Below are positions 1 to 64,000 of a DNA stretch of 64,000 nucleotides, piece by piece. A program made the translations under genes and the position numbers. The notes beneath the pieces are model-generated. The model did not search any database. It was not told where the DNA came from and saw only the letters and a program-made list of their open reading frames with translations. This DNA comes from Acanthamoeba lenticulata. Lineage: Eukaryota; Discosea; Longamoebia; Acanthamoebidae. How positions within the stretch are numbered: the first letter of the stretch is position 1; every line of letters begins with the position of its first letter. Where the stretch lies: NCBI GenBank assembly GCA_002179805.1, contig NAVB01000111.1, positions 19,739 to 83,738 on the forward strand. The letters are read 5' to 3'.

Positions 1-3000
1 AAGGAGCTTTTGAGCCCTTCCTACGCCAAAAAGGACTGCACCGACGACGTACCTGTCACCCGGCAGAGCGTCCTTCTGGTCAAAGCCATTTGCACAGGTC
101 CGTCCCTCACAAACAAAAACACGCATTCCTCCTGTTGTACATGTCCTGTGCTCATGAGTGGATATGTTTCCGTGTATATTTTGCGACTCCACCACACGGT
201 GCAGACGGTTCGACGGGGGAGGTCTTGTCTCCTTCGGCTAAGCGCAAGGCTGTTGCCAAAGCGACGCCGCTCCCCGACCTGGTGGCGACCGCCAGCGACG
301 ACTTTGACCTGGACTGGAAGGACGAAGTTGTCACTCTCTTCACTACCGCCGGAGCGCTCAACCTGGCCATTACCTCCCTCAATGCCGCAGGTCTGCCCGA
401 GACGGTTGTGGTTCGTAGTACTCCGATCTCAAGATCGCATTACGAGTATGGTTAACACAAAAACCAAACAACAAACCTTTCAAACAGCTGAGCAATTTGC
501 AATTGCCACAAAGCGCGAATGTGTCCGGCCAGATCGAGATGCATACGGGAGACTTTGATGGCGACCAGTATCCGGAGCTGGCCATTGGCATCCTCGACCA
601 AACAGGCCAGCTAAAGGTCTATGTGGTGGATTTCAGCATCCAGGACTCGACCGTGTGGGACAATGTGGCCAAACCCAACCCACCCACGCGCGCTTCATGC
701 AGATGCTTCACGAGCAATCCGACCTACACGAACATCATACGCGGCCGCTTCCTTGCAGCCTCTGTCCTCGCTCCTACCAACCAGGTCTACGCCTCCAACC
801 TACCGCCAACCAATACTAGCAGGCAAGATTCTCCTGGCTTTACGTACGCGCTGGCCGTTGGCGATGTGGGCGTCGATAACAATAACGTGGTGGAAACTGT
901 ACGACCTTCCTCCTCCCTGTTATGTGAGTTTCTTCGCTGATCATTCCTGGCCTCCATTTCATGATGGCCCAACTCACGACGCGTTTTTATTCTATGTGCC
1001 TCAGTTGGCCGTCGCGTGGATCGATAACGCCCATACGGTGATGATGACCCTCTACAAGTTTAACTCTTCCAACGCCAATCGGTTTGTAGCCACGCCGGCC
1101 ACTGGCCTGCGCTCGGTCAATATTCCACACGCCGTGCGGATGGTCGTGGGCAACTTTGACGGCACAGGCATGAATGACTTGGCCTTGGGCGTGATTGATG
1201 ATGCCAACCAGCTTTCCGTCTACCTCTACGCCATCGACGAGACCCAGGCTCAATTACCTATGACGCTTGTCAAAACGATGGCGGTGGGTGGACAAGGAAG
1301 CTGGGTGTGGAACACCAACATCAAGTACGTGCTCTGGAGTGACTTCCCTCCTCCTCCTCCTCCTCCTCCACCTCCTTACCGCGATCAGGAATGGATCAGC
1401 TCACCACATGTCACGTCCCACACAGTCTCCAGATGGTGGCCGGAGATTTTGACGGAGATTTGACCGATGAAATTGTCATCGGTTCCACCACAAACGAAGG
1501 CTACGTCCATCTGTTCTACATTCACCAGTCGGTCTGTCAGGATCTCGAATGCATGGAGCTCGTGGGGACTTCGGGCTACTTGATCTATACTGGTCAAGTG
1601 AATACCAGCACGACCCGTAGCCCAGAGTTCCGGCTTGCCGTCGGTACGTTCATGAAGAACTTGAGCGTTCTTTGACAATATCGACTCACTCGGGACGGCA
1701 ACAGGCAACGTGGACGAGACCAGCTACAACGAGCTCGTGGCGACCATTGAATACACGACGACTGCCACCAAGGAGAGCAAGGTCATGTTGATGAGCCTCA
1801 CACCCCAGCTCAACCCGGACTTCCCCTTCTCCATCAATGGTGCGCCGTTTGTTACTTTTTTTTTCTTCTTTTCTTTCCCTTTTCGTCTGTTGGCGTTTGC
1901 TCATTGCCTCACCCTCATGCGTCTTTGACAGGGCGGCATTGCTACCCGGGACTGCACCACACTGGGTTGGTCGACGCTGACGAGTCTACTCCTAACAGCA
2001 TGGCCCTCATCGTGAGCAATATCTACGGCATTGGCTATCGTCTGGGAGCGGCGCAGGAGGTCCGCTTCGAGAGTACGCCCAAGCTCGTGGCCGTCGTCAA
2101 CGCGCCGCCGACGCACTACGACATCCTCGACGGTGAGGAGATCATCGTAAATCCGAAGACATTCCATGGCTTCGGCTCCTTCACCAAGGTGACCAAAGCG
2201 GAGGGCGTTGACTCGGTGGTCCAGTACAAGCGCGACACCGTCGGCGTGGAAGGCACCCAGTGGGGCGTACGTTTGCCACACCACACACACACACAAGACA
2301 TCAGCGATAGCAGCCAGCTCCATGAACGCTCACCTCTTCATTGATGTTTCATCGCACCAGGTTGACGTGGGAGCGCTGATCGCGATTGTGACTGGAAGTT
2401 TCTCAATGCGTAACGACGCAGTTACCCGAAAACTGGAGTCCAATGGTCACACGACATCAGAGCAGCTGTCGATATCGCGCGACATCACAGCCGCCGGCGA
2501 CGACGTCGTGATGTACATCTCCACCTCGGAGGACCGCAAGCGGTTCCAGATCTTGGACCAGGACGGCCTGGCGGTGGGCAACATCGACGTCTGGATTTCC
2601 GCGAGCTGCGGCGAGGAATGCGTGCAAGTGGCTGACGGGCGCGACTTGTGGTGGTTCACGCCGGACCATGAGCCCTTCAACGTGCTGACGTACTCGTCGC
2701 GCGCGCCTTCCGACTTTGACATCATGAAGCGCGTCATGGTCGGCGACCAGGTCACCATGGGCCCCAACGAGCACAGTCAAGGAGTCAGCCAGCAGGCAGG
2801 CCGCGGACAAAACAAGCTTAAGAACGAACAAGGCTCCAAGTCACTCGTCCTCGGTGGTAGCGCAGGCATCAAAGCAAGCTTGTCAGTGAGCTTTATGGGC
2901 GCTTTCATGGGTGTCGGCACAGAATCTTCGTTGCCCATTGGCTTCTCGCTGGGGGCCAGTTATTCAAGAAGTCAGACTTCGGGGTCAGAAGATGCAACTG

Positions 3001-6000
3001 ATGAGGGCCAGGCGGCGGAGATTGAAGGTGCGGTGTCGGTGATGACTTTCTTCGAACCCATCAGCCCGGAGTACTCCTACCGCGTGCAGCCCTTCGTGTG
3101 GCTGGCGAAAGCCATCGGCACGCCCGAGTACCTCAAGGTGGACTACAGCGCCGAGCCTGGCTTCCGGCCGGGCGTGTCCACCTGGTGGCAGGAGACCTAC
3201 TACAAGCCTGACCCGTCGTTCAACCTGCCCTGGTGGTGGACCACCTTCAAGCGCGACCGCACCATGCTCACCAAGGAGATCATCGCTTCTCCTTCCTTCC
3301 CCGCTCTGGGTGGCCCCACGAAGATCCTGGTGACGGTGCGCAACAAGGCGCTCGTCGAGGCGCTCGACGTGACGGTGGCGCTGTGGCGCGGAAGCCCCTA
3401 CAACTGCTTCGACATGGAGTGCCTGACCAACGCGCTCATCGGCGCAGCCAAGATCGCCAAGATCGACGCGCAGGGCAAGAAGGTGGTCAAGTTCAACCAC
3501 ATCTACGACGGCGTGCAGAACGTCCACGCGACGATCGACGACCTGGACTGGCTCGACGAGACGCACGAGGACAACAACCACGCCTATGCCCTGCTCTTCC
3601 ACGACACGCGCCGTGAAGGCTACACGACGCACTCGTTGCGGCTCGACAGGCTAGACCCGACAACGGCCGGCAGTCCGCTCATCCGCGCAAATGCCGTGCT
3701 GAGCGCCAACGGCGTGTTCACCGGCAACTATGAGCTGACGGCGTACCTGGTGAGCGACAGCTTCACGCGGCAGAACGTGGTCGTGCAGTTCTGGCACGGG
3801 GCCGTCGGACCGCGCGGACGTCTCATCAACACGGAGGTCGTGGAGCGCGTGGAGGGCTCGGACGGCGGACGGGTCGTGACCGAGGTCAAGGCCAATTGGC
3901 AGACCAAGAACGCGCAACTCTATGGCGAGCAAACGCTTTATGCCGTGATGCTGCATTCGGGCTTTGAACCGACGGAGAACAACGTGATCTCGCTGGTCTC
4001 GCAGAAGGTCGACGTGCTGTGCTACGGGAAGATCGACGCCTGCGGCGTGTGCGGCGGCAACAACCAATCGTGCGCCGGCTGCGACGGCGCGCCCAACTCG
4101 GGCAAGGTGTTCGACGCCTGCGGTCAGTGCGGCGGCACCGCGACATTGTGCTGCGTGCCGCAGGCCTCGCTGGCCAAGCTGCACCGTATCCGATTGCGCG
4201 GTCTCGCGACCGACGATGCCAGCGAGCTGGCGGAGCAGGTGCGGACGATCGAGGTGGGCCAGATGGTGGTGTGGGAGAACTTGCTCGAGTGGGACGTCGA
4301 GATCAAGGCCGGCGCGCTGGGCTCGAGCTACAAGCAAGCGGCCTTTGACCTGACGGCGCTGCGCGACCACGGCCACGCCACCCCGTTTTTGTCTGCCTCC
4401 GAAGATCTGGAGGCCTTTGCTCTGGTTTGTACTTTATTATTTTTGTTTTTTTTTGTTTTTTTCATTATTTTCTTGTTTTTTTTAATCAACTGTCTAACCT
4501 GATTCCCATTCGGCAGAAATACGTAACACTCGCGGCGACCAAGGATCACGTGGAGACCGCCGACGGCACGTATGAAGGACCGACAGCTGGCGCAGGGGAT
4601 GCCCTCTTGAGCGATCAGATCACGAGCTCCTTCGGCGTTAAGATCGATGTTCCTCTCGTGGACGCCTTGAACCAATATCTCCGTCGCCGGTATCTCGAGG
4701 CGTCTGCCGAAGACGAGCAACTTGGCCAATTCTCTTGGTTCGGCTTGTTTTATTATTATTATTATTTATCTATTGTTTTATTGTTTTTTTAATTATACTT
4801 TTTTAAATTTATTTCTTTATTGACTGGCTGGTGTGCAGGCGTATCGCGAGCGTCGACAGGGGCAGCGTGTGCTGTGTGGAAGGCAGTGAGGATGGGCAAG
4901 AAGAGAACGCGGAGCAGGACGAGGGCACTGGCCACCACCGCCGTCGCTTAGTCGACGTTGTCGCGGGCCAGCCCGTGCACGTGCGGTCGCCGCCGGCAGA
5001 GATGATGGCCAGGCTGGAGGCCTTCAAGCAAAAGGTCGAGCACCTTCGCACGCTCCAGAACACGACTGCCACCAGCGCGGACCGCGAGACCAGGATGGCG
5101 CAGTTGGCCGATGACGCAGCTGAGCAGCTGTCGTCGCTGTTCTACGATCCGGACCAGGCGCAAACCCTGGATCAACAGAAGCAACACCGCGTCCGCTGCC
5201 TCTGCCCGCCTTCTTCTCTCCAAAAGGGCAAGCGTGCCGGTGGCCCCGCCGCCGCCGCCGCCGCCGCCGCAGCTGCCAGCAAAGGCTCGGCGGGCGCCAA
5301 ATCCGGCTCGAAATCCGGGTCAAAGGAGGACATGACCATGAGCAGCCTGTTCGGCATGTTCGACTACAGCCAGATCTCGGCCGTCAACGACAATGGTACG
5401 GCTGTGCTGGTGCCGGGCGCCGTGAGCATGCCGCACCGGTTCTTCACGCCGGGCATCTACCTGTGGCACGACGAGCAGCATCCGGCCATCCACGGCGCGC
5501 TCATCGTCAAGAAGTCCACCGCCAAGCTCGACGCCTGCGGCGTGTGCGGCGGCAAAAACGCCTCCTGCGGTCCGCCTCAATTGGAAGATCCCGACCCGAC
5601 CCCTAGCCCGAGCCGTTCTCCGGACGTGTCCTCGAGCGCGTCCCCAACGCCGAGCCCCGCGGGCGTGACCCCGACGCCGAGTCCCGCGGGCGTGACCCCG
5701 ACACCGAGTCCCGCGGGCGTGACCCCGACGCCGAGCCGGGCCGCCGCGACCCCCAGCCCGGAGCTCCCGACCCCTTCCCCGTCGACTGTGCCCCCGACCC
5801 CAAGCCCGAGCCCGGTCCCTCCGTGCACGACAGTGGACTGCGCCGGCGTCTGCGGTGGGTCGGCCGTCACCAAGATGGCGGTGGGGGCCAACGGGGATCC
5901 CTACATTGTGTGTTCGGGCGGCAGCACGCGCCGCGAAGCCCGCGAGATCGAGAAGCGCCACCTGCCCAGGGAGGAGGGCCAGTGCCAGGAGAACGAGCTG

Positions 6001-7581
6001 GACCCGCGCGGCGCATGCTGCTCGGCCGGCGAGAAGGACTGCGCGGGCATTTGCGGCGGCTCGGCCTGGATCGAGTGCGGCATGTGCGTCGACGGCGCTT
6101 CGGGCATCGACCCGTCGGAGGTGCGCGACTGCGCTGGCGTGTGCCACGGCCGGTCGTTGATCAACCCGTGCGGCCTGTGCGTGCTGCCCGACTCCTACTA
6201 CGAGGGCGCCGGCTACGAGGTCGACTGCGCCAACACGTGCAACGGCACGGCCTACTACGACGACTGCGGCATCTGCGTCGGCGGGCGCTCCGGCGTCGAG
6301 CCGCACGAGACCGAGCACAGGGACTGCATGGGCTCTTGCTTTGGCAAGGCCATCGTGGATGAGTGCGGCGTGTGCTACTTGCCACGCGACGGACACAACC
6401 CGAACAAGGACTGCGCCGGCGTGTGCGGCGGCTCGGCGATGATCGACGAGTGCGGCCAGTGCGCGTTGGGCTCCACGGGCCGGGCCTTCAACGCGGACAT
6501 GGACTGCGCTGGCCAGTGCTTCGGCGGCCGCCAGCCGGACCACCCGGCATGCTTGTGCCCGCCGGAGAAGCTGGACGCGTGCTTCGTGTGCGAGGGCGAC
6601 AACTCGACCTGCACCGGATGCGACGGCCTGCCCAACTCGGGCGCCGTTGTGGACCTGTGCGGCGTGTGCGGCGGCGACAACTCGAGCTGCTGCTTCCTGT
6701 CCTTTGCGCAGGTCTCCGTGGTCCTGCGCGACCTGGAGTCCCTCGTGGGGCACCGCGTGCTCGATGCCGGCGAGAGGCTGGAGGTGAATAACCGCCACTC
6801 GGGCCAGCCCTACGTCCTCTCGCTCATGCGCCTCGCCTACGACCTGTCGGACAAGGCCGTCCTGGTCAAGTCCTTTGACGTCGTCCGGCCGGGCAACACG
6901 CTGCAGCTGACGATCGAACAGCCGGGCGAGTACGAGCTGCGCTCACGCGAGAGCTCGCTGGTGGCGCTGCGCTTGACCGTGCGCCACAACACCAAGACCC
7001 GCGACAACTGCGGCCACTGCGTGTATCCCACCACCGGTGAGCAGCACCGCTCGCGCGTGGCCTTTGCCGAGTGCTGCGAGGCCATGGGCGGGTCAGACAA
7101 CGTGCACGCCTGGTTCGAGACCACGCACTTTGTCGACGCGGCCAACCCCATGCGCACGACGCGCGTCGTCGAGCGAACGAGCCACTACCACAGCGCGCCC
7201 ACGCGCCACTTGCTGCGCCTCGTCGAACTGCAGACCATCGACCCCGCGACCTGGTCACTGAGCGGCCAGAAGCTGGCGGCGGGCGACATGATCGTGCTGG
7301 AGAACCGCGACAGTCTCGACCACGTGATCTCCTTCACCGGCCCGCACCCGATGCCCGACGTGGTACTCGACCGCGGCACGGTGGCCGAAGTCGGACCGTT
7401 CCTCACGCCGGGCGAGTATCGGCTGGTGTCCAACCGCAACGTGGTGAACACGAGCTTCACGGTCGAGTTTCCCTTTGCTTGCACCGTCCACGTCCCGGAG
7501 CCGTCCAACAATCCGTTCACTGCGGCCTCAACGCCCTCGGATTGGTTCTCGATGGTGTCATGCTTGTGGCGCGCTTGTTAG
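1..7581 (+). CDS. Large secreted FG-GAP / CARDB-like / CGVCGG Cys-rich surface protein (5' partial)
   Basis: The window opens inside this gene, so its start and any signal peptide are not seen. Reading through the introns, the N-terminal part holds FG-GAP/VCBS-type repeats with DxDG calcium loops: GDFDGDQYPELAIG near 550, GNFDGTGMNDLALG near 1150 and GDFDGDLTDEIVIG near 1445. Next come a Gly/Ser-rich alternating segment (about 2830-3010) and two CARDB-like beta-sandwich stretches (about 3300-3600 and 3690-4010), the first ending in the usual E.NN motif. Cys-rich repeats of the DACGVCGG/DCAGVCGG type follow at 4030-4150, 5530-5575 and 5830-6700. Between them lie segments resembling cupredoxin folds, for example GDMIVLENRDSLDHVISF near 7285, and a Thr/Pro/Ser stalk. 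AT-rich introns lie at about 4425-4516 and 4739-4838; splicing across them keeps phase. It is probably an extracellular adhesion or wall protein. No transmembrane segment is seen before the stop. Single-gene continuity is inferred, not proven. Confidence 0.6.
1347..1372. repeat. CTC/CCT trinucleotide microsatellite
   Basis: A run of CTC units sits inside an intron of the FG-GAP gene, just after a gtacgt donor near 1326, where it may double as a long polypyrimidine tract. Confidence 0.7.
5247..5280. repeat. GCC run coding poly-alanine
   Basis: About ten GCC/GCA codons in a row encode a poly-Ala tract between a K-rich segment and Gly/Ser repeats of the Cys-rich surface protein. Trinucleotide slippage would keep frame here. 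Confidence 0.75.
5641..5740 (+). repeat. 27-bp tandem repeat coding GVTPTPSPA
   Basis: The unit gggcgtgaccccgacgccga... starts at 5661, 5688 and 5715, an exact 27-bp period with near-identical copies, flanked by degenerate TPSPS-type copies up to about 5815. It encodes a nine-residue Thr/Pro/Ser motif, GVTPTPSPA, expected to be an extended, O-glycosylatable stalk between two Cys-rich modules. The unit length keeps frame, so copy number may vary between strains. Confidence 0.85.
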
Positions 7582-7709
7582 TTCTTCTGCAAGCCCGCCT
7601 TCATTGATTTTTGTTCATTTTTTTTACACATTCCCCCCCCCCGTATGTATTGCAATAACAGCCCTTGGCATTGATGTACTAAAAGCTTCGCCCCTTCTGA
7701 TTCTGTTTT

Positions 7710-9279
7710 CTATTCACAAATCTGCTCGGGGACGAAGAGGGCGGCCAGCTCCTGGTCGAGGCCCACGTTGAACTTGTGGAAATTCATGTGCGGCGCCGAG
7801 AGGTTGAAGTTGAGAATCTGCGAGTTGATCTTCTTCACCTTCCGTGCCAAACGCTCCTGTGTGGCCTCGTCCCGCCACACGCGGCTCTGCTCGAACCACC
7901 GGAGCAACGTCGTGGGCGTGACCTGCGTGCTCGTCGTCTCTGATGGGGCCTCCCTTGCCACTTTGTTGTCGACGTCTTGATTGTACGGCGGCAGGTCGCG
8001 CTGCCACTGCTTCTTCAGCTCCTTCAGGTCAGCCCTGAGCGCCTCGGTGGCCTCTTTGATGTCCTTGTCCAGCTGCAACCTGGTTGCATGCAGGGCGTCC
8101 TCGCCTCATCAGAAAACCTGCAGCCCTCCATGTGTGATGTACGCGGGGTCGGAGTACCAGTAGGGCAGGCAATCGTTGCGCTTCATCATGCGGTACATGA
8201 TGCGCGTCGTGCTGTCCAGATACGGGTTGTTGTACTCGGGTTGGTTGCACAGCTCGATCTGTGCAGTGCCAGATCAGTTGAGGGTCGTAATGCTTTTTAC
8301 TATTTTTTTTTGTTTGTTTTTTGTTATTTTTTTGTTTTTCTCATTATTTTTTTTGGTCGTACAAGATTCACGGACGAGCCGGTAAAGCTGTCCATCTCTT
8401 CGCGAATCTTTGCCTCGACGTAGCCGCCCCTGTGAATGAGAGGGAGGGTAAGAATGAGCCGCGCTCCAGCAACAAAAGTGTTCGAACCACTCGGCGAGCG
8501 ACTTGGGCCGTTGGATATCCTCGAGCCGCTCCTCGATGGGCTTCTTGTAGTTGACCACATCCTCCTTGGCCTGGAGAAGGAAACCGTGAGCTTAGCATCA
8601 TCGTCATCATCATCATCATGAGACAAGTCACCAGACACGGTTCTCTTCTTGCGGAGCAGAACGGACCCGCATGATGCGCACGGCGGAGACCTCCTTCTCG
8701 CGGACCGAGGGTGGCGTGCGGCGCGTGATGGGCAGATACTCGGCCGCCGCGTTCAGGAAAGTCCGCCGGAAGATGGGCTGCTCGCGTGTGCACACGCTCG
8801 GTGGTGAGCCGCACGAAGAAGAGGAGCTCGCTCAAGGGAAATCAAGCTTACCTTGTGCTCGTCGTCGGGCAGTGAGCGAGCGCTGCGCAAGTAGGAGGCG
8901 CTGCTGGAGCGATCGCCGAACCAGAGGACGTGCTTGGCCGCTTTCTTGATGTCCACCACCAAGGCTTCCATCTCCTTGACCAGATCCGAAAGCCCAGCGC
9001 CTTGATATGCATCATAAAATAAATACATGAAGATATTAAAACACTGATATATCTATAAATGAACCAAAAAAATAAAATAAAAATAAAAATAAAAAAGAAA
9101 CGAGTAGAGCACTGACTGAAGAAGGCTGCTTGCGGCTGGCGAGGGGTATCGGTGGTGATCTCGCCTTCGAACACTTCACCACGGGCCTCGATGTGTCGAC
9201 TCGCTGAGTGGTCATCTTGGCTTGTCTCCACCTCCTCCTGGGCCCGCGTTGTGGTGAAGACCATTTCCGCTTCCAGCAC
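7710..9279 (-). CDS. DUF1992 / DNAJC28-type conserved-domain protein (tentative)
   Basis: Spliced minus-strand gene with in-phase exons 9279-9117, 9000-8852, 8777-8667, 8570 to about 8508, then further exons to the stop at 7710. The first ATG gives MLEAEMVFTTTRAQEE. The middle reads GGYVEAKIREEMDS, then NNPYLDSTTRIMYRMMKRND followed by CLPYWYSD, then a charged helix DKDIKEATEALRADLKEL. This pattern (basic helix, an asparagine/proline turn, YRxMKxNxxxPxW, then a long helix) resembles the DUF1992 domain of DNAJC28 proteins, though the usual LPGKGKPL loop is not clear. There is no J domain here. The exon 4/5 junction is in phase only if the intron starts at gttcgaac, giving AEW-GGYVEAK. It is convergent with the upstream surface-protein gene (128-bp spacer). 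Function is unknown; the family link is moderate to weak. Confidence 0.4.
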
Positions 9280-10020
9280 GGTGGCTGTGTTCTCATCGTG
9301 GTCCGGGCGGCGCTGCGCGCGGTAGAGTGAGCTCTCGCTTCCGCGAGAAGAGTGAGAGAAGAAGTACCGCTTGACGATCGCCGTACGTGGCAGAGAACGT
9401 GCGAAGCGAAAGCGAGCAGTGGACTGACGTCAAGAGCGAAGAAGTTGACCTCCCTGGATGCAGAAGATGGAGATTCCGCGGGCAGGCGGAAAGGCGAGCG
9501 CCCGTCTGCTCATATCCTGTCTGTAGACGAACCCTTGTGGTCGCAAGAAACGTCTTGGAGGTGTGCATCTTTGTTGTGTTGCGTGGAGGGGAGGCGCTCC
9601 CATCCGCAGAGTTAAATTTCACCCGCAATCTCAAATGGAAACAAAGTTTGAGAAACAAAGAAATGTTGACGAACTTTGTTGTCGACAAATCAAGTTCCAC
9701 TTCTCCCATAAGCACGCCGGGATGCCTCTTCACGAAGCTAAAGGCGCCTTGATGCTGCTACCTATACCGGTGTGGTGCACCATGTCGCTGAGTTTCTTCG
9801 AGATATTTACCATCATCAACCCTGACTGTGATAGGAACACCTTCGGGCCCTCTGCGGCTACGAAAGTGCTCTACGCAACCTACTCATGACGCAACCACCA
9901 CACTTTTTCGCTTTTCTCAGTCCTTTTTTTTTGGAAAAATGAAAGTGAAATGTTTTAGCGCTCTAAAAGAAAAAGAGAAAAATAAGAGGTCTTATTTATT
10001 CTTACCGAACGAGGGGCCAC
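9280..10020. other. Divergent intergenic region, no gene recognised
   Basis: About 740 bp lie between two divergently transcribed genes. It contains several open frames on both strands, but none has a recognisable domain or a coherent ATG-to-stop exon chain. The last 100 bp are A/T-rich (ttttttttggaaaaatgaaa and an A-rich run) and likely hold the promoter and 5' UTR of the transporter gene. Nothing else is evident. Confidence 0.5.
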
Positions 10021-12790
10021 ATGAGTGCGGGCGGGCCAGCGTACAAGCCGCCAGACAGGCCTGACCAGGCCACCACGTTGTGGCGACGAACTTGCCGCAC
10101 CTTCTTCCGCACCAAGACTGTGGAGGAGGCCCTCGCCGACCGCGACGACGAGGGCACGCCGAGCCTCAAGAAATGCCTTAACCTCTATGAACTCATTCTC
10201 TTCGGGTGCGTTTCTCCACTTTTCCATTTCATCAATCCAGATTCTGTTCAACTTTGCAAATCACATAAATTCCAGGCTCGGCTGGATGATGGGCGCGGGC
10301 ATCTTCGTGTTGACTGGCGTTGCAGCGAGCCTTAAGGCTGGACCCGGTACACCACGCCGCTTCCGGGCAGTTGTGGCAAGCCTCCAAGAAACCTGACTGG
10401 CGTTACTGTTTTGGTGGCCACTGAAGCCATCGTGCTCTCGTACGCGTTCGCCGGCCTGGTATGCGTCTTCTCGGCCCTCTCCTACGCCGAGTTTGCTGCG
10501 CGCATTCCCATCTCGGGCTCAGCTTACACGTACTTCTCCAAGCTCTTGCGCCGGGAGTTAGCATGTGTTCTCTTAGTCGCAATGTGTTCTCTTTGGTGTT
10601 TTCCTCCTGTGCAGCTACGCATACACGACGGTGGGCGAGTTTCCCGCGTGGATCATCGGCTGGGATCTCACGCTTGAATACATGATCGGCTCGGCCGCCG
10701 TGGCCAGGTACCTCGTCCTTTTTTGAGGAAGCACACATCCTCCTTCGTCCCCTTCCTCGTCTTCCCCTTTCCTGCTCATGCTCGTGCGGGGGCGGGGGAG
10801 TGCAGGGGCTGGAGCGGCTACGTGCGCGGGATGATGGCGGGAGTGGGCATCGAGTTCCCGCTCTACCTCACGCACTGGCATGTGGGACCGTTCGACGTCG
10901 ACGTCACAGCCGCGTTCTCCGTCGTCGTTCTCACCAGTTCAGTGCTTCCTCTCCCTTCTATCTCCCCCTTGCTCATCACTGACTATTCGTTCTTACGCTG
11001 TAGTCATCATCTGCTTCGGGATCAAGGAATCGTCGCACTTTAACGGCATCATCGTCGGCACCACCGTATTCTCCATCCTCTTTGTCATCGTTCTCGGTAC
11101 TGTTTTCCTATTTATTAATTTATTTATTAATTTAAAGCTCTCTTTCCGTTGCATTCTCTAAATTGTCTCCGGCTTGGGGCTTCAGGGGCCTTTTACGCTG
11201 ACCCTGACAACTGGGAGCCCTTCATGCCCTACGGCGTCAGCGGCGTCTTCTCGGGGTCCGATGCGACGTCACTTCCCCTGATGGCGATAATTGATGACTG
11301 GAGGCTGACTGATCCGACTGGCGCAGGTCGGCGCTCATCTTTTTCGCCTACATCGGGTTTGATTCAGTCTCTGCCGCAGCCGAGGAGTGCAAGAACCCAC
11401 AGCGTGATCTGCCCATCGGTGCGCTGTCGTCTTCTTCTTCTCCTCCTCCTCCTCCTCTTCAAGCAAGCTCAACACGGGCTACGTACGGGCAGGCATCATT
11501 GCGTGCCTGGGCATCGCGGGCGTTCTCTACAGCGGCGTCGCTGCCGTCATCACGCTCATGGTACGTCCTTTCCCTCCTCTTCCCCTTCCCCCTCCTACCC
11601 AATCTGTACCTTCGAGAATGGACTGACCCTCCTCCATTTCTGTTCGATCCACTTTGCCCCTCCAGGTCAAGTACGACGAGATCGACCTCGAGTCGCCCCT
11701 CGCGTCGGCCTTTGCCAATCGCGGCCTCGGCTGGGTTCGTGTCGTTGTTCTCGTGAACCAAAGCGTCCACTTCATGGCCTTACCCTCGTGCTTTTTTCAC
11801 GCGGGCGGCAACTCAGGCGCAAGTGGTGATCTCGATCGGGGCGTTCGCCGCGCTGACGTCGTCGATCCTGGGCGGACTACTCTACCTGCCTCGCATCTAC
11901 TTCACCATGGCCCGAGACGGTGCTTCCGGCTCTCTTTTGCATTTGTGTGCGATTCGTGTTCGCTCATGCTCGTGCGAACGGGACAGGCTTGATGTGGCCC
12001 ATCTTTGCCTACATCCATCCGCGCACGCACACCCCGCTACCGGCAAGCATCGTGACGGGCGCGCTGGCCACGCTGCTCACGCTTCTGGTCGACATCGAAA
12101 CACTCGCGGACATGGTCTCCATCGGCTCCCTGTTCGCCATGCTCATGGTCTGCGCGTGCGTGCTCACCACGCGCTACGAGCAGCCCAACGGCAGCGCCCT
12201 GCCCGGTGCGTTCCCGTGTCCGCACACGCGCGTGTGTGTTGCCCGACGAACCACTGATGTGGCCTGTTTTTGCAGTGCTGATGGTACTCGGGCTGTCTGT
12301 GACGACGGCCATCTGCTCGGTCCTGCTCGTGCGGAATCACCCGTACAGCGCGCTCCCGTTTGGCCTGCTGGCTCTCCTCCCGGTGGCTTACTTCTTCAAG
12401 ACGTGCGCGCCCTCCTTTGTTTGCTCCTTGGCCACCTACCCGTTGCCGTGCATGCACGCAAGGATTGACGTGTGTTGCGCAGGCCGCAAACGTTTGCGCC
12501 GACGACGTTCAAATGCCCATTGGTGCCGCTGACGCCGATCCTGGGCATCCTGTGCAATATCTACCTGATGGCCAACCTCACCACGGTTTGTAAAGCCGCG
12601 CTTGCAAGCAAACGCGCTCCCCATCGCTGACGTCAGCATGCATGTTGTGGGCCAATGTGTGTGCCGCACGCAACAGGCAACTTGGTGGCGCTTGTTCGGC
12701 TGGCTGGCCATCGGGCTGGTGATCTATCTGGGCTACGGCCAGCGCAACTCGCGCTTGGCCAAGAAACAAAGTCAATACAGCGAGTTCTAA
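10021..12790 (+). CDS. Cationic amino acid transporter (CAT/SLC7A1-4 type, APC superfamily)
   Basis: Multi-exon membrane protein starting [16 protein letters not shown] at the ATG at 10021. Its cytosolic lead-in ends in a K-rich [10 protein letters not shown], followed after an intron by [17 protein letters not shown], the TM1 glycine motif of APC transporters. Next come a helix with [20 protein letters not shown], the CAT signature [13 protein letters not shown], and [19 protein letters not shown] (TM3, with its conserved Glu). Later exons give [30 protein letters not shown] and the C-terminal CAT block with [19 protein letters not shown] and [13 protein letters not shown] before a short polar tail. 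It is expected at the plasma or lysosomal membrane, importing arginine, lysine or ornithine. About a dozen short introns, some pyrimidine-rich, interrupt it. Family assignment is firm; the substrate is inferred. Confidence 0.9.
11424..11462. repeat. Pyrimidine CTT/CTC microsatellite in a transporter intron
   Basis: A gtcgtcttcttcttctcctcctcc run lies in an intron between transporter exons. It probably serves as the 3' splice polypyrimidine tract. Confidence 0.6.
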
Positions 12791-12841
12791 ACCAGCTGAC
12801 GTCACTTTCTTTTTTAGCCAGGTTTTGTGTTTACGCTGGCG

Positions 12842-14133
12842 CTAACAGCTCATCTGCGTGGTTGTTGCTAATCCAACTTGCCTGCGAAGCGATTGTGCGA
12901 TCAGTACACTTGGCAGCTCTTCTCTCAAGTGCGGTGGTGGTCGCACCTCAACGATGTTGCCTGTGTTTGGTTCTGTATAAAAGATGCGGAAGCCGTGAGC
13001 CTCGAGTTGGGTCAACAAATTGACCACCAGTCCCAGTGGCTTGTTTTTCCAATGTACTTCCATCAACACTTGGTGAATCCTGTCCGACAAGCGCGCTTTC
13101 GTGGTCTGCACCAGCGCATGAAGAGTAAAGGTGTGCCTATCATTTGGTCAAGAACAAGAGAGGAGCACGTGCATTGAACAGATTCTCCCAGAAAACGAAC
13201 TCAGAACCCTCAATATCAAGCTTGAGCACGGAGATCTTCCTGCCGGTATGGCCGAAGGTGGCCATCACGCTGTCTAAGTCACTGAAATCAACACCCCAGT
13301 GTCCGTGCGCTTGTGCATTGTTTAGACCGTCTTGGGGCTTCTGGTCTGTCAACTCGCGGATCTCAAATGCATGAACTTCACAGTTTGGCCACCTGCAACA
13401 GCGCTGTCAGTCAGCTTGCTACCAAGTTTTGCCACAGATGACGCAAGGTGCACCAACCGACGCCGCATTTCAACTTCCCAGCGGATGTCCTTGTTGATAC
13501 CACTGGCGTATATCAGGCAAGCATCGGACCGGTCAACCTCATCAGTGCACGTCCATTTGGCCCCGTCGGGAGCCATGCCCAACTCTGTCGCGACAAAAGC
13601 AGATGAGAAAGTGCATGCTGCTTTTTCAACTAGGTACCAGAATCGCCTTGGCCCAACAATTCGAGTGAAGGGCATCTCCTGCAAACACGAAGTGACATGA
13701 GTGGAGGCATGACAGCGCGCCAAGCAAAAGCCGGTACCAAGTTGGCCGAAACCACCACCCCGGCCTGTTAGCGAACGAGGCGTTGGTGGACATGACAAAC
13801 TTGCGTATTGGCCATTCATGCTTGTGGTTTTGTTCAAGTTTGAGAAGGTATTCTTGTCGTTGAACTTCCTCTGGTCGGCAGACCTCTGGAGGGAGTAACT
13901 CCTGCCCCTCCAGGCCGACCACACTGAACAGATAGACCCCCAGCGCCACCGAAGTAGACAAGAGCGCAGCACTAGACGCCGGAGAACAGTAAGCCTTTCT
14001 TCAGTAGCTGCTGGGCCAGGTAGCTTACGTACGTGACCACCACACTCCCCCTCATCCCTCCACTCCTTCCTCCGAGCATCCCTCGTAAAAACGCACTTAT
14101 GTTGAGAGTTTTGCCCTTTTTTGGCCTTCCCAT
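12842..14133 (-). CDS. METTL24-like methyltransferase with an N-terminal membrane anchor
   Basis: Reconstructed from ATG at 14133: exon 1 encodes MGRPKKGKTLNISAFL... and splices in phase (gtacgtaag donor, gtctag acceptor) to a hydrophobic stretch, TAALLSTSVALGVYLFSVVG. Together these form a basic N-tail plus a type II signal anchor. The catalytic part follows METTL24 order: FWYLVEKAACTFSSAFVATE, then CLIYASGINKDIRWEVEM, then WPNCEVHAFEIRELTDQ (the SAM-binding region), then KISVLKLDIEGSEFVFWENL with the family DIEGxE motif, and finally LSDRIHQVLMEVHWK and LEAHGFRIFYTEPN. The last intron runs from gtgctcc to cgaaag and restores NAPRLSDR. The substrate is unknown. The anchor points to the secretory pathway. 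It is tail-to-tail with the transporter gene (51 bp). Confidence 0.7.
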
Positions 14134-14455
14134 GGAGCTAGCTTGTGGCGCTGACTGGTTCAGGCATTGCCCAGCTGACACTAGCGAACGCACACTTCAC
14201 GACTCCCTTCCAGACCAACACCATGCGTCGAGGTCACTGCAAGTGCCGCCAGACGCGGTGACCGCAAGATCACACTCTGAGTTTTGATGTCAACTGCGGT
14301 GGTAATGAGGTTCAACAAAAACGTGATGTTGCTAAGTGCCGCCTGTTTTGGCTTGTGGCGTGGAGTAAACTCCTGATGCCGTGTGGCGTGCCTTCCGCTC
14401 AAATCAAGTCACGCACCCAGGACACGTTCCCTCTTCTCCCCTCGCTGCGCGCACC
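14134..14455. promoter_or_regulatory. Shared divergent promoter region (methyltransferase / VVWE-repeat protein)
   Basis: A 322-bp spacer separates the ATG of the minus-strand methyltransferase from the ATG of the plus-strand surface protein. It contains no coding exon that can be supported. Both promoters must lie here. No canonical TATA box stands out. Confidence 0.5.
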
Positions 14456-17259
14456 ATGGCCACCACTGGACGCGGGCTGGCAACTGCAGCAGTGCTTCTC
14501 TGCGCCCTCTTGCTTCCTTTGTTTGCCTATGGTACCCTTTCCTCTTGGACCTCTTCTTCTTGTGCGCGAGGCCACATGTCGAGAAAGCCAACTCTGGTGG
14601 CACAACTTGGTAGGCAACCCAACCAAGCAGTTTCACGTTTGCGATGCCTCCATGAAAAGGCATTGGGTGGAGATGGCCGGCCAGACGCAGCTTATTTACA
14701 ATGAAGTGCGCCACGAGTACTTTGCTGTCTTTATTCGCGAGGTACCTTCTTATCTTCCTGCTTCTCCTCCTGCTTGCTCGGGGTTATTTTTGTTTACGTC
14801 GTCGGAGACGTCCAATCCGCACAGCAACACCACCTTGAAGCTTAGACTCGCGTTGTGCAGGAGGGGAAAGGCAAGACGTCCGTGATGGGACAGCGGTTCA
14901 GCGACCACGGTACTCTCCTCGGCCAGCCCATCCCCATCTTCCCCTACCGCGCCGGTGCTGTGCATTCCGTACATTCCTCCCATTCTTTCCCATGGGGTCC
15001 GCAACCAGAACCCTGACCAGGGCGAGCGCCTACCTCTCGCGCAGTACACGAAGCGGATGCCGGTGGCGGCCCACAACAACAACACCGACGTCTACCTGGT
15101 CGCGTGGGAGTTTGACATCAACGGTACCGCTGGCGTTGTGCGCCCTGAACACGTCCGTGGGGTGAAGTCTGGTCCATTGACTCGTCGTGTGACGCGTTAC
15201 CCGTCAACCGCGTAAAGGCGACGGCTCGGACTGGGACGTGGTGGGCAACCTGGTGCATGGCAACGGCTCAGTGTTCAGCGACCCGTTCTTCCTCGTGGCC
15301 TCGAGCGTCAACGAGGACTCGCCCCACCTGGCCTTCTCGCCCCAGGACAACAGCTACGGTACCGCCCTCCGAGTCCTGCTCTCTCTGCCACCGCGGCTGC
15401 TCCCGATGGTCGGCCTTGGCTCACGCGCGGCGGCCGTGGCTCGGGGCAGTGATGGCCTGCACGGTGCGGCATACGAACAAGGGGCCGCAGGGGATCAGCG
15501 TGCAGCGGCTCAATGAGACGCACTACATCGGGGAGGCCGTCGTGCTCCGATCTGGCAACATCGACCGGGAGCCCTTCGTGGCCCACCACCCGCCCACCAA
15601 CAACTTCCTCCTCGTTTGGGAGTTTGACTCGAACGGCGACAACGTGCGCTTCTTTTTTCTCTTTTTCTCTGCGCCTTTTCTCTCTATTATTGTAATTTGT
15701 TTATTTGTTTATTTCTATTTATTTTTGGAGGAGCTCACCATCTCATCGGGCTGTGGTCGAGCAGAAGTCCGAGATTGGCGCCGTGACCGTGGGAGGCATG
15801 CCGCTCAAGGCCAGCAGCACCGTCCCCACGCTGGTGGGATCCACCACGGAGGTCCGTCGCGTTTCGCCGAGTGCTGGTTGGTGTTGGCGAGATGGTGATC
15901 TGACCGAACAACATCACCGTCATGTCGCTGTTGCTGGCGTTACGGCCACAGGTGCTGCATGGCCAAACGACGTTCGCGCACGATCACGACGCATCGCTCG
16001 TGTACTCGAGCAGCAGCGATGCGTTTCTCCTCCTGTGGGAAGTCACCGGCGACAGCGGCGAGAAGGAGGTCGTGTGCGATCTCGTCACCCCCAACGCCCG
16101 CCCCACCGGCGTCTTCCAGTTCGTCCCTTCCCTGCATTTTCGTTCTCTTTTTTGTTTTCGTTTTTCACCGGCCCTCTGCAGAGCGCTGGGCAATGCGAGC
16201 CATCCGTACGACGCGCGGCCTTCGGCAGTTTACAGCGCCGAGGTCAACCAGTTCTTCGTCGTCTTCGAGAGCGGCCCGTACGTCCCTTCCTCTCAGGATT
16301 TTTGGTTATTTTATTTTATTTTCACAAAATTAATCTCAATTTTAAACTATATTCAACAGGGCGTACATGGAGACGGGCATCGAGGGCGTGGCCTTGTCCT
16401 CGAGAACGCTGAACCGAGTGGAGAAGCCCTTCACGGTGAGCCGAAACCCGAACGGCCGCGACCACTCGCCCGTGGTGGCCCACTCGACGGGCTGCCACAA
16501 CGTGCTCGCCCTCTGGGGCGTCGACACCACCCACCCGCACCGCTCGGCCCGCAGCAGCAGCCGCCAGGCCCAAGCCCGCTTCGAGGCGGCGGCCGCGCCG
16601 GCCATGGGCCAGCCCGGCGCCTCCTTGCAGCTGTTGCCCAACAAATTTGCGCGGCTCCAGGCCGAGGCCCAACACGGCGACGAAGCTGTGGTGGCGCTGC
16701 CCCACGTCCCGCTCGCCGTCGCCATCGGGCTTCCGCAGCCGCAACACGAGGGAGAGGCTGCCAGCCACGCGGGCCGGAGCGACAACGACCTCTCTGCGGG
16801 CACCCTCGGTGGGCAGCTCGTGTGCCTTCCCGGTAAGCTGAAGCACGCTCTCTCGCATGTTCGCCCAAGGCGCTCGCGCCTCACAGTACGTGTTTGTGTG
16901 TGCCAGGCCGGTCTGTGTGCGGTGATGCCCCCTTGCCCTCGCCCTCGCCCGCCGTGCCGTCGCCCTCGGCCACGGCCTCGCCGTCTGCGACAAACAAGGG
17001 CAGCGGCGATGGCAGCTCCGTGGGCCTCGTGCTGGGCCTGCTGAGTGCGCTGGGCGCGGTGATCGTGCTGGGCGTGGGCGGCTTCCTGGCCTGGTGGAAG
17101 GCGGTCGAGATCCGCCAGTGGTGGGAGGACCGCCAGCGGCGCGGCGACAGCATCTTCCTCGGCAGCGGCGGCGGCAGCTGGGCGGACGAGAGCGAGTTCT
17201 CGATTCCCATCGACACCTTCTCTGCCACCGGCGTTGACGACGACGACAACGACGCATGA
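14456..17259 (+). CDS. Type I membrane glycoprotein with bacterial-style VVWE/GQRF propeller repeats
   Basis: It starts MATTGRGLATAAVLLC followed by ALLLPLFAYG, a clear signal peptide. The ectodomain is made of repeats of two alternating signatures: a strand like YLVAWEFDINGT, FLLVWEFDSNGDN, FLLLWEVTGDSG, FFVVFESG or VLALWG, and a strand like SVMGQRFSDHGTLLGQP, GISVQRLNETHYIGE or VEGVALSSRTLN. This resembles the IYGQRFD/FVVVWQ repeats common in bacterial surface proteins, probably a beta-propeller. A Pro/Ser-rich stalk (PSPSPAVPSPSATASPS) is followed by one transmembrane helix, GLVLGLLSALGAVIVLG, and an acidic cytosolic tail ending in DDDDNDA. The stop is at 17257-17259. It is expected at the cell surface, perhaps in adhesion or recognition; no ligand can be inferred. 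Several introns are AT-rich (for example 15645-15740 and 16280-16360). Confidence 0.65.
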
Positions 17260-17343
17260 GTGGCGATGGCTTGTATGTAGGCTTCAAGGCCACACGTTTG
17301 CCAACAACACAACAACACAATGTAAATACGTGGACGTCTCGGG

Positions 17344-19304
17344 TCAGCTGTAGGCCTCGGCAGTGGCCCAGGAAGGCAACGGGCATTCGAAGTGCCAGTC
17401 CGGCCCGGTGTAGGCCGCGGCGTGGAGCCATACCCGCGGCACCTGCCACTCGCGCTCGTCCGGCGGTCGCCGGCGGCACTCGGGACACCACGGCGCTACC
17501 ATCGCGGCGTCATCGTCAACGCCGGTGGCCTTAGCCGTGGTCTTGAAAGCGCTGGACTCGTTCACCAGGCATGACGCCTGGTGAAACGCGGGCGAGCCGC
17601 CGTAGAGGAGGTCGTTGGCGATCGGATGGCCCAAGTGACGCAGGTGCGCCCGGATCTGGTGCGATCGTCCTGCAATGAAAACAACCGCAACAACGGCAAC
17701 AAGGAGAGGGGGAAGTTGAGCCAAAACGAGGGCCCTATGGGGCGGGCGGGACACACAGCACAAAACACGAACCCGTCTTGGGCTCGCACAGGACGAGCGA
17801 AGTGTCGGTGGTGGCGTCGTAGGACAGGCCCACGAACCGGGTCAGTGCGGTCTTGCCCTCCCCCGGCTCCGCGGCCAGCGTGGTCCGGCGCTTGCCCTCG
17901 TACTTGAGCGGCACTGCGCACTCGCGCTCCTCACTGAGAAACATTCTTCGAGGTCAGTAAAGAGGTCGTGGCGTGTTGGCGGGAAGAAATACAAAAAAGA
18001 ATAAATAAATGAATAAAAACCAAAATAAATAAAGAGACGAAGAAGGCGGGCGGGGGACGTGCGTGGAAAACCGGCCCATGACGCGCGCATAGTAGCGCTT
18101 GGTGACCAGCTGCGCGGAGAATTGGGTGCGCAGCGCGAAGGCTCGCTCGGCCGTGCGCGGGATCACCACCAGACCCGACGTTGGCATGTCCAGACGCGAC
18201 ACCACTGTAGTGACAGTGGTGAGTCTCCCTTTTCCCAATATTCTTGTTGATTCAGAACAAATAATGAAACGTAAAATAAAATAAAAATCTGTGAGAACAT
18301 ACTGAAGAGAGGGCGAATGTGGTGGTCGCGAGCAAGGATCCACTCGACAGTGTTATGCCGATACATGGCCACAGGGTGCATCTGCCCAGCGTAATAACAG
18401 ACAAAATTTAATCCAATAAAGCAATAAAATATATTTATTAGATAAATAAATAAATAAATAAAATTTTTATCTAAAAATAAATAGGAGAGAAACACGCACG
18501 GGAATGCCTGCGGGCTTGTTGATGACCACGAGGTCGTGCGACGAGTAAAGGACCTCGATGGGCTCGGCCGACACGGGGCTTTCGTGCATGTGCAATCGAT
18601 GGCAGATGTGGCCTGCCGCCTGGCCGCCACACATGATGACGATCAAAACCGTCTCCCGGCATCAGCTCGGGGTGCATGCGCATGATGAGGCAAACTGGCG
18701 GCAGCGACGTACGGGCACGACGGCGTCCTCGTCCACTGGGCTGCCGTTCAGCGTGACGCGACCCATTTGCACCGCTTCCCTCTGGCCAGCGCGAAGCGAG
18801 GCTGAGTCAGCGCTGGTGAGCGTGGCATGCTTGTGCGGTGGCGGCCACCACACAGCTACGTACCCAGTAGTCGGGAGGAAAGCGGTCGTAGCTGTTGCAG
18901 AGCACGTCAAGGAGAGACCGGCCTCGCCAGTCGGCTTTGATGTGCGCGAGCATGGTGGCCTCGTAGGGTCTGACCCACCGCAGGCCTGTTCGTTTTCCGT
19001 TCGTTCGTTAGGGCGACTTGAACGATTGAATCTTTGCACCTTTCACCAAGGCGCACGTGCCATCACGGATCTCAATGACCGGTTCGTGGTTCTCCCAGTC
19101 TTCCTCTGGGCTCAGCAGTCTGTGCCGTTGGGAGGCCGAACTGGCAGGTGGCGTACTGGCTCGATCTTCCGCTGGGACCACTTCTGCCGGGCTTGCATGG
19201 CGGTGCAGCCGTCGCAGAGGACTGCGCAAGACTCGCGTGGCAAGCGGCAAGAAGGGAGTTGCAGTTGTCCGTGCTGGGGGCAGCACCACCCTTCCTGCAC
19301 GCAT
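17344..19304 (-). CDS. RluA-family RNA pseudouridine synthase (RPUSD2/RIB2-like)
   Basis: The chosen ATG (19304) gives MRAGRVVLPPARTTATPFLP, an Arg-rich stretch without acidic residues that could act as a mitochondrial presequence. Exons then give GLRWVRPYEATMLAHIKADW-RGRSLLDVLC, typical of eukaryotic RPUSD2/RIB2 proteins, an S4-like VQMGRVTLNGSPVDEDAVVP, YSSHDLVVINKPAGIPV, HPVAMYRHNTVEWILARDH, and the catalytic block VSRLDMPTSGLVV with its Asp. The block reads SRLD where bacterial enzymes have HRLD. RYYARVMGRF and GRSHQIRAHLRHLGHPIAND, the conserved RluA motif, close the fold. The tail holds an extra CPEC-containing segment. It isomerises uridine in tRNA or rRNA; target and compartment are not known. 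Introns in the middle are strongly AT-rich (for example 17985-18040 and 18390-18490). Confidence 0.85.
18421..18487. repeat. AT-rich intron with AAAT tetranucleotide repeats
   Basis: Runs of aaataaataaataaat mark an intron of the pseudouridine synthase gene. Together with similar introns elsewhere they contrast sharply with the GC-rich exons. Confidence 0.7.
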
Positions 19305-19401
19305 CCAACAAACGAAAGAAAATAAATTGTGAAGAAAATAAAGAAGAACAAGAAAAAGGACGATTAAATGAAGGAAATAGCGAAGAACGCAAGACACAAA
19401 G
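19305..19401. promoter_or_regulatory. 97-bp head-to-head spacer (pseudouridine synthase / F-box gene)
   Basis: Only 97 bp separate the two proposed ATG codons, and the spacer is purine-rich on the plus strand (gaaagaaaataaattgtgaag). A compact bidirectional promoter is inferred. If the synthase starts at another in-frame codon, the two transcripts would overlap. Confidence 0.45.
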
Positions 19402-21592
19402 ATGAATGAAGAAGACGCTCACTCGCTCGACTCCACGGCAAGTGCCGAGTTCAACGCGGAAAGGTACGGCAACTACGATGCCACTCTTGACTCTTTGCTC
19501 AGTCACTTCGATCTCGCACACAGCGACTTCTCCCGGCTGCCCGCAGAAGCCCTGCTCCGGGTGCGCACGCCCCGCAAAGCAAACCTCCCTCTTCCCCACC
19601 TTCCTCATCGCTGAAGTGGAAGCGGCGGCGTTGTTCCCCAGGTGTTGGAGCTGCTTGACCGGAATGACCTCCTGCGCATGGGCGCTGTGTGTCGGGCATC
19701 ACTTCTCCTCTCTGAGGTAGTCGCCGTTCCACCGCTCATTTGTACCTCGCTCCAAGATGGTGATGATGATGATGAAGAGGACGATCAACGTTCAGGTGCT
19801 TATATCTTGTCCGCAATAGGACGATTCGCTGTGGCCGGCCGATGCCCGACGACGCGTCTTCTACCGGTGCACACCCGTCCACAACCTAACGATGAGATGC
19901 AACGTCGAGTCCTCAAAAGGGTTCCTTTTCCAATGGCTACAGGAGGTGGAGCTTCGAGCAGCCTCACCAGCCGCAGAACCCACCACAAGGGCAGAGCACC
20001 GCCATCACCAAAGGCGCTCTCGCCTTTCCACACGTCGGTACCCACTCGACTCGTTTGCGCTCGGAGGCGGGCGCAAAGACTGACCTGGGATGATGTACCA
20101 CGCAAGTGCTGGCAAATGAGGAGAGGGCCCGACTTGGCCTGCTGTCGGTGCTCGACGACACCTTGCGCGAGCTGCCCATCGGAGGCTCGGGTACCTGCAG
20201 TCCCCTGTGCCCAGCTGCCATGGTGTTGGTGGCGCGGCTCACCACCGGCGGTGCGCGGCGATACCAGGCCGTCTCGTCACATTCGCGAGTCATGGCTCGT
20301 TGCTGGTCTCGATCGTCAGCTTGCTCGACGATCACCAGGAGACGATTGTGGCCTACCTGCACGACCTGCGCCGCCCCATGCGGCCCTTCCTCCTCGAGCC
20401 TCAACTCGCGGCGGGACGCACGGACGGCCACTACTTGGACCGCTGCACGTGCGTGGCACTGAACCAGGAGAGCCGATACGTGGCGTTTGGCCACAGGGAC
20501 GGGCACGTCGATTGCTTCACCTTCCCAGAGGGCGTCATCCACGCCAGCACAGGCGATGATGATCATGGTGATGGTGGTGGTGGTGATGATGGTGACTCTG
20601 CCGAGCCACCGAGCTTTCGCTCATTGCCGCTGGTCCTGGAGCCTGCCCTGTGTCGACCACCGGGCCGCGCCCGGCTCAGCGCACTTCAACTCCTGGCCGA
20701 CTCTGTTGTCCAAGACGACGAGCAGCCAAACAAGCGGCTGCAGCCGCCAACGCCAACGCCGATCCTGCTTTGCGGCTACACCAATGGCCGAGTCGAGTTC
20801 TCGGTCAGCGCCGAGAAAAAGGACGAGGACGCCGATGCTGGTGTCCAGCGATTCCTGCTGGAGGAGGGCTGCTCGGTCGTGTGGCTGCACGCCGATCAGA
20901 CCCAAGTCCTGTGCGTGTGCAGGTCGCTCGTCGCGCTCAGCGGCGATTCGCTTCACATTCTGGTGCGCGCCAAGGCCAGACCGCGACCCTTCCAAAGCAA
21001 CGACGGTTGATTGATCGATCATCATCATCACCATTTTCGTGTGGCAGGAGAGGGACCCAAGTCGAGGTGCATCTTTCGTGAGCGGATGGGCCAGACGCTG
21101 TGTGCTGCGGCCAGGCAAGGGCCCCATCGTTGCCGCTCACTCGGCGCGCGAGTCCGACAGCGTGGTTCTTGCCTTTGCCTCTGGTGCGCTGACCAGCGCC
21201 TCTCTTGTGTTTGTCTTGATGGCGACGTGGAAAGCTCACAGCCTCTGGCGCGTGGAGCAGGGATCGAGGTGTGGAGCAAGGCCAGGCAGAGGATGTCAGT
21301 GTCAACGCCGCTGAGGGACGGCGTGTTGTCGATACACAGCGTCGGGAGCGTATCCTCCCTGCTCAAGGACGATCACTGGCTGTTGGCCCTCACCACGCGG
21401 GCGCTCTACCTCCTGCGCCTCTGCCACCCGCGAGTCGTGGCTGCGCCAGACCCGGACCCGGACCCGCGCGCGTTACGCCGTCCAGACAGACGTGCTGTCG
21501 ATGGAAGCTTCGACCACCGTTTCATGTCGTTGATTGATCCACGCACGCTCTACGGTCGCGCTGTGGCGTCTCGCCGTGGTCGGCCGTGGTGA
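19402..21592 (+). CDS. F-box protein with WD-like repeats
   Basis: ATG at 19402 gives MNEEDAHSLDSTASAEFNAE. The F-box is assembled across two introns: LPAEALLR / VLELLDRNDLLRMGAVCR-ASLLLSE / DDSLWPADARRRVFYRC, with all phases matching. It is followed by exons whose strands look like WD40 blades: FASHGSLLVSIVSLLDD, then CTCVALNQESRYVAFGHRDG and HVDCFTF, then ILLCGYTNGRVEFSVSAEK, then PIVAAHSARESDSVVLAFA-SGA and WLLALTTRALYLLRL. An acidic Asp/Gly run (20558-20600) coded by GAT/GGT repeats lies in a loop. It likely recruits a substrate to an SCF ubiquitin ligase via the F-box. The substrate is unknown. Exact exon edges after 20600 and the C-terminus are uncertain. Confidence 0.65.
20555..20600. 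repeat. GAT/GGT coding microsatellite
   Basis: gatgatgatcatggtgatggtggtggtggtgatgatgg encodes an Asp/Gly/His-rich loop in the F-box/WD-like protein. It keeps frame. Confidence 0.7.
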
Positions 21593-21770
21593 TCGCCAGC
21601 GTAAAACAAATAAAAATAAAATAAAACAAATAAATAAAAGTGATAGGAATTTGACGGAAAGATGAGGAATTTGAAGGAGGAATGTCGCCCGATCATCCAG
21701 CTCAGCCAGCACAAGACTTCGCCTTGTGTTCTTCTCCTCACGCATAACAATAGAAACCAAGCAAGAGAAC

Positions 21771-22446
21771 ATGTCAGCCATAGAGGAGGTCAAACAATTG
21801 AGCCAGTTCAAAAAGATGGTGGACAAGGAGCTGCATCAGTTCAAGCAGACCGAGTCCTTGTCGTCCTTTGCCTTTCCGCCCCTGAGCTCAGCGCAGTGCG
21901 ACGCCGTGTACGTACTTGCAACTGTGCCTACACGCCTCTTGCCCCTTGGGCTAACGGCTCACGTGGGTGGGGCGCACAGCCGACAATCCACCGACGAGCA
22001 CGGCCTGGGTCCCTTGGTGGAGCTGAAGGACGGCACTGGCCGCCTCGTCATCTGGAAGAAGGACCGCGTGCCCGCCAGCGAGCAAGACCGACAGAAGGCG
22101 GATGTCGAATCGCGCTTCGATGAACAGCATGAGTTCCTTCTGTGGGACGCCAGCCACGGAACTGAGACCCAGCCCCACACCAAGTGAGCCAATAATAAAA
22201 CCACACTGGAGCAACACCTCCAAATGGCCTTCTTGGCTTCCTTCCTGCAGGTCCTCGCGTCCCACAGGCAGCCGTTGGCGCGCAACCATTGAAGCATGGC
22301 ATGACCAAGGTTGCCTCCCTCAGCTGCTCAGTCCATGCGTCCCACGAACAGCTGTTCTGGCGAGCACGGACAGCTCTTGCACGCCACGAGCTCTCAAAAC
22401 AAGGAGCACAAAACTTGGTGGTGGTTCACTGAGAAGGTATCGTTAG
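21771..22446 (+). CDS. SPAG7-like R3H-domain protein
   Basis: ATG at 21771 gives MSAIEEVKQLSQFKKMVDKE, then LHQFKQTESLSSFAFPPLSS. After an intron (21908-21979) the R3H core reads AVRQSTDEHGLGPLVELKDG, then TGRLVIWKKDRVPASEQDRQ-KADVESRFDEQ. Order and spacing match SPAG7: a basic helix ending FKKxxxKExxxF, an F-P-aromatic turn, the R3H-type core, then KK-D/E followed by a polar helix. R3H domains bind single-stranded nucleic acid, so a nuclear or RNA-linked role is inferred. The C-terminus is unclear. Splicing at 22181 (gtgagc) keeps an open frame to 22446, but that tail is low-complexity and lacks SPAG7 resemblance, so the real end may be the TGA at 22185-22187. Confidence 0.65.
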
Positions 22447-22755
22447 AGCGCTTGACCCATGGGCGGGGCAGGCCGGCAGGCTTGCAAGTAGTTAACTGGA
22501 ACGCGAAATGAGCTCCGAGGTCCCGCACCCGCGGCCTGCTCGCCGGCAGAAGCTGGAGCGGGTTTCACCCGTGAGCATGAATCTTCCGTACCAAGGACGA
22601 AGAGTGACTTAGTGCTGTCGTCTTTTCTGTTTGCACCACAGCATTGGGCGCACGGCGGGTGAAGAAGACGTTTCTTTTTCCTTCGTCCAATCAGCGATTT
22701 AGAAGGCACCAATTAAAAAGCTCACAACAATAACACACCAAAACACACAACAACC
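22447..22755. other. Intergenic region upstream of the GH16 start
   Basis: About 300 bp hold no supported exon. The last 60 bp are CA-rich (aacaataacacaccaaaacacacaacaacc) immediately before the GH16 ATG, typical of a short 5' UTR. The GH16 promoter is expected here and is now separated from most of its coding sequence by the retrotransposon. Confidence 0.5.
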
Positions 22756-22801
22756 ATGAAGCTGAGCGGGAGCGTCCTGTTGGTGCTGGCAGTATTGGCC
22801 C
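22756..22801 (+). pseudogene. 5' fragment of the GH16 glucanase gene (signal-peptide start), cut by Copia
   Basis: ATG at 22756 encodes MKLSGSVLLVLAVLA, the basic n-region and first half of a signal peptide, and stops abruptly at the 5' LTR. The remaining half of the same hydrophobic core resumes after the 3' LTR ([13 protein letters not shown]). Reading into the LTR from this ATG gives a peptide of about 31 residues ending ...GPTVTKKVTS. So a transcript from the native promoter that is not spliced around the element would make only a short hydrophobic peptide. Confidence 0.85.
22797..22801. repeat. Target site duplication, left copy (GGCCC)
   Basis: The five bases immediately left of the 5' LTR match the five immediately right of the 3' LTR (27980-27984), as expected from Copia-type integrase. 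Confidence 0.9.
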
Positions 22802-23039
22802 TGTTGGCAGTGAGCGGACCGACGGTGACGAAGAAGGTGACTTCCTAGTGACCGACACTAGGAAGTGCACCTCCCACCAACGACAAGGGTCCGCCCTGGC
22901 GACAACCAATCATGCGCATTCATTTTATGTTAAAAAGGGAGAAAATCCCTATTCATTCTTCTTCATCGAATAAACACACCGTTCACACACACCCGACTGC
23001 CGCTGTCCCGTCCGCATCCGTTGGAAGTCCGGTCCAACA
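22802..23039 (+). repeat. 5' long terminal repeat (238 bp)
   Basis: It begins TGTTGGCAGTGAGCGG and ends GGTCCAACA, with 6-bp inverted ends TGTTGG/CCAACA. It contains an A/T-rich box (ttttatgttaaaaag near 22921-22938), a candidate TATA region, and AATAAA at 22969-22974, a candidate polyadenylation signal. By eye it is identical to the 3' copy over its length. Confidence 0.95.
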
Positions 23040-23052
23040 GGTTATGGGCCCA
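23040..23052 (+). other. Primer-binding site complementary to the anticodon region of initiator tRNA-Met
   Basis: The sequence GGTTATGGGCCCA follows the LTR with no gap. Its complement, TGGGCCCATAACC, is the conserved anticodon stem-loop of eukaryotic initiator tRNA-Met (CAU anticodon). Drosophila copia and yeast Ty5 are known to prime with such an internal, half-tRNA fragment rather than the 3' CCA end. Confidence 0.8.
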
Positions 23053-23111
23053 TCGTCACGCCTACACTAGAGCATAAGAACGATCCACCGACACCAACTA
23101 CCGCTTCAACC

Positions 23112-26100
23112 ATGAGCAAACGCTACAGCAAGCTCGTCATCCTCCAAGACGGTCGAAACTTCGACAGCTGGGATGGATACATTCGATCCGAGTGCACGAT
23201 CCAAGGCGTGTGGACAATCATCACCGGTCATGAACCGAGACCTCTTCCTCATCCCAAGGCACCATCGACGGGCATCCCCGCGACGAGAGCCAAGCCAAGC
23301 CCAACAGCGTCAAAGACGGGACCACCCGCTGCGACAAGCGAACAAGAGGCAAAAGAGGAGGAAGACAGGGACTTCAAGGAGGATCTGCAACCAAAGCAGG
23401 CAAAGGACAAGAGCATTCACAGCGATGACGAACAACTCGCTGAGCTCGACACCTCTCTGCTCTACGACAGCGACGACGAGGACGAAGTCAAAATCCACCC
23501 GAGGCTCGTCAGTCCGGCAGGAGTAATCCTGTCGGACCACTCGTCAAGTACCTCCTCACAGCTCCCTGGTGACGTCCTGAACGTCACCACCAAATTCGTC
23601 GGAGGGACCAGCCCCTTCGCCGACGACAAGGAGCGCAAGAAGAGGAAGAAGAAGATCAAGAAGTGGGACAAGAGAGCGCGGTGTGCTCTTGGCATCATCC
23701 TACGCTCTCTCCATCCCTCTCTGCTGCCCTACGTGGGGTCAGAAACGAACCCTCGCAAGGTGTACCTGGCGCTCTACAAGCGTTACAGGCCACTCACGCC
23801 GGGCTACCGCTTCCTTCTCTTCAAGCAGCTCATCGCGCTGAAGATGACCGGCCAGGACAGCGTCCACGCCTACATCGACAAGGCCACCGGCATCGCAGCA
23901 AAGCTACGCGCCAGCGGCGTCAACTTCGACGACACACTGGTCTCCCTGTGCATCATCAACGGGCTCACGAGCGATTACCGTCAGCTCCAGTCTGCGATTA
24001 ACACCGCAGGCGACCACATGCTGAACCTGGAGTGGCTCATCCAGTCCATCCTCCAGGAAGAAGCCACTATCAACAACGCCAAGGGCCAGGCCAAGCCCGA
24101 GTCGCAGCCGAACTTCGCTCTCACAAGCGAGGCTCACAACCACAAGAGTGGTAGAGGGAAGCAGGGCCAGAACAACAGCAATTCGACTCCGAAGGGCGAC
24201 CAGGGCGGTAGGGCGACTCCGGACGGGCCTGGGAAGACGTACTGCAGCCACTGCTACCGCACCAACCACACCGTCGATCAGTGCTGGACTCTTCACGGTC
24301 GCCCGCCTCGACCGGCCAAGAAGAAGACAACGACAACAGCCAACGTAGCGTCGACCACCGAGAGCGCGTCCGTCGCCAGAGTCATCTCGGCCCTCAGCAT
24401 GGGCAGCTCGGCCAAGGACCAGCACAAGTGGCTCTGGGACACCGGCGCCACAGCGTCAATGACGCCGTGCAGAGAGAATCTGCGCAACCTGAGCCCACTC
24501 ACCGAACCCCTCAAGGTGAGGCTCGGCGACGGCAGCTGCATCGACGCAAGCGAGAAGGGAGAGCTGCACGTGAGCATCAGCATCGACGGCGTCGACCAGG
24601 ACCTGGTCTTCCCCGACGTGCTCCACGTGCCAAAGCTTGGCCAGAACCTACTCTCTGCGCACGCCATCCTCAGCCACGGCTACAGCTTCAAGGGCAACGA
24701 GAACGGGTTCCTGGTCTTCAACCAGGAGCACAAGCGGCCGCTCCTACTCGGCCAGACCAGGAACAAGCTCAGCTACGTGCCTCTGCGAGTCGACCGAGGA
24801 CACGTCCAGCACGTGGCGCTGACTCATAAGGTCACCCCCGCAATCGACGACAACAAAGACGCGGAACCGGCCAGCCACGACGAGCCCGCCTCAACCGACG
24901 AGAAGCCCAAAGTAGTGCTCTCGTTAGACGAGGCCCACGTCCGCTTCGGCCACATCAGCGAAGACAGACTCCGCCGCCTCATCGCCAATTCGGCCGATCT
25001 AGCGCTGGAGACCGGCAGCACACTGACTCAGTGTGTCGCCTGTCTCCAGGCAAAGGCCACGCGAGCGCCCGTGAGGAAGGGGCCAGCGCCTCGTTCAAGC
25101 GTGCCGGGCGAGAAGCTCCACGTCGATCTGGTCGAGATGCCCACTCCATCCCTCACCGGCCGAACCTGGTTCCTCACCGTTGTGGACGATGCAACCAGAT
25201 ATCGGTTCCATATACCGATCAAGTCGAAGGATGAGGCCAGCGTCAAGATGGGGGACCTCCTCCGAGGCCTTCCAAGCAACATGCGCGTCACCGTCGTCCA
25301 CTCTGACTGCGGGGGCGAGTTCATCGGCGAACCTTTCAGGCGCGTCCTTGCCGACCGAGGCATTCGACTCGAGACGACACCGCCCTACACGCCCGAGTAC
25401 AACGGCGTGGCGGAACGATCCAGGCGCACCGTCGAGGAGATGGTGAGGGCTATGCTGACGCACGCCAAACTACCTCGCATTCTTTGGGCAGAGGCTCTCC
25501 TCATGGCCACCGCGATCATCAATCGTGCGCCCACTAAGGCAAACAGTGGGGCCTCCCCGTACCAGCTATGGACCGGTAATAGACCGGCCATGGCTGGGTT
25601 CTACGAGTTCGGAGCACACTGCTATGTGCACGTGCCTCGAGCGCTGCGCAACAAGCTCGACAGCTCGGCCAGGCCGGCGCACTACATGGGGCCCACTCAG
25701 GCTGGCTCTCACCACCACGTGTGGTACCCCGGGACCAGAACGGTCACCAAGAGCAGGAGCATCACGTTCGTGGCTACTGCCAGCACCACCAACGCGCCAC
25801 TACACGCCGAGCCGGGCGAGCAGCAGCCAACCGACCCCATCAGTGCCACCGACACAGAGCCGGTGCCGAGCGACTGGTCACCCGTCGAGCGGCCTAGCTC
25901 ACCGACTCTCTCTCACAAGGGGGGGGGGAGCGAAACTGAGCCAGACACCAACGTGCCAGCCTCGTTCCTCTTTCCTGAGAGAGGAGTCGTGAACCAGACC
26001 GAGGGCAAGCAGTCGAGTCAACAACTGACCACGACAAAGTCAACGGCCACGGCGACAAACACGAGGCAGAGCAAGAGAGAGCGAAAGGCAAGAGTGCGCT

Positions 26101-27788
26101 ACATCGAAGTGTGCCTGGCACACGTCATGGCTGCCATCGAAGAGCTGCCTGCCACGCCCACGTCCGTGGCCGAGGCCCTCGAGTCACCTCAAGGACCACA
26201 CTGGCTACGCGCCATTTACGAGGAGCTCGAGGCCCTGCACAAGAACGGGACGATGTACCTCACCGATCTCCCGCGCAACAAGAGAGTGTTGGGGACCAAG
26301 ATCGTCCTCAAGCTCAAGACGCTCGCCGACGGTCGACCCGATCGCTACAAAGCTCGAGTGGTCGTCCTCGGCTACCGCCAGCGCTTCGGCGAGGACTACT
26401 TCAACACCTACGCACCAGTCCTTCGCTACGAGAGTTTACGCCTCCTCCTTGCCTTTGCCGTACTGCACGACTTAGAGATTCACCAGATGGATGTCGAGGG
26501 CGCCTTCCTACAGGCCGACCTCGAGGAGGAGATCTACGTCCGTCCACCAGAGGGGTTCGCTGACGCCCAACACCCACACAAGGTGTGGAGACTCGTAAAG
26601 AGTCTCTATGGGCTCAAGCAGGCCCCGATGGTGTGGAATAAGAAGATCGACGGTGTCCTTCGTCACAATAACTACGAGCCGCTTCGCGCCGACGCCTGTG
26701 TCTACGTCAAGTGGCGAGGGGACCAGGTGGCAATCGTCGCACTCTTTGTCGACGACACCATCCTGATCTGCCACGCCTCACTACTCGAGGAGACGAAGAC
26801 GGTCCTCAAACAGGCCTTCCCGATGAAGGATCTCGGCGAACCCTCTTCGGTCCTGGGAATGGAATTCCTCAGGGACCGAGAGAAGGGACTCCTGAGCCTG
26901 CGACAGAGCGGACACATCGGCGGCATCATCAAGCGAGCCGGCCTTGAGCAGTGCAAGCCGAGTCCCACTCCGGCCGTTGAGGGGCTCAAGCTCGAGCAAC
27001 TCGAGAGCACTCCAGCCGACTACGCCGACAAGCCGTATCCCCAGCTTGTTGGCGCTCTACTCTACGTGGCGTGCACGACGAGGTGGGACATCGCCTACGC
27101 CGTTGCCTACCTCTGCCGGTTCAACCGGGCCTGGGGCAAGGAGCACTGGCAGGCGCTCAAGCGTGTGGTGCGTTACCTACACGGAACGCGCCACTACGCC
27201 ATTACCTACTCCAGGAAGGGAGTCAGCGAGCTGTGCAAGAAGCCCGTGGGCTATTCCGACGCCGACTGGGCCGGCGACACAAGCGACCGCAAGAGCATCT
27301 CGGGCTCAATCTTCCTCATGGCTGGAGGGCCAATCAGCTGGGCCTCGAAGAAGCAGAAGAGCGTGTCAGTCTCGTCCTGCGAGGCTGAGCTACTCGCGCT
27401 CTCCCAGACGACGCTTCAAGCCCTGTACCTGCGACGCTTCTACCAGCCTCTTCGCTTGCCAACGAACGAACCAACGCTCATCTTCACCGACAGTCAGAGT
27501 GCGATGGCCGTCAATTCCAGAGAAGAGAAGAGAGCCTTCCACGCCCGCCTCAAGCACCTCGACGTGCGAGCCCTTCAGATCGCCGACTCGACCGAGAAGG
27601 GGGAGGTGTCCCTCTGCTACTGTCCAACAGGCGAGATGATAGCCGACATCCTCACCAAAGGGTTGGCCACAGCCAAGTTCGAGAGTGTGCTGGACCTGGT
27701 CGGGCCAAACTGGACGCCACCGTCGACCACTCAAGGAAGGGTGTTGGCAGTGAGCGGACCGACGGTGACGAAGAAGGTGACTTCCTAG
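23112..27788 (+). CDS. Copia gag-pol polyprotein (intact, 1558 aa)
   Basis: ATG at 23112 follows a leader of only 72 bases. Gag: a UBN2/Ty1-copia capsid-like region (residues about 185-300, including ALYKRYRPLTPGYRFLLFKQ), then one CCHC knuckle CSHCYRTNHTVDQC (about 378). Protease: WLWDTGATASM with Asp443. Integrase: an HH-CC-type zinc region around HVRFGHISEDRL...CVACLQAK, then a DD35E core with Asp672, Asp732 and Glu768. Reverse transcriptase: MDVEGAFLQ (Asp1127) and FVDDT (Asp1214, Asp1215). RNase H: YSDADWAGD (Asp1383), SSCEAELLAL, TDSQSAM, and the terminal DILTKGL. No stop or frameshift between gag and pol, so ratio control must be by processing or splicing. The last codons run into the 3' LTR, ending VTKKVTS. 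A ten-G run at 25919-25928 lies in the linker between integrase and reverse transcriptase. Confidence 0.97.
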   Translation: MSKRYSKLVILQDGRNFDSWDGYIRSECTIQGVWTIITGHEPRPLPHPKAPSTGIPATRAKPSPTASKTGPPAATSEQEAKEEEDRDFKEDLQPKQAKDKSIHSDDEQLAELDTSLLYDSDDEDEVKIHPRLVSPAGVILSDHSSSTSSQLPGDVLNVTTKFVGGTSPFADDKERKKRKKKIKKWDKRARCALGIILRSLHPSLLPYVGSETNPRKVYLALYKRYRPLTPGYRFLLFKQLIALKMTGQDSVHAYIDKATGIAAKLRASGVNFDDTLVSLCIINGLTSDYRQLQSAINTAGDHMLNLEWLIQSILQEEATINNAKGQAKPESQPNFALTSEAHNHKSGRGKQGQNNSNSTPKGDQGGRATPDGPGKTYCSHCYRTNHTVDQCWTLHGRPPRPAKKKTTTTANVASTTESASVARVISALSMGSSAKDQHKWLWDTGATASMTPCRENLRNLSPLTEPLKVRLGDGSCIDASEKGELHVSISIDGVDQDLVFPDVLHVPKLGQNLLSAHAILSHGYSFKGNENGFLVFNQEHKRPLLLGQTRNKLSYVPLRVDRGHVQHVALTHKVTPAIDDNKDAEPASHDEPASTDEKPKVVLSLDEAHVRFGHISEDRLRRLIANSADLALETGSTLTQCVACLQAKATRAPVRKGPAPRSSVPGEKLHVDLVEMPTPSLTGRTWFLTVVDDATRYRFHIPIKSKDEASVKMGDLLRGLPSNMRVTVVHSDCGGEFIGEPFRRVLADRGIRLETTPPYTPEYNGVAERSRRTVEEMVRAMLTHAKLPRILWAEALLMATAIINRAPTKANSGASPYQLWTGNRPAMAGFYEFGAHCYVHVPRALRNKLDSSARPAHYMGPTQAGSHHHVWYPGTRTVTKSRSITFVATASTTNAPLHAEPGEQQPTDPISATDTEPVPSDWSPVERPSSPTLSHKGGGSETEPDTNVPASFLFPERGVVNQTEGKQSSQQLTTTKSTATATNTRQSKRERKARVRYIEVCLAHVMAAIEELPATPTSVAEALESPQGPHWLRAIYEELEALHKNGTMYLTDLPRNKRVLGTKIVLKLKTLADGRPDRYKARVVVLGYRQRFGEDYFNTYAPVLRYESLRLLLAFAVLHDLEIHQMDVEGAFLQADLEEEIYVRPPEGFADAQHPHKVWRLVKSLYGLKQAPMVWNKKIDGVLRHNNYEPLRADACVYVKWRGDQVAIVALFVDDTILICHASLLEETKTVLKQAFPMKDLGEPSSVLGMEFLRDREKGLLSLRQSGHIGGIIKRAGLEQCKPSPTPAVEGLKLEQLESTPADYADKPYPQLVGALLYVACTTRWDIAYAVAYLCRFNRAWGKEHWQALKRVVRYLHGTRHYAITYSRKGVSELCKKPVGYSDADWAGDTSDRKSISGSIFLMAGGPISWASKKQKSVSVSSCEAELLALSQTTLQALYLRRFYQPLRLPTNEPTLIFTDSQSAMAVNSREEKRAFHARLKHLDVRALQIADSTEKGEVSLCYCPTGEMIADILTKGLATAKFESVLDLVGPNWTPPSTTQGRVLAVSGPTVTKKVTS
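27733..27741 (+). other. Polypurine tract of the Copia element
   Basis: AAGGAAGGG directly abuts the TG of the 3' LTR, the expected position of the plus-strand DNA primer. It also lies within the pol reading frame. Confidence 0.75.
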
Positions 27789-27979
27789 TGACCGACACTA
27801 GGAAGTGCACCTCCCACCAACGACAAGGGTCCGCCCTGGCGACAACCAATCATGCGCATTCATTTTATGTTAAAAAGGGAGAAAATCCCTATTCATTCTT
27901 CTTCATCGAATAAACACACCGTTCACACACACCCGACTGCCGCTGTCCCGTCCGCATCCGTTGGAAGTCCGGTCCAACA
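27742..27979 (+). repeat. 3' long terminal repeat (238 bp)
   Basis: Same sequence as 22802-23039 by eye. It holds the pol stop codon (27786-27788), AATAAA at 27909-27914, and an ATG at 27852 that opens a frame running through the LTR edge into the GH16 coding sequence. Confidence 0.95.
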
Positions 27980-29599
27980 GGCCCTGGTCGTAGCGGCGCT
28001 ATTCACCCCCTCCGTGGAGGGCGCCTACACGCTCAAGTACAAGTATGCGGGCTACAACTTCTTCGACGGCTTCGACTTCTGGACCTATGACGACCCCACG
28101 CACGGCTACGTCAACTACGTCGACCGCAACACGGCTCAGTGTACGTTTTCCCTTCACGCTCGAGCGCAGGCCCCTTCCTCCTCTCCTCACGAGGCACATG
28201 TGGTCGCGACCACGTGCAGCCCAGGGCTACATCTCTGCCGGTCCGTACAACGTCTACATCGGTGCCGACCACAACAACGTGGCCAGCGGGCGCGGTCGCT
28301 CGTCCGTGCGGTTGAGCTCGAAGGCCACCTTTTCCGACGGCCTCGTCATCGCCGACCTGACGCACATGCCCGAGGGCTGCGGTGCGGGCCTCCTCCCCCG
28401 TTGCGCCTCGGGCGACGGAAAACTCACCGGAGGAGCGGGCCGACAGGCACCTGGCCGGCCTTCTGGTTGGTGGGCCCCAACTGGCCCAATGGCGGTGAGA
28501 TTGACATCATCGAGGGCGTCAACACCAACAACGCTGACCTGGTTCGTCCTCCCTCTTGGGGGGGCTGCTGATCAACGGTGGTTGGTGTTGTTTTAGTTTT
28601 TGCGTTTCTTTATGATTTATTTTATTGTGAATATTTTTAATATTATTGTTGGTTTTGGGTCCCACTAGACCACCCTGCACACGAGCCAGGGCTGCGACAT
28701 GAGCGGCGAGGACCGCAGCTCCTTCACCGGCAACATGATCTCCTCCAACTGCTGGGTCAACGCCCCCGGCCAGGGCACCAACCAGGTGAGGCTGGCTTGG
28801 CCCTCACTAGCTAGTCGGTGTCTTGCGTGTGCTCACCAACGTGGCACGGGCCGTGTCGGATGCGGGGCACAGGGCTGCAGCATCCAGAACTACGCCGGAA
28901 GCTACGGCGTGCCGTTCAACCAAGCTGGTGGCGGCGTTTACGTCGCTGGTGCGTGTTGTTGTTGTCTTCACGACACGACAAGCTTGACATTCCAACCGTT
29001 GTGTTATTTATTAGCTAACACAACCGACCAATTAGAATTCGGCCACGGCTGGCCCATCAAGGTCTGGTTCTTCCCTCGCAACAACATCCCCGCCGACATC
29101 AAGTCCGGCAACCCCGTACCCACCAACTGGGGCAAGTACGTGCCCCCAGTGCATTTTTATTTAATATTAACTTAATATTATTTTGCGCAAAATGCTCATG
29201 CGCGTGAGTGGTGGACCATCCTGCGAAGGCCTTATGCGCAGTTCAACATCGGCGACAACTGCCCGGCGCGTCACTTCTACGACATGCAGATCATCATCAA
29301 CCTCACATTCTGTGGTGACTGGGCCGGTACCGTTGCTTGAACTCGAGTTGAGCCAAATGAGGGGGAAGGATCACTGAGAAGGGTCTTCCTCCTCTCCTCG
29401 GGACAGGCTCGGTGTTTGGTTCGACCTGCGGACAGTACGGCTCTTGCAACAACTTTGTGCAGTACAACCCCAAACAGTTTGCGGACGCCTACTGGTACGC
29501 AGTTCCAATCATATCAAACCAATAGCGTGGTTTGAGTCTGACGCTGGGGCGGCCTGCAGGATCTTCAACTCGATCTCGGTTTATCAGTACCAGTTCTGA
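27852..29599 (+). CDS. GH16 endo-beta-1,3(4)-glucanase-like hydrolase, with possible LTR-derived start
   Basis: Host-derived coding resumes after the 3' LTR with [20 protein letters not shown], half a signal peptide and then the mature enzyme. Eight introns are all in phase; exons end or start at 28140/28220, 28381/28447, 28541/28669, 28785/28873, 28948/29036, 29135/29229, 29326/29407 and 29494/29560, with TGA at 29597-29599. GH16 motifs follow in order: [57 protein letters not shown] with IIEGVN (the E-x-D-x-x-E catalytic box, both Glu present), [28 protein letters not shown], and [10 protein letters not shown]. Length and fold order match fungal-type GH16 enzymes acting on laminarin or wall glucans. 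The native ATG lies 5 kb upstream. An in-frame ATG in the LTR (27852) could make a form with about 42 extra residues. Secretion of that form is doubtful. Confidence 0.85.
27980..27984. repeat. Target site duplication, right copy (GGCCC)
   Basis: It matches 22797-22801 and marks the exact integration point between codons for A and L in the GH16 signal peptide. Confidence 0.9.
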
Positions 29600-29975
29600 G
29601 CCCACCAAGCAGGCTGATGTGCTGGGTGGCTGCAACAAGAGATTGTGTTTTCCTTTCAACGCATTTTCTTTTTTTTTCTCTTTTGCTTCAAACAGACCCA
29701 ATCAATATTCCACAGTGACGCTGGTGCGTTACTGTGGGTGCTTGACAACGGGTAACGCTTGTTAGGTGAACCCTCGTAACTCCCTGCCTGTTAGGTGCGA
29801 TTCATTTGGTACTTGGGCTACACCGTCGCGGTGGACGACCTGACGCGTTGGTCCTTCTTCCTTTTTTTCTTTCGCTCGTCACTCCGCCCCTACCTGCAGC
29901 TGTCCGACGACCAACAAAAAAGGAAGACCAAAGAAGTGTGACAAGCGCAAAAACGACCTTTTCTATTCTCTGTGA
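29600..29975. other. Intergenic region between GH16 and the desaturase gene
   Basis: About 375 bp, with a T-rich stretch (29660-29690) that may be GH16 3' UTR and C/T-rich tracts near 29850-29890. No exon could be supported. It should carry the GH16 terminator and the desaturase promoter. Confidence 0.45.
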
Positions 29976-31386
29976 ATGGAATCACTCGCCATTACTTCAC
30001 GCCTTGCGGCGGACGATGAATCGTGCCAACACATCAATGCAAGAACCGCGACACAAGGGCGTGCGGCCACAGATCTTGGACTCATCAATCAAAATTGCGA
30101 TCCTGCGATTTCGACCAGACGGCCATCTACAAGCATCGATCTGACGCTGGCGCTGCCCTCCATGTCGCAGACCGTCCCAGAGGAGGGCCAGGAGTCCTCT
30201 GACGAGGGCGAGGACCGCTCCTCAGCCACAGACGTGGCTTGTGTGACTGAAGCAAAGACAGCAACGCCGGCCTGGAAGACACGGTCGCTGCAGCGCAAGC
30301 AGAAGGCGGCCTACCTGGCCGCGCAGTACCCGCCTGCCAAGCAGCGGCTGGACAAGGCCACCTCGTTCATCTACGGCTTCGTCATGCTGCGCCTCTTCTA
30401 CAACCTCCTCTCCTCGCTCTCCTCGGTCAGTTCCCTGGCCGTGATGCTCGCCTCCTTTGTGCTCGCCGCCCTCTGGGCCGACTTCGTGTCGGGCATGCTC
30501 CACTGGGCCTGCGACACCTACGGCTCCGTCAACACGCCCGTCGTCGGCAAGCTCCTCGTTCGGTACTTCCCCTATCATCTTGATCCTCCTCATCTTTTTA
30601 TGGCATTTAACATTCTTTTTCAACAATTCAAGATCGTTCCGCGAGCACCACATCGACCCGATGGCCATCACGCGCCACCCGTTCTTTGAGACCAACGGGA
30701 ACTCCATCCTCGCGACGCTGCCCATGGCCGTGGCGCTGGCCTTCCACCCGCCCACGGCCGCGTCGGGCACCTTCTACTACGCGCTTCTCTGCTTCCTCAC
30801 CAGCACCACCCTCCTCCTTTCCTTCACCAACCAGGTAACCTTCTCGTCCTCTCTCTTCTCTCGACGTGTGTGTCCTTTCGTCAGTTTTTTTATATTTATT
30901 GTGTTTTAATTTAATTTTGTATTCCACAGATTCACAAGTGGGCGCACTCGCACGAGCCGCCTCGGGCCATCCGTTTGCTGCAGAAGATGGGCGTCATCCT
31001 GGAGAGCAGGTACACTTTATTTATAAAAATGCCATTCATTTTATTTTATATTATTTTATTTGTGCCTTTTGCGTTTTTTGAGGCTCGTGTCTGACTCTTG
31101 TCTGATGCTGCAGAGCACACCAGAAGCACCACTTCAACCCCTACGACCGGGACTACTGCATCACGACGGGATGGCTCAACCCGGTCCTCGAGAAGCTGGG
31201 CTACTGGCGCGCCATCGAGCAGCTCATCGAGCGCTTCACCGGCGCTGTGGTACGCCCCATCCCCGCCCTCATCTCCATCTCTCTCTCTTTCTTGGCGCTC
31301 ACATGGTCCTCATGGACGCGTGCGCGCAGCCACGAAAAGACGACCAAAACTGGGCGCAGCCGGGCGCGGCTCCCAAGCTCGAGTAG
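29976..31386 (+). CDS. PEDS1: Plasmanylethanolamine desaturase (PEDS1/TMEM189, Kua family)
   Basis: Five exons: to 30560, 30633-30834, 30930-31009, 31114-31249 and 31330-31386, all in phase. The first in-frame ATG is 29976; a second (30162, MSQTVPEEGQESSDEG) is an equally plausible start. After a basic ladder KTRSLQRKQKAAYLAAQYPP, two hydrophobic segments precede DFVSGMLHWACDTYG. The His-rich di-iron ligands of the family follow: SFREHHIDPMAITRHPFFE-TNGN, IHKWAHSHE and HQKHHFNPYDRDYCITTGWL. The C-terminus is short and polar (PRKDDQNWAQPGAAPKLE). The enzyme puts the vinyl-ether double bond into ether lipids to form plasmalogens, using oxygen and cytochrome b5, in the ER membrane. The AT-rich introns at 30561-30632 and 31010-31113 are typical of this window. 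Assignment is strong because all His clusters are present. Confidence 0.92.
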
Positions 31387-31546
31387 GCCCGGGCTGGCGA
31401 GGCAAGGCTGGTCTGGAAAGCATTTTTTTGTTGGGGCTCACATGTTGTTGCGGGGCCATTGGTGGCCTTCCGAGCGGGAGGAAATGAAAAACACGACAAT
31501 GATGACGCTGTACATGCGTTCGGTGGTGGTGCATGGCATTCGCGAC

Positions 31547-34500
31547 TCAAAGGAAGGCGACGCCGGCGGGAACAGCGGCGGTGAGCTTGACGAGCTTGCC
31601 CACGCGACGCTGCACGTCGGCCTGACTGACGAGTGGACACCCGACCAAGCGCACGGCCAGCTTGCGCCGGGGCTGGGCGGCCGCGGCGCGCTTGAGCGTG
31701 TCGGCGATCTCGGCCGTCGTCACGCGGCTGCAGCCGCTGAGGTCGAGCAGACCGAGGCCGGGGGCCTTGGCCAGCAGGTCGGCGATGCCCGCGGCCGACA
31801 CGCCGCCGCAGCCCGCCAGTGACACGCTCTCCAGGTCGGGCAGCGTGCTCGGCAGGCGCGCCAGGAAGCCGTCCCCGAGGACCGAGTGGTCACAGCGCAG
31901 CGCGCGCAGGCGCGGCGCGACAAGGCGCACGCCGTTGTTGTCGTCCAGCTTGTTGCGCGTGAGGTCCAGCGCCGTCAGGTTGGGCGCGTGCCATTCGCGC
32001 CCCGCGCCGCCGTCGCTGCCGCTGCCGTCACACGGGAGGGCGAGGTCGGTAGCGTGGGCCGCCTGGAAGGCGCCGAGGTGGCTCCACCGCGGGCCCGCGT
32101 CTGTCCCCGCGGCCTCGGCGACCTCGGCCAGGCCCGAGCAGCGCGCGACGCACACGAGGCGGAGCCGCTGGCTGGCGCCCTCGGGCAGGTCGAGACGGGC
32201 CAACGACGGGCACGCGTCCAGCACGAGCTTCTCAAGCCCCCCGCGAGCCGTCCCGCCGTCCTCTGCTGGGCGCGGGAGCACGACGGTGGCCAGACGCGGG
32301 CACGACAGGACGACCACCGCGGCCAGCGACGGGCAGCCCTCGAGCATGACCTCCTGGGCGTGGTCGTTGGCACTGAAGACCAAACTGCGCAGGTTGGCGC
32401 AACTGACGCGGAGGGTGCGGAGCGTCGTGTGGGACAGCACGAGGCAGCGCAGGTGGGCCGACGCGATCGCCGCCACACGGAGATCCACCCGCGACAGCTG
32501 CAGCACGCTGAGTTTCGACGTCTGTTTTGTGCGTGTGCGTGTGCCGCATGAGCGTCATCAGACGGGCGTGGAGACGCCGTGGGTGCGTACCTTGACGAGT
32601 TGAGCAAAGCGGACGGCCGGGCAGTGCTTGCGGTGGGATGAGGTCCAGCCGTCCTTCTCGCACTCGACGCTGCAGTAGGAGACCTGCCCGCACCCTGTGT
32701 GTGTCCCGCGTGAGCGCCAGCGCCGCTCGCGGGGAGGAAGAAGCACGCGCGCGCGTACAGAGGCACTTGACCGAGGCCGGAACCTTGTGGCGCGTCATGA
32801 CGATGCTGTTGGGGCCTGTGTTGCCCAACTGGCTGCCTTTCTCGCCACTCTCGCCGTTTTTGGCGGGAAGGGCAGCCTTGGGCACCACCGCGAACGAAAA
32901 CGACTTGTGCCGCGCGAAGCCGTTCCACGAAGAGGAAGCCCTTGTGGCGCCCTCGTGAGGCGCGACCGTGGCCTGTTCAGGCTGGCGATCATCTTCGTCC
33001 TCGTCGGTGCTGTCTATCTCTTCCACTTCGTCATCGTCATCAATCGTTATCACGTTTTTGCTCTGCGGTGTCTTGCGCTTTGCCGTCGTCGGCCTCGGCG
33101 TAGTCGATGTCGCGGGCGAGCTGCGGCCGCGGCTTGGCAGGCTGAGCCACCCGGCAGGCAGCCTCATGCCTGGGGTGCCGCCGTCGATGGTCAGCGGCTG
33201 ACGCCTGCCGTCCGCCGGCTTGGTGGGCGTGTCGGGCTGCGATGACGTCAGCCGAGTGACCTTCGTCGTCGTCTTGGCCGTGGTGACGCTGCGGCGCGCG
33301 CCGCAGTGCGCGCAGCCGGCGGCCTCGGGCATGGTGGTGGCAGAGGAGCGAAGCGTGCAGTGGAGGCTGCCAAGAAGCAGCCGGCGCAGCCGGCCCGCCC
33401 CGCCGAGCAGCCGCTCCAGCAGCTCGATTGTCACCTCCTCAAGGTCAGCAGCGACGCCGACCCGCCCGTCGGCGCCCATGCCGCGGATGGCCATGGCGCT
33501 TGGGCTCTTGGTGAGCTGACGCGGCGGCGGCGACACGCCGGTCAAGTGCTGATGCACGTCGCTCGCAAAGGCGACGAGGTCGTGGCTGTCCTCGAGCCGC
33601 TTCCTGAGCTTCTTCCACGATCGCTCGAGCTCGAGGCTGCGCAGCGGGAGCAGGCCATTGTCCAGCGCCGCCACGACGTGCTCCAGCAGCGCACGGCTGG
33701 CGTGGAGCGGGCCTGACCTGCCGCGCAGCTGCAGCTTCTCGAGCACCGAGCACTGGTGGTCCCGCAGGAGCGCTGCCAGGATGCTATTGGCAGAACCGGT
33801 CGTCGCGCCGTCGGGGTCCTCCACCCGCAGCGCGCTGCACGCCATCGCCGCGACAGGCTCGTGAGCAAGCAACTCGGGATAGCAAAGGTGGCGGCGGGTC
33901 CGTACCGAAGGCGCGGGAAGACGGCAGAGAGCGACAGAGACGGCAGCGGCGGCAAGGCGCCTTCTGGCCGAGAGCCCATCACGACGCGCAGCTTCTCCAC
34001 CTGAGAAAATTGCCACGATTGGTCCTCCTGCTGGCGTCGGTTATGGTCTTTTGCCTCGACTCGCGCCGGACGCGGATCCCGGTGATTGACGCGTTCACTA
34101 CGATCCTGGTCGGCGTCGGCTCCCCACAAGCGCTCGATGTCGCGCCACTGCGCCTCGACGCCATGTTCGCCATAGGCGACATGGCCACCAAGCTGGTGTT
34201 GTTGCTGTTCGTGCTGTTCGTGCTGCTCAGACTCGTGGGTCCGCCCACGATCCTCCTCGGGTTGTTCTTCCTCCTGATCCAGGCATCGGGCCAACAGGTC
34301 GTGGAGCGTCGACATGTTGACCCGGAGCGTGGCCAGGCGATCGCATCGGCGGAGCGCGCGCAGCACGTCGCCCGCGGGCATCCCCGAGCTGTCGAGTACG
34401 CGCAGGGCGCAGCCAACCTGGGGCGGGAGGCTCGCGAGGCCGGGCACAGCGAGCACCTCCAAGCTGCGCTGGCCGATGCACTGAGCCAACGAGTCCGGCC

Positions 34501-35602
34501 GCAGCAGCAGCGCCGCTGGGGCGTCGATCCACAGCATGCGGAGCTCCGGCAGCGGCGGCAGCGGCAGCGGCAGCGCCTGTCCTCGTCGTCAAAAGGTCGA
34601 ACAGAAGAATGAAATGCGAACGGGGGGGGGGAGCAAAGTGCAGTGCTTACGAGATCTGGCCCGCTGGCGTCGTGAGGCCCCACGCGGAGCTTGAGCTGAT
34701 GCAGGTTGGGACAACACTCGGCCACGCGCTGGAGCACGCCCGGGACGCGGTCGCTTCGTAAGTTGAGGGTCAGCGAGGTCACGCCCGCCCCTGCCTTCTT
34801 CATGACGGCCAGCACTTGGTCGAGCGTCAAGTGGCCACTCCCCGCTCCGTTCCCGCGCTTTTGCACAAGCCTGACGTATATGGCCATTCCGTGAGCTGAG
34901 GCGACCAGGCCAACGACGACAATGTCGACAACTCGTAAGCGCACCCAAGGGTGAGGGTGGAGGGCCGCTTGGCCCACAGGGCGGCGATGAGCTTGGGCGT
35001 TAGCGTGTGCGGATAGTTACTGGTGTCGAGGTGGCGCCACAGGATGGCGTCTGGTGCCTGGGCAGGTGAGCTGAGCGAGTCTGCGGGGAGGGGACAGATG
35101 GACAAAAGCTTGGCGCCGCACCGTTGGCGATGTGATACCAGCGGCGGCACACGAGGGCGCAGTTGGCAAGCTCCACGAACCTGCGGCCAGGGAGGAGGGA
35201 GAAGACGAGGAGCAGGACCTCCTGCGGCAGCCGTAGAATGCCTTCGTGGCCATCGAGGGCGCTGCCACGGCTGGCTGCGGCCTTGGGGGAGATCATGGCA
35301 CGCGTGTAGGCCGGCTCCGTGCTAAAGGTGGGCAGCACGACGCGGAGTGAGTGTGGGTATTTGCACAGAAGGAAAGAGGCAAAAGACACTTACTTGAGAA
35401 TGCCGCGAGAGATAGAAAAGCGCTGCCGCTTGGACCGCTTGCGTGGCTCAAAGTCGTCGTCATCATCGTCATCGTACTCATCTTCATCGTCCTCATAATC
35501 GAAATCGAAAGATGTCTCATCCTCTTCATCTGATAAAAGATTTACCGCTTTCTGGTCATCTACGCGTGTTGCCTTCTTGCTGGCTGCTCGGGCCCGCTTC
35601 AT
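31547..35602 (-). CDS. F-box / leucine-rich-repeat protein with a split MYND zinc finger
   Basis: ATG at 35602 gives MKRARAASKKATRVDDQ, then a long acidic run (DDEDEYDDDDDDDFEP) and a basic KRSKRQRF. Next is an F-box, LRLPQEVLLLVFSLLPGRRF with VELANCALVCRRWYHIAN. LRR exons follow (GVTSLTLNLRSDRVPGVLQR, CPNLHQLKLRVG, SLEVLAVPGLASLPPQVG, LRVLDSSGMPAGDVLRALRR). In the middle is CAHC (33303-33314). About 178 residues later, after an intron with gtacgc donor, comes KCLWCGQVSYCSVECEKDGW and then HRKHC, the second half of a MYND finger. A second LRR array follows (LSVLQLSRVDLRVAAIAS, LRTLRVSCANLRSLVF, NLTALDLTRNKLDDNNG, LESVSLAGCGGVSAAGIADL, GLLDLSGCSRVTTAEIAD). It is likely an SCF substrate receptor. 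The F-box and LRRs are secure; the single-gene model is inferred from phase. Confidence 0.65.
34621..34631. repeat. Poly-G run in an intron of the F-box/LRR gene
   Basis: A run of about ten G on the plus strand (poly-C in the transcript) sits next to a splice acceptor, probably part of its polypyrimidine tract. Confidence 0.6.
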
Positions 35603-35719
35603 TTCAAATCGAGCAAATGGCCAAAAGATGAAGGAATTGTTTCTGCAAAATTGTTGTCGACCTCCTTGAAAAAGCAAGAAAGAAAGCGTGAGCTTTTCTT
35701 TTGCGAAAGAAGAAGCAAG
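35603..35719. promoter_or_regulatory. 117-bp head-to-head spacer (F-box/LRR gene / FAM32A)
   Basis: The two ATG codons are only 117 bp apart. The plus strand is purine-rich just before FAM32A (aaagcaagaaagaaagcgtgagc). A shared bidirectional promoter is inferred. Confidence 0.5.
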
Positions 35720-36164
35720 ATGAGTGATGCCTATGACATAGCCCTTTACACGGCGAAAACAGGTCGTTTGCGTCTCAAGGGAGACGCACGCGCCAGGTAC
35801 CTTTCTCTCTTTCCATTTGTGGCTTTGCGGTTGAATTAATTATCTTATCGATATCAGAGCGGAGACCCGCAAGCGAAAGAAGGAGGAGGAAGAGCGCAAA
35901 CAACGTGAAGAAGACGAAAGAAAGGCCAAGGAGGAAGAGGAAGAGCAGGAAGCGGAGAACGAAGAGCAGCCGCCCAAGCTGCCGCGGTACGAGGAAGTTA
36001 AAACGCCTGCCGAGCGACGCTTCGAGGAGATGCAGAGGCAGCGCGAGGAACGAGAGGCCCTTAAGAAGGGCACCAGGTCCCACAGAGAACGTGTCGATGA
36101 GTTCAACCGTGCGCTCGACCGGCTGCCCACTCACTTCGACATCCCCAAGGTCGGCCCCGGCTAA
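35720..36164 (+). CDS. FAM32A: FAM32A homologue (spliceosome-associated small protein)
   Basis: Two exons, 35720-35796 and 35858-36164, with an in-phase gtacct...atatcag intron. The protein starts MSDAYDIALYTAKTGRLRLK, the family's GxLxLKG opening, then a long Lys/Glu-rich helix (RKRKKEEEERKQREEDERKA). It closes with the highly conserved tail KTPAERRFEEMQRQREEREA, LKKGTRSHRERVDEFNRALD and RLPTHFDIPKVGPG. About 125 residues is the usual family length. In human spliceosomes FAM32A reaches into the active site through this C-terminus to stabilise the 3' splice site before exon ligation. That role is known from the family and not tested here. In an intron-dense genome such conservation fits. The call is strong. 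Confidence 0.93.
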
Positions 36165-36295
36165 GGCTCCCCAACGTTATGGCCCCCCCGCCGTTACCAC
36201 CGATTTATCCAACGGCTCTTTTGTCCACACAAGACCTTCTTTCCCGTTTGTCTGCCTTCTTTCTGTTGTGCGCTGGAAGAGAGGGCCAGACCTCT

Positions 36296-37056
36296 TCAGC
36301 AGCGGTCAAAGACGGCAGCGGCGCCCATGCCGGTCCCCACACACATGCTCACGACGCCGTAGCGGGCTCCACGGCGGCCCATCTCGTGCAGCCGTCGTCA
36401 GCCGCGTCCCTGTGCAGCCCAGCGGGTCTAGTGGTGTGGCCTCATGTGTTGGCGTTAGCCTCATGGGCCATCTAGCTGGAAGACGGGGGGAGGAAGGGAG
36501 CGCATGGCGCCGCCGTTTAGGTTGACCTTGGCCAGCGGGATGCGAAGGCCTCGAGGCAGTAGTGGAACTGCGAGGCAAAAAAGAAGCCTCGTTGATCTCG
36601 AACAGGTCGGCCAGCGACAGCCCGGTCCGCTCCACGGCCTTGGGAACCGCCAGGGCCGGCCCGATACCCTGCCGCAGCCGTCTTATGTCAGCACCCAGCC
36701 ACCACGGTGTTGGTGATGATGATGGCCGGACCATGACCGCCGGGTTGCAGCCGACGGCCGCGAAAGAGCGGAAAACGCCCAGCACGGGCCACCCGTGCGC
36801 CTCGGCGCGCCCGTCATCAGCAAAACAGCCGACGCCATCCGACACCTGCGACGACGTTCCTCACCGGTGGACTCAGCTTTATTCAAGCTCTTCAAGATCA
36901 AGACGAGGCCCACGTATGGACATTGCGGTCCGTGTGTCTCACTTGGTGAACAGGAAGTGGTGCAAGGAGGTTGTCCGCTGGCTCGGTGTCCTTGAGCAGG
37001 CCGCGCTTGGCCTTGCCGATGGGCGTCCGGACGGCGGCTACTACGATCGCAACGTC
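36296..37056 (-). pseudogene. 3-ketoacyl-CoA thiolase relic, internally deleted and frame-broken
   Basis: The N-terminal thiolase strand DVAIVVAAVRTPIGKAKRGL (37056 downwards) and LLKDTEPADNLLAP are followed, after a 97-bp intron-like gap, directly by VSDG and RAEAHGWPVLGVFRSFAAVG. Next, after an in-phase 60-bp intron, come GIGPALAVPKAVERTGLSL and ADLFEINEA. About 230 residues expected between these blocks, including the nucleophilic Cys region, are absent. Downstream blocks are recognisable but in different frames: FASQFHYCLEAF, IPLAKVNLNGGAM, PLGCTGTRLTTA, and finally GARYGVVSMCVGTGMGAAAV-FDRC before a stop. At least four frame changes are needed and no start codon is visible. The relic begins a few bases from the stop of the neighbouring beta-oxidation gene, which is intact. 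The frame breaks could be assembly errors, but the missing core could not. Confidence 0.75.
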
Positions 37057-37057
37057 T

Positions 37058-40559
<3,502 letters not shown>

Positions 40560-40713
40560 GGTGCCTTGAGTGCAGCAGGAGCAAGCAAGTTCCCTTGTCC
40601 CGAGGAACCAATTTGAAAGCTGGGCGAGACATTTCGGAAACGTTTCACAAACACGGTTAATTTGGCCACAAGTTTTTGTCTTGCACATTGGTTGCACAAG
40701 CCGATTTGTGCAG
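40560..40713. promoter_or_regulatory. 154-bp head-to-head spacer (multifunctional protein / TOG protein)
   Basis: It lies between the two divergent ATG codons, is moderately A/T-rich (cacaaacacggttaatttggccac) and has no exon. A shared promoter is inferred. Confidence 0.5.
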
Positions 40714-43700
40714 ATGGATTTGCCGAAGCGGCTTGTTTCGAAGCAGTGGCAGGATCGAATCAAGGCCTACGAAGACCTGGGTGAGCTCCTGGTCAAAGAT
40801 GCTGAAGCTATCGCACGCTACGCGCCCTACCTCAAGCGCATAGTCGCAGACACCGCCAACCCACGGGCGCAGGAGACCGCACTTTCTACTCTCATCTCTG
40901 TCCTTTCTCACCTTTCGACTCAGCGCGACCCGTCAAGGTTCGCCTTTCTCACCCTCCCCGCTGCCAGTTCTCTCTCGTGCTCACCCCTTGGCCAGGGCGT
41001 GTCCGGCCGAGTTGAGGAGTCAAGCGAGCGACGTAGCGCTCGCGCTCATTGACAAGTGCCTCGCTGGACGGTCAACGACGAAGGAGAAGGCCGTCCAGGC
41101 CCTGCTGCTCTACATCCAAATTGGCGCGCTCGACCCCGTGCTGGTACTGCCTGCCTCTCACTCGTCGTACCTGCATAGACCAGGGTCTAAACGTTACCTC
41201 TGCTTGTAGAGCCAACTGCTCAAGGGATGCCAGAACAAGGTGGCCAAAGTGGCGGCCAGTTGTCTGTTCTGCCTGAAAGAAGCTGTCAGGTCGCTACATC
41301 CTCACCACAGGCAAGAGAGCGCGAAAGCTGCTCGCTGACTGACTTGAGCCTCGCTCTTTTGCACATTTGGTTCCACTGCGACCCCGAAACAGGCTGTTTG
41401 GCTCGCCGCCCATCCCTGTGGAGCCCCTGCTACCGATCCTGAAGGCCAGCTTCGACCACAGCGTCCAGGACGTGCGCACGGAAGCCTTGCAGGTCACCGT
41501 CGAGCTCCATTCGTGGCTCGGCTCCTCCTTTGACGCCTCCATTCAAGGTGCATTCGCCAAAGGTCATGAACATGGTGGCTTTCCCAATGACGCACTCACG
41601 CATGGACGCATCCGGCCTCTTCGAGCAGAGATGCAACTACGACCGGCGCAGCTCAAGGAGCTGGAGGCGGCCTATGAGGCCCGCACGGGCAAGGATCCCT
41701 CGCCACCCACGCCCGAGCGCAAGGTGCTGTCGAGCTCCAGCGGCAAAGTCTCCACTCGTTCGGGTCCGTTCAGCTTCGCCGTCGGCCATCAGCTTCGCCT
41801 TTCGCCTTTTGCGCTGTTGTGTTTGACCAAAAGGTGGACGCGCACAGGGGAGAGGCTGATGTCGTCGAGCCGAGAGGACGACGTCCTCGCCGGCGGGGAG
41901 GCTTCGCCGTTGGCCGACGAGCGCACGTCGTCGGCGTCGATGGACGCGATCGACGAGCCCCTTGAAAGCGCCAGCAATAACAGCTTTGAAAGCGTGCCCG
42001 TGGAGATCCTGGTCGCTGGGGGCCACCGAGATTCGTCCGCCCGGTACGCATCAGCCCAGCCGCAGCGCCGTCCCGCAGTAGCCCGCTGGCTCATCCGTGC
42101 ATCGTCGATCATACCAGGGCGACGTCGAGCTCGTCCCCGGTGAACCTGTTGGCGCAGCTCACCGCCGAGTGGTACCGCGAACTGGTGCGGGCTCCCACTG
42201 CTTCGTCATGCATGAATGCGATCAGATCCGAGACGGCCGCTCATGCACGTGCCTGCATGTGCAGACCACAGGCGTATGGCAAAAGCGGAAGGAGCAGCTG
42301 GACAACCTGGTGTCGTGGTGCGGTACGCCGCCGCAGCGCCTGCAGTCGGGCGACTACACCAAGCTCGTCAAGACCCTTCGTGACGTACGCCTCCGTCGAT
42401 GCGTAGTTTGTGGCGCTGGAAGGATCTCACGCTTGTTTGCGCTTTAGATGTTGGGCGACAGCATGACCACGACGGTCGTCGCGGCCAGCGCGATCAAGGC
42501 CATCGGGGCGCTGGCCAAGGGCCTGGGCCGCGAGTTTTTGCCCTACGCGCGCAAGCTGGTGCCCATGCTCTTGGACGACTTCAAGACCAAGAAGACCCTC
42601 GTCGGGGCCGTGATCCACGACGTGCTCGACGACATGCACGCCTCATGCTTCACCATCTCCGGTACCACACGGCGCGCTCTCTGTCCAGCCTGCTTCATCG
42701 ACGCTGACGATGATGATGTCGATGGTGATGTCGTCTAGACATCACGGGCGAGGTGGGCGAGGGGCTGACGCACAAGGTGCCTCGCGTCCGAGTCGAGTGT
42801 CTCAAGTGGCTCAAGCGCTGCATCGCCACCACGCAGGGCGCCACCGTCGCTCAGAGCCTCGGCCCCCTCTCTGAGCTGCTTCTGAAGGTGAGTTGGGGAC
42901 ATGTCCCCGCCTCGCCCCTCTCGCTTCTCTCCCTCGAGACATGGGCCGCTGACGCGCCTGTGTGTTCTGTGCGCGATCGATCGGCCAAGTGCGTGGACGA
43001 CAGCCAGGCCGAAGTGCGGGACGGGGCCTATTCCGTCATCAGTCTCCTCCACAAGTTCCACGGCGAGGCCTTTGCCCAGGAGCTCACCGAGGGCGACCTC
43101 GACCGCACGCGGTTGACCAAGCTCAAGGAGCTCACCCGGAGCGGCAGCGGGAGTGGCTCCTCATCGGCCGCCTCCAGCGTGCCGCCGTCTCCGGCGTCGT
43201 CGACGGACCGGAGGACCACCACGGGGAACGGGGGCTCGGCTGCGCCGTCGCCAGCAACAGGCGCGCGGACGCCTTCGACGCCCTCCCGGCCGCGCTCCCT
43301 GTTGCGCACGATCGACCGACGGGACAGTTCCGGGTCGGGCGACATCAACAGTGCCGCCATCGGGGGCGCGTCGCCCGCACCGACGCCCTCGCCCTACTCC
43401 ACCCCGAGCCGGGTCGCCACCACCGGTGGTGCGACCAACAACAGCGCCGCTGCCGCCACGCGAGACCGGCCGACGACCAGGCCGGCGCCGCTGAACCTGG
43501 CCGGCACCACGACGACCCCGGCAGCCTCGCCTGCTGCCCAGCCGATCGTGTCTCCTCGCAGTGCCGCCGCTGCGGGCAAGCCCACCGCGAGCCGCAACAA
43601 CAGCAACAGCAGCACGACGCCGGCCAGTGGCGCGAGGCTCACGGGTAGCCGAGAGGCCACAGCCGTCGCCGTCGTGCAAGACGAGCAGCAGAGCGACCTG

Positions 43701-44450
43701 GCCCTCAGCCCGACCTCGTCGTCCTTCTCGGCGGTGGACTCGCCGGTGGGGAAAGGTGCGTGTGCCCAGCCGGGAGGTGAGATTGTGGAGAGATGGTGGG
43801 CTGAGCTCGTTTTGTGTGTGGCGCTAGCGCGGGAGAGCCTGAGCACGCTGCGTGCGGGGCTCTCGCGGCAGTTGGAGGCGCTCGAGCAGCGACTCGACGA
43901 GGCCGAGGCCCGGAACGAGGAGGACCATCACTTTGCCGCAGACATGCACGCGGTACCTGGCGTTCCTGGACATCACACGACATTCCAGACATTCATCTCC
44001 CCTGTTATTGTTGTCTGACGAGGCTGTGCACTCTACAGTGGAACCTGCAGCTGCTGGCCCAGCAAAAGGCCGACCAACAGCGCATCCACGAGCTCGAGAA
44101 GACCGTCAGGGTATGGGCCCATAGTGGTGGCACCGCATAAAGTGACGCCCAAGAACTGACGCCAAGGTTGTCGTGGCGCGGGGCGGACATCAGACGCTGA
44201 CGGAGGAGAAGGACGCTCGCGGAGGGCAACAACAAGAATCACTGCCAGGCCCGGACGAGCTGCGGACAATGACCCGGGAGGAGCTCAACGATGTCGAACG
44301 GCGGGCCGAGGAATACCTCCTCGCCATCCGCAAGATCAAGGTGTGTCCCCCTCTCAAATCTTCTTCTTCCCTCCCCATGAATCCTCCCCTTGAGGGCTTA
44401 CACAAACCATTGGTCGGTCGCTATCTTTACAGATCAGCCTCATCCGATGA
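40714..44450 (+). CDS. XMAP215/Stu2-like microtubule polymerase with two TOG domains and a coiled-coil tail
   Basis: ATG at 40714 gives MDLPKRLVSKQWQDRIKAYE, the start of TOG1. In-phase exons continue the HEAT repeats: IVADTANPRAQETALSTLIS, ACPAELRSQASDVALALIDK, CLAGRSTTKEKAVQALLLYI, SQLLKGCQNKVAKVAAACLF and SFDHSVQDVRTEALQVTVEL-HSWLG. A linker helix (LRPAQLKELEAAYEARTGKD) matches the segment after TOG1 in XMAP215. TOG2 runs from KRKEQLDNLVSWC through AIKAIGALAKGLGREFLPYA, DFKTKKTLVGAVIHDVLDDM and GEGLTHKVPRVRVECLKWLK to CVDDSQAEVRDGAYSVI. Then comes a Ser/Thr/Pro/Ala-rich basic linker (43140-43700) and heptad-rich helices (LSRQLEALEQRLDEAEARNE; QQKADQQRIHELEKTV; EELNDVERRAEEYLLAIRKI) to the stop at 44448. 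It should bind tubulin at microtubule plus ends and probably dimerises. Two TOGs plus a coiled coil resembles yeast Stu2 rather than the five-TOG Dictyostelium protein. Confidence 0.85.
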
Positions 44451-44549
44451 GGCACGTGCATGCTGTAGCGGCCAGCAGGGTTCCAAACCAGCCCAAGCCG
44501 TAGACGCAACAAACAAAATTTATTGGGGAAGGAACTAGCTCGCTTGCCC

Positions 44550-47500
44550 TCACTTGGCTCGCTTCGCCTCTTTTTCTTCTTCTTCTGCCGTCTCCTCCCC
44601 GCCTTGATGTTGGGCCGCCCCAAACGCGAACAAAGGCGGTGTGGTTGTTGACGTGGGCGCCGGGCGTGGTGACGAGGACAACGGCGCCCCAAACGAAAAG
44701 GCCGGAGCCGGAGGCGCGCCAAACGTGGGCACTTGGCCGGTCGGCAAAGGCGAAGCCGACGGCGACGGCGACGGCGACGATGACGAGAACAAAGGTGCTG
44801 CCGACAGCGCCGCTGTCGGGACAAAGGTCGCGGGCGAGAAGGAGAAGGCCGGCGTGGCCGAAGCGTCCTGGAGCTCCATGTGGGCCGTGAACATGGTGCT
44901 GAAGATCTCCGTCGAGAACGGGCTGCCCGGCGACACCGGCACGAATGACGGCGGCGCCTGCGTGGGCATCGGCAATACGACTTGCGGCGGCGCCGGCGTG
45001 GTCGTCGTCGTCGCCGCCGCCGCCGGCGCCATGGTCGCTGTCGAGAAGACCGATGTGGCGAGCGACGTTGTCGGACGCAGCGGCGACGATGGCAGCGACG
45101 TCGGGAAGGACGGCAAGGTGCCCGACGGCATGTTGCCGAAGCTCATTGACTTTTGCGGTGTGACGAAGCCCCCACGCCCCGTCGCTCTGATCTTGGCCCC
45201 GTGTCTGCGGCGCGTCTGATGGATCGGCGCTTTCTTGGTCTCTGGCGCCTCGTTCTCGTCATTGTCGCCATTGTTGTCGTCATCATCGTCATCAAGTTCA
45301 TCTTGATCTTCACCCTCATCACCAGCATCGTCATCACCGAGGCTGGGCGGGAGCAGGCCCTCCTCGTCGAGGCCGCTCAGGAAGGCGTCGTTGTCGTCGC
45401 CGCCAATTACCCGCTGCAGGCCGCCCGTGCGCGGCGTCGTGGGCTCCAGGCCGCCGCCCGCGGCAGGCGACGGCAAGGCTGCGGCTGACGGCAACGCCGC
45501 CGCCAGGGGCTCGGCCTCGGCGGAGAGGAGGTGGGCGTGAAGACTGTCGGCGCGCACCAGGGCAAGGCGCTGCTCGCGCTCGTGCGCCTCGTCGGCGTGC
45601 AGGACGAGGATGTTGAACGGGCTATCGCGCACCATGCCCCCGTCCCGCAGCGTCACCACCAGCTGGTAGCCGTGCGGGTCCCACTCCGTGTCGTCCTCAT
45701 CGCCGTTGTCCTGCTCGGCCTTGGCTTCGCCCTTCTCGGCCTCGGCCGCTGGCTTGTAGTTGTCGTTGTCGTCAACGCGCTCAGCCGGGGAGGCGTCACT
45801 GGCGTCGGCCGGGGCCGGCTCAGAGCCGCCGGCATCGGCCGCAGCGGCGTCGGCGTCGGCGTCGGCAGCGGCAACGGCGGCGGCGGCGAGCTGGCGCTGC
45901 TTGGCGCGAGCAATCGAGGCAATGTCGGGCGGGACGGTGTAGGAGGCTGTGTAGGTGCCGTCGCCCTCGTCCCAGACGAGGCCGCGCATAAGCTCGTGCT
46001 GGTCGAGGAGGGCCTCGAGCGCCTTCCACTCCTCAACCTGCTGGCGCTTGCGCTCGGCCAGCTCCTCGCGCCTCTTCCGGCGCTCGTCCTCGCGTCGCCG
46101 CTCCGCCGCGTCTTCGTTCTCGTCGTCTTGCTGCTGTTGCTGCTCGGCCGTGAGTCCCGTCGCCGTCGTCGTTGACGATGTCGAGCCGCTGCTCTTGACG
46201 TCACCGCCACCAGCGGCGTTCTTCTTGTTCATGTCCTCCTCGCGCTTCTTCTCCTCCTCCTTCTCGCGCTCTTCCTCTTGGTTGCGCACGAGCGGGACGG
46301 AGCCGCGCCGGATGAGGCGCACGACAAACGTGTCGCCGCCGACGTCGCGCCGGTTGGAGAACCGGTCAAAGGTCTTGACGTGGAAGCTGGCCGGCTGGCC
46401 CACGACCGCCGCCAGCAGCCCGTCGCCTGCGCGTGCGTGCGTGGCGCCACGTCAGCATGACGTCAGCAAGCCAGAGCAGGAGGGGAGAGGACGTGCCTTC
46501 GACTTCGCATTTCGGGCCGTGCGACGAGGCCGGGAAGCAGGCCAGCGGGAAGGGCGACCCGAAGATGGGGAGCCGCATCTTGTCCGAGATCTCATGCCGC
46601 ACGACGTCCACCACGTAGTCCCCTGCCCGCCGCAGCGAAAACGAGGCCGTGTAGGTCCCGTCCTTGTTGTCCCTCACTGCAGTGCGCGCGTGTGTTCGTG
46701 AGTGGCAGCCAGGCTTGGGGGCGACCAAGGGGCTGCGTGCGGGCCGGCGTACCGTGGACGTCGGCGAGGCCCTTGTCGGAGAGGCCCTGGCGGGTCGGGT
46801 TGAAGTAGAACGACGAGTTGGAGGACAGCACCATCGAGTCCTTGGCCGAGGGCAGGTACACGCACACCCGGAATCCGGGCTCGGCGCCGCCCACTGTGTA
46901 CGCACGAGCGTAAAGTTTGGGTCAGATCATGACGGCCGATGATGAGGATGATGAGGAGGAAGAGGACAACGTACCGGTGATGGGCCGGTTGTTGATGTCA
47001 CGAGACTGGATGACGAGGGTGGCCTCCTTGCCGGCCGTGATGCGGCTGCCCTTGCTCTCGCCCTTGAACTCTGCCCGGCAGTTGCGCGAGAAAATTCCTA
47101 CGCATGAAAGAAAGAGAGAGAGAAGAAAAAGGGCAGCCGTCCGTCAGTGCGCATGCGATGATCAAGACGACGACGACGATGACAACGTTGGCAACAACTG
47201 ACGTACGTTGCTCGAAGCGCACGTAAAAGGGCGAATTCTTGATGGGGCTACCGTCGAGGCTCACGCGGATCGAGTACACTCCGAGCTTGTGCGGCGTGAA
47301 GGACATCCTGCACACGCGCGCCCGGCCCCACATGGTTACATCTACATAAATAAAATGGGGAATGCGCGGAATGCGGTTTTGGTGGTACGTGTAGGTGCCG
47401 TCGTTGTTGGAGGTGAGTAGCACGTTGGGCCGCTCGTCCTGCTCGGTCGCTGAAGAAGACGAGCTGCGGCGGGCAGCCTGATAGGCCGCGACCTCCTCCT

Positions 47501-50500
47501 CGACCTCCTCGTCGATCGAATGGTGATGCTCCGACGATGTCGGCATCGCCTGGTCGGCCGGCTTCACCACGCGCCGCCTCGCGCGGAGGAACGGGTTGCC
47601 TTCGCTCCCGCCGCTGCCGATGGAGAACGACGACGACGACGTCGACGGCGATGTCGGCGGTGAGGCCGCCGCGTCCGAGGGAACCGCCAACAACGACGAG
47701 GGCGACGACGAAGGTGACAGCGATGGCAAAGCGGACGGGGATGATGGCGATGATAGAGACGAGGTGCCGAACAAGAATGGCGACGAAGAGGAAGAAGAGG
47801 ACGGTGTTGAAGGCAGGGTAAGAGCCGACGATGATGGTGATGAAGACGAAGAAGAAAAGGGAGACGAAGGGGCGTTAACGCGGCGCTGCTTGCCGCGAGG
47901 CCCAGAGGCGCCACGTCGGCCCGATCGGAGCCGCCCACGCATCCCGCCGCTGCTGCCGACGTCAGATGCCGGAAAGTCGCCGAACGCGGCCGATGCCAAG
48001 CCGGCGCCCGCGTCAGCTCCGCCCTCGGTCGTGGCCGTTGTCGCGGTCTTTTCGTTATCGGACTCGCTGGCAGCGCCGTTGGTGGCCGCAGCAGAGGCTT
48101 CGTCGCCGTCCTTTATCGTCGCAGCCGAGTCGCCGACACTGCTGGCCGTCGTAGCGGTGGCGGCGGGCAGAACCTCGGGCGGCGGGTGGGGCTCATACTG
48201 GACGACGACGTCCCACTTCTCCTCGCCCTTGTGGACGCGCTTCTTGAAGAAGTCGCGCGAGATGAGCATCGCGTAGAAGGGCTTCCCCAGGAAGCCGCCC
48301 CGCTTGGCCCGAATGAGGCTCTCGCCCGGACAAGGGACTGTCCACAAAGGAAAATGTTAAAAAATCATTCAAATAAATAAAGAATAAAATAAAATAAAAT
48401 AAAATAAAAGGGGCGTACTGCCGCGTTTGAACTCGTCTTGAATGTCCTGGCTCAGCTCGTTGAAGCGCTCCAGCTTGGTGAAGTCGCCCTTGAAGCGGCC
48501 GATGAGGAAGTTCATCGCCACGCTCCGCAGATGATGCGTCTGGAACTGGTGCGCCATTTCTGTATCCACACACAGTCCACAAAAGCCAGCCAATCAGCCA
48601 AAGGACTTGTGCAAGCCTGCCAGGCAAGCGGAAGCAAATGAATGATTGTACGGAGGAGGTCGGTGACGTTGTCCAGCTGGATCCCGTGTTCGATGTAATT
48701 CTCGCATTGCTCCTGCAGCTGGTGGATGCTGTAGAGGTTGCCCGTGATAAGCAGCTCGATCACATTCTCCTCGTTGATGTCAGCCTCGCTCGTGTACAAG
48801 TACTACGCAAAGAAAGAGAGACACACGATCATCGAGTTGGCTCATGGTCATACGACAACCGACCCGACCCGGGAGAGGAGGGCAGCCGCACCTGGAGCAC
48901 GGTGGAAAAGGCCGACGGGCTGATCTCGGGCACCACAATGCGCCCGGACTGGGCCTCGCGCATGCCCGACGTCAGCATCGCCTGTGCGCGTGCGCGAGCC
49001 AAGTGGCAGGCCAAGTGAGCGATCGCAGACGAGCGAGGAGCGACGGGGTCAAAGCGGGCACGCGTACGCGAAAATGAGACGAACGGGCGCAGAGAAGGGC
49101 CCGGTGGGCTGGGATGCGGGCGTCCTCGACCTCGAAGACGACGTCGGCGTAGTCGGAGCCGCCCACGAAGCGGCCCAGGTCAGCCCCGAGGGACCGGTTG
49201 GTGCGTGTGACCCGCGCCTCCTGGCGCTCCTCCGACTCGCGCTTGGCGCGCAGCCTGCGGGCCTCTCGCCGCTCCTGCCGTGCGCGTCGTTGATCCTGCA
49301 GGGTGCGCCTGCGCAGATCAGCCGCCAAGTCGGCCTCGTCGTCGAGGTCAAAGGGGTAGTCATCCGAGTCGTCGTTGTCGTTGGTGTTGCTTTCAACGAC
49401 AGACTCATCGTCCTCGTCCTCGTCATTGCTGTCCTCACCCTCACCCTTGTCCTCGTCGGCAGCGTTGCTGGCGGCGCGAGTGTCATCATCGTCGTTTTGG
49501 TCGTCGACGATGTGGGACAGGCCGCCGTCGTGCTCAAGCTCCTGCTCGAGCGCCTTAATGCGAGCCTGGATGTTCCGCAGGCGTTCGCGCATCTCCTCCT
49601 GGCGAAGCTTCAACGCGTCGGCGGAAACCACTGAACTGGACGACGTGTTGAGCTTCACGGGCGTCGACGGCTCAGATTGGGACTGCCCAGCGCTGTCAAG
49701 AGCGCTGGCGGTGGCGTCGCCTGCGGCCTGGGCCGACAGCGCCTGCTGCTCGAGCAGGTGATGGTGCTGGAAATTGCAGCAGGCCAGGCGTAGTCGCGCG
49801 AACGCGAGCTCGTTCATGGAGGACCCGGAAGAGCCCTCCTTCTTCTCGCTCTGGGCCGCCTCCTCAGCTTCGTGTTGTCGTTGTTCTTCCGCAGAGAGGC
49901 GGTCCTCCTCGGCCTGGACGAGGCCGTTCCGGGTAAAGGCGTTGGCGGCCGTCATGCCCTGCTCCCAATAGCCCAGGCACTTGGCCTGCAGCCTCGCCAG
50001 GCGGTAGCGATGGGCCGCCACGCAGAGCAGCACGAGGAGCTGATCGGCGAGGTCGGGCTCGACCCGGTCGGCGTAGAGATAGCGCACAAACTCGACCAGC
50101 ACGGCGTGCTCCATGCCGTGCACCACCACCTCGGGCAGCTCGTCCGCGGACTGCGCCGCCGGTGTGACTGCCACGTCTGCGGTCTTGTCGACGTTCAGCT
50201 CCTGCACATGCGAAGAAGTGATGAGGTCATGATGAACTCGAGCTGAGCTGGGGCAAGAGACAAGAGTTGATGTACGTGAAAGGGGAGGAGGTCGCGCCAC
50301 GCCGGACAGCGTGCGGCGAGGACCACCTTGTGCGCGCGGATGGCGGGCTTGAGGGGCTCCAGCGCGCACCGGAGCTTGACGTCGAAGAAGCACTCGTCCT
50401 CGGCTGGCGTGTGCGTATGCCGCAGGGTGAGACGATGGTCCGAACCAGGCGGGAAAGAAAAGGGCAGCCGGTACCGAGCGTGTGTCCGCCGCGGAGCTCT

Positions 50501-52407
50501 TCAGCTTCACAAATGCGGCTCATGTCGGCCATCAGGAGCGACTGATTCTGGTTGATGCCAGCCAGCACGAGGCATACCATGTGCTCGGCGCCGCACACGA
50601 CACTCTTGACGGTCTTGTTCTTGAAGGCCTCCACGAGGCGCGGGAACGGTTCGTCCTTCACCTCGCCGTGCCCCAGCGCTCCTGTGAAAGTTGCATGATC
50701 ATTATTTGTTTATTTATAAAGGATGTAAAATGGGCAAAAATGAAAAGAATGTGGAGCAGTACCGGTGGAGCCCTCGCCCCAGGAGTAGAGAACGCCCGTG
50801 TCGGAGATGCACGCCGAGAAGTAGTCGCCGCAGCTGCACGTGACGATCTTCTTGCCGGCAAGGGCCTGTACCCGCTGCGGCTCAAGCACCTTGGCGCCCA
50901 CCTGGCCGAAGCCGAGCTGGTTGCGCGTTGCCGAGCCCCTGTTCTCCGTTGTCAGCAGTCCCCCATATCAGCAAAAGAGAAAAAGTTCAAAAAGGTAAAC
51001 AATGAAATAACAAATAATAATAAATAAAAAACGCACCACGTGTAGAGCTCGCCCGTGTCTGGTGATGGCAAGAGACCACAAAAACAAAGTGAGTCAAAGC
51101 GGAACAGAAGCGTTGGCGGGGAGAGGCGACGCACCGGTGACGCAGGCCATGTGGTCTTTGCCGCAGGCGACGGACACGACGCGCTTGTTTTCGAGGGCGC
51201 CCAGCACCTTTTGTGGCTGCGGCTTGATCGGGTTGCTCGAGCCCTCGTGCCCGAGCGGGCCGATGCCCCACGTGTACAGCTCGCCCGTGTCTGTTCCGCC
51301 CGGGCCGGGAGGCGTGGCCAGTCAGTCATGAGAAGTCTCGTACGCACACGAGCGGCAGCGGCAGCGCGGTACCAGAGAGAGCGGCGCTGTAGAGGTCGTT
51401 GGCGGCGATGGCAACGATAACCTTCTCAGGTGCCAGGACCTGGTGCTCGATGGTGGTGTCGCCCTTCATGTGGTCTCGTTGCACCACCCAGCCGTTCTCC
51501 AGGAGCGCCAGGAAGTGAGTGCCCGTCGCCAGCACCTGCTTGGCAGGGCCCCACTTGAACTCGAGGTTCGCCATAACGCCGCCCTGCTCAGCGGCAGAAG
51601 CAACAACAACAATAACAAGGTCAGAAATATCGAGGACTATAATCAGCCTAATCCACGATCGTATTGTAGTACATGTCGCCAAAGCTGGCTGTGACCATCC
51701 TCGAAGACAGCCGTGCTCCACAAGCCTGATGGGGAGCACGAGATGTGCTTGATGGCCTCGCTCGGGATCAGACGAGACGTCTTGGAACTGCCGAGCAGAC
51801 CCGGCAGCTCGCCCCTGTAGAGATGGTAATCAGTATTGTGCGCAGTATGTGAGTTGAGCGTCTCGCGGCTCGAGGACTAGGCTAGCATGCGGGATCCAAG
51901 TGGTGTCGCACCAGCCGTAGCATTCCCCGGTCTCTGCACGGACGTGCCGAAAGAGAGGCCAATTAGTGGCGTATGGAGGGCAAGGGGGCGGCAGGATGGA
52001 GCGCACCGAGAAGCTGGAAGGTGGTGCGCGCGCCGCAGGCGAGCTGTCTGACGCGTCTGCGGCCCTGAAAGCTCTCCACGAGCACGGGCGTGCTCATGTT
52101 CTTGGCCTTGGTGACGTAGCCCAATTGGCCTACGTATGGTCACCACAACAGTCAGCACAAGGTTGCCTTTTATCCTTCTGGGGTGCGAGTAGAGAAGTAA
52201 ATACCACTCGTATTTGAACCACAAGAGAAGAGTTGGTATGTTTCTGCAGCACCTGGTGAGTTAATCTGGTTTGGAGGCCGTTCACACCATCAGATCAGGG
52301 TCAAGGGGCGCACCTAGTTGTGATGAAAAATGATGCACGACATCCTCGGTGGCAGCTGTGTTCTTACGGGTCGGGCCAGGCGACCCCTCCAACGGCTCCA
52401 CGTCCAT
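44550..52407 (-). CDS. Giant RCC1 - BTB - BTB/BACK - filamin-repeat protein with FG-containing tail
   Basis: ATG at 52407 gives MDVEPLEGSPGPTRKNTAAT. RCC1-type blades follow in phase: ETYQLFSCGSNTSG-QLGYV, VRQLACGARTTFQLLG, ENKRVVSVACGKDHMACVTG, GELYTWGIGPLGHEGSSNP, KKIVTCSCGDYFSACISDTG with VLYSWGEGSTG, and KTVKSVVCGAEHMVCLV. BTB1 spans about 50420-49960 (CFFDVKLRCALEPLKPAIRA; VLVEFVRYLYADRVEPDLAD). A coiled coil and a long acidic run lead to BTB2 at about 49190-48690 (YADVVFEVEDARIPAHRALL; YLYTSEADINEENVIELLIT) and a BACK-like helix region. Filamin-type Ig repeats then occupy about 48320-45620 (NDGTYTYHQ, GVYSIRVSLDGSPIKNSPFY; DNKDGTYTASFSLRRAGDYV; GQPASFHVKTFDRFSNRRDV; DGGMVRDSPFNILVL). 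The tail has SFGN, TFGAPPAPAFSFGAP and FAFGAA motifs. It is possibly a cullin-3 adaptor tied to actin or the nuclear rim. A single gene is inferred from uninterrupted splice phase. Confidence 0.65.
48388..48412. repeat. AAAAT pentanucleotide repeat in an intron
   Basis: aaaataaaataaaataaaataaaag lies in an AT-rich intron between the BACK-like region and the first filamin segment. Confidence 0.7.
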
Positions 52408-52712
52408 CTCTGCGGCAAATGTGTATTCGCTGCAGCCGAGAGATCTACACAAAGCAATTTTTTTTTATTCTTGTCGACAAATAGGCCCTGAATTCTTGTT
52501 TCTTAATCAAAAAGAAAGAATTGAATAAATATTGTTGTTGTGCAACCGCTCCTTCCTCTTGCATGAACAACAAAACCTTTTGCCTCTGCGCCCCACATTC
52601 CCGTCCTTCTCTCTCGCTCTCTTTTCTCTTTTCTCTTTTGTCCTTCGTTGGGTGGCCCTGAGCTGGCTATACACGTGATGATGTCCTCCCGCGGGCGGCT
52701 CACTTCTTGCTT
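52408..52712. other. Intergenic region, tandem minus-strand genes
   Basis: It separates the start of the RCC1-BTB-filamin gene from the stop of the Hook gene. Plus-strand tttatt at 52464-52469 gives AATAAA on the minus strand, a candidate polyadenylation signal for Hook transcripts. The pyrimidine-rich part (52595-52640) and the rest have no exon. Confidence 0.45.
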
Positions 52713-55700
52713 CTACTTGCTGCGCGCGTTTCGGAGGGCGGCCAGCCACGACCGGGGCTGGTGCTGGACCGGCGGCCCACCAGCGGCGGCCCCGAGCGCT
52801 TGGTCCGGGCGCGAGGCCTGGGCGCGCGCCAACTGCAGACCCATCTCGTAGAAGGTCGACACCAGGAGGCGCTGCTCCCACTCTGTGCTGTCGCGGCTCT
52901 CCCGCAGCGTCTCCTGCTCGTCACCATCAACGTCAACACCGACTCACACCATCATCGTTGTCTGTTGTCGTTCATGCGTACCTTGAGGTACTTGATCTCC
53001 TTCTCCTTCTCGAGGAGTTGCGCCCGCAGAGCTTGCATGTTCTCTTCCATCTGCTTCACCTGCTTCTGTTGTCGAGAAATAAAAGAGAGGAGAAGGTGAG
53101 ATTCCATTAAAACATGAAGCTTGTCGGCATCTCTAGGCTGCGTGCGTACCTGCGTTTCGGCGTCGGCCTGGTCCTTCTTCTCCTGGCGCAGCTCTCGGAT
53201 CATCTTCTTGGCGGTGCGGAGATAGCCCTCGAGCCGCTGCTTCTCCGAGTTGAGGGCCTCGTTCTTCTCCTGCACCTGCGCGAGCTTCATGGCGATCTCC
53301 TCGATCGCGGGACCCTCCAGCGAGCCCTCCACGCTGGCACCAGCGCCGTCCCGGTACCGCTTGGCCTCCTGGAGTTGTTCCCACCCCAACGGTGTTAGTT
53401 TCACATGTGGCGCCTCGCAGGTGTGCGAGAGGATGAGCCGCTCACCTCGTAGACCTTCTTCAGCTGGCCCTCGAGGTCGGTGATGGTGGCGTCCTTACGG
53501 CGCAGCTCCTCCTGCAGCTCGGTCACCTCGGCGTCCTTGGAGCCCTGCCCGGCAGAGGAGCTGAGCTGGCGGAGCTTGTCCTCGAGAGTGGCGTTGAGGG
53601 CCGCGGCGTCGTCGAGCCTGGCCTGCAAAAGGGCGAGCTCGGTGGCGCTGCTGCCGCCACCGACGCCGCCCTCGCCAGCCTTGAGGCGGGCGTTCTCGCG
53701 CTCCAGGCGGGCCATCTTCTCCTGCAGCTCCGGCGTGAAAATCTCGTGGAAGCCCATCAGGTCGTTGTCTGAGCGCTGCTGCTCCAGCTGTTGTCCGCCC
53801 ATCACTGTATTGCCCGTCCGCAGCCCCAGCGTCAATAACCACTTGACAAGCACAAGTTTTGTTGTGTTCACACGACGTACGTCGGGCATCCTCCAGTTCG
53901 GACTTGAGCTGGCTAATGGTCTCCTCGAGCGCGTCCACCTTCTCCTGCTGGAGCTGCACTGCGTGATCAGGCCCTGCGAGCGAGCTCACGAGCAAGTGCG
54001 CACAGGACGTACATCGCGTTCGGTCTGAAGCTGCTTGAGGGTCTCGTGAAGCTGCTGCGACTCGAGCTGTTGCTTGATGTCCTTCTCGCCTGTCGTGGCG
54101 ACCTCCGACCTGAACGCCAGCACTAATGCCCGCCCGCCCGCTATCAGCCACAGGCCTGGTTTCTTTGGGGCTGGGCCAAAGAACAATACCTTGCTTCTTG
54201 TAGTCCTCGATCTGAGCCTTGAGAAGGGGGATCTTGACCACTTCGTCCTCGAGCTCGATCGACTTTTGCATGTAGGCGTTGCTCTGCTCTTGCAGGGCCT
54301 TGTACTGCTTTCGGAGCTCGGCCATTTCCTTGAGCTTGTCCTGAAGGTGGGCAAACTTCTCCTCGACCTGACTTGCGTTGGCAACCTTCTCCTTCATCAT
54401 GTCCATCTCATCCCTACGCAAGTTTTGGTTGTTGGCTCGCGCTAGTCAGTCTCACCGATCCCAGCGATCCGAAGGGTGAAGCAGGGCAACTACCTCAGCT
54501 TGCGCGCTTCAGCGGCGTACTTGGAGAGCTCGTCCACCTTGCGCTTGTATTCAAATAGGACCTTGTCCTTCTCCTGTAAGGGGAGAAAGAGACGATTCGA
54601 TAGAGGTCAGGTGCTGGCTCCTCCACCGCAATTCTAGTGTGGACATGGGATCCGAACCTCGAGTTCAATCTGGAGGGCGTGGTACTGCTCCTCCGAGACC
54701 TCTCTGTCGTGCACCAACAGCAACGGGTGAGTGGGTGTGCATGTGAAGAACAACATCGGGTGGAGAGAGGGGGGACGGACCTGCTGTGCTTTTGGAGGGC
54801 ACTGATGAGCTCGGCTTCCTCCTTCTCTCGCCGCTCCTTATCCAGCTGCTCCTTCTTGGTCTTTTCTTCCAGTTGCCGCTCCATGCTCCGCACCATTTCC
54901 ATCAGCGTCTCCTTCTCCGCTCGCAGGTTGGCCTATTCAAGAAGAAAAATTTGCTTTAGGGGTGCATAACCTTGAATAAAATCAATATTTTTTTGTTTTT
55001 TGAAAAAAAATCAAAAATAATGTGCAGGCATACGTTTTCCGAGACGAGCGATGAGTGCTCGACTTGGAGTTCATCAAAGTGCTCCTGCAGTTCTTCCTTC
55101 TCAAATCGCAGTGTTTGCAGTTCATGGCCTGTTAAGTGTTGGATTAGATTGTGAATTATTATTATGTGCCGGTGCTGACTAGCCACTCTATGCGCACCAT
55201 CGTCGAAGGATTGGCTGCGCTGACGGGGCGAGTGCGCGGGCTTGGCCTGGTGCTCCCGCATCAACTGTCGCAGCGCATGGTAACCAATGTTGAGAACTTG
55301 AGCCAAGACAGGAGTCCAATAAGGAGGACGACGAGGCAAGAGGGTATACCCGCTCGATGAAGACCATGAGAATGCGCTGGGAACTCTCGTCGAGGAGCAT
55401 GATGTTTTCGATATACTCCTTCTTGTTCTCGCACTCGAGAGCGGCACCCAGGATGAGCTCTATTAGCTTGATCATCTCTGTTTCATCCTCGTTCTTGCAG
55501 AGGCGGTCTGCAACAACAACGTCATCAATCGAATGATGGTGGTAATGATGACAAGCGTCAGGGCGACGCGGCCAACTTCAAGAAGGGAGTCGTTCTGTAC
55601 CCATGTCGATGCTGGTGGCGTCACATGCGATGTTGAGCTCGTCGTTGTAGTACTCTTCAATGTTGGTAAGGAGAAGTTTGACGTTGGCCTTTCGCAGTAG

Positions 55701-56243
55701 CCAATTGTTCAACGCCGAACGCTTCAGCGTTGACAAGTCGACATGTCGAGGCGCACTGCAGGGGAGAAGGGTGATCGTGTGAGGCCTGTCAAGTCACAGG
55801 TCTCGCTCGCCACGGCGTAAACCATTCAGGAGGGGAGCAATGGGCCGCGTACATCTGAGCAAAAACCTCGGTGAGCATAACGCCGTCGAACAGTTCGTCA
55901 ATGCCCTTCACATTCTGGGAGATGGCGAATGTGTTGATCTGGATGGTGAAGAAGCATCAGTGGCAAAAACGAGGGAGTGGGAAAGCAGCGCCAATGCAGT
56001 GCTGGACAGAAGAAGGTGGTGATTCAAAAACAAAATGAGAGCAAGGCACTGAATACAAAACCTCGCCCCAATTTATGATCACAAATTGGGCCAACCACTA
56101 AGTTGGAGGGTGCGACTGAAGAGCAGAGACAGAAAGAAGGGAGCGGTTGATTCGGCTGGACCAGCCGATTCTAAAGTGGAAAGGAGGGCTACCCAATTAA
56201 TGAGAGCGTCAATCTGTTCCTTTTCAGATACGTCCTCACTCAT
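52713..56243 (-). CDS. Hook-family dynein/endosome adaptor
   Basis: ATG at 56243 gives MSEDVSEKEQIDALINW. After a long intron this joins INTFAISQNVKGIDELFDGV with MLTEVFAQM, the calponin-like Hook domain. It continues with APRHVDLSTLKRSALNNWLL, LLTNIEEYYNDELNIACDAT, DETEMIKLIELILGAALECE and NKKEYIENIMLLDESSQRIL, the last two being highly characteristic of Hook proteins. Coiled-coil exons follow (ELQTLRFEKEELQEHFDELQ; REKEEAELISALQK; MAELRKQYKALQEQSNAYMQ; KMARLERENARLKAGEG). The C-terminus reads EQETLRESRDSTEWEQRLLV, STFYEMGLQLARAQASR, matching the cargo-binding LIVSAWYNMG-type motif of Hook, and stops at SWLAALRNARSK (52713). It likely activates dynein and links endosomes to microtubules via an FTS/FHIP complex. 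Length (about 700 residues) fits. Confidence 0.85.
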
Positions 56244-56814
56244 CTTCCCGTCCCTCTGCAATCCAATTGGAGCAAGAAGTGCAGGCTCAAAGAGATCTCC
56301 TACGTCAGGCAAGCGAGTCGACAGAATTTTCTTGTTTTCATTTCTTCTTTATTATGATACGAAATAAAGTTTGAATTATTTCGCAAACATAGGGCAAAGC
56401 GGGGCTCAAGAACTGCAACTGGCAGCTTATCGCCAAAGCGACTCACAAATAGGTATGTTTCCGGTCCTGTAGGAAGAAGACGTAAAGGCAAGGGCTCACC
56501 CACCTCTTTTGTGTCTTTCACTCTCCGCAACCACCTGCACCACGCTCGCCGCAGATGCTGCTCCGGAGACACCCGGCCACCACACAGACGACAGTGCGCA
56601 GGTGTGTTCCTCCTCGCGCCTTGTCCGCTTGAATCCTCATTAATCTGTCGGCATACAGCGCAACACTGTGTTGTCGCGCACGGGGCCGCACGTCAGAGTT
56701 ACTGAAGCATGCGGGCCCGCGTTTGCACACATCGACCGACGCACGGCCGGTACTTCCACCTCGCCCTTTGGTTGCAGCGACTTGCTGTGCTGAAGTTGTC
56801 CTCCGCTTTTGAAG
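56244..56814. other. Divergent intergenic region (Hook / RUS gene)
   Basis: About 570 bp with no supported exon. The first 150 bp are AT-rich (attttcttgttttcatttcttctttattatg), possibly Hook promoter or a 5' UTR intron. The rest is GC-rich and close to the RUS start. Both promoters are expected here. Confidence 0.45.
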
Positions 56815-58662
56815 ATGCAGCCGCTGGCGAGCGAGAAGCATGGACGACGAGAGGTGGAGTACGTCGAGGAGGCGGAGGCCCTGGTTGCGCGGCAGAGGGA
56901 CCGGCCACACGGTGCGTCTCCAGCTTGACCAGTCTAGCGCGAACCGACGAATGACCGACGCAAACTTCCTCCTCCTTTAGAAAGGGCGCCGCTGCGGTTG
57001 GGCCACATGCTCAAGTCGCTGCTCCTTCCCACCGGCTATCCCGCCTCGGTGAGGCAAGACTACATCCACTACCAGAAGTGGGAGATCGCCAAAGGCATCG
57101 TCTCCTCCGCGGGCTTCGTGTACGGCCTGTTGTCTCTGGGTGCCGTCTTTCATCTCATACTTCGCCGCGAGGCCTAACCGGGAGGGACCACCGCGGCAGG
57201 ATCTCCACGAACGCACTGCTCAGTGCCGTGGGGCTGGGGGAGGGCGCCATGCCGGCAGCCGCCGCCATCTCGTGGGTGCTCAAGGACGGTACAACCACCT
57301 TTGCTGCGCCACTGCTCGATCCCTGGGTCTCAAACGCTGCGGTGCGTGCCGAGGACAGGCCTGGGCTGTGTGGGCGTGATGCTGGTGGCGGGCGCCTTTG
57401 GCAAGTTCTTTGATACAGAAACCAAGCGTATCCGGTGGGCTGCGGATTGCATTCACGTTGGCGGCGTTGCGGTACTTCTTGATGCCCCATCACGCTTATC
57501 TGTTCGCTCGTTTCATGACATCACTCACTGCGCGACACACAAACCACACGCAGCTGGAGCTTGCAACACCGCTCTTCCCGGCCTACTTCCTCCCGCTGGC
57601 CTCTCTGGCCAATGCGGCCAAGGGCATTGCCGGTGCGCGCCAGTTCGCCCTGCATCAAAGAATTCCTCGCTGAAGCTCATACATGGTATACCATCAGGGC
57701 TTACCACGGGCGCGACAAAGGCGGCCATCAACCAGGGCTTCGCGCTGCGCGACAACCTGGGTGACATCACTGCCAAGGGTACGCATTCTGCCGTCGTTCA
57801 CCGCCACTACCAAGGATCAAGGACGTGGCTTACCGTGGGCGCCCGCCAGGTCACTCGCAGAGCATCGTGGCCTACCTCATGGGCATGGGCCTCGGCATCG
57901 GCACCACCTATATCACCGGTACGCCAGCCAGCGCTGACGATACCCGCATCTTCCTGTCCCCGGCTGACTCGCGGTGGGCTTGCAGGCGGGGAGCTGCAGA
58001 GCTTGTTCGCCGTGTACGGCGTGCTGGCGGGGTGCCATTTGGCCTGTTCGCACCGCGCGCTATCCAACGTGCGGCTCACAACCCTCAGCCGCCAGCGGCT
58101 CAACCTCATCCTTGGCGCCTTCCACGACCGAGGCACCGTGGTGGCGCCCGAGGAAGTTGACGAACACATCATCCTCCCGGCGCCCGCTGACCGCCGCGCA
58201 GCGCCGGCCATTGTCATGGGCGCTTCCCTGCGCGACGTCCTGGCGCCCTCTTCCACCGGCGCCGGTCCGCTGGCGTCCCTGTTCGCGCCGGCGCGGCTGG
58301 CCTCGGTGTCCGCCGCACCGTCACCGGGCCTGCTGCGCGAGCTGATCGCACTGCACCGCGAAGAGCGATTCGTGGTGCGCTATCGGCCCGAGAGCGGCCG
58401 TGTGCTGGTGGTTCTCCATGAAGACGCTGCGCCAGAGGACGTCCTCCGGGCCTACTTCACGGCCTACCACCTCGGCCGAATGGCATCCGACGAACAACAC
58501 GACAGCCCCGGACGACCGGATGCTGACGTCACGCTGAGCAAAGAACGGGCCAGCGTGGCTTACACGGGGGCTCACTACGAGCGCTTCCTCGGCCAGCTTG
58601 ATAAGTACGGGTGGACCCGCAACGTGGTGCTGGCCTCGGGCGCTGTGCGAGCCCGCTGGTGA
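56815..58662 (+). CDS. RUS / DUF647 family protein (ROOT UVB SENSITIVE; RUSF1-like)
   Basis: ATG at 56815 gives MQPLASEKHGRREVEYVEEA. Exon 2 reads LRLGHMLKSLLLPTGYPASV, RQDYIHYQKWEIAKGIVSSA, the family's hallmark FLPxGYPxSVxxDYxxYQxWD opening. Later exons supply ISTNALLSAVGLGEGAMPAA with AAISWVLKDGTTTFA, GAFGKFFDTETKRIRWAADC, LELATPLFPAYFLPLASLAN with AAKGIAG, GLTTGATKAAINQGFALRDN with LGDITAKG, and QSIVAYLMGMGLGIG. A long last exon has RALSNVRLTTLSRQRLNLIL and ends in VVLASGAVRARW. These are small-residue-rich membrane segments. RUS proteins act in plant seedling development and vitamin B6-linked pathways; human RUSF1 function is unclear. No molecular activity can be claimed. Family assignment is strong from at least five conserved blocks in order. 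Confidence 0.87.
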
Positions 58663-58739
58663 ACTATGGAAACTGTAAACTGCATGAGGCGTCAAAGACC
58701 TTTGTTGGCCTTTTCTTGAGAGAGTGAACCGGCCCGGGT

Positions 58740-59101
58740 TCAGGGACTTGATGGTGTGGAGAGGTCCATTGGCGCGTTGGGAGGTGCCGGCGAGCCCGAC
58801 AGTCGCTCGCGCAGCGTCTCTACCGTGGTCGGAGTCGCGAAGAAGTGCTGCAGGTCCGGCGAGGCAAAGGTGTGCAGCTGACCATCCTCTCCGCGCACCA
58901 CCACGAGAACTTGGTTGCTGGTCAAGCCCGCAAGCTCTTCAGCCTGGCGATCGATTTGGATCGTGAGTCATGTGACCCGGACGTTCACCTGCAAGAAACA
59001 ACACGAACCTGTTGCAGCAGTCTCTCCGTGCGGCGGGCCGCCACTTCTTGCCTGTGGGCGTCGTTTTCCAACCTTCTCAGGGGTATGCGCGAATATGACA
59101 T
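58740..59101 (-). CDS. Minimal divergent MADS-box (SRF-type) protein, 98 aa
   Basis: Two exons, 59101-59009 and 58943-58740, joined in phase. Exon 1 encodes MSYSRIPLRRLENDAHRQEV then AARRTERLLQQ; exon 2 starts AEELAGLTSNQVLVVVRGED and continues GQLHTFASPDLQHFFAT. Alignment by eye to SRF/MADS domains matches the I-x-L-x-R-L/I-E-N core, the coiled DNA-binding helix, the A-x-E-L-x-x-L-T-x-x-Q-V-L hinge and the hydrophobic strand pair ending TF(A/S)xPxLQ. The protein has almost nothing beyond the domain. In the DNA-contacting helix several Lys are replaced (LLKKA-type becomes LLQQA). It could be a natural dominant-negative dimer partner or a weak DNA binder. A 77-bp spacer separates it from the convergent RUS gene. 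Confidence 0.65.
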
Positions 59102-59392
59102 GGTGTTCAAGACTCGCAAGATGCAGCAAGTGCCAGTGCCTCACGACTGCAAATAAGTGAAGTTCAGTGTACTTCCCGCCGGACCAATGCCATTTTTCTC
59201 CTACGCGACCATACAGTGGTGCGCAGTGGGCCGCCAAGGTCTTCGTCTTCGCTTCTTTCTTTCCTTTCCTCGCTTTTCATTCTTTACGCAAGGCCTAGGA
59301 TATCGCAAAGGAAAAAGAGGAGTTGTGCTGAGTTGTTTCGCTTTTTCGTCTTCGCCGCAGCCTGAAGATTTCAGCTCAAGCTTGCTGAGGGG
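59102..59392. promoter_or_regulatory. Divergent spacer (MADS-box / cAMP-receptor-type GPCR)
   Basis: 291 bp without a supported exon. T-rich tracts at 59250-59290 precede the GPCR ATG. Both start sites must lie in it. Confidence 0.4.
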
Positions 59393-61066
59393 ATGGACGA
59401 CCAGGAGCTCAAGGCCATTGTAGGCACCGTTGCCATAGGCAGCATGATCTCCATCGTGAGTGTTCTCTTTCTTCTCATCTCTGCCCTGGTGCTGGGCAAG
59501 TGGCGCAAGAGCTACTGGCGAATGATCCTGTGCCTTGCCATATCTGACTTCACCGTCTCCTGTTCTTTTGTACTCTCCTCTCTGCCCTTCATTTTTCTAT
59601 TTTTTTAATCTATGTTTTATATTTCTTAATAAAAACAAAATAAATGGCAGGTCGCTGGCGCGCTGCCGGTGTTCCTGTGGCTGGAGCCGCTGTCCGTGGT
59701 GCCCTGCAACCTTCAAGGTGCGCTACTCGTCTCGCTCACCGTTGTGGCCAGCGGCTTGTCGCTGATCAGTGTGTGGGTTGGCGCCAACACAGGGCTGCTC
59801 GTGCAGTTTGGCAGCAGCGGCACGACGTACTACGCGCTCGCGATCGCCGTCGTGCTCTACCTTCAAGTGGTGCGCGAGACCAAGGTATAGTAGCCATGCG
59901 CGCCACTTTGATCGGGCCTCCTCCGATCTCGTTCTTCCTCTGAACGGACATGGGCGTGCTGATCGGGCAGGTCACACCGAGGATGGAGATCGTCCTCCAC
60001 TTGCTCTGGCTCCCGCCCGCGCTCGTGCTCGCGCTGCTCCCGCTCTACGACGTCGATGGCATCCACTACGACAACACCGGTGCCCCAGACGCCTCCATTG
60101 TCATCGTCAATGTCGCCAAACAATACCCAAAGGCGCAGTGTTTGCTGACGTTTTGCTGGGGCAGTGGGCTGGTGCTGGGTCGGGGAGCATCCCACGTACG
60201 CGCGCTTCGTGGCGTCGTACATGTGGGTGTGGTTGGTCATCATCTCGATCCTGTGCTTGTACTACTCGATCTTCTCCCACATGCGACGACGTACGTCCTG
60301 CCTCCCTCGAGCTCACGCGAGCGCCTCTGCTCCTCACCGCTCGGGGCTGACTGATGTCTGTCGATCGGGACCGGTTCATTCATCGCTGGCTGCGCGCGGA
60401 GACAGAAGCCCAACAAATCAAGTTCGCGCGCTTGACCGAGATCGCGTCAGGCTCGGTGTACTCGCAGCAAACCAAGAGCGCACAGCGACTCCTTCTCTAT
60501 CCTCTCTTCTTCATCATCTTCTGGATCCCCGCCACCATCAACAGGTGCCGTGGCTCCTCCTCCGTCTTCTTCTGTGCTGTTGTTGAGCAAGAACGATGGT
60601 GGTGGTGATGTCGACATCTGTCTGACTTGATTGATCATCATCGTCGTCAGAACGCTGGAGGCGGCCGGGTATTCGATCTATGCGGTGACCTACCTCGAGT
60701 GCTTCTTCCTGCCGCTCCAGGGCATCGCCAACACGCTGATCTACCTCTTCACCTCAGAGGCCCACAAGGTGAGCATGACTTGTTGTTGTTGTCGTCGTCA
60801 TCGTCCAACCCCTTGACCTCATCACCAACATGCACGCGCAGGACATCATGCGCCGCTTCCGCAAGAGAGACTACACCCGCGTGGACTACCGGCTCAGCCC
60901 GGCCACCACGGAAGGTACCCTCGTGTCTTTCGTGTCGCACGAGCGTCCTCGCCGACACGACTCACCACCATCACCACACCACTGCGCAGATTGGCGAGAG
61001 TCCCCGGAGTCGCCGCTCGCCATCAACAACCCGTCGACGACACACCACAAGTGGGAACAGAATTAA
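59393..61066 (+). CDS. Seven-transmembrane receptor of the cAMP-receptor (CAR/family E) type
   Basis: ATG at 59393 gives MDDQELKAIVGTVAIGSMIS, TM1 (IVSVLFLLISALVLG), then RKSYWRMILCLAISDFTVS, the family's TM2 opening. Later exons give TM3 (ALLVSLTVVASGLSLISVWV), YYALAIAVVLYLQVVRETK, TM4 (IVLHLLWLPPALVLALLPLY), a loop with the family's GWCWV motif (the Cys pairing with TM3), TM5 (ARFVASYMWVWLVIISILCL), a basic loop (RRRxxVDRDRFIHRWLR), TM6 (RLLLYPLFFIIFWIPATINR), TM7 (YAVTYLECFFLPLQGIANTL-IYLF) and a tail ending PSTTHHKWEQN at 61066. It couples to heterotrimeric G proteins at the plasma membrane. The ligand need not be cAMP. One AT-rich intron follows TM2 (about 59575-59650). Confidence 0.8.
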
Positions 61067-61112
61067 AAAAATAAATTAATAAATAAACAAACAATTCCTT
61101 TTCTTGTATGTT

Positions 61113-63214
61113 CTACTGGTGGAGGTAGTGCTCGGCGGCGGGCTCGCGCAAGTTGTAGTTGGACGCCATCGAGTGACCGTAGGCGCCTGTCGGTGGACAA
61201 CGGGCCGAAGAACACACGTGAGCCCCTATGTGTGCCAAGCAGGCGCCGGGGCTGCAGGACGTACCAGCGGTGGCGATGAGCACCACATCGCCCTCCTGGG
61301 TCGCGGCGGGCATCGGGCGCGCATGGCCGAACACTGTGTGTTGCCCACCACAAACGAAGCCGATGATCATTCGGTTGAATCGCACAACGCTTAACCGCTT
61401 GAAAGAGAGAAAGAGACAAGGCGTCCGCACCGTCGCCAGACTCGCAAATGTTGCCCACGATTTCGGCGGTGATGACCGAGTCGTCCGTCGGGGGAGCGTC
61501 GCCGTGGTGAAGGCGCGAAAGGTTCACGATTTGGTGGTGCGCCGCGTAGAGAATGGGCCGGATCAGCGAGTTGAAGCCCGTGTCGACACCTGAATACGCC
61601 ACATGACCCGTGAGAGGAAGTGGGCCAAGTGAGACAAGAGTGCAGCGGTTTGGAAACCCAAACTGGGCGCAGTTTGGGAACGAACCGATGTAGCGGTAGG
61701 AGCCCTTGGACTTGAGCTGCGTCACCGTGCAGAGCAGCACGCCGGCCTCGGCGATGGGGAAGCGACCGGGTTCGAGCCACAGCGTGAACTCGGGGTTTGC
61801 GTTCTTGAACTCGCGCACCAGCTTGTCGACTTCCTGCAGGTTGAGAGCCGTCTGCTCCCCAGGCACCTCGACGATGCCGAGACCTCTGCACCGCACCGCC
61901 CCGTGATCATATGTGCTCCATTAGCAGAGCTCACGGAGGGCAGCGACAGGCGAGGAGTTGAGGGTTGGCACGTACCCGCCCAGGTCGAGCGAGGTGGCCG
62001 AAGGGAAGTACTGGCGCGCGCACGCGGCCAGGTAGTCGGCGTTCTCCCGCCATGTGGTTGGCGACAGAATGCCTGCCCAGAAGAGCGAAAGAGAACGAAA
62101 ACGACGACGGGGGAGGCGGGGGAGGAAGAAATGAGTATGTCATGTGATGAGATGTCGCTCGTTTTGCAAAGTGGAAGGACACACCGGAGCCCACGTGAGC
62201 GTGGAGCGCAGCGACGTGCACGCCGTGCTTGGCCGCGAGCTCGGCGGCGACGGGCAGTTCCTCGGCGGCGATGCCAAACTTGCTCTCCTTGCCCGCCGTC
62301 TTCACATGCTCATGGTGGCCCTGCGATGCTCGCGTGTAAGAAGCGGAAGCGCAGCACACGTCGAGAACGAGTTGATTGACGCAGCGTACCTTGCGCACAG
62401 AGGGATCCAGGCGCAGCATGACGTGCTTCCCGGAAAAGGTGGAGCCCCACTGCTGCAGCGGGTAGAGCGAGTCTGTGCCACATGCGGCGTCCAGCGACGA
62501 ATGCTCTGTTGGTCGTGCGAGTCAAAGAAAGTTGTGCGAGAGAAGCACGCACCCAGCGTCACGATAGCGCCCACGTTCAGGGCATACTCGTACTCCTCTG
62601 TGTGTGGATCAAACCAGGCGGTGAGTAGATCGTCAAGGCGCTCGGCAGCCAGGAGCAAGGCGCCTTAGTAGAAGCGACGTACTGCGGGGCGCAAAGTTGG
62701 GTGTGAACAGGAGGCGGCCGCCGCGGAAGGGCGCCTTCGTAGAGGCCGACGAGACGGTCGAGTCGATGAGCTGGAGGTCGGGGAACAGGGCGAGGACGTG
62801 CTGCACTTCGCCAGGGCTCACGCACTCGAATCCGAAACCAGCGTCGTACACGGCTCGCAGGACTGGCCAAATTAATTTGAGAATAAACAGAATATCCACA
62901 AAATGAAAAGAAAGAAAAGTGAACTTCTGCATACCGTCGGGGTGAGGGTTTGCCTTGATGGCATAGAAGAAGGTGTCGATAGAGGAAAGGCTCCGGAGCT
63001 GGGCAAGGGCGCGAGCAACGGTCGGTCCGTCGTACACGTAGAGCGGCGAACGCTGCTGTGCCAATTCGAGCAGCTGTGCCGATCGTTCCTGCGTGCTCCA
63101 CCACCGCCCTTCCGTCCCTTCGGCATGCTCCACCTTGACTTGCATTGCTCCTCCGGGTTGGCAGACGACAAAGAAGTGGCCGCAGAGAGAAGCCAGGAAA
63201 CTATTAATCGTCAT
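61113..63214 (-). CDS. lysA: Diaminopimelate decarboxylase (LysA-type, PLP group IV decarboxylase)
   Basis: ATG at 63214 gives MTINSFLASLCGHFFVVCQP. Conserved fold-III features follow in exon order: SPLYVYDGPTVARALAQL, DTFFYAIKANPHPDG (the PLP-binding Lys), AGFGFECVSPGEVQHVLALF, GKESKFGIAAEELPVAAELA, VHVAALHAHVGSG, TSLDLGG, FTLWLEPGRFPIAEAGVLL (EPGR), VDTGFNSLIRPILYAAHHQI, EIVGNICESGD (CESxD) and the C-terminal AYGHSMASNYNLREPAAEHY. The last part is the DAP-decarboxylase rather than ornithine-decarboxylase signature. It removes CO2 from meso-diaminopimelate to make lysine. The N-terminus has no obvious presequence. Tail-to-tail with the GPCR gene, spacer 46 bp. Lysine synthesis by this route is uncommon in heterotrophic eukaryotes, and bacterial or algal ancestry is likely. 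Confidence 0.88.
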
Positions 63215-63421
63215 TTTCCTTTCATTTTCGCGACAGAATTCCCGTTGAAAAAACAGGTCGTGTTTTGCGCTAATTTCCGACCGAGTAGAGGAGAGGGTTC
63301 ATCGTCGGCTACTGCTTGACGGGGCCGCGTCCAAGGGCGTTGACGTGCCCTGCCATGGACGACCAGAAGAGAACAAGAACAACTGCATCTTGCAGATTTA
63401 CGTTTAGACACTTGGATACAC
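63215..63421. promoter_or_regulatory. 207-bp head-to-head spacer (DAP decarboxylase / downstream gene)
   Basis: No exon is supported. The decarboxylase-proximal 60 bp are T-rich (cattttcctttcattttcgcg), compatible with promoter and 5' UTR. Confidence 0.4.
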
Positions 63422-64000
63422 ATGGAGCCCCGACGAGGAGGAATTTTGGAAGGACGAGGAGGAGTCGAGCACACTCCCCGCCAGGGAGACGAGTTGGAGG
63501 AGCTGCGACGAACTGCCACCGCTGAAGGGGATGATGAAGAAGAGCAGGCCACCACACAAAAGGCAGAGAAACGAAAGAAGAAGAAAAAGAGAAGTAAGGC
63601 GGCGGAAGAGGAAGGGAGTCCGAAATCACCACACGAGCGTCCCCCGTTGGTTCGCGAGCGCAGCTCGTTCTTCCCCACCAACGAAGGAGGTACGCCCTCT
63701 CGCCTGATCACTACGTCTTGTTTCTCCCAACTAAACAGACCGCCACGGCGCACCACCAGAGGGGGCGGACGTGTTGCTGCTCAACAAAGATGAACTCCTC
63801 TCCGACCGGCTTGATCGCAAGTTGCGCAATCTGAACCAGCTACGTCGTTCTTCAGTTGTGTCCGGGATGAAAGAGCTGTGGATGGAGGACTTGCCGCACC
63901 CTCAGCGCAGCCTAGGCGCTGCCGCCGCGGGCTGGGGCACCCGCGAGATGCCCACCGGTGCGGCCCTTCACCGTCCCCCCCCCCCTCTCTACCCTCTTCT
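63422..64000 (+). CDS. Unrecognised protein, N-terminal part only (3' partial)
   Basis: ATG at 63422 gives MEPRRGGILEGRGGVEHTPR, a polar acidic stretch and a Lys-rich cluster (KAEKRKKKKKRSK) that could be a nuclear localisation signal, then ERSSFFPTNEG. An intron (63689-63738, gtacgcc to aaacag) joins in phase to GADVLLLNKDELLSDRLDRK, LRNLNQLRRSSVVSGMKELW, MEDLPHPQRSLGAAAAGWGT. Another donor, gtgcgg, follows at about 63958. The window then ends. The basic N-terminus and a helical core are all that can be said, and no family is recognised. Confidence 0.55.

Follow-up and report, generated by a model that had tools for sequence, protein, structure and literature searches.

A close described counterpart of the insertion reported here is Evelknievel, a copia-like element in exon 13 of Arabidopsis CMT1 that was shown by cDNA to be spliced out (PMC6238269). 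Like ours, it is a single copia-like element lying within a coding exon, with a target duplication starting with GG (GGCTG there, GGCCC here) and an LTR end that together with the first duplication base can form an AG acceptor; it differs in that splicing was demonstrated there by cDNA, the frame-keeping variant using a GC donor in the duplication, whereas the donor considered here is a GT inside the LTR, predicted from DNA. Some introners of Aureococcus add 12 nt (four residues) upon splicing according to the account in PMC9860276, and a 12-nt addition is also possible for our element; however, in Aureococcus 4 nt come from the introner and 8 from the duplication, and the introners are short and exist in many copies, whereas here we are dealing with a 5.2-kb retrotransposon of which one identical copy was seen. 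Among the matches listed in a literature search on Acanthamoeba we found no paper devoted to copia elements.

The locus was found in a 64,000-nucleotide stretch of Acanthamoeba lenticulata DNA (the window, equivalent to C101:19739-83738) taken from an assembly of 1825 contigs and 48.48 Mb. All positions below are those of the window unless a contig is named.

A complete copia element in exon 1 of a GH16 gene

Exon 1 of a gene for a GH16 beta-glucanase contains a complete Ty1/copia retrotransposon, oriented in sense. The preliminary description of this DNA had given 22756-29599 as the coordinates of the insertion; these delimit the gene as a whole, from its ATG to its stop codon, but not the element proper, which occupies 22802-27979. 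The features of the locus are as follows.

22756-22801, + strand: GH16 exon 1, 5' piece, with the ATG (22756) and the beginning of the signal peptide; its last bases are the target duplication (from translation)
22797-22801: target-site duplication GGCCC, 5' copy
22802-23039, + strand: 5' LTR, 238 bp, TGTTGG...CCAACA
22810-22815, + strand: candidate splice donor GTGAGC, from LTR nucleotide 9, in phase 0 of the GH16 frame (score 2.2)
23040-23060, + strand: primer-binding-site-like stretch GGTTATGGGCCCAT..., by its position after the 5' LTR
23112-27788, + strand: gag-pol frame, 1558 aa, with its stop inside the 3' LTR
27733-27741, + strand: purine run AAGGAAGGG directly before the 3' LTR, a polypurine tract by position
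27742-27979, + strand: 3' LTR, same sequence as the 5' LTR
27979-27980, + strand: candidate acceptor made of the last LTR base and the first duplication base, CAACAG, phase 0 (from the splice model)
27980-27984: target-site duplication GGCCC, 3' copy
27985-28140, + strand: GH16 exon 1, 3' piece, with the remaining signal peptide and the start of the mature enzyme
28220-29599, + strand: GH16 exons 2-9 (intron 1 is 28141-28219; the stop is 29597-29599)

The two LTRs, which have TG and CA ends and start 4940 bp apart, were identical at 238/238 positions, so that the identity reported earlier from their appearance stood when they were aligned (0/238 differences). Gag-pol, which had been called intact, is a single open frame, and the last base of its stop codon is nucleotide 47 of the 3' LTR. 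Pfam searches of this frame recovered Retrotran_gag_2, Pol_BBD, rve, SH3_retrovirus and RVT_2, which is the copia order: the gag is of the copia type (Retrotran_gag_2, E 8.2e-24) and the integrase (rve in 25071-25799, E 3.3e-12) lies upstream of a copia-type reverse transcriptase (RVT_2 in 26205-27005, E 5.3e-68), while the last piece of gag-pol (27003-27788) gave no family match in Pfam. The TG...CA LTR pair and the 5-bp target duplication are likewise those of Ty1/copia. The element therefore resembles Ty1/copia LTR retrotransposons in the order of gag, integrase and reverse transcriptase, in its LTR ends, in the length of its duplication and in its single frame, and departs from them in the location of the gag-pol stop inside the 3' LTR; we found nothing else unusual about it.

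Directly 3' of the 5' LTR, the 14 bases GGTTATGGGCCCAT were also present in 6/6 other copia elements for which a 5' LTR was read (C1070, C1086, C595, C239, C1269 and C231). This stretch is a candidate primer binding site, which may pair with initiator tRNA-Met. When the LTR was searched against the assembly, we saw outside the element at least one full-length copy (C765, 79% identity) and at least three stretches of 45-62 bp, and no second identical copy was found elsewhere in the assembly by this search, in which all counts are lower bounds. No relatives of the reverse transcriptase piece were confirmed in a scan of viral_contigs, a collection that may omit records of this genome.

The interrupted gene

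The frame from the gene's own ATG reads MKLSGSVLLVLAVLALLAVSGPTVTKKVTS, 30 codons in all, and then meets a stop within the 5' LTR, and the hydrophobic core of the GH16 signal peptide resumes past the 3' LTR; the split of the signal peptide by the element and the GGCCC duplication on its two sides (22797-22801 and 27980-27984) are thus as the preliminary description had them. It had also proposed that the frame through the signal peptide could be restored, and indeed each duplication copy ends on a first codon position (22801 and 27984), which puts the exon 1 halves in phase (a match with a probability of one in three by chance).

On the 3' side of the element the exons are undamaged, again in agreement with the earlier claim: between 27981 and 29599 there are nine exon pieces, separated by eight GT-AG introns of 65-127 nt, and together they encode an open product of 311 aa. 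In a PDB comparison, residues 23-307 of the 311 aligned with solved GH16 glucanases (E 4e-84), and the E-x-D-x-x-E catalytic motif was kept, GEIDIIEG aligning with GEIDIIEG. We conclude that the interrupted gene encodes a GH16 beta-1,3(4)-glucanase whose activity is predicted. Like the GH16 beta-1,3-1,4-glucanase (PDB 3wdt-3wdy) and the laminarinase (2cl2), it shows alignment of nearly the whole domain together with GEIDIIEG; unlike them it is an amoebal gene with eight short introns. The enzymes of 3wdt-3wdy and 2cl2 are fungal. The top database relative of the product was 88% identical and has a hydrophobic leader at its start, and such leaders precede the same domain in six relatives (by eye). 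Pfam assigned no family to the GH16 protein or to two of its relatives; the protein search annotated PF26113 on relatives. GH16-like exons were seen on 18 contigs; by eye these form nine pairs of look-alikes, which makes redundancy likely.

Next to the GH16 gene, from about 30162, is a gene for a plasmanylethanolamine-desaturase-like protein, the top match of which is in A. castellanii Neff (76% identity). On the other side, the - strand at 22204-22365 holds a decayed piece of a 27-residue repeat (MLQWLRANGCLWDARTC...), with 134 more matching stretches genome-wide; we assume this repeat to be ankyrin-like.

A second gene copy and the age of the insertion

Contig C1301 carries a second copy of the 3' part of the gene, with window 28171-31039 matching C1301:9289-12126 (the contig end) at 94.5% with gaps. 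Between the two, exons differed at 4/776 aligned bases with 0 gap columns, introns at 29/609 with 73 gap columns and downstream sequence at 33/1417 with 30 gap columns, and the 4/258 codons that differed were all synonymous (4/4). The chance of seeing 0/238 LTR differences would be 0.0006 at the pooled non-coding rate (62/2026) and 0.004 at the downstream rate, from which we infer that the element probably inserted after the two gene copies split, barring LTR conversion or assembly collapse, since LTR identity can alternatively come from gene conversion or from repeat collapse in the assembly. That the insertion is recent, as had been proposed, is consistent with the lack of LTR differences, the clean 5-bp duplication, the open gag-pol and the 0 non-synonymous changes in 258 comparable codons.

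We considered C1301 as an empty allele, but it was unusable for this purpose: the match to the window begins at 28171, inside intron 1 and 3' of the insertion point, and lacking exon 1 it neither shows nor excludes an empty site. The fresh knockout or heterozygous allele put forward in the preliminary description would both be possible states of this locus. Upstream of 9289 this contig carries protein-kinase exons, two pieces of which matched Pkinase (E 2.4e-7 and 2.7e-6, neither reaching the curated cut-off), and within 9200-9330 the last kinase exon continues in frame via the intron 1 remnant into GH16 exon 2; either the contig is chimeric at this join or the two genes are truly fused. Another GH16-like pair, C1741 and C747, was 94.8% alike over 3127 columns, which is comparable to C101 and C1301, and the similarity within these pairs suggests two haplotypes. 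Some loci of the assembly hold two similar copies and others do not: assembly searches with window segments 22202-22801, 20300-21500 and 31060-32060, and with the C1301 kinase stretch, found no second copy of similar length and identity, so we regard the assembly as mixed.

Other copia elements in the genome

A genome search for the reverse transcriptase gave 32 matches, and LTR pairs were sought at eight places (C101, C1070, C239, C595, C1086, C1269, C918 and C1413). Pairs were found at 6/8 of these (the first six named), and none was found at C918 and C1413. Coding sequence was interrupted in sense by four of the six paired elements, namely in the GH16 gene, a ubiquitin protease gene, a Rap-GAP gene and at C595 (the last by eye only). 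In A. castellanii, exons and introns together amount to about 80% of the genome (PMC12344493), so genic insertion sites are to be expected; the same source states that younger LTR copies are preferentially methylated.

The lineage of the window element includes another young copia element, on the reverse strand at C1070:20500-30400. Its LTRs were identical at 291/291 positions, its target-site duplication is GGCGC, its reverse transcriptase piece was 73% identical to that of the window element, and it has GTGAGT at LTR nucleotide 9. This element interrupts, in sense orientation, the catalytic domain of a ubiquitin-specific protease: UCH profile positions 142-162 were matched before it (by a 24-aa part, weakly, E 0.0044) and positions 166-231 after it (E 3.8e-10), while the 99-aa ubiquitin-protease piece upstream of the element had no Pfam match at 0.001. 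The copia element at C239:47300-55300 (reverse strand), with a repeat identical over the 143 bp found and the duplication ACATC, lies within a Rap-GAP domain, which it divides between profile positions 64 and 65. On the - strand of C231, 1125-1414 is a 5' LTR of a sister subfamily; the gag region behind it contains stops, and the flank upstream of the LTR is near the end of a kinase domain. C765:9297-9551 is a solo LTR, 79% identical to that of the window, between the imperfect duplication CATGG/CATGC; it has GTGAGY at nucleotide 9, but no G after the LTR end.

Consequences for the gene and alternative explanations

The explanation that we favour, and that we consider probably correct, is a recent insertion of a complete copia element in GH16 exon 1 that split the signal peptide and left a copy which is most likely a null or strongly reduced allele. 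The Ty1/copia retrotransposon integrated in sense, duplicating GGCCC, and the gene's own start codon now reads only 30 codons. A transcript starting in the 3' LTR past the TATA-like box, where we place its putative start point, would not meet an in-frame Met until residue 103 of 311, in exon 2 (28366 in the spliced reading, by hand count), and the resulting product would be missing both the signal peptide and roughly the N-terminal third of the enzyme. The short native product and this late Met together make a null or strongly reduced allele the most likely outcome. The only GH16-frame ATGs in the 3' LTR are at 27852 and 27867, both before the TTAAAAAG box near 27870; for this reason we consider a full enzyme from LTR-driven expression unlikely, although transcription starting upstream of 27852 could give an N-terminally extended protein. 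Other GH16-like loci (about eight by eye, with predicted function) might compensate, and a partial rescue through splicing out of the whole element may be possible.

This last proposal, which goes beyond the preliminary description, is that the whole element is removed as an intron with the frame kept and a signal peptide four residues longer, giving a detectable rescue; we judge it unlikely. The predicted splice (22809/27981) would remove an intron of 5171 nt and leave 8 nt of the LTR and 4 nt of the duplication in the mRNA, and since these 12 nt are divisible into whole codons the frame would be kept for any insertion phase. Both candidate sites are in phase 0. Scored with a model built from the gene's own eight introns only, the acceptor was the best of the 16 AGs at 27742-28130, and 4.7% of 3800 window AGs scored as high; the donor, however, scored only 2.2, whereas the eight host donors reached 6.7-10.7 under this model (1.5-9.5 when each was left out in turn, with one of the eight then below 2.2), 23% of 3595 window GTs scored as high, and it ranked eighth of the 18 GTs from the ATG to the 5' LTR end, behind seven higher-scoring ones. 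A frame-neutral GTRAGY starting within the first 24 nt arose in 0.7% of 20000 shuffles in which TGTTGG was kept and the remaining LTR shuffled. Two of the better-scoring GTs lie in the LTR, at 22825 and 22837; they too are in phase 0, and their use would add 27 or 39 nt without disturbing the frame. GTGAGY stands at nucleotide 9 in all four of the lineage's LTR loci whose start was read (C101, C765, C1070 and C231; a fifth LTR, on C208, is partial, lacks its start and was left outside this count), and the C1070 element, in its ubiquitin-protease exon and with its duplication GGCGC, has the same splice-site layout; against this, GTGAG doubles as the coding end of gag-pol near the LTR terminus, so that its conservation has other possible causes. 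Precedents exist in the frame-keeping variant of Evelknievel, which makes up 25% of its splicing events and uses an AG formed in a closely similar way in the account of PMC6238269, and in ONSEN insertions in genes, which are often spliced out according to what PMC12112155 reports of them (mostly intronic insertions, with an exonic case as well). On the other hand, the host introns of the GH16 gene are 65-127 nt long, the LTR carries an AATAAA, and the same donor with a like acceptor would form a rival 231-nt intron within the 5' LTR, the product of which stops nine codons later.

We also considered a broader form of this proposal, in which the lineage has evolved intron-like ends, with GTGAGY at LTR nucleotide 9 serving as the donor and, as the acceptor, a CAG that takes its G from the start of the duplication, so that 12 nt are always added; this seems to us very doubtful. 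As a general property of copia elements in this genome, built-in splicing was unsupported, as GTGAGY was at nucleotide 9 in only 2/6 paired elements (C101 and C1070). The duplication starts with G in three of the six (C101, C1070 and C595). A different view would make the insertion a passenger in a GH16 gene that was already dispensable or decaying, and the likely redundancy among the look-alike GH16 loci speaks for it; yet the GH16 exons are free of stops and frameshifts, the catalytic motif is kept, and not one amino acid differs from the second copy across the 258 codons, which leaves this view a slim chance. Least credible of all is an assembly error, either unrelated pieces joined together or an element misplaced through copy collapse. 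An assembly in 1825 contigs with two similar copies at some loci, and with a C1301 join that may itself be chimeric, makes such an error conceivable, but it would have to produce an exact 5-bp duplication with matching codon phase on both sides, the leaders are present in relatives, and no other identical LTR copy was found in the assembly.

Significance

The insertion in GH16 exon 1 is a clear case of a well-known type of event, to which the splicing question is a slight addition, and it shows cleanly how a young copia element has struck an enzyme gene in a gene-dense amoeba genome. If intron-like ends were indeed a property of this lineage, it could occupy exons with little harm, even in genes for housekeeping enzymes like the ubiquitin protease; LTR-LTR recombination would then leave behind a ready-made intron of about 231 nt, and an LTR retrotransposon would be a source of new introns.
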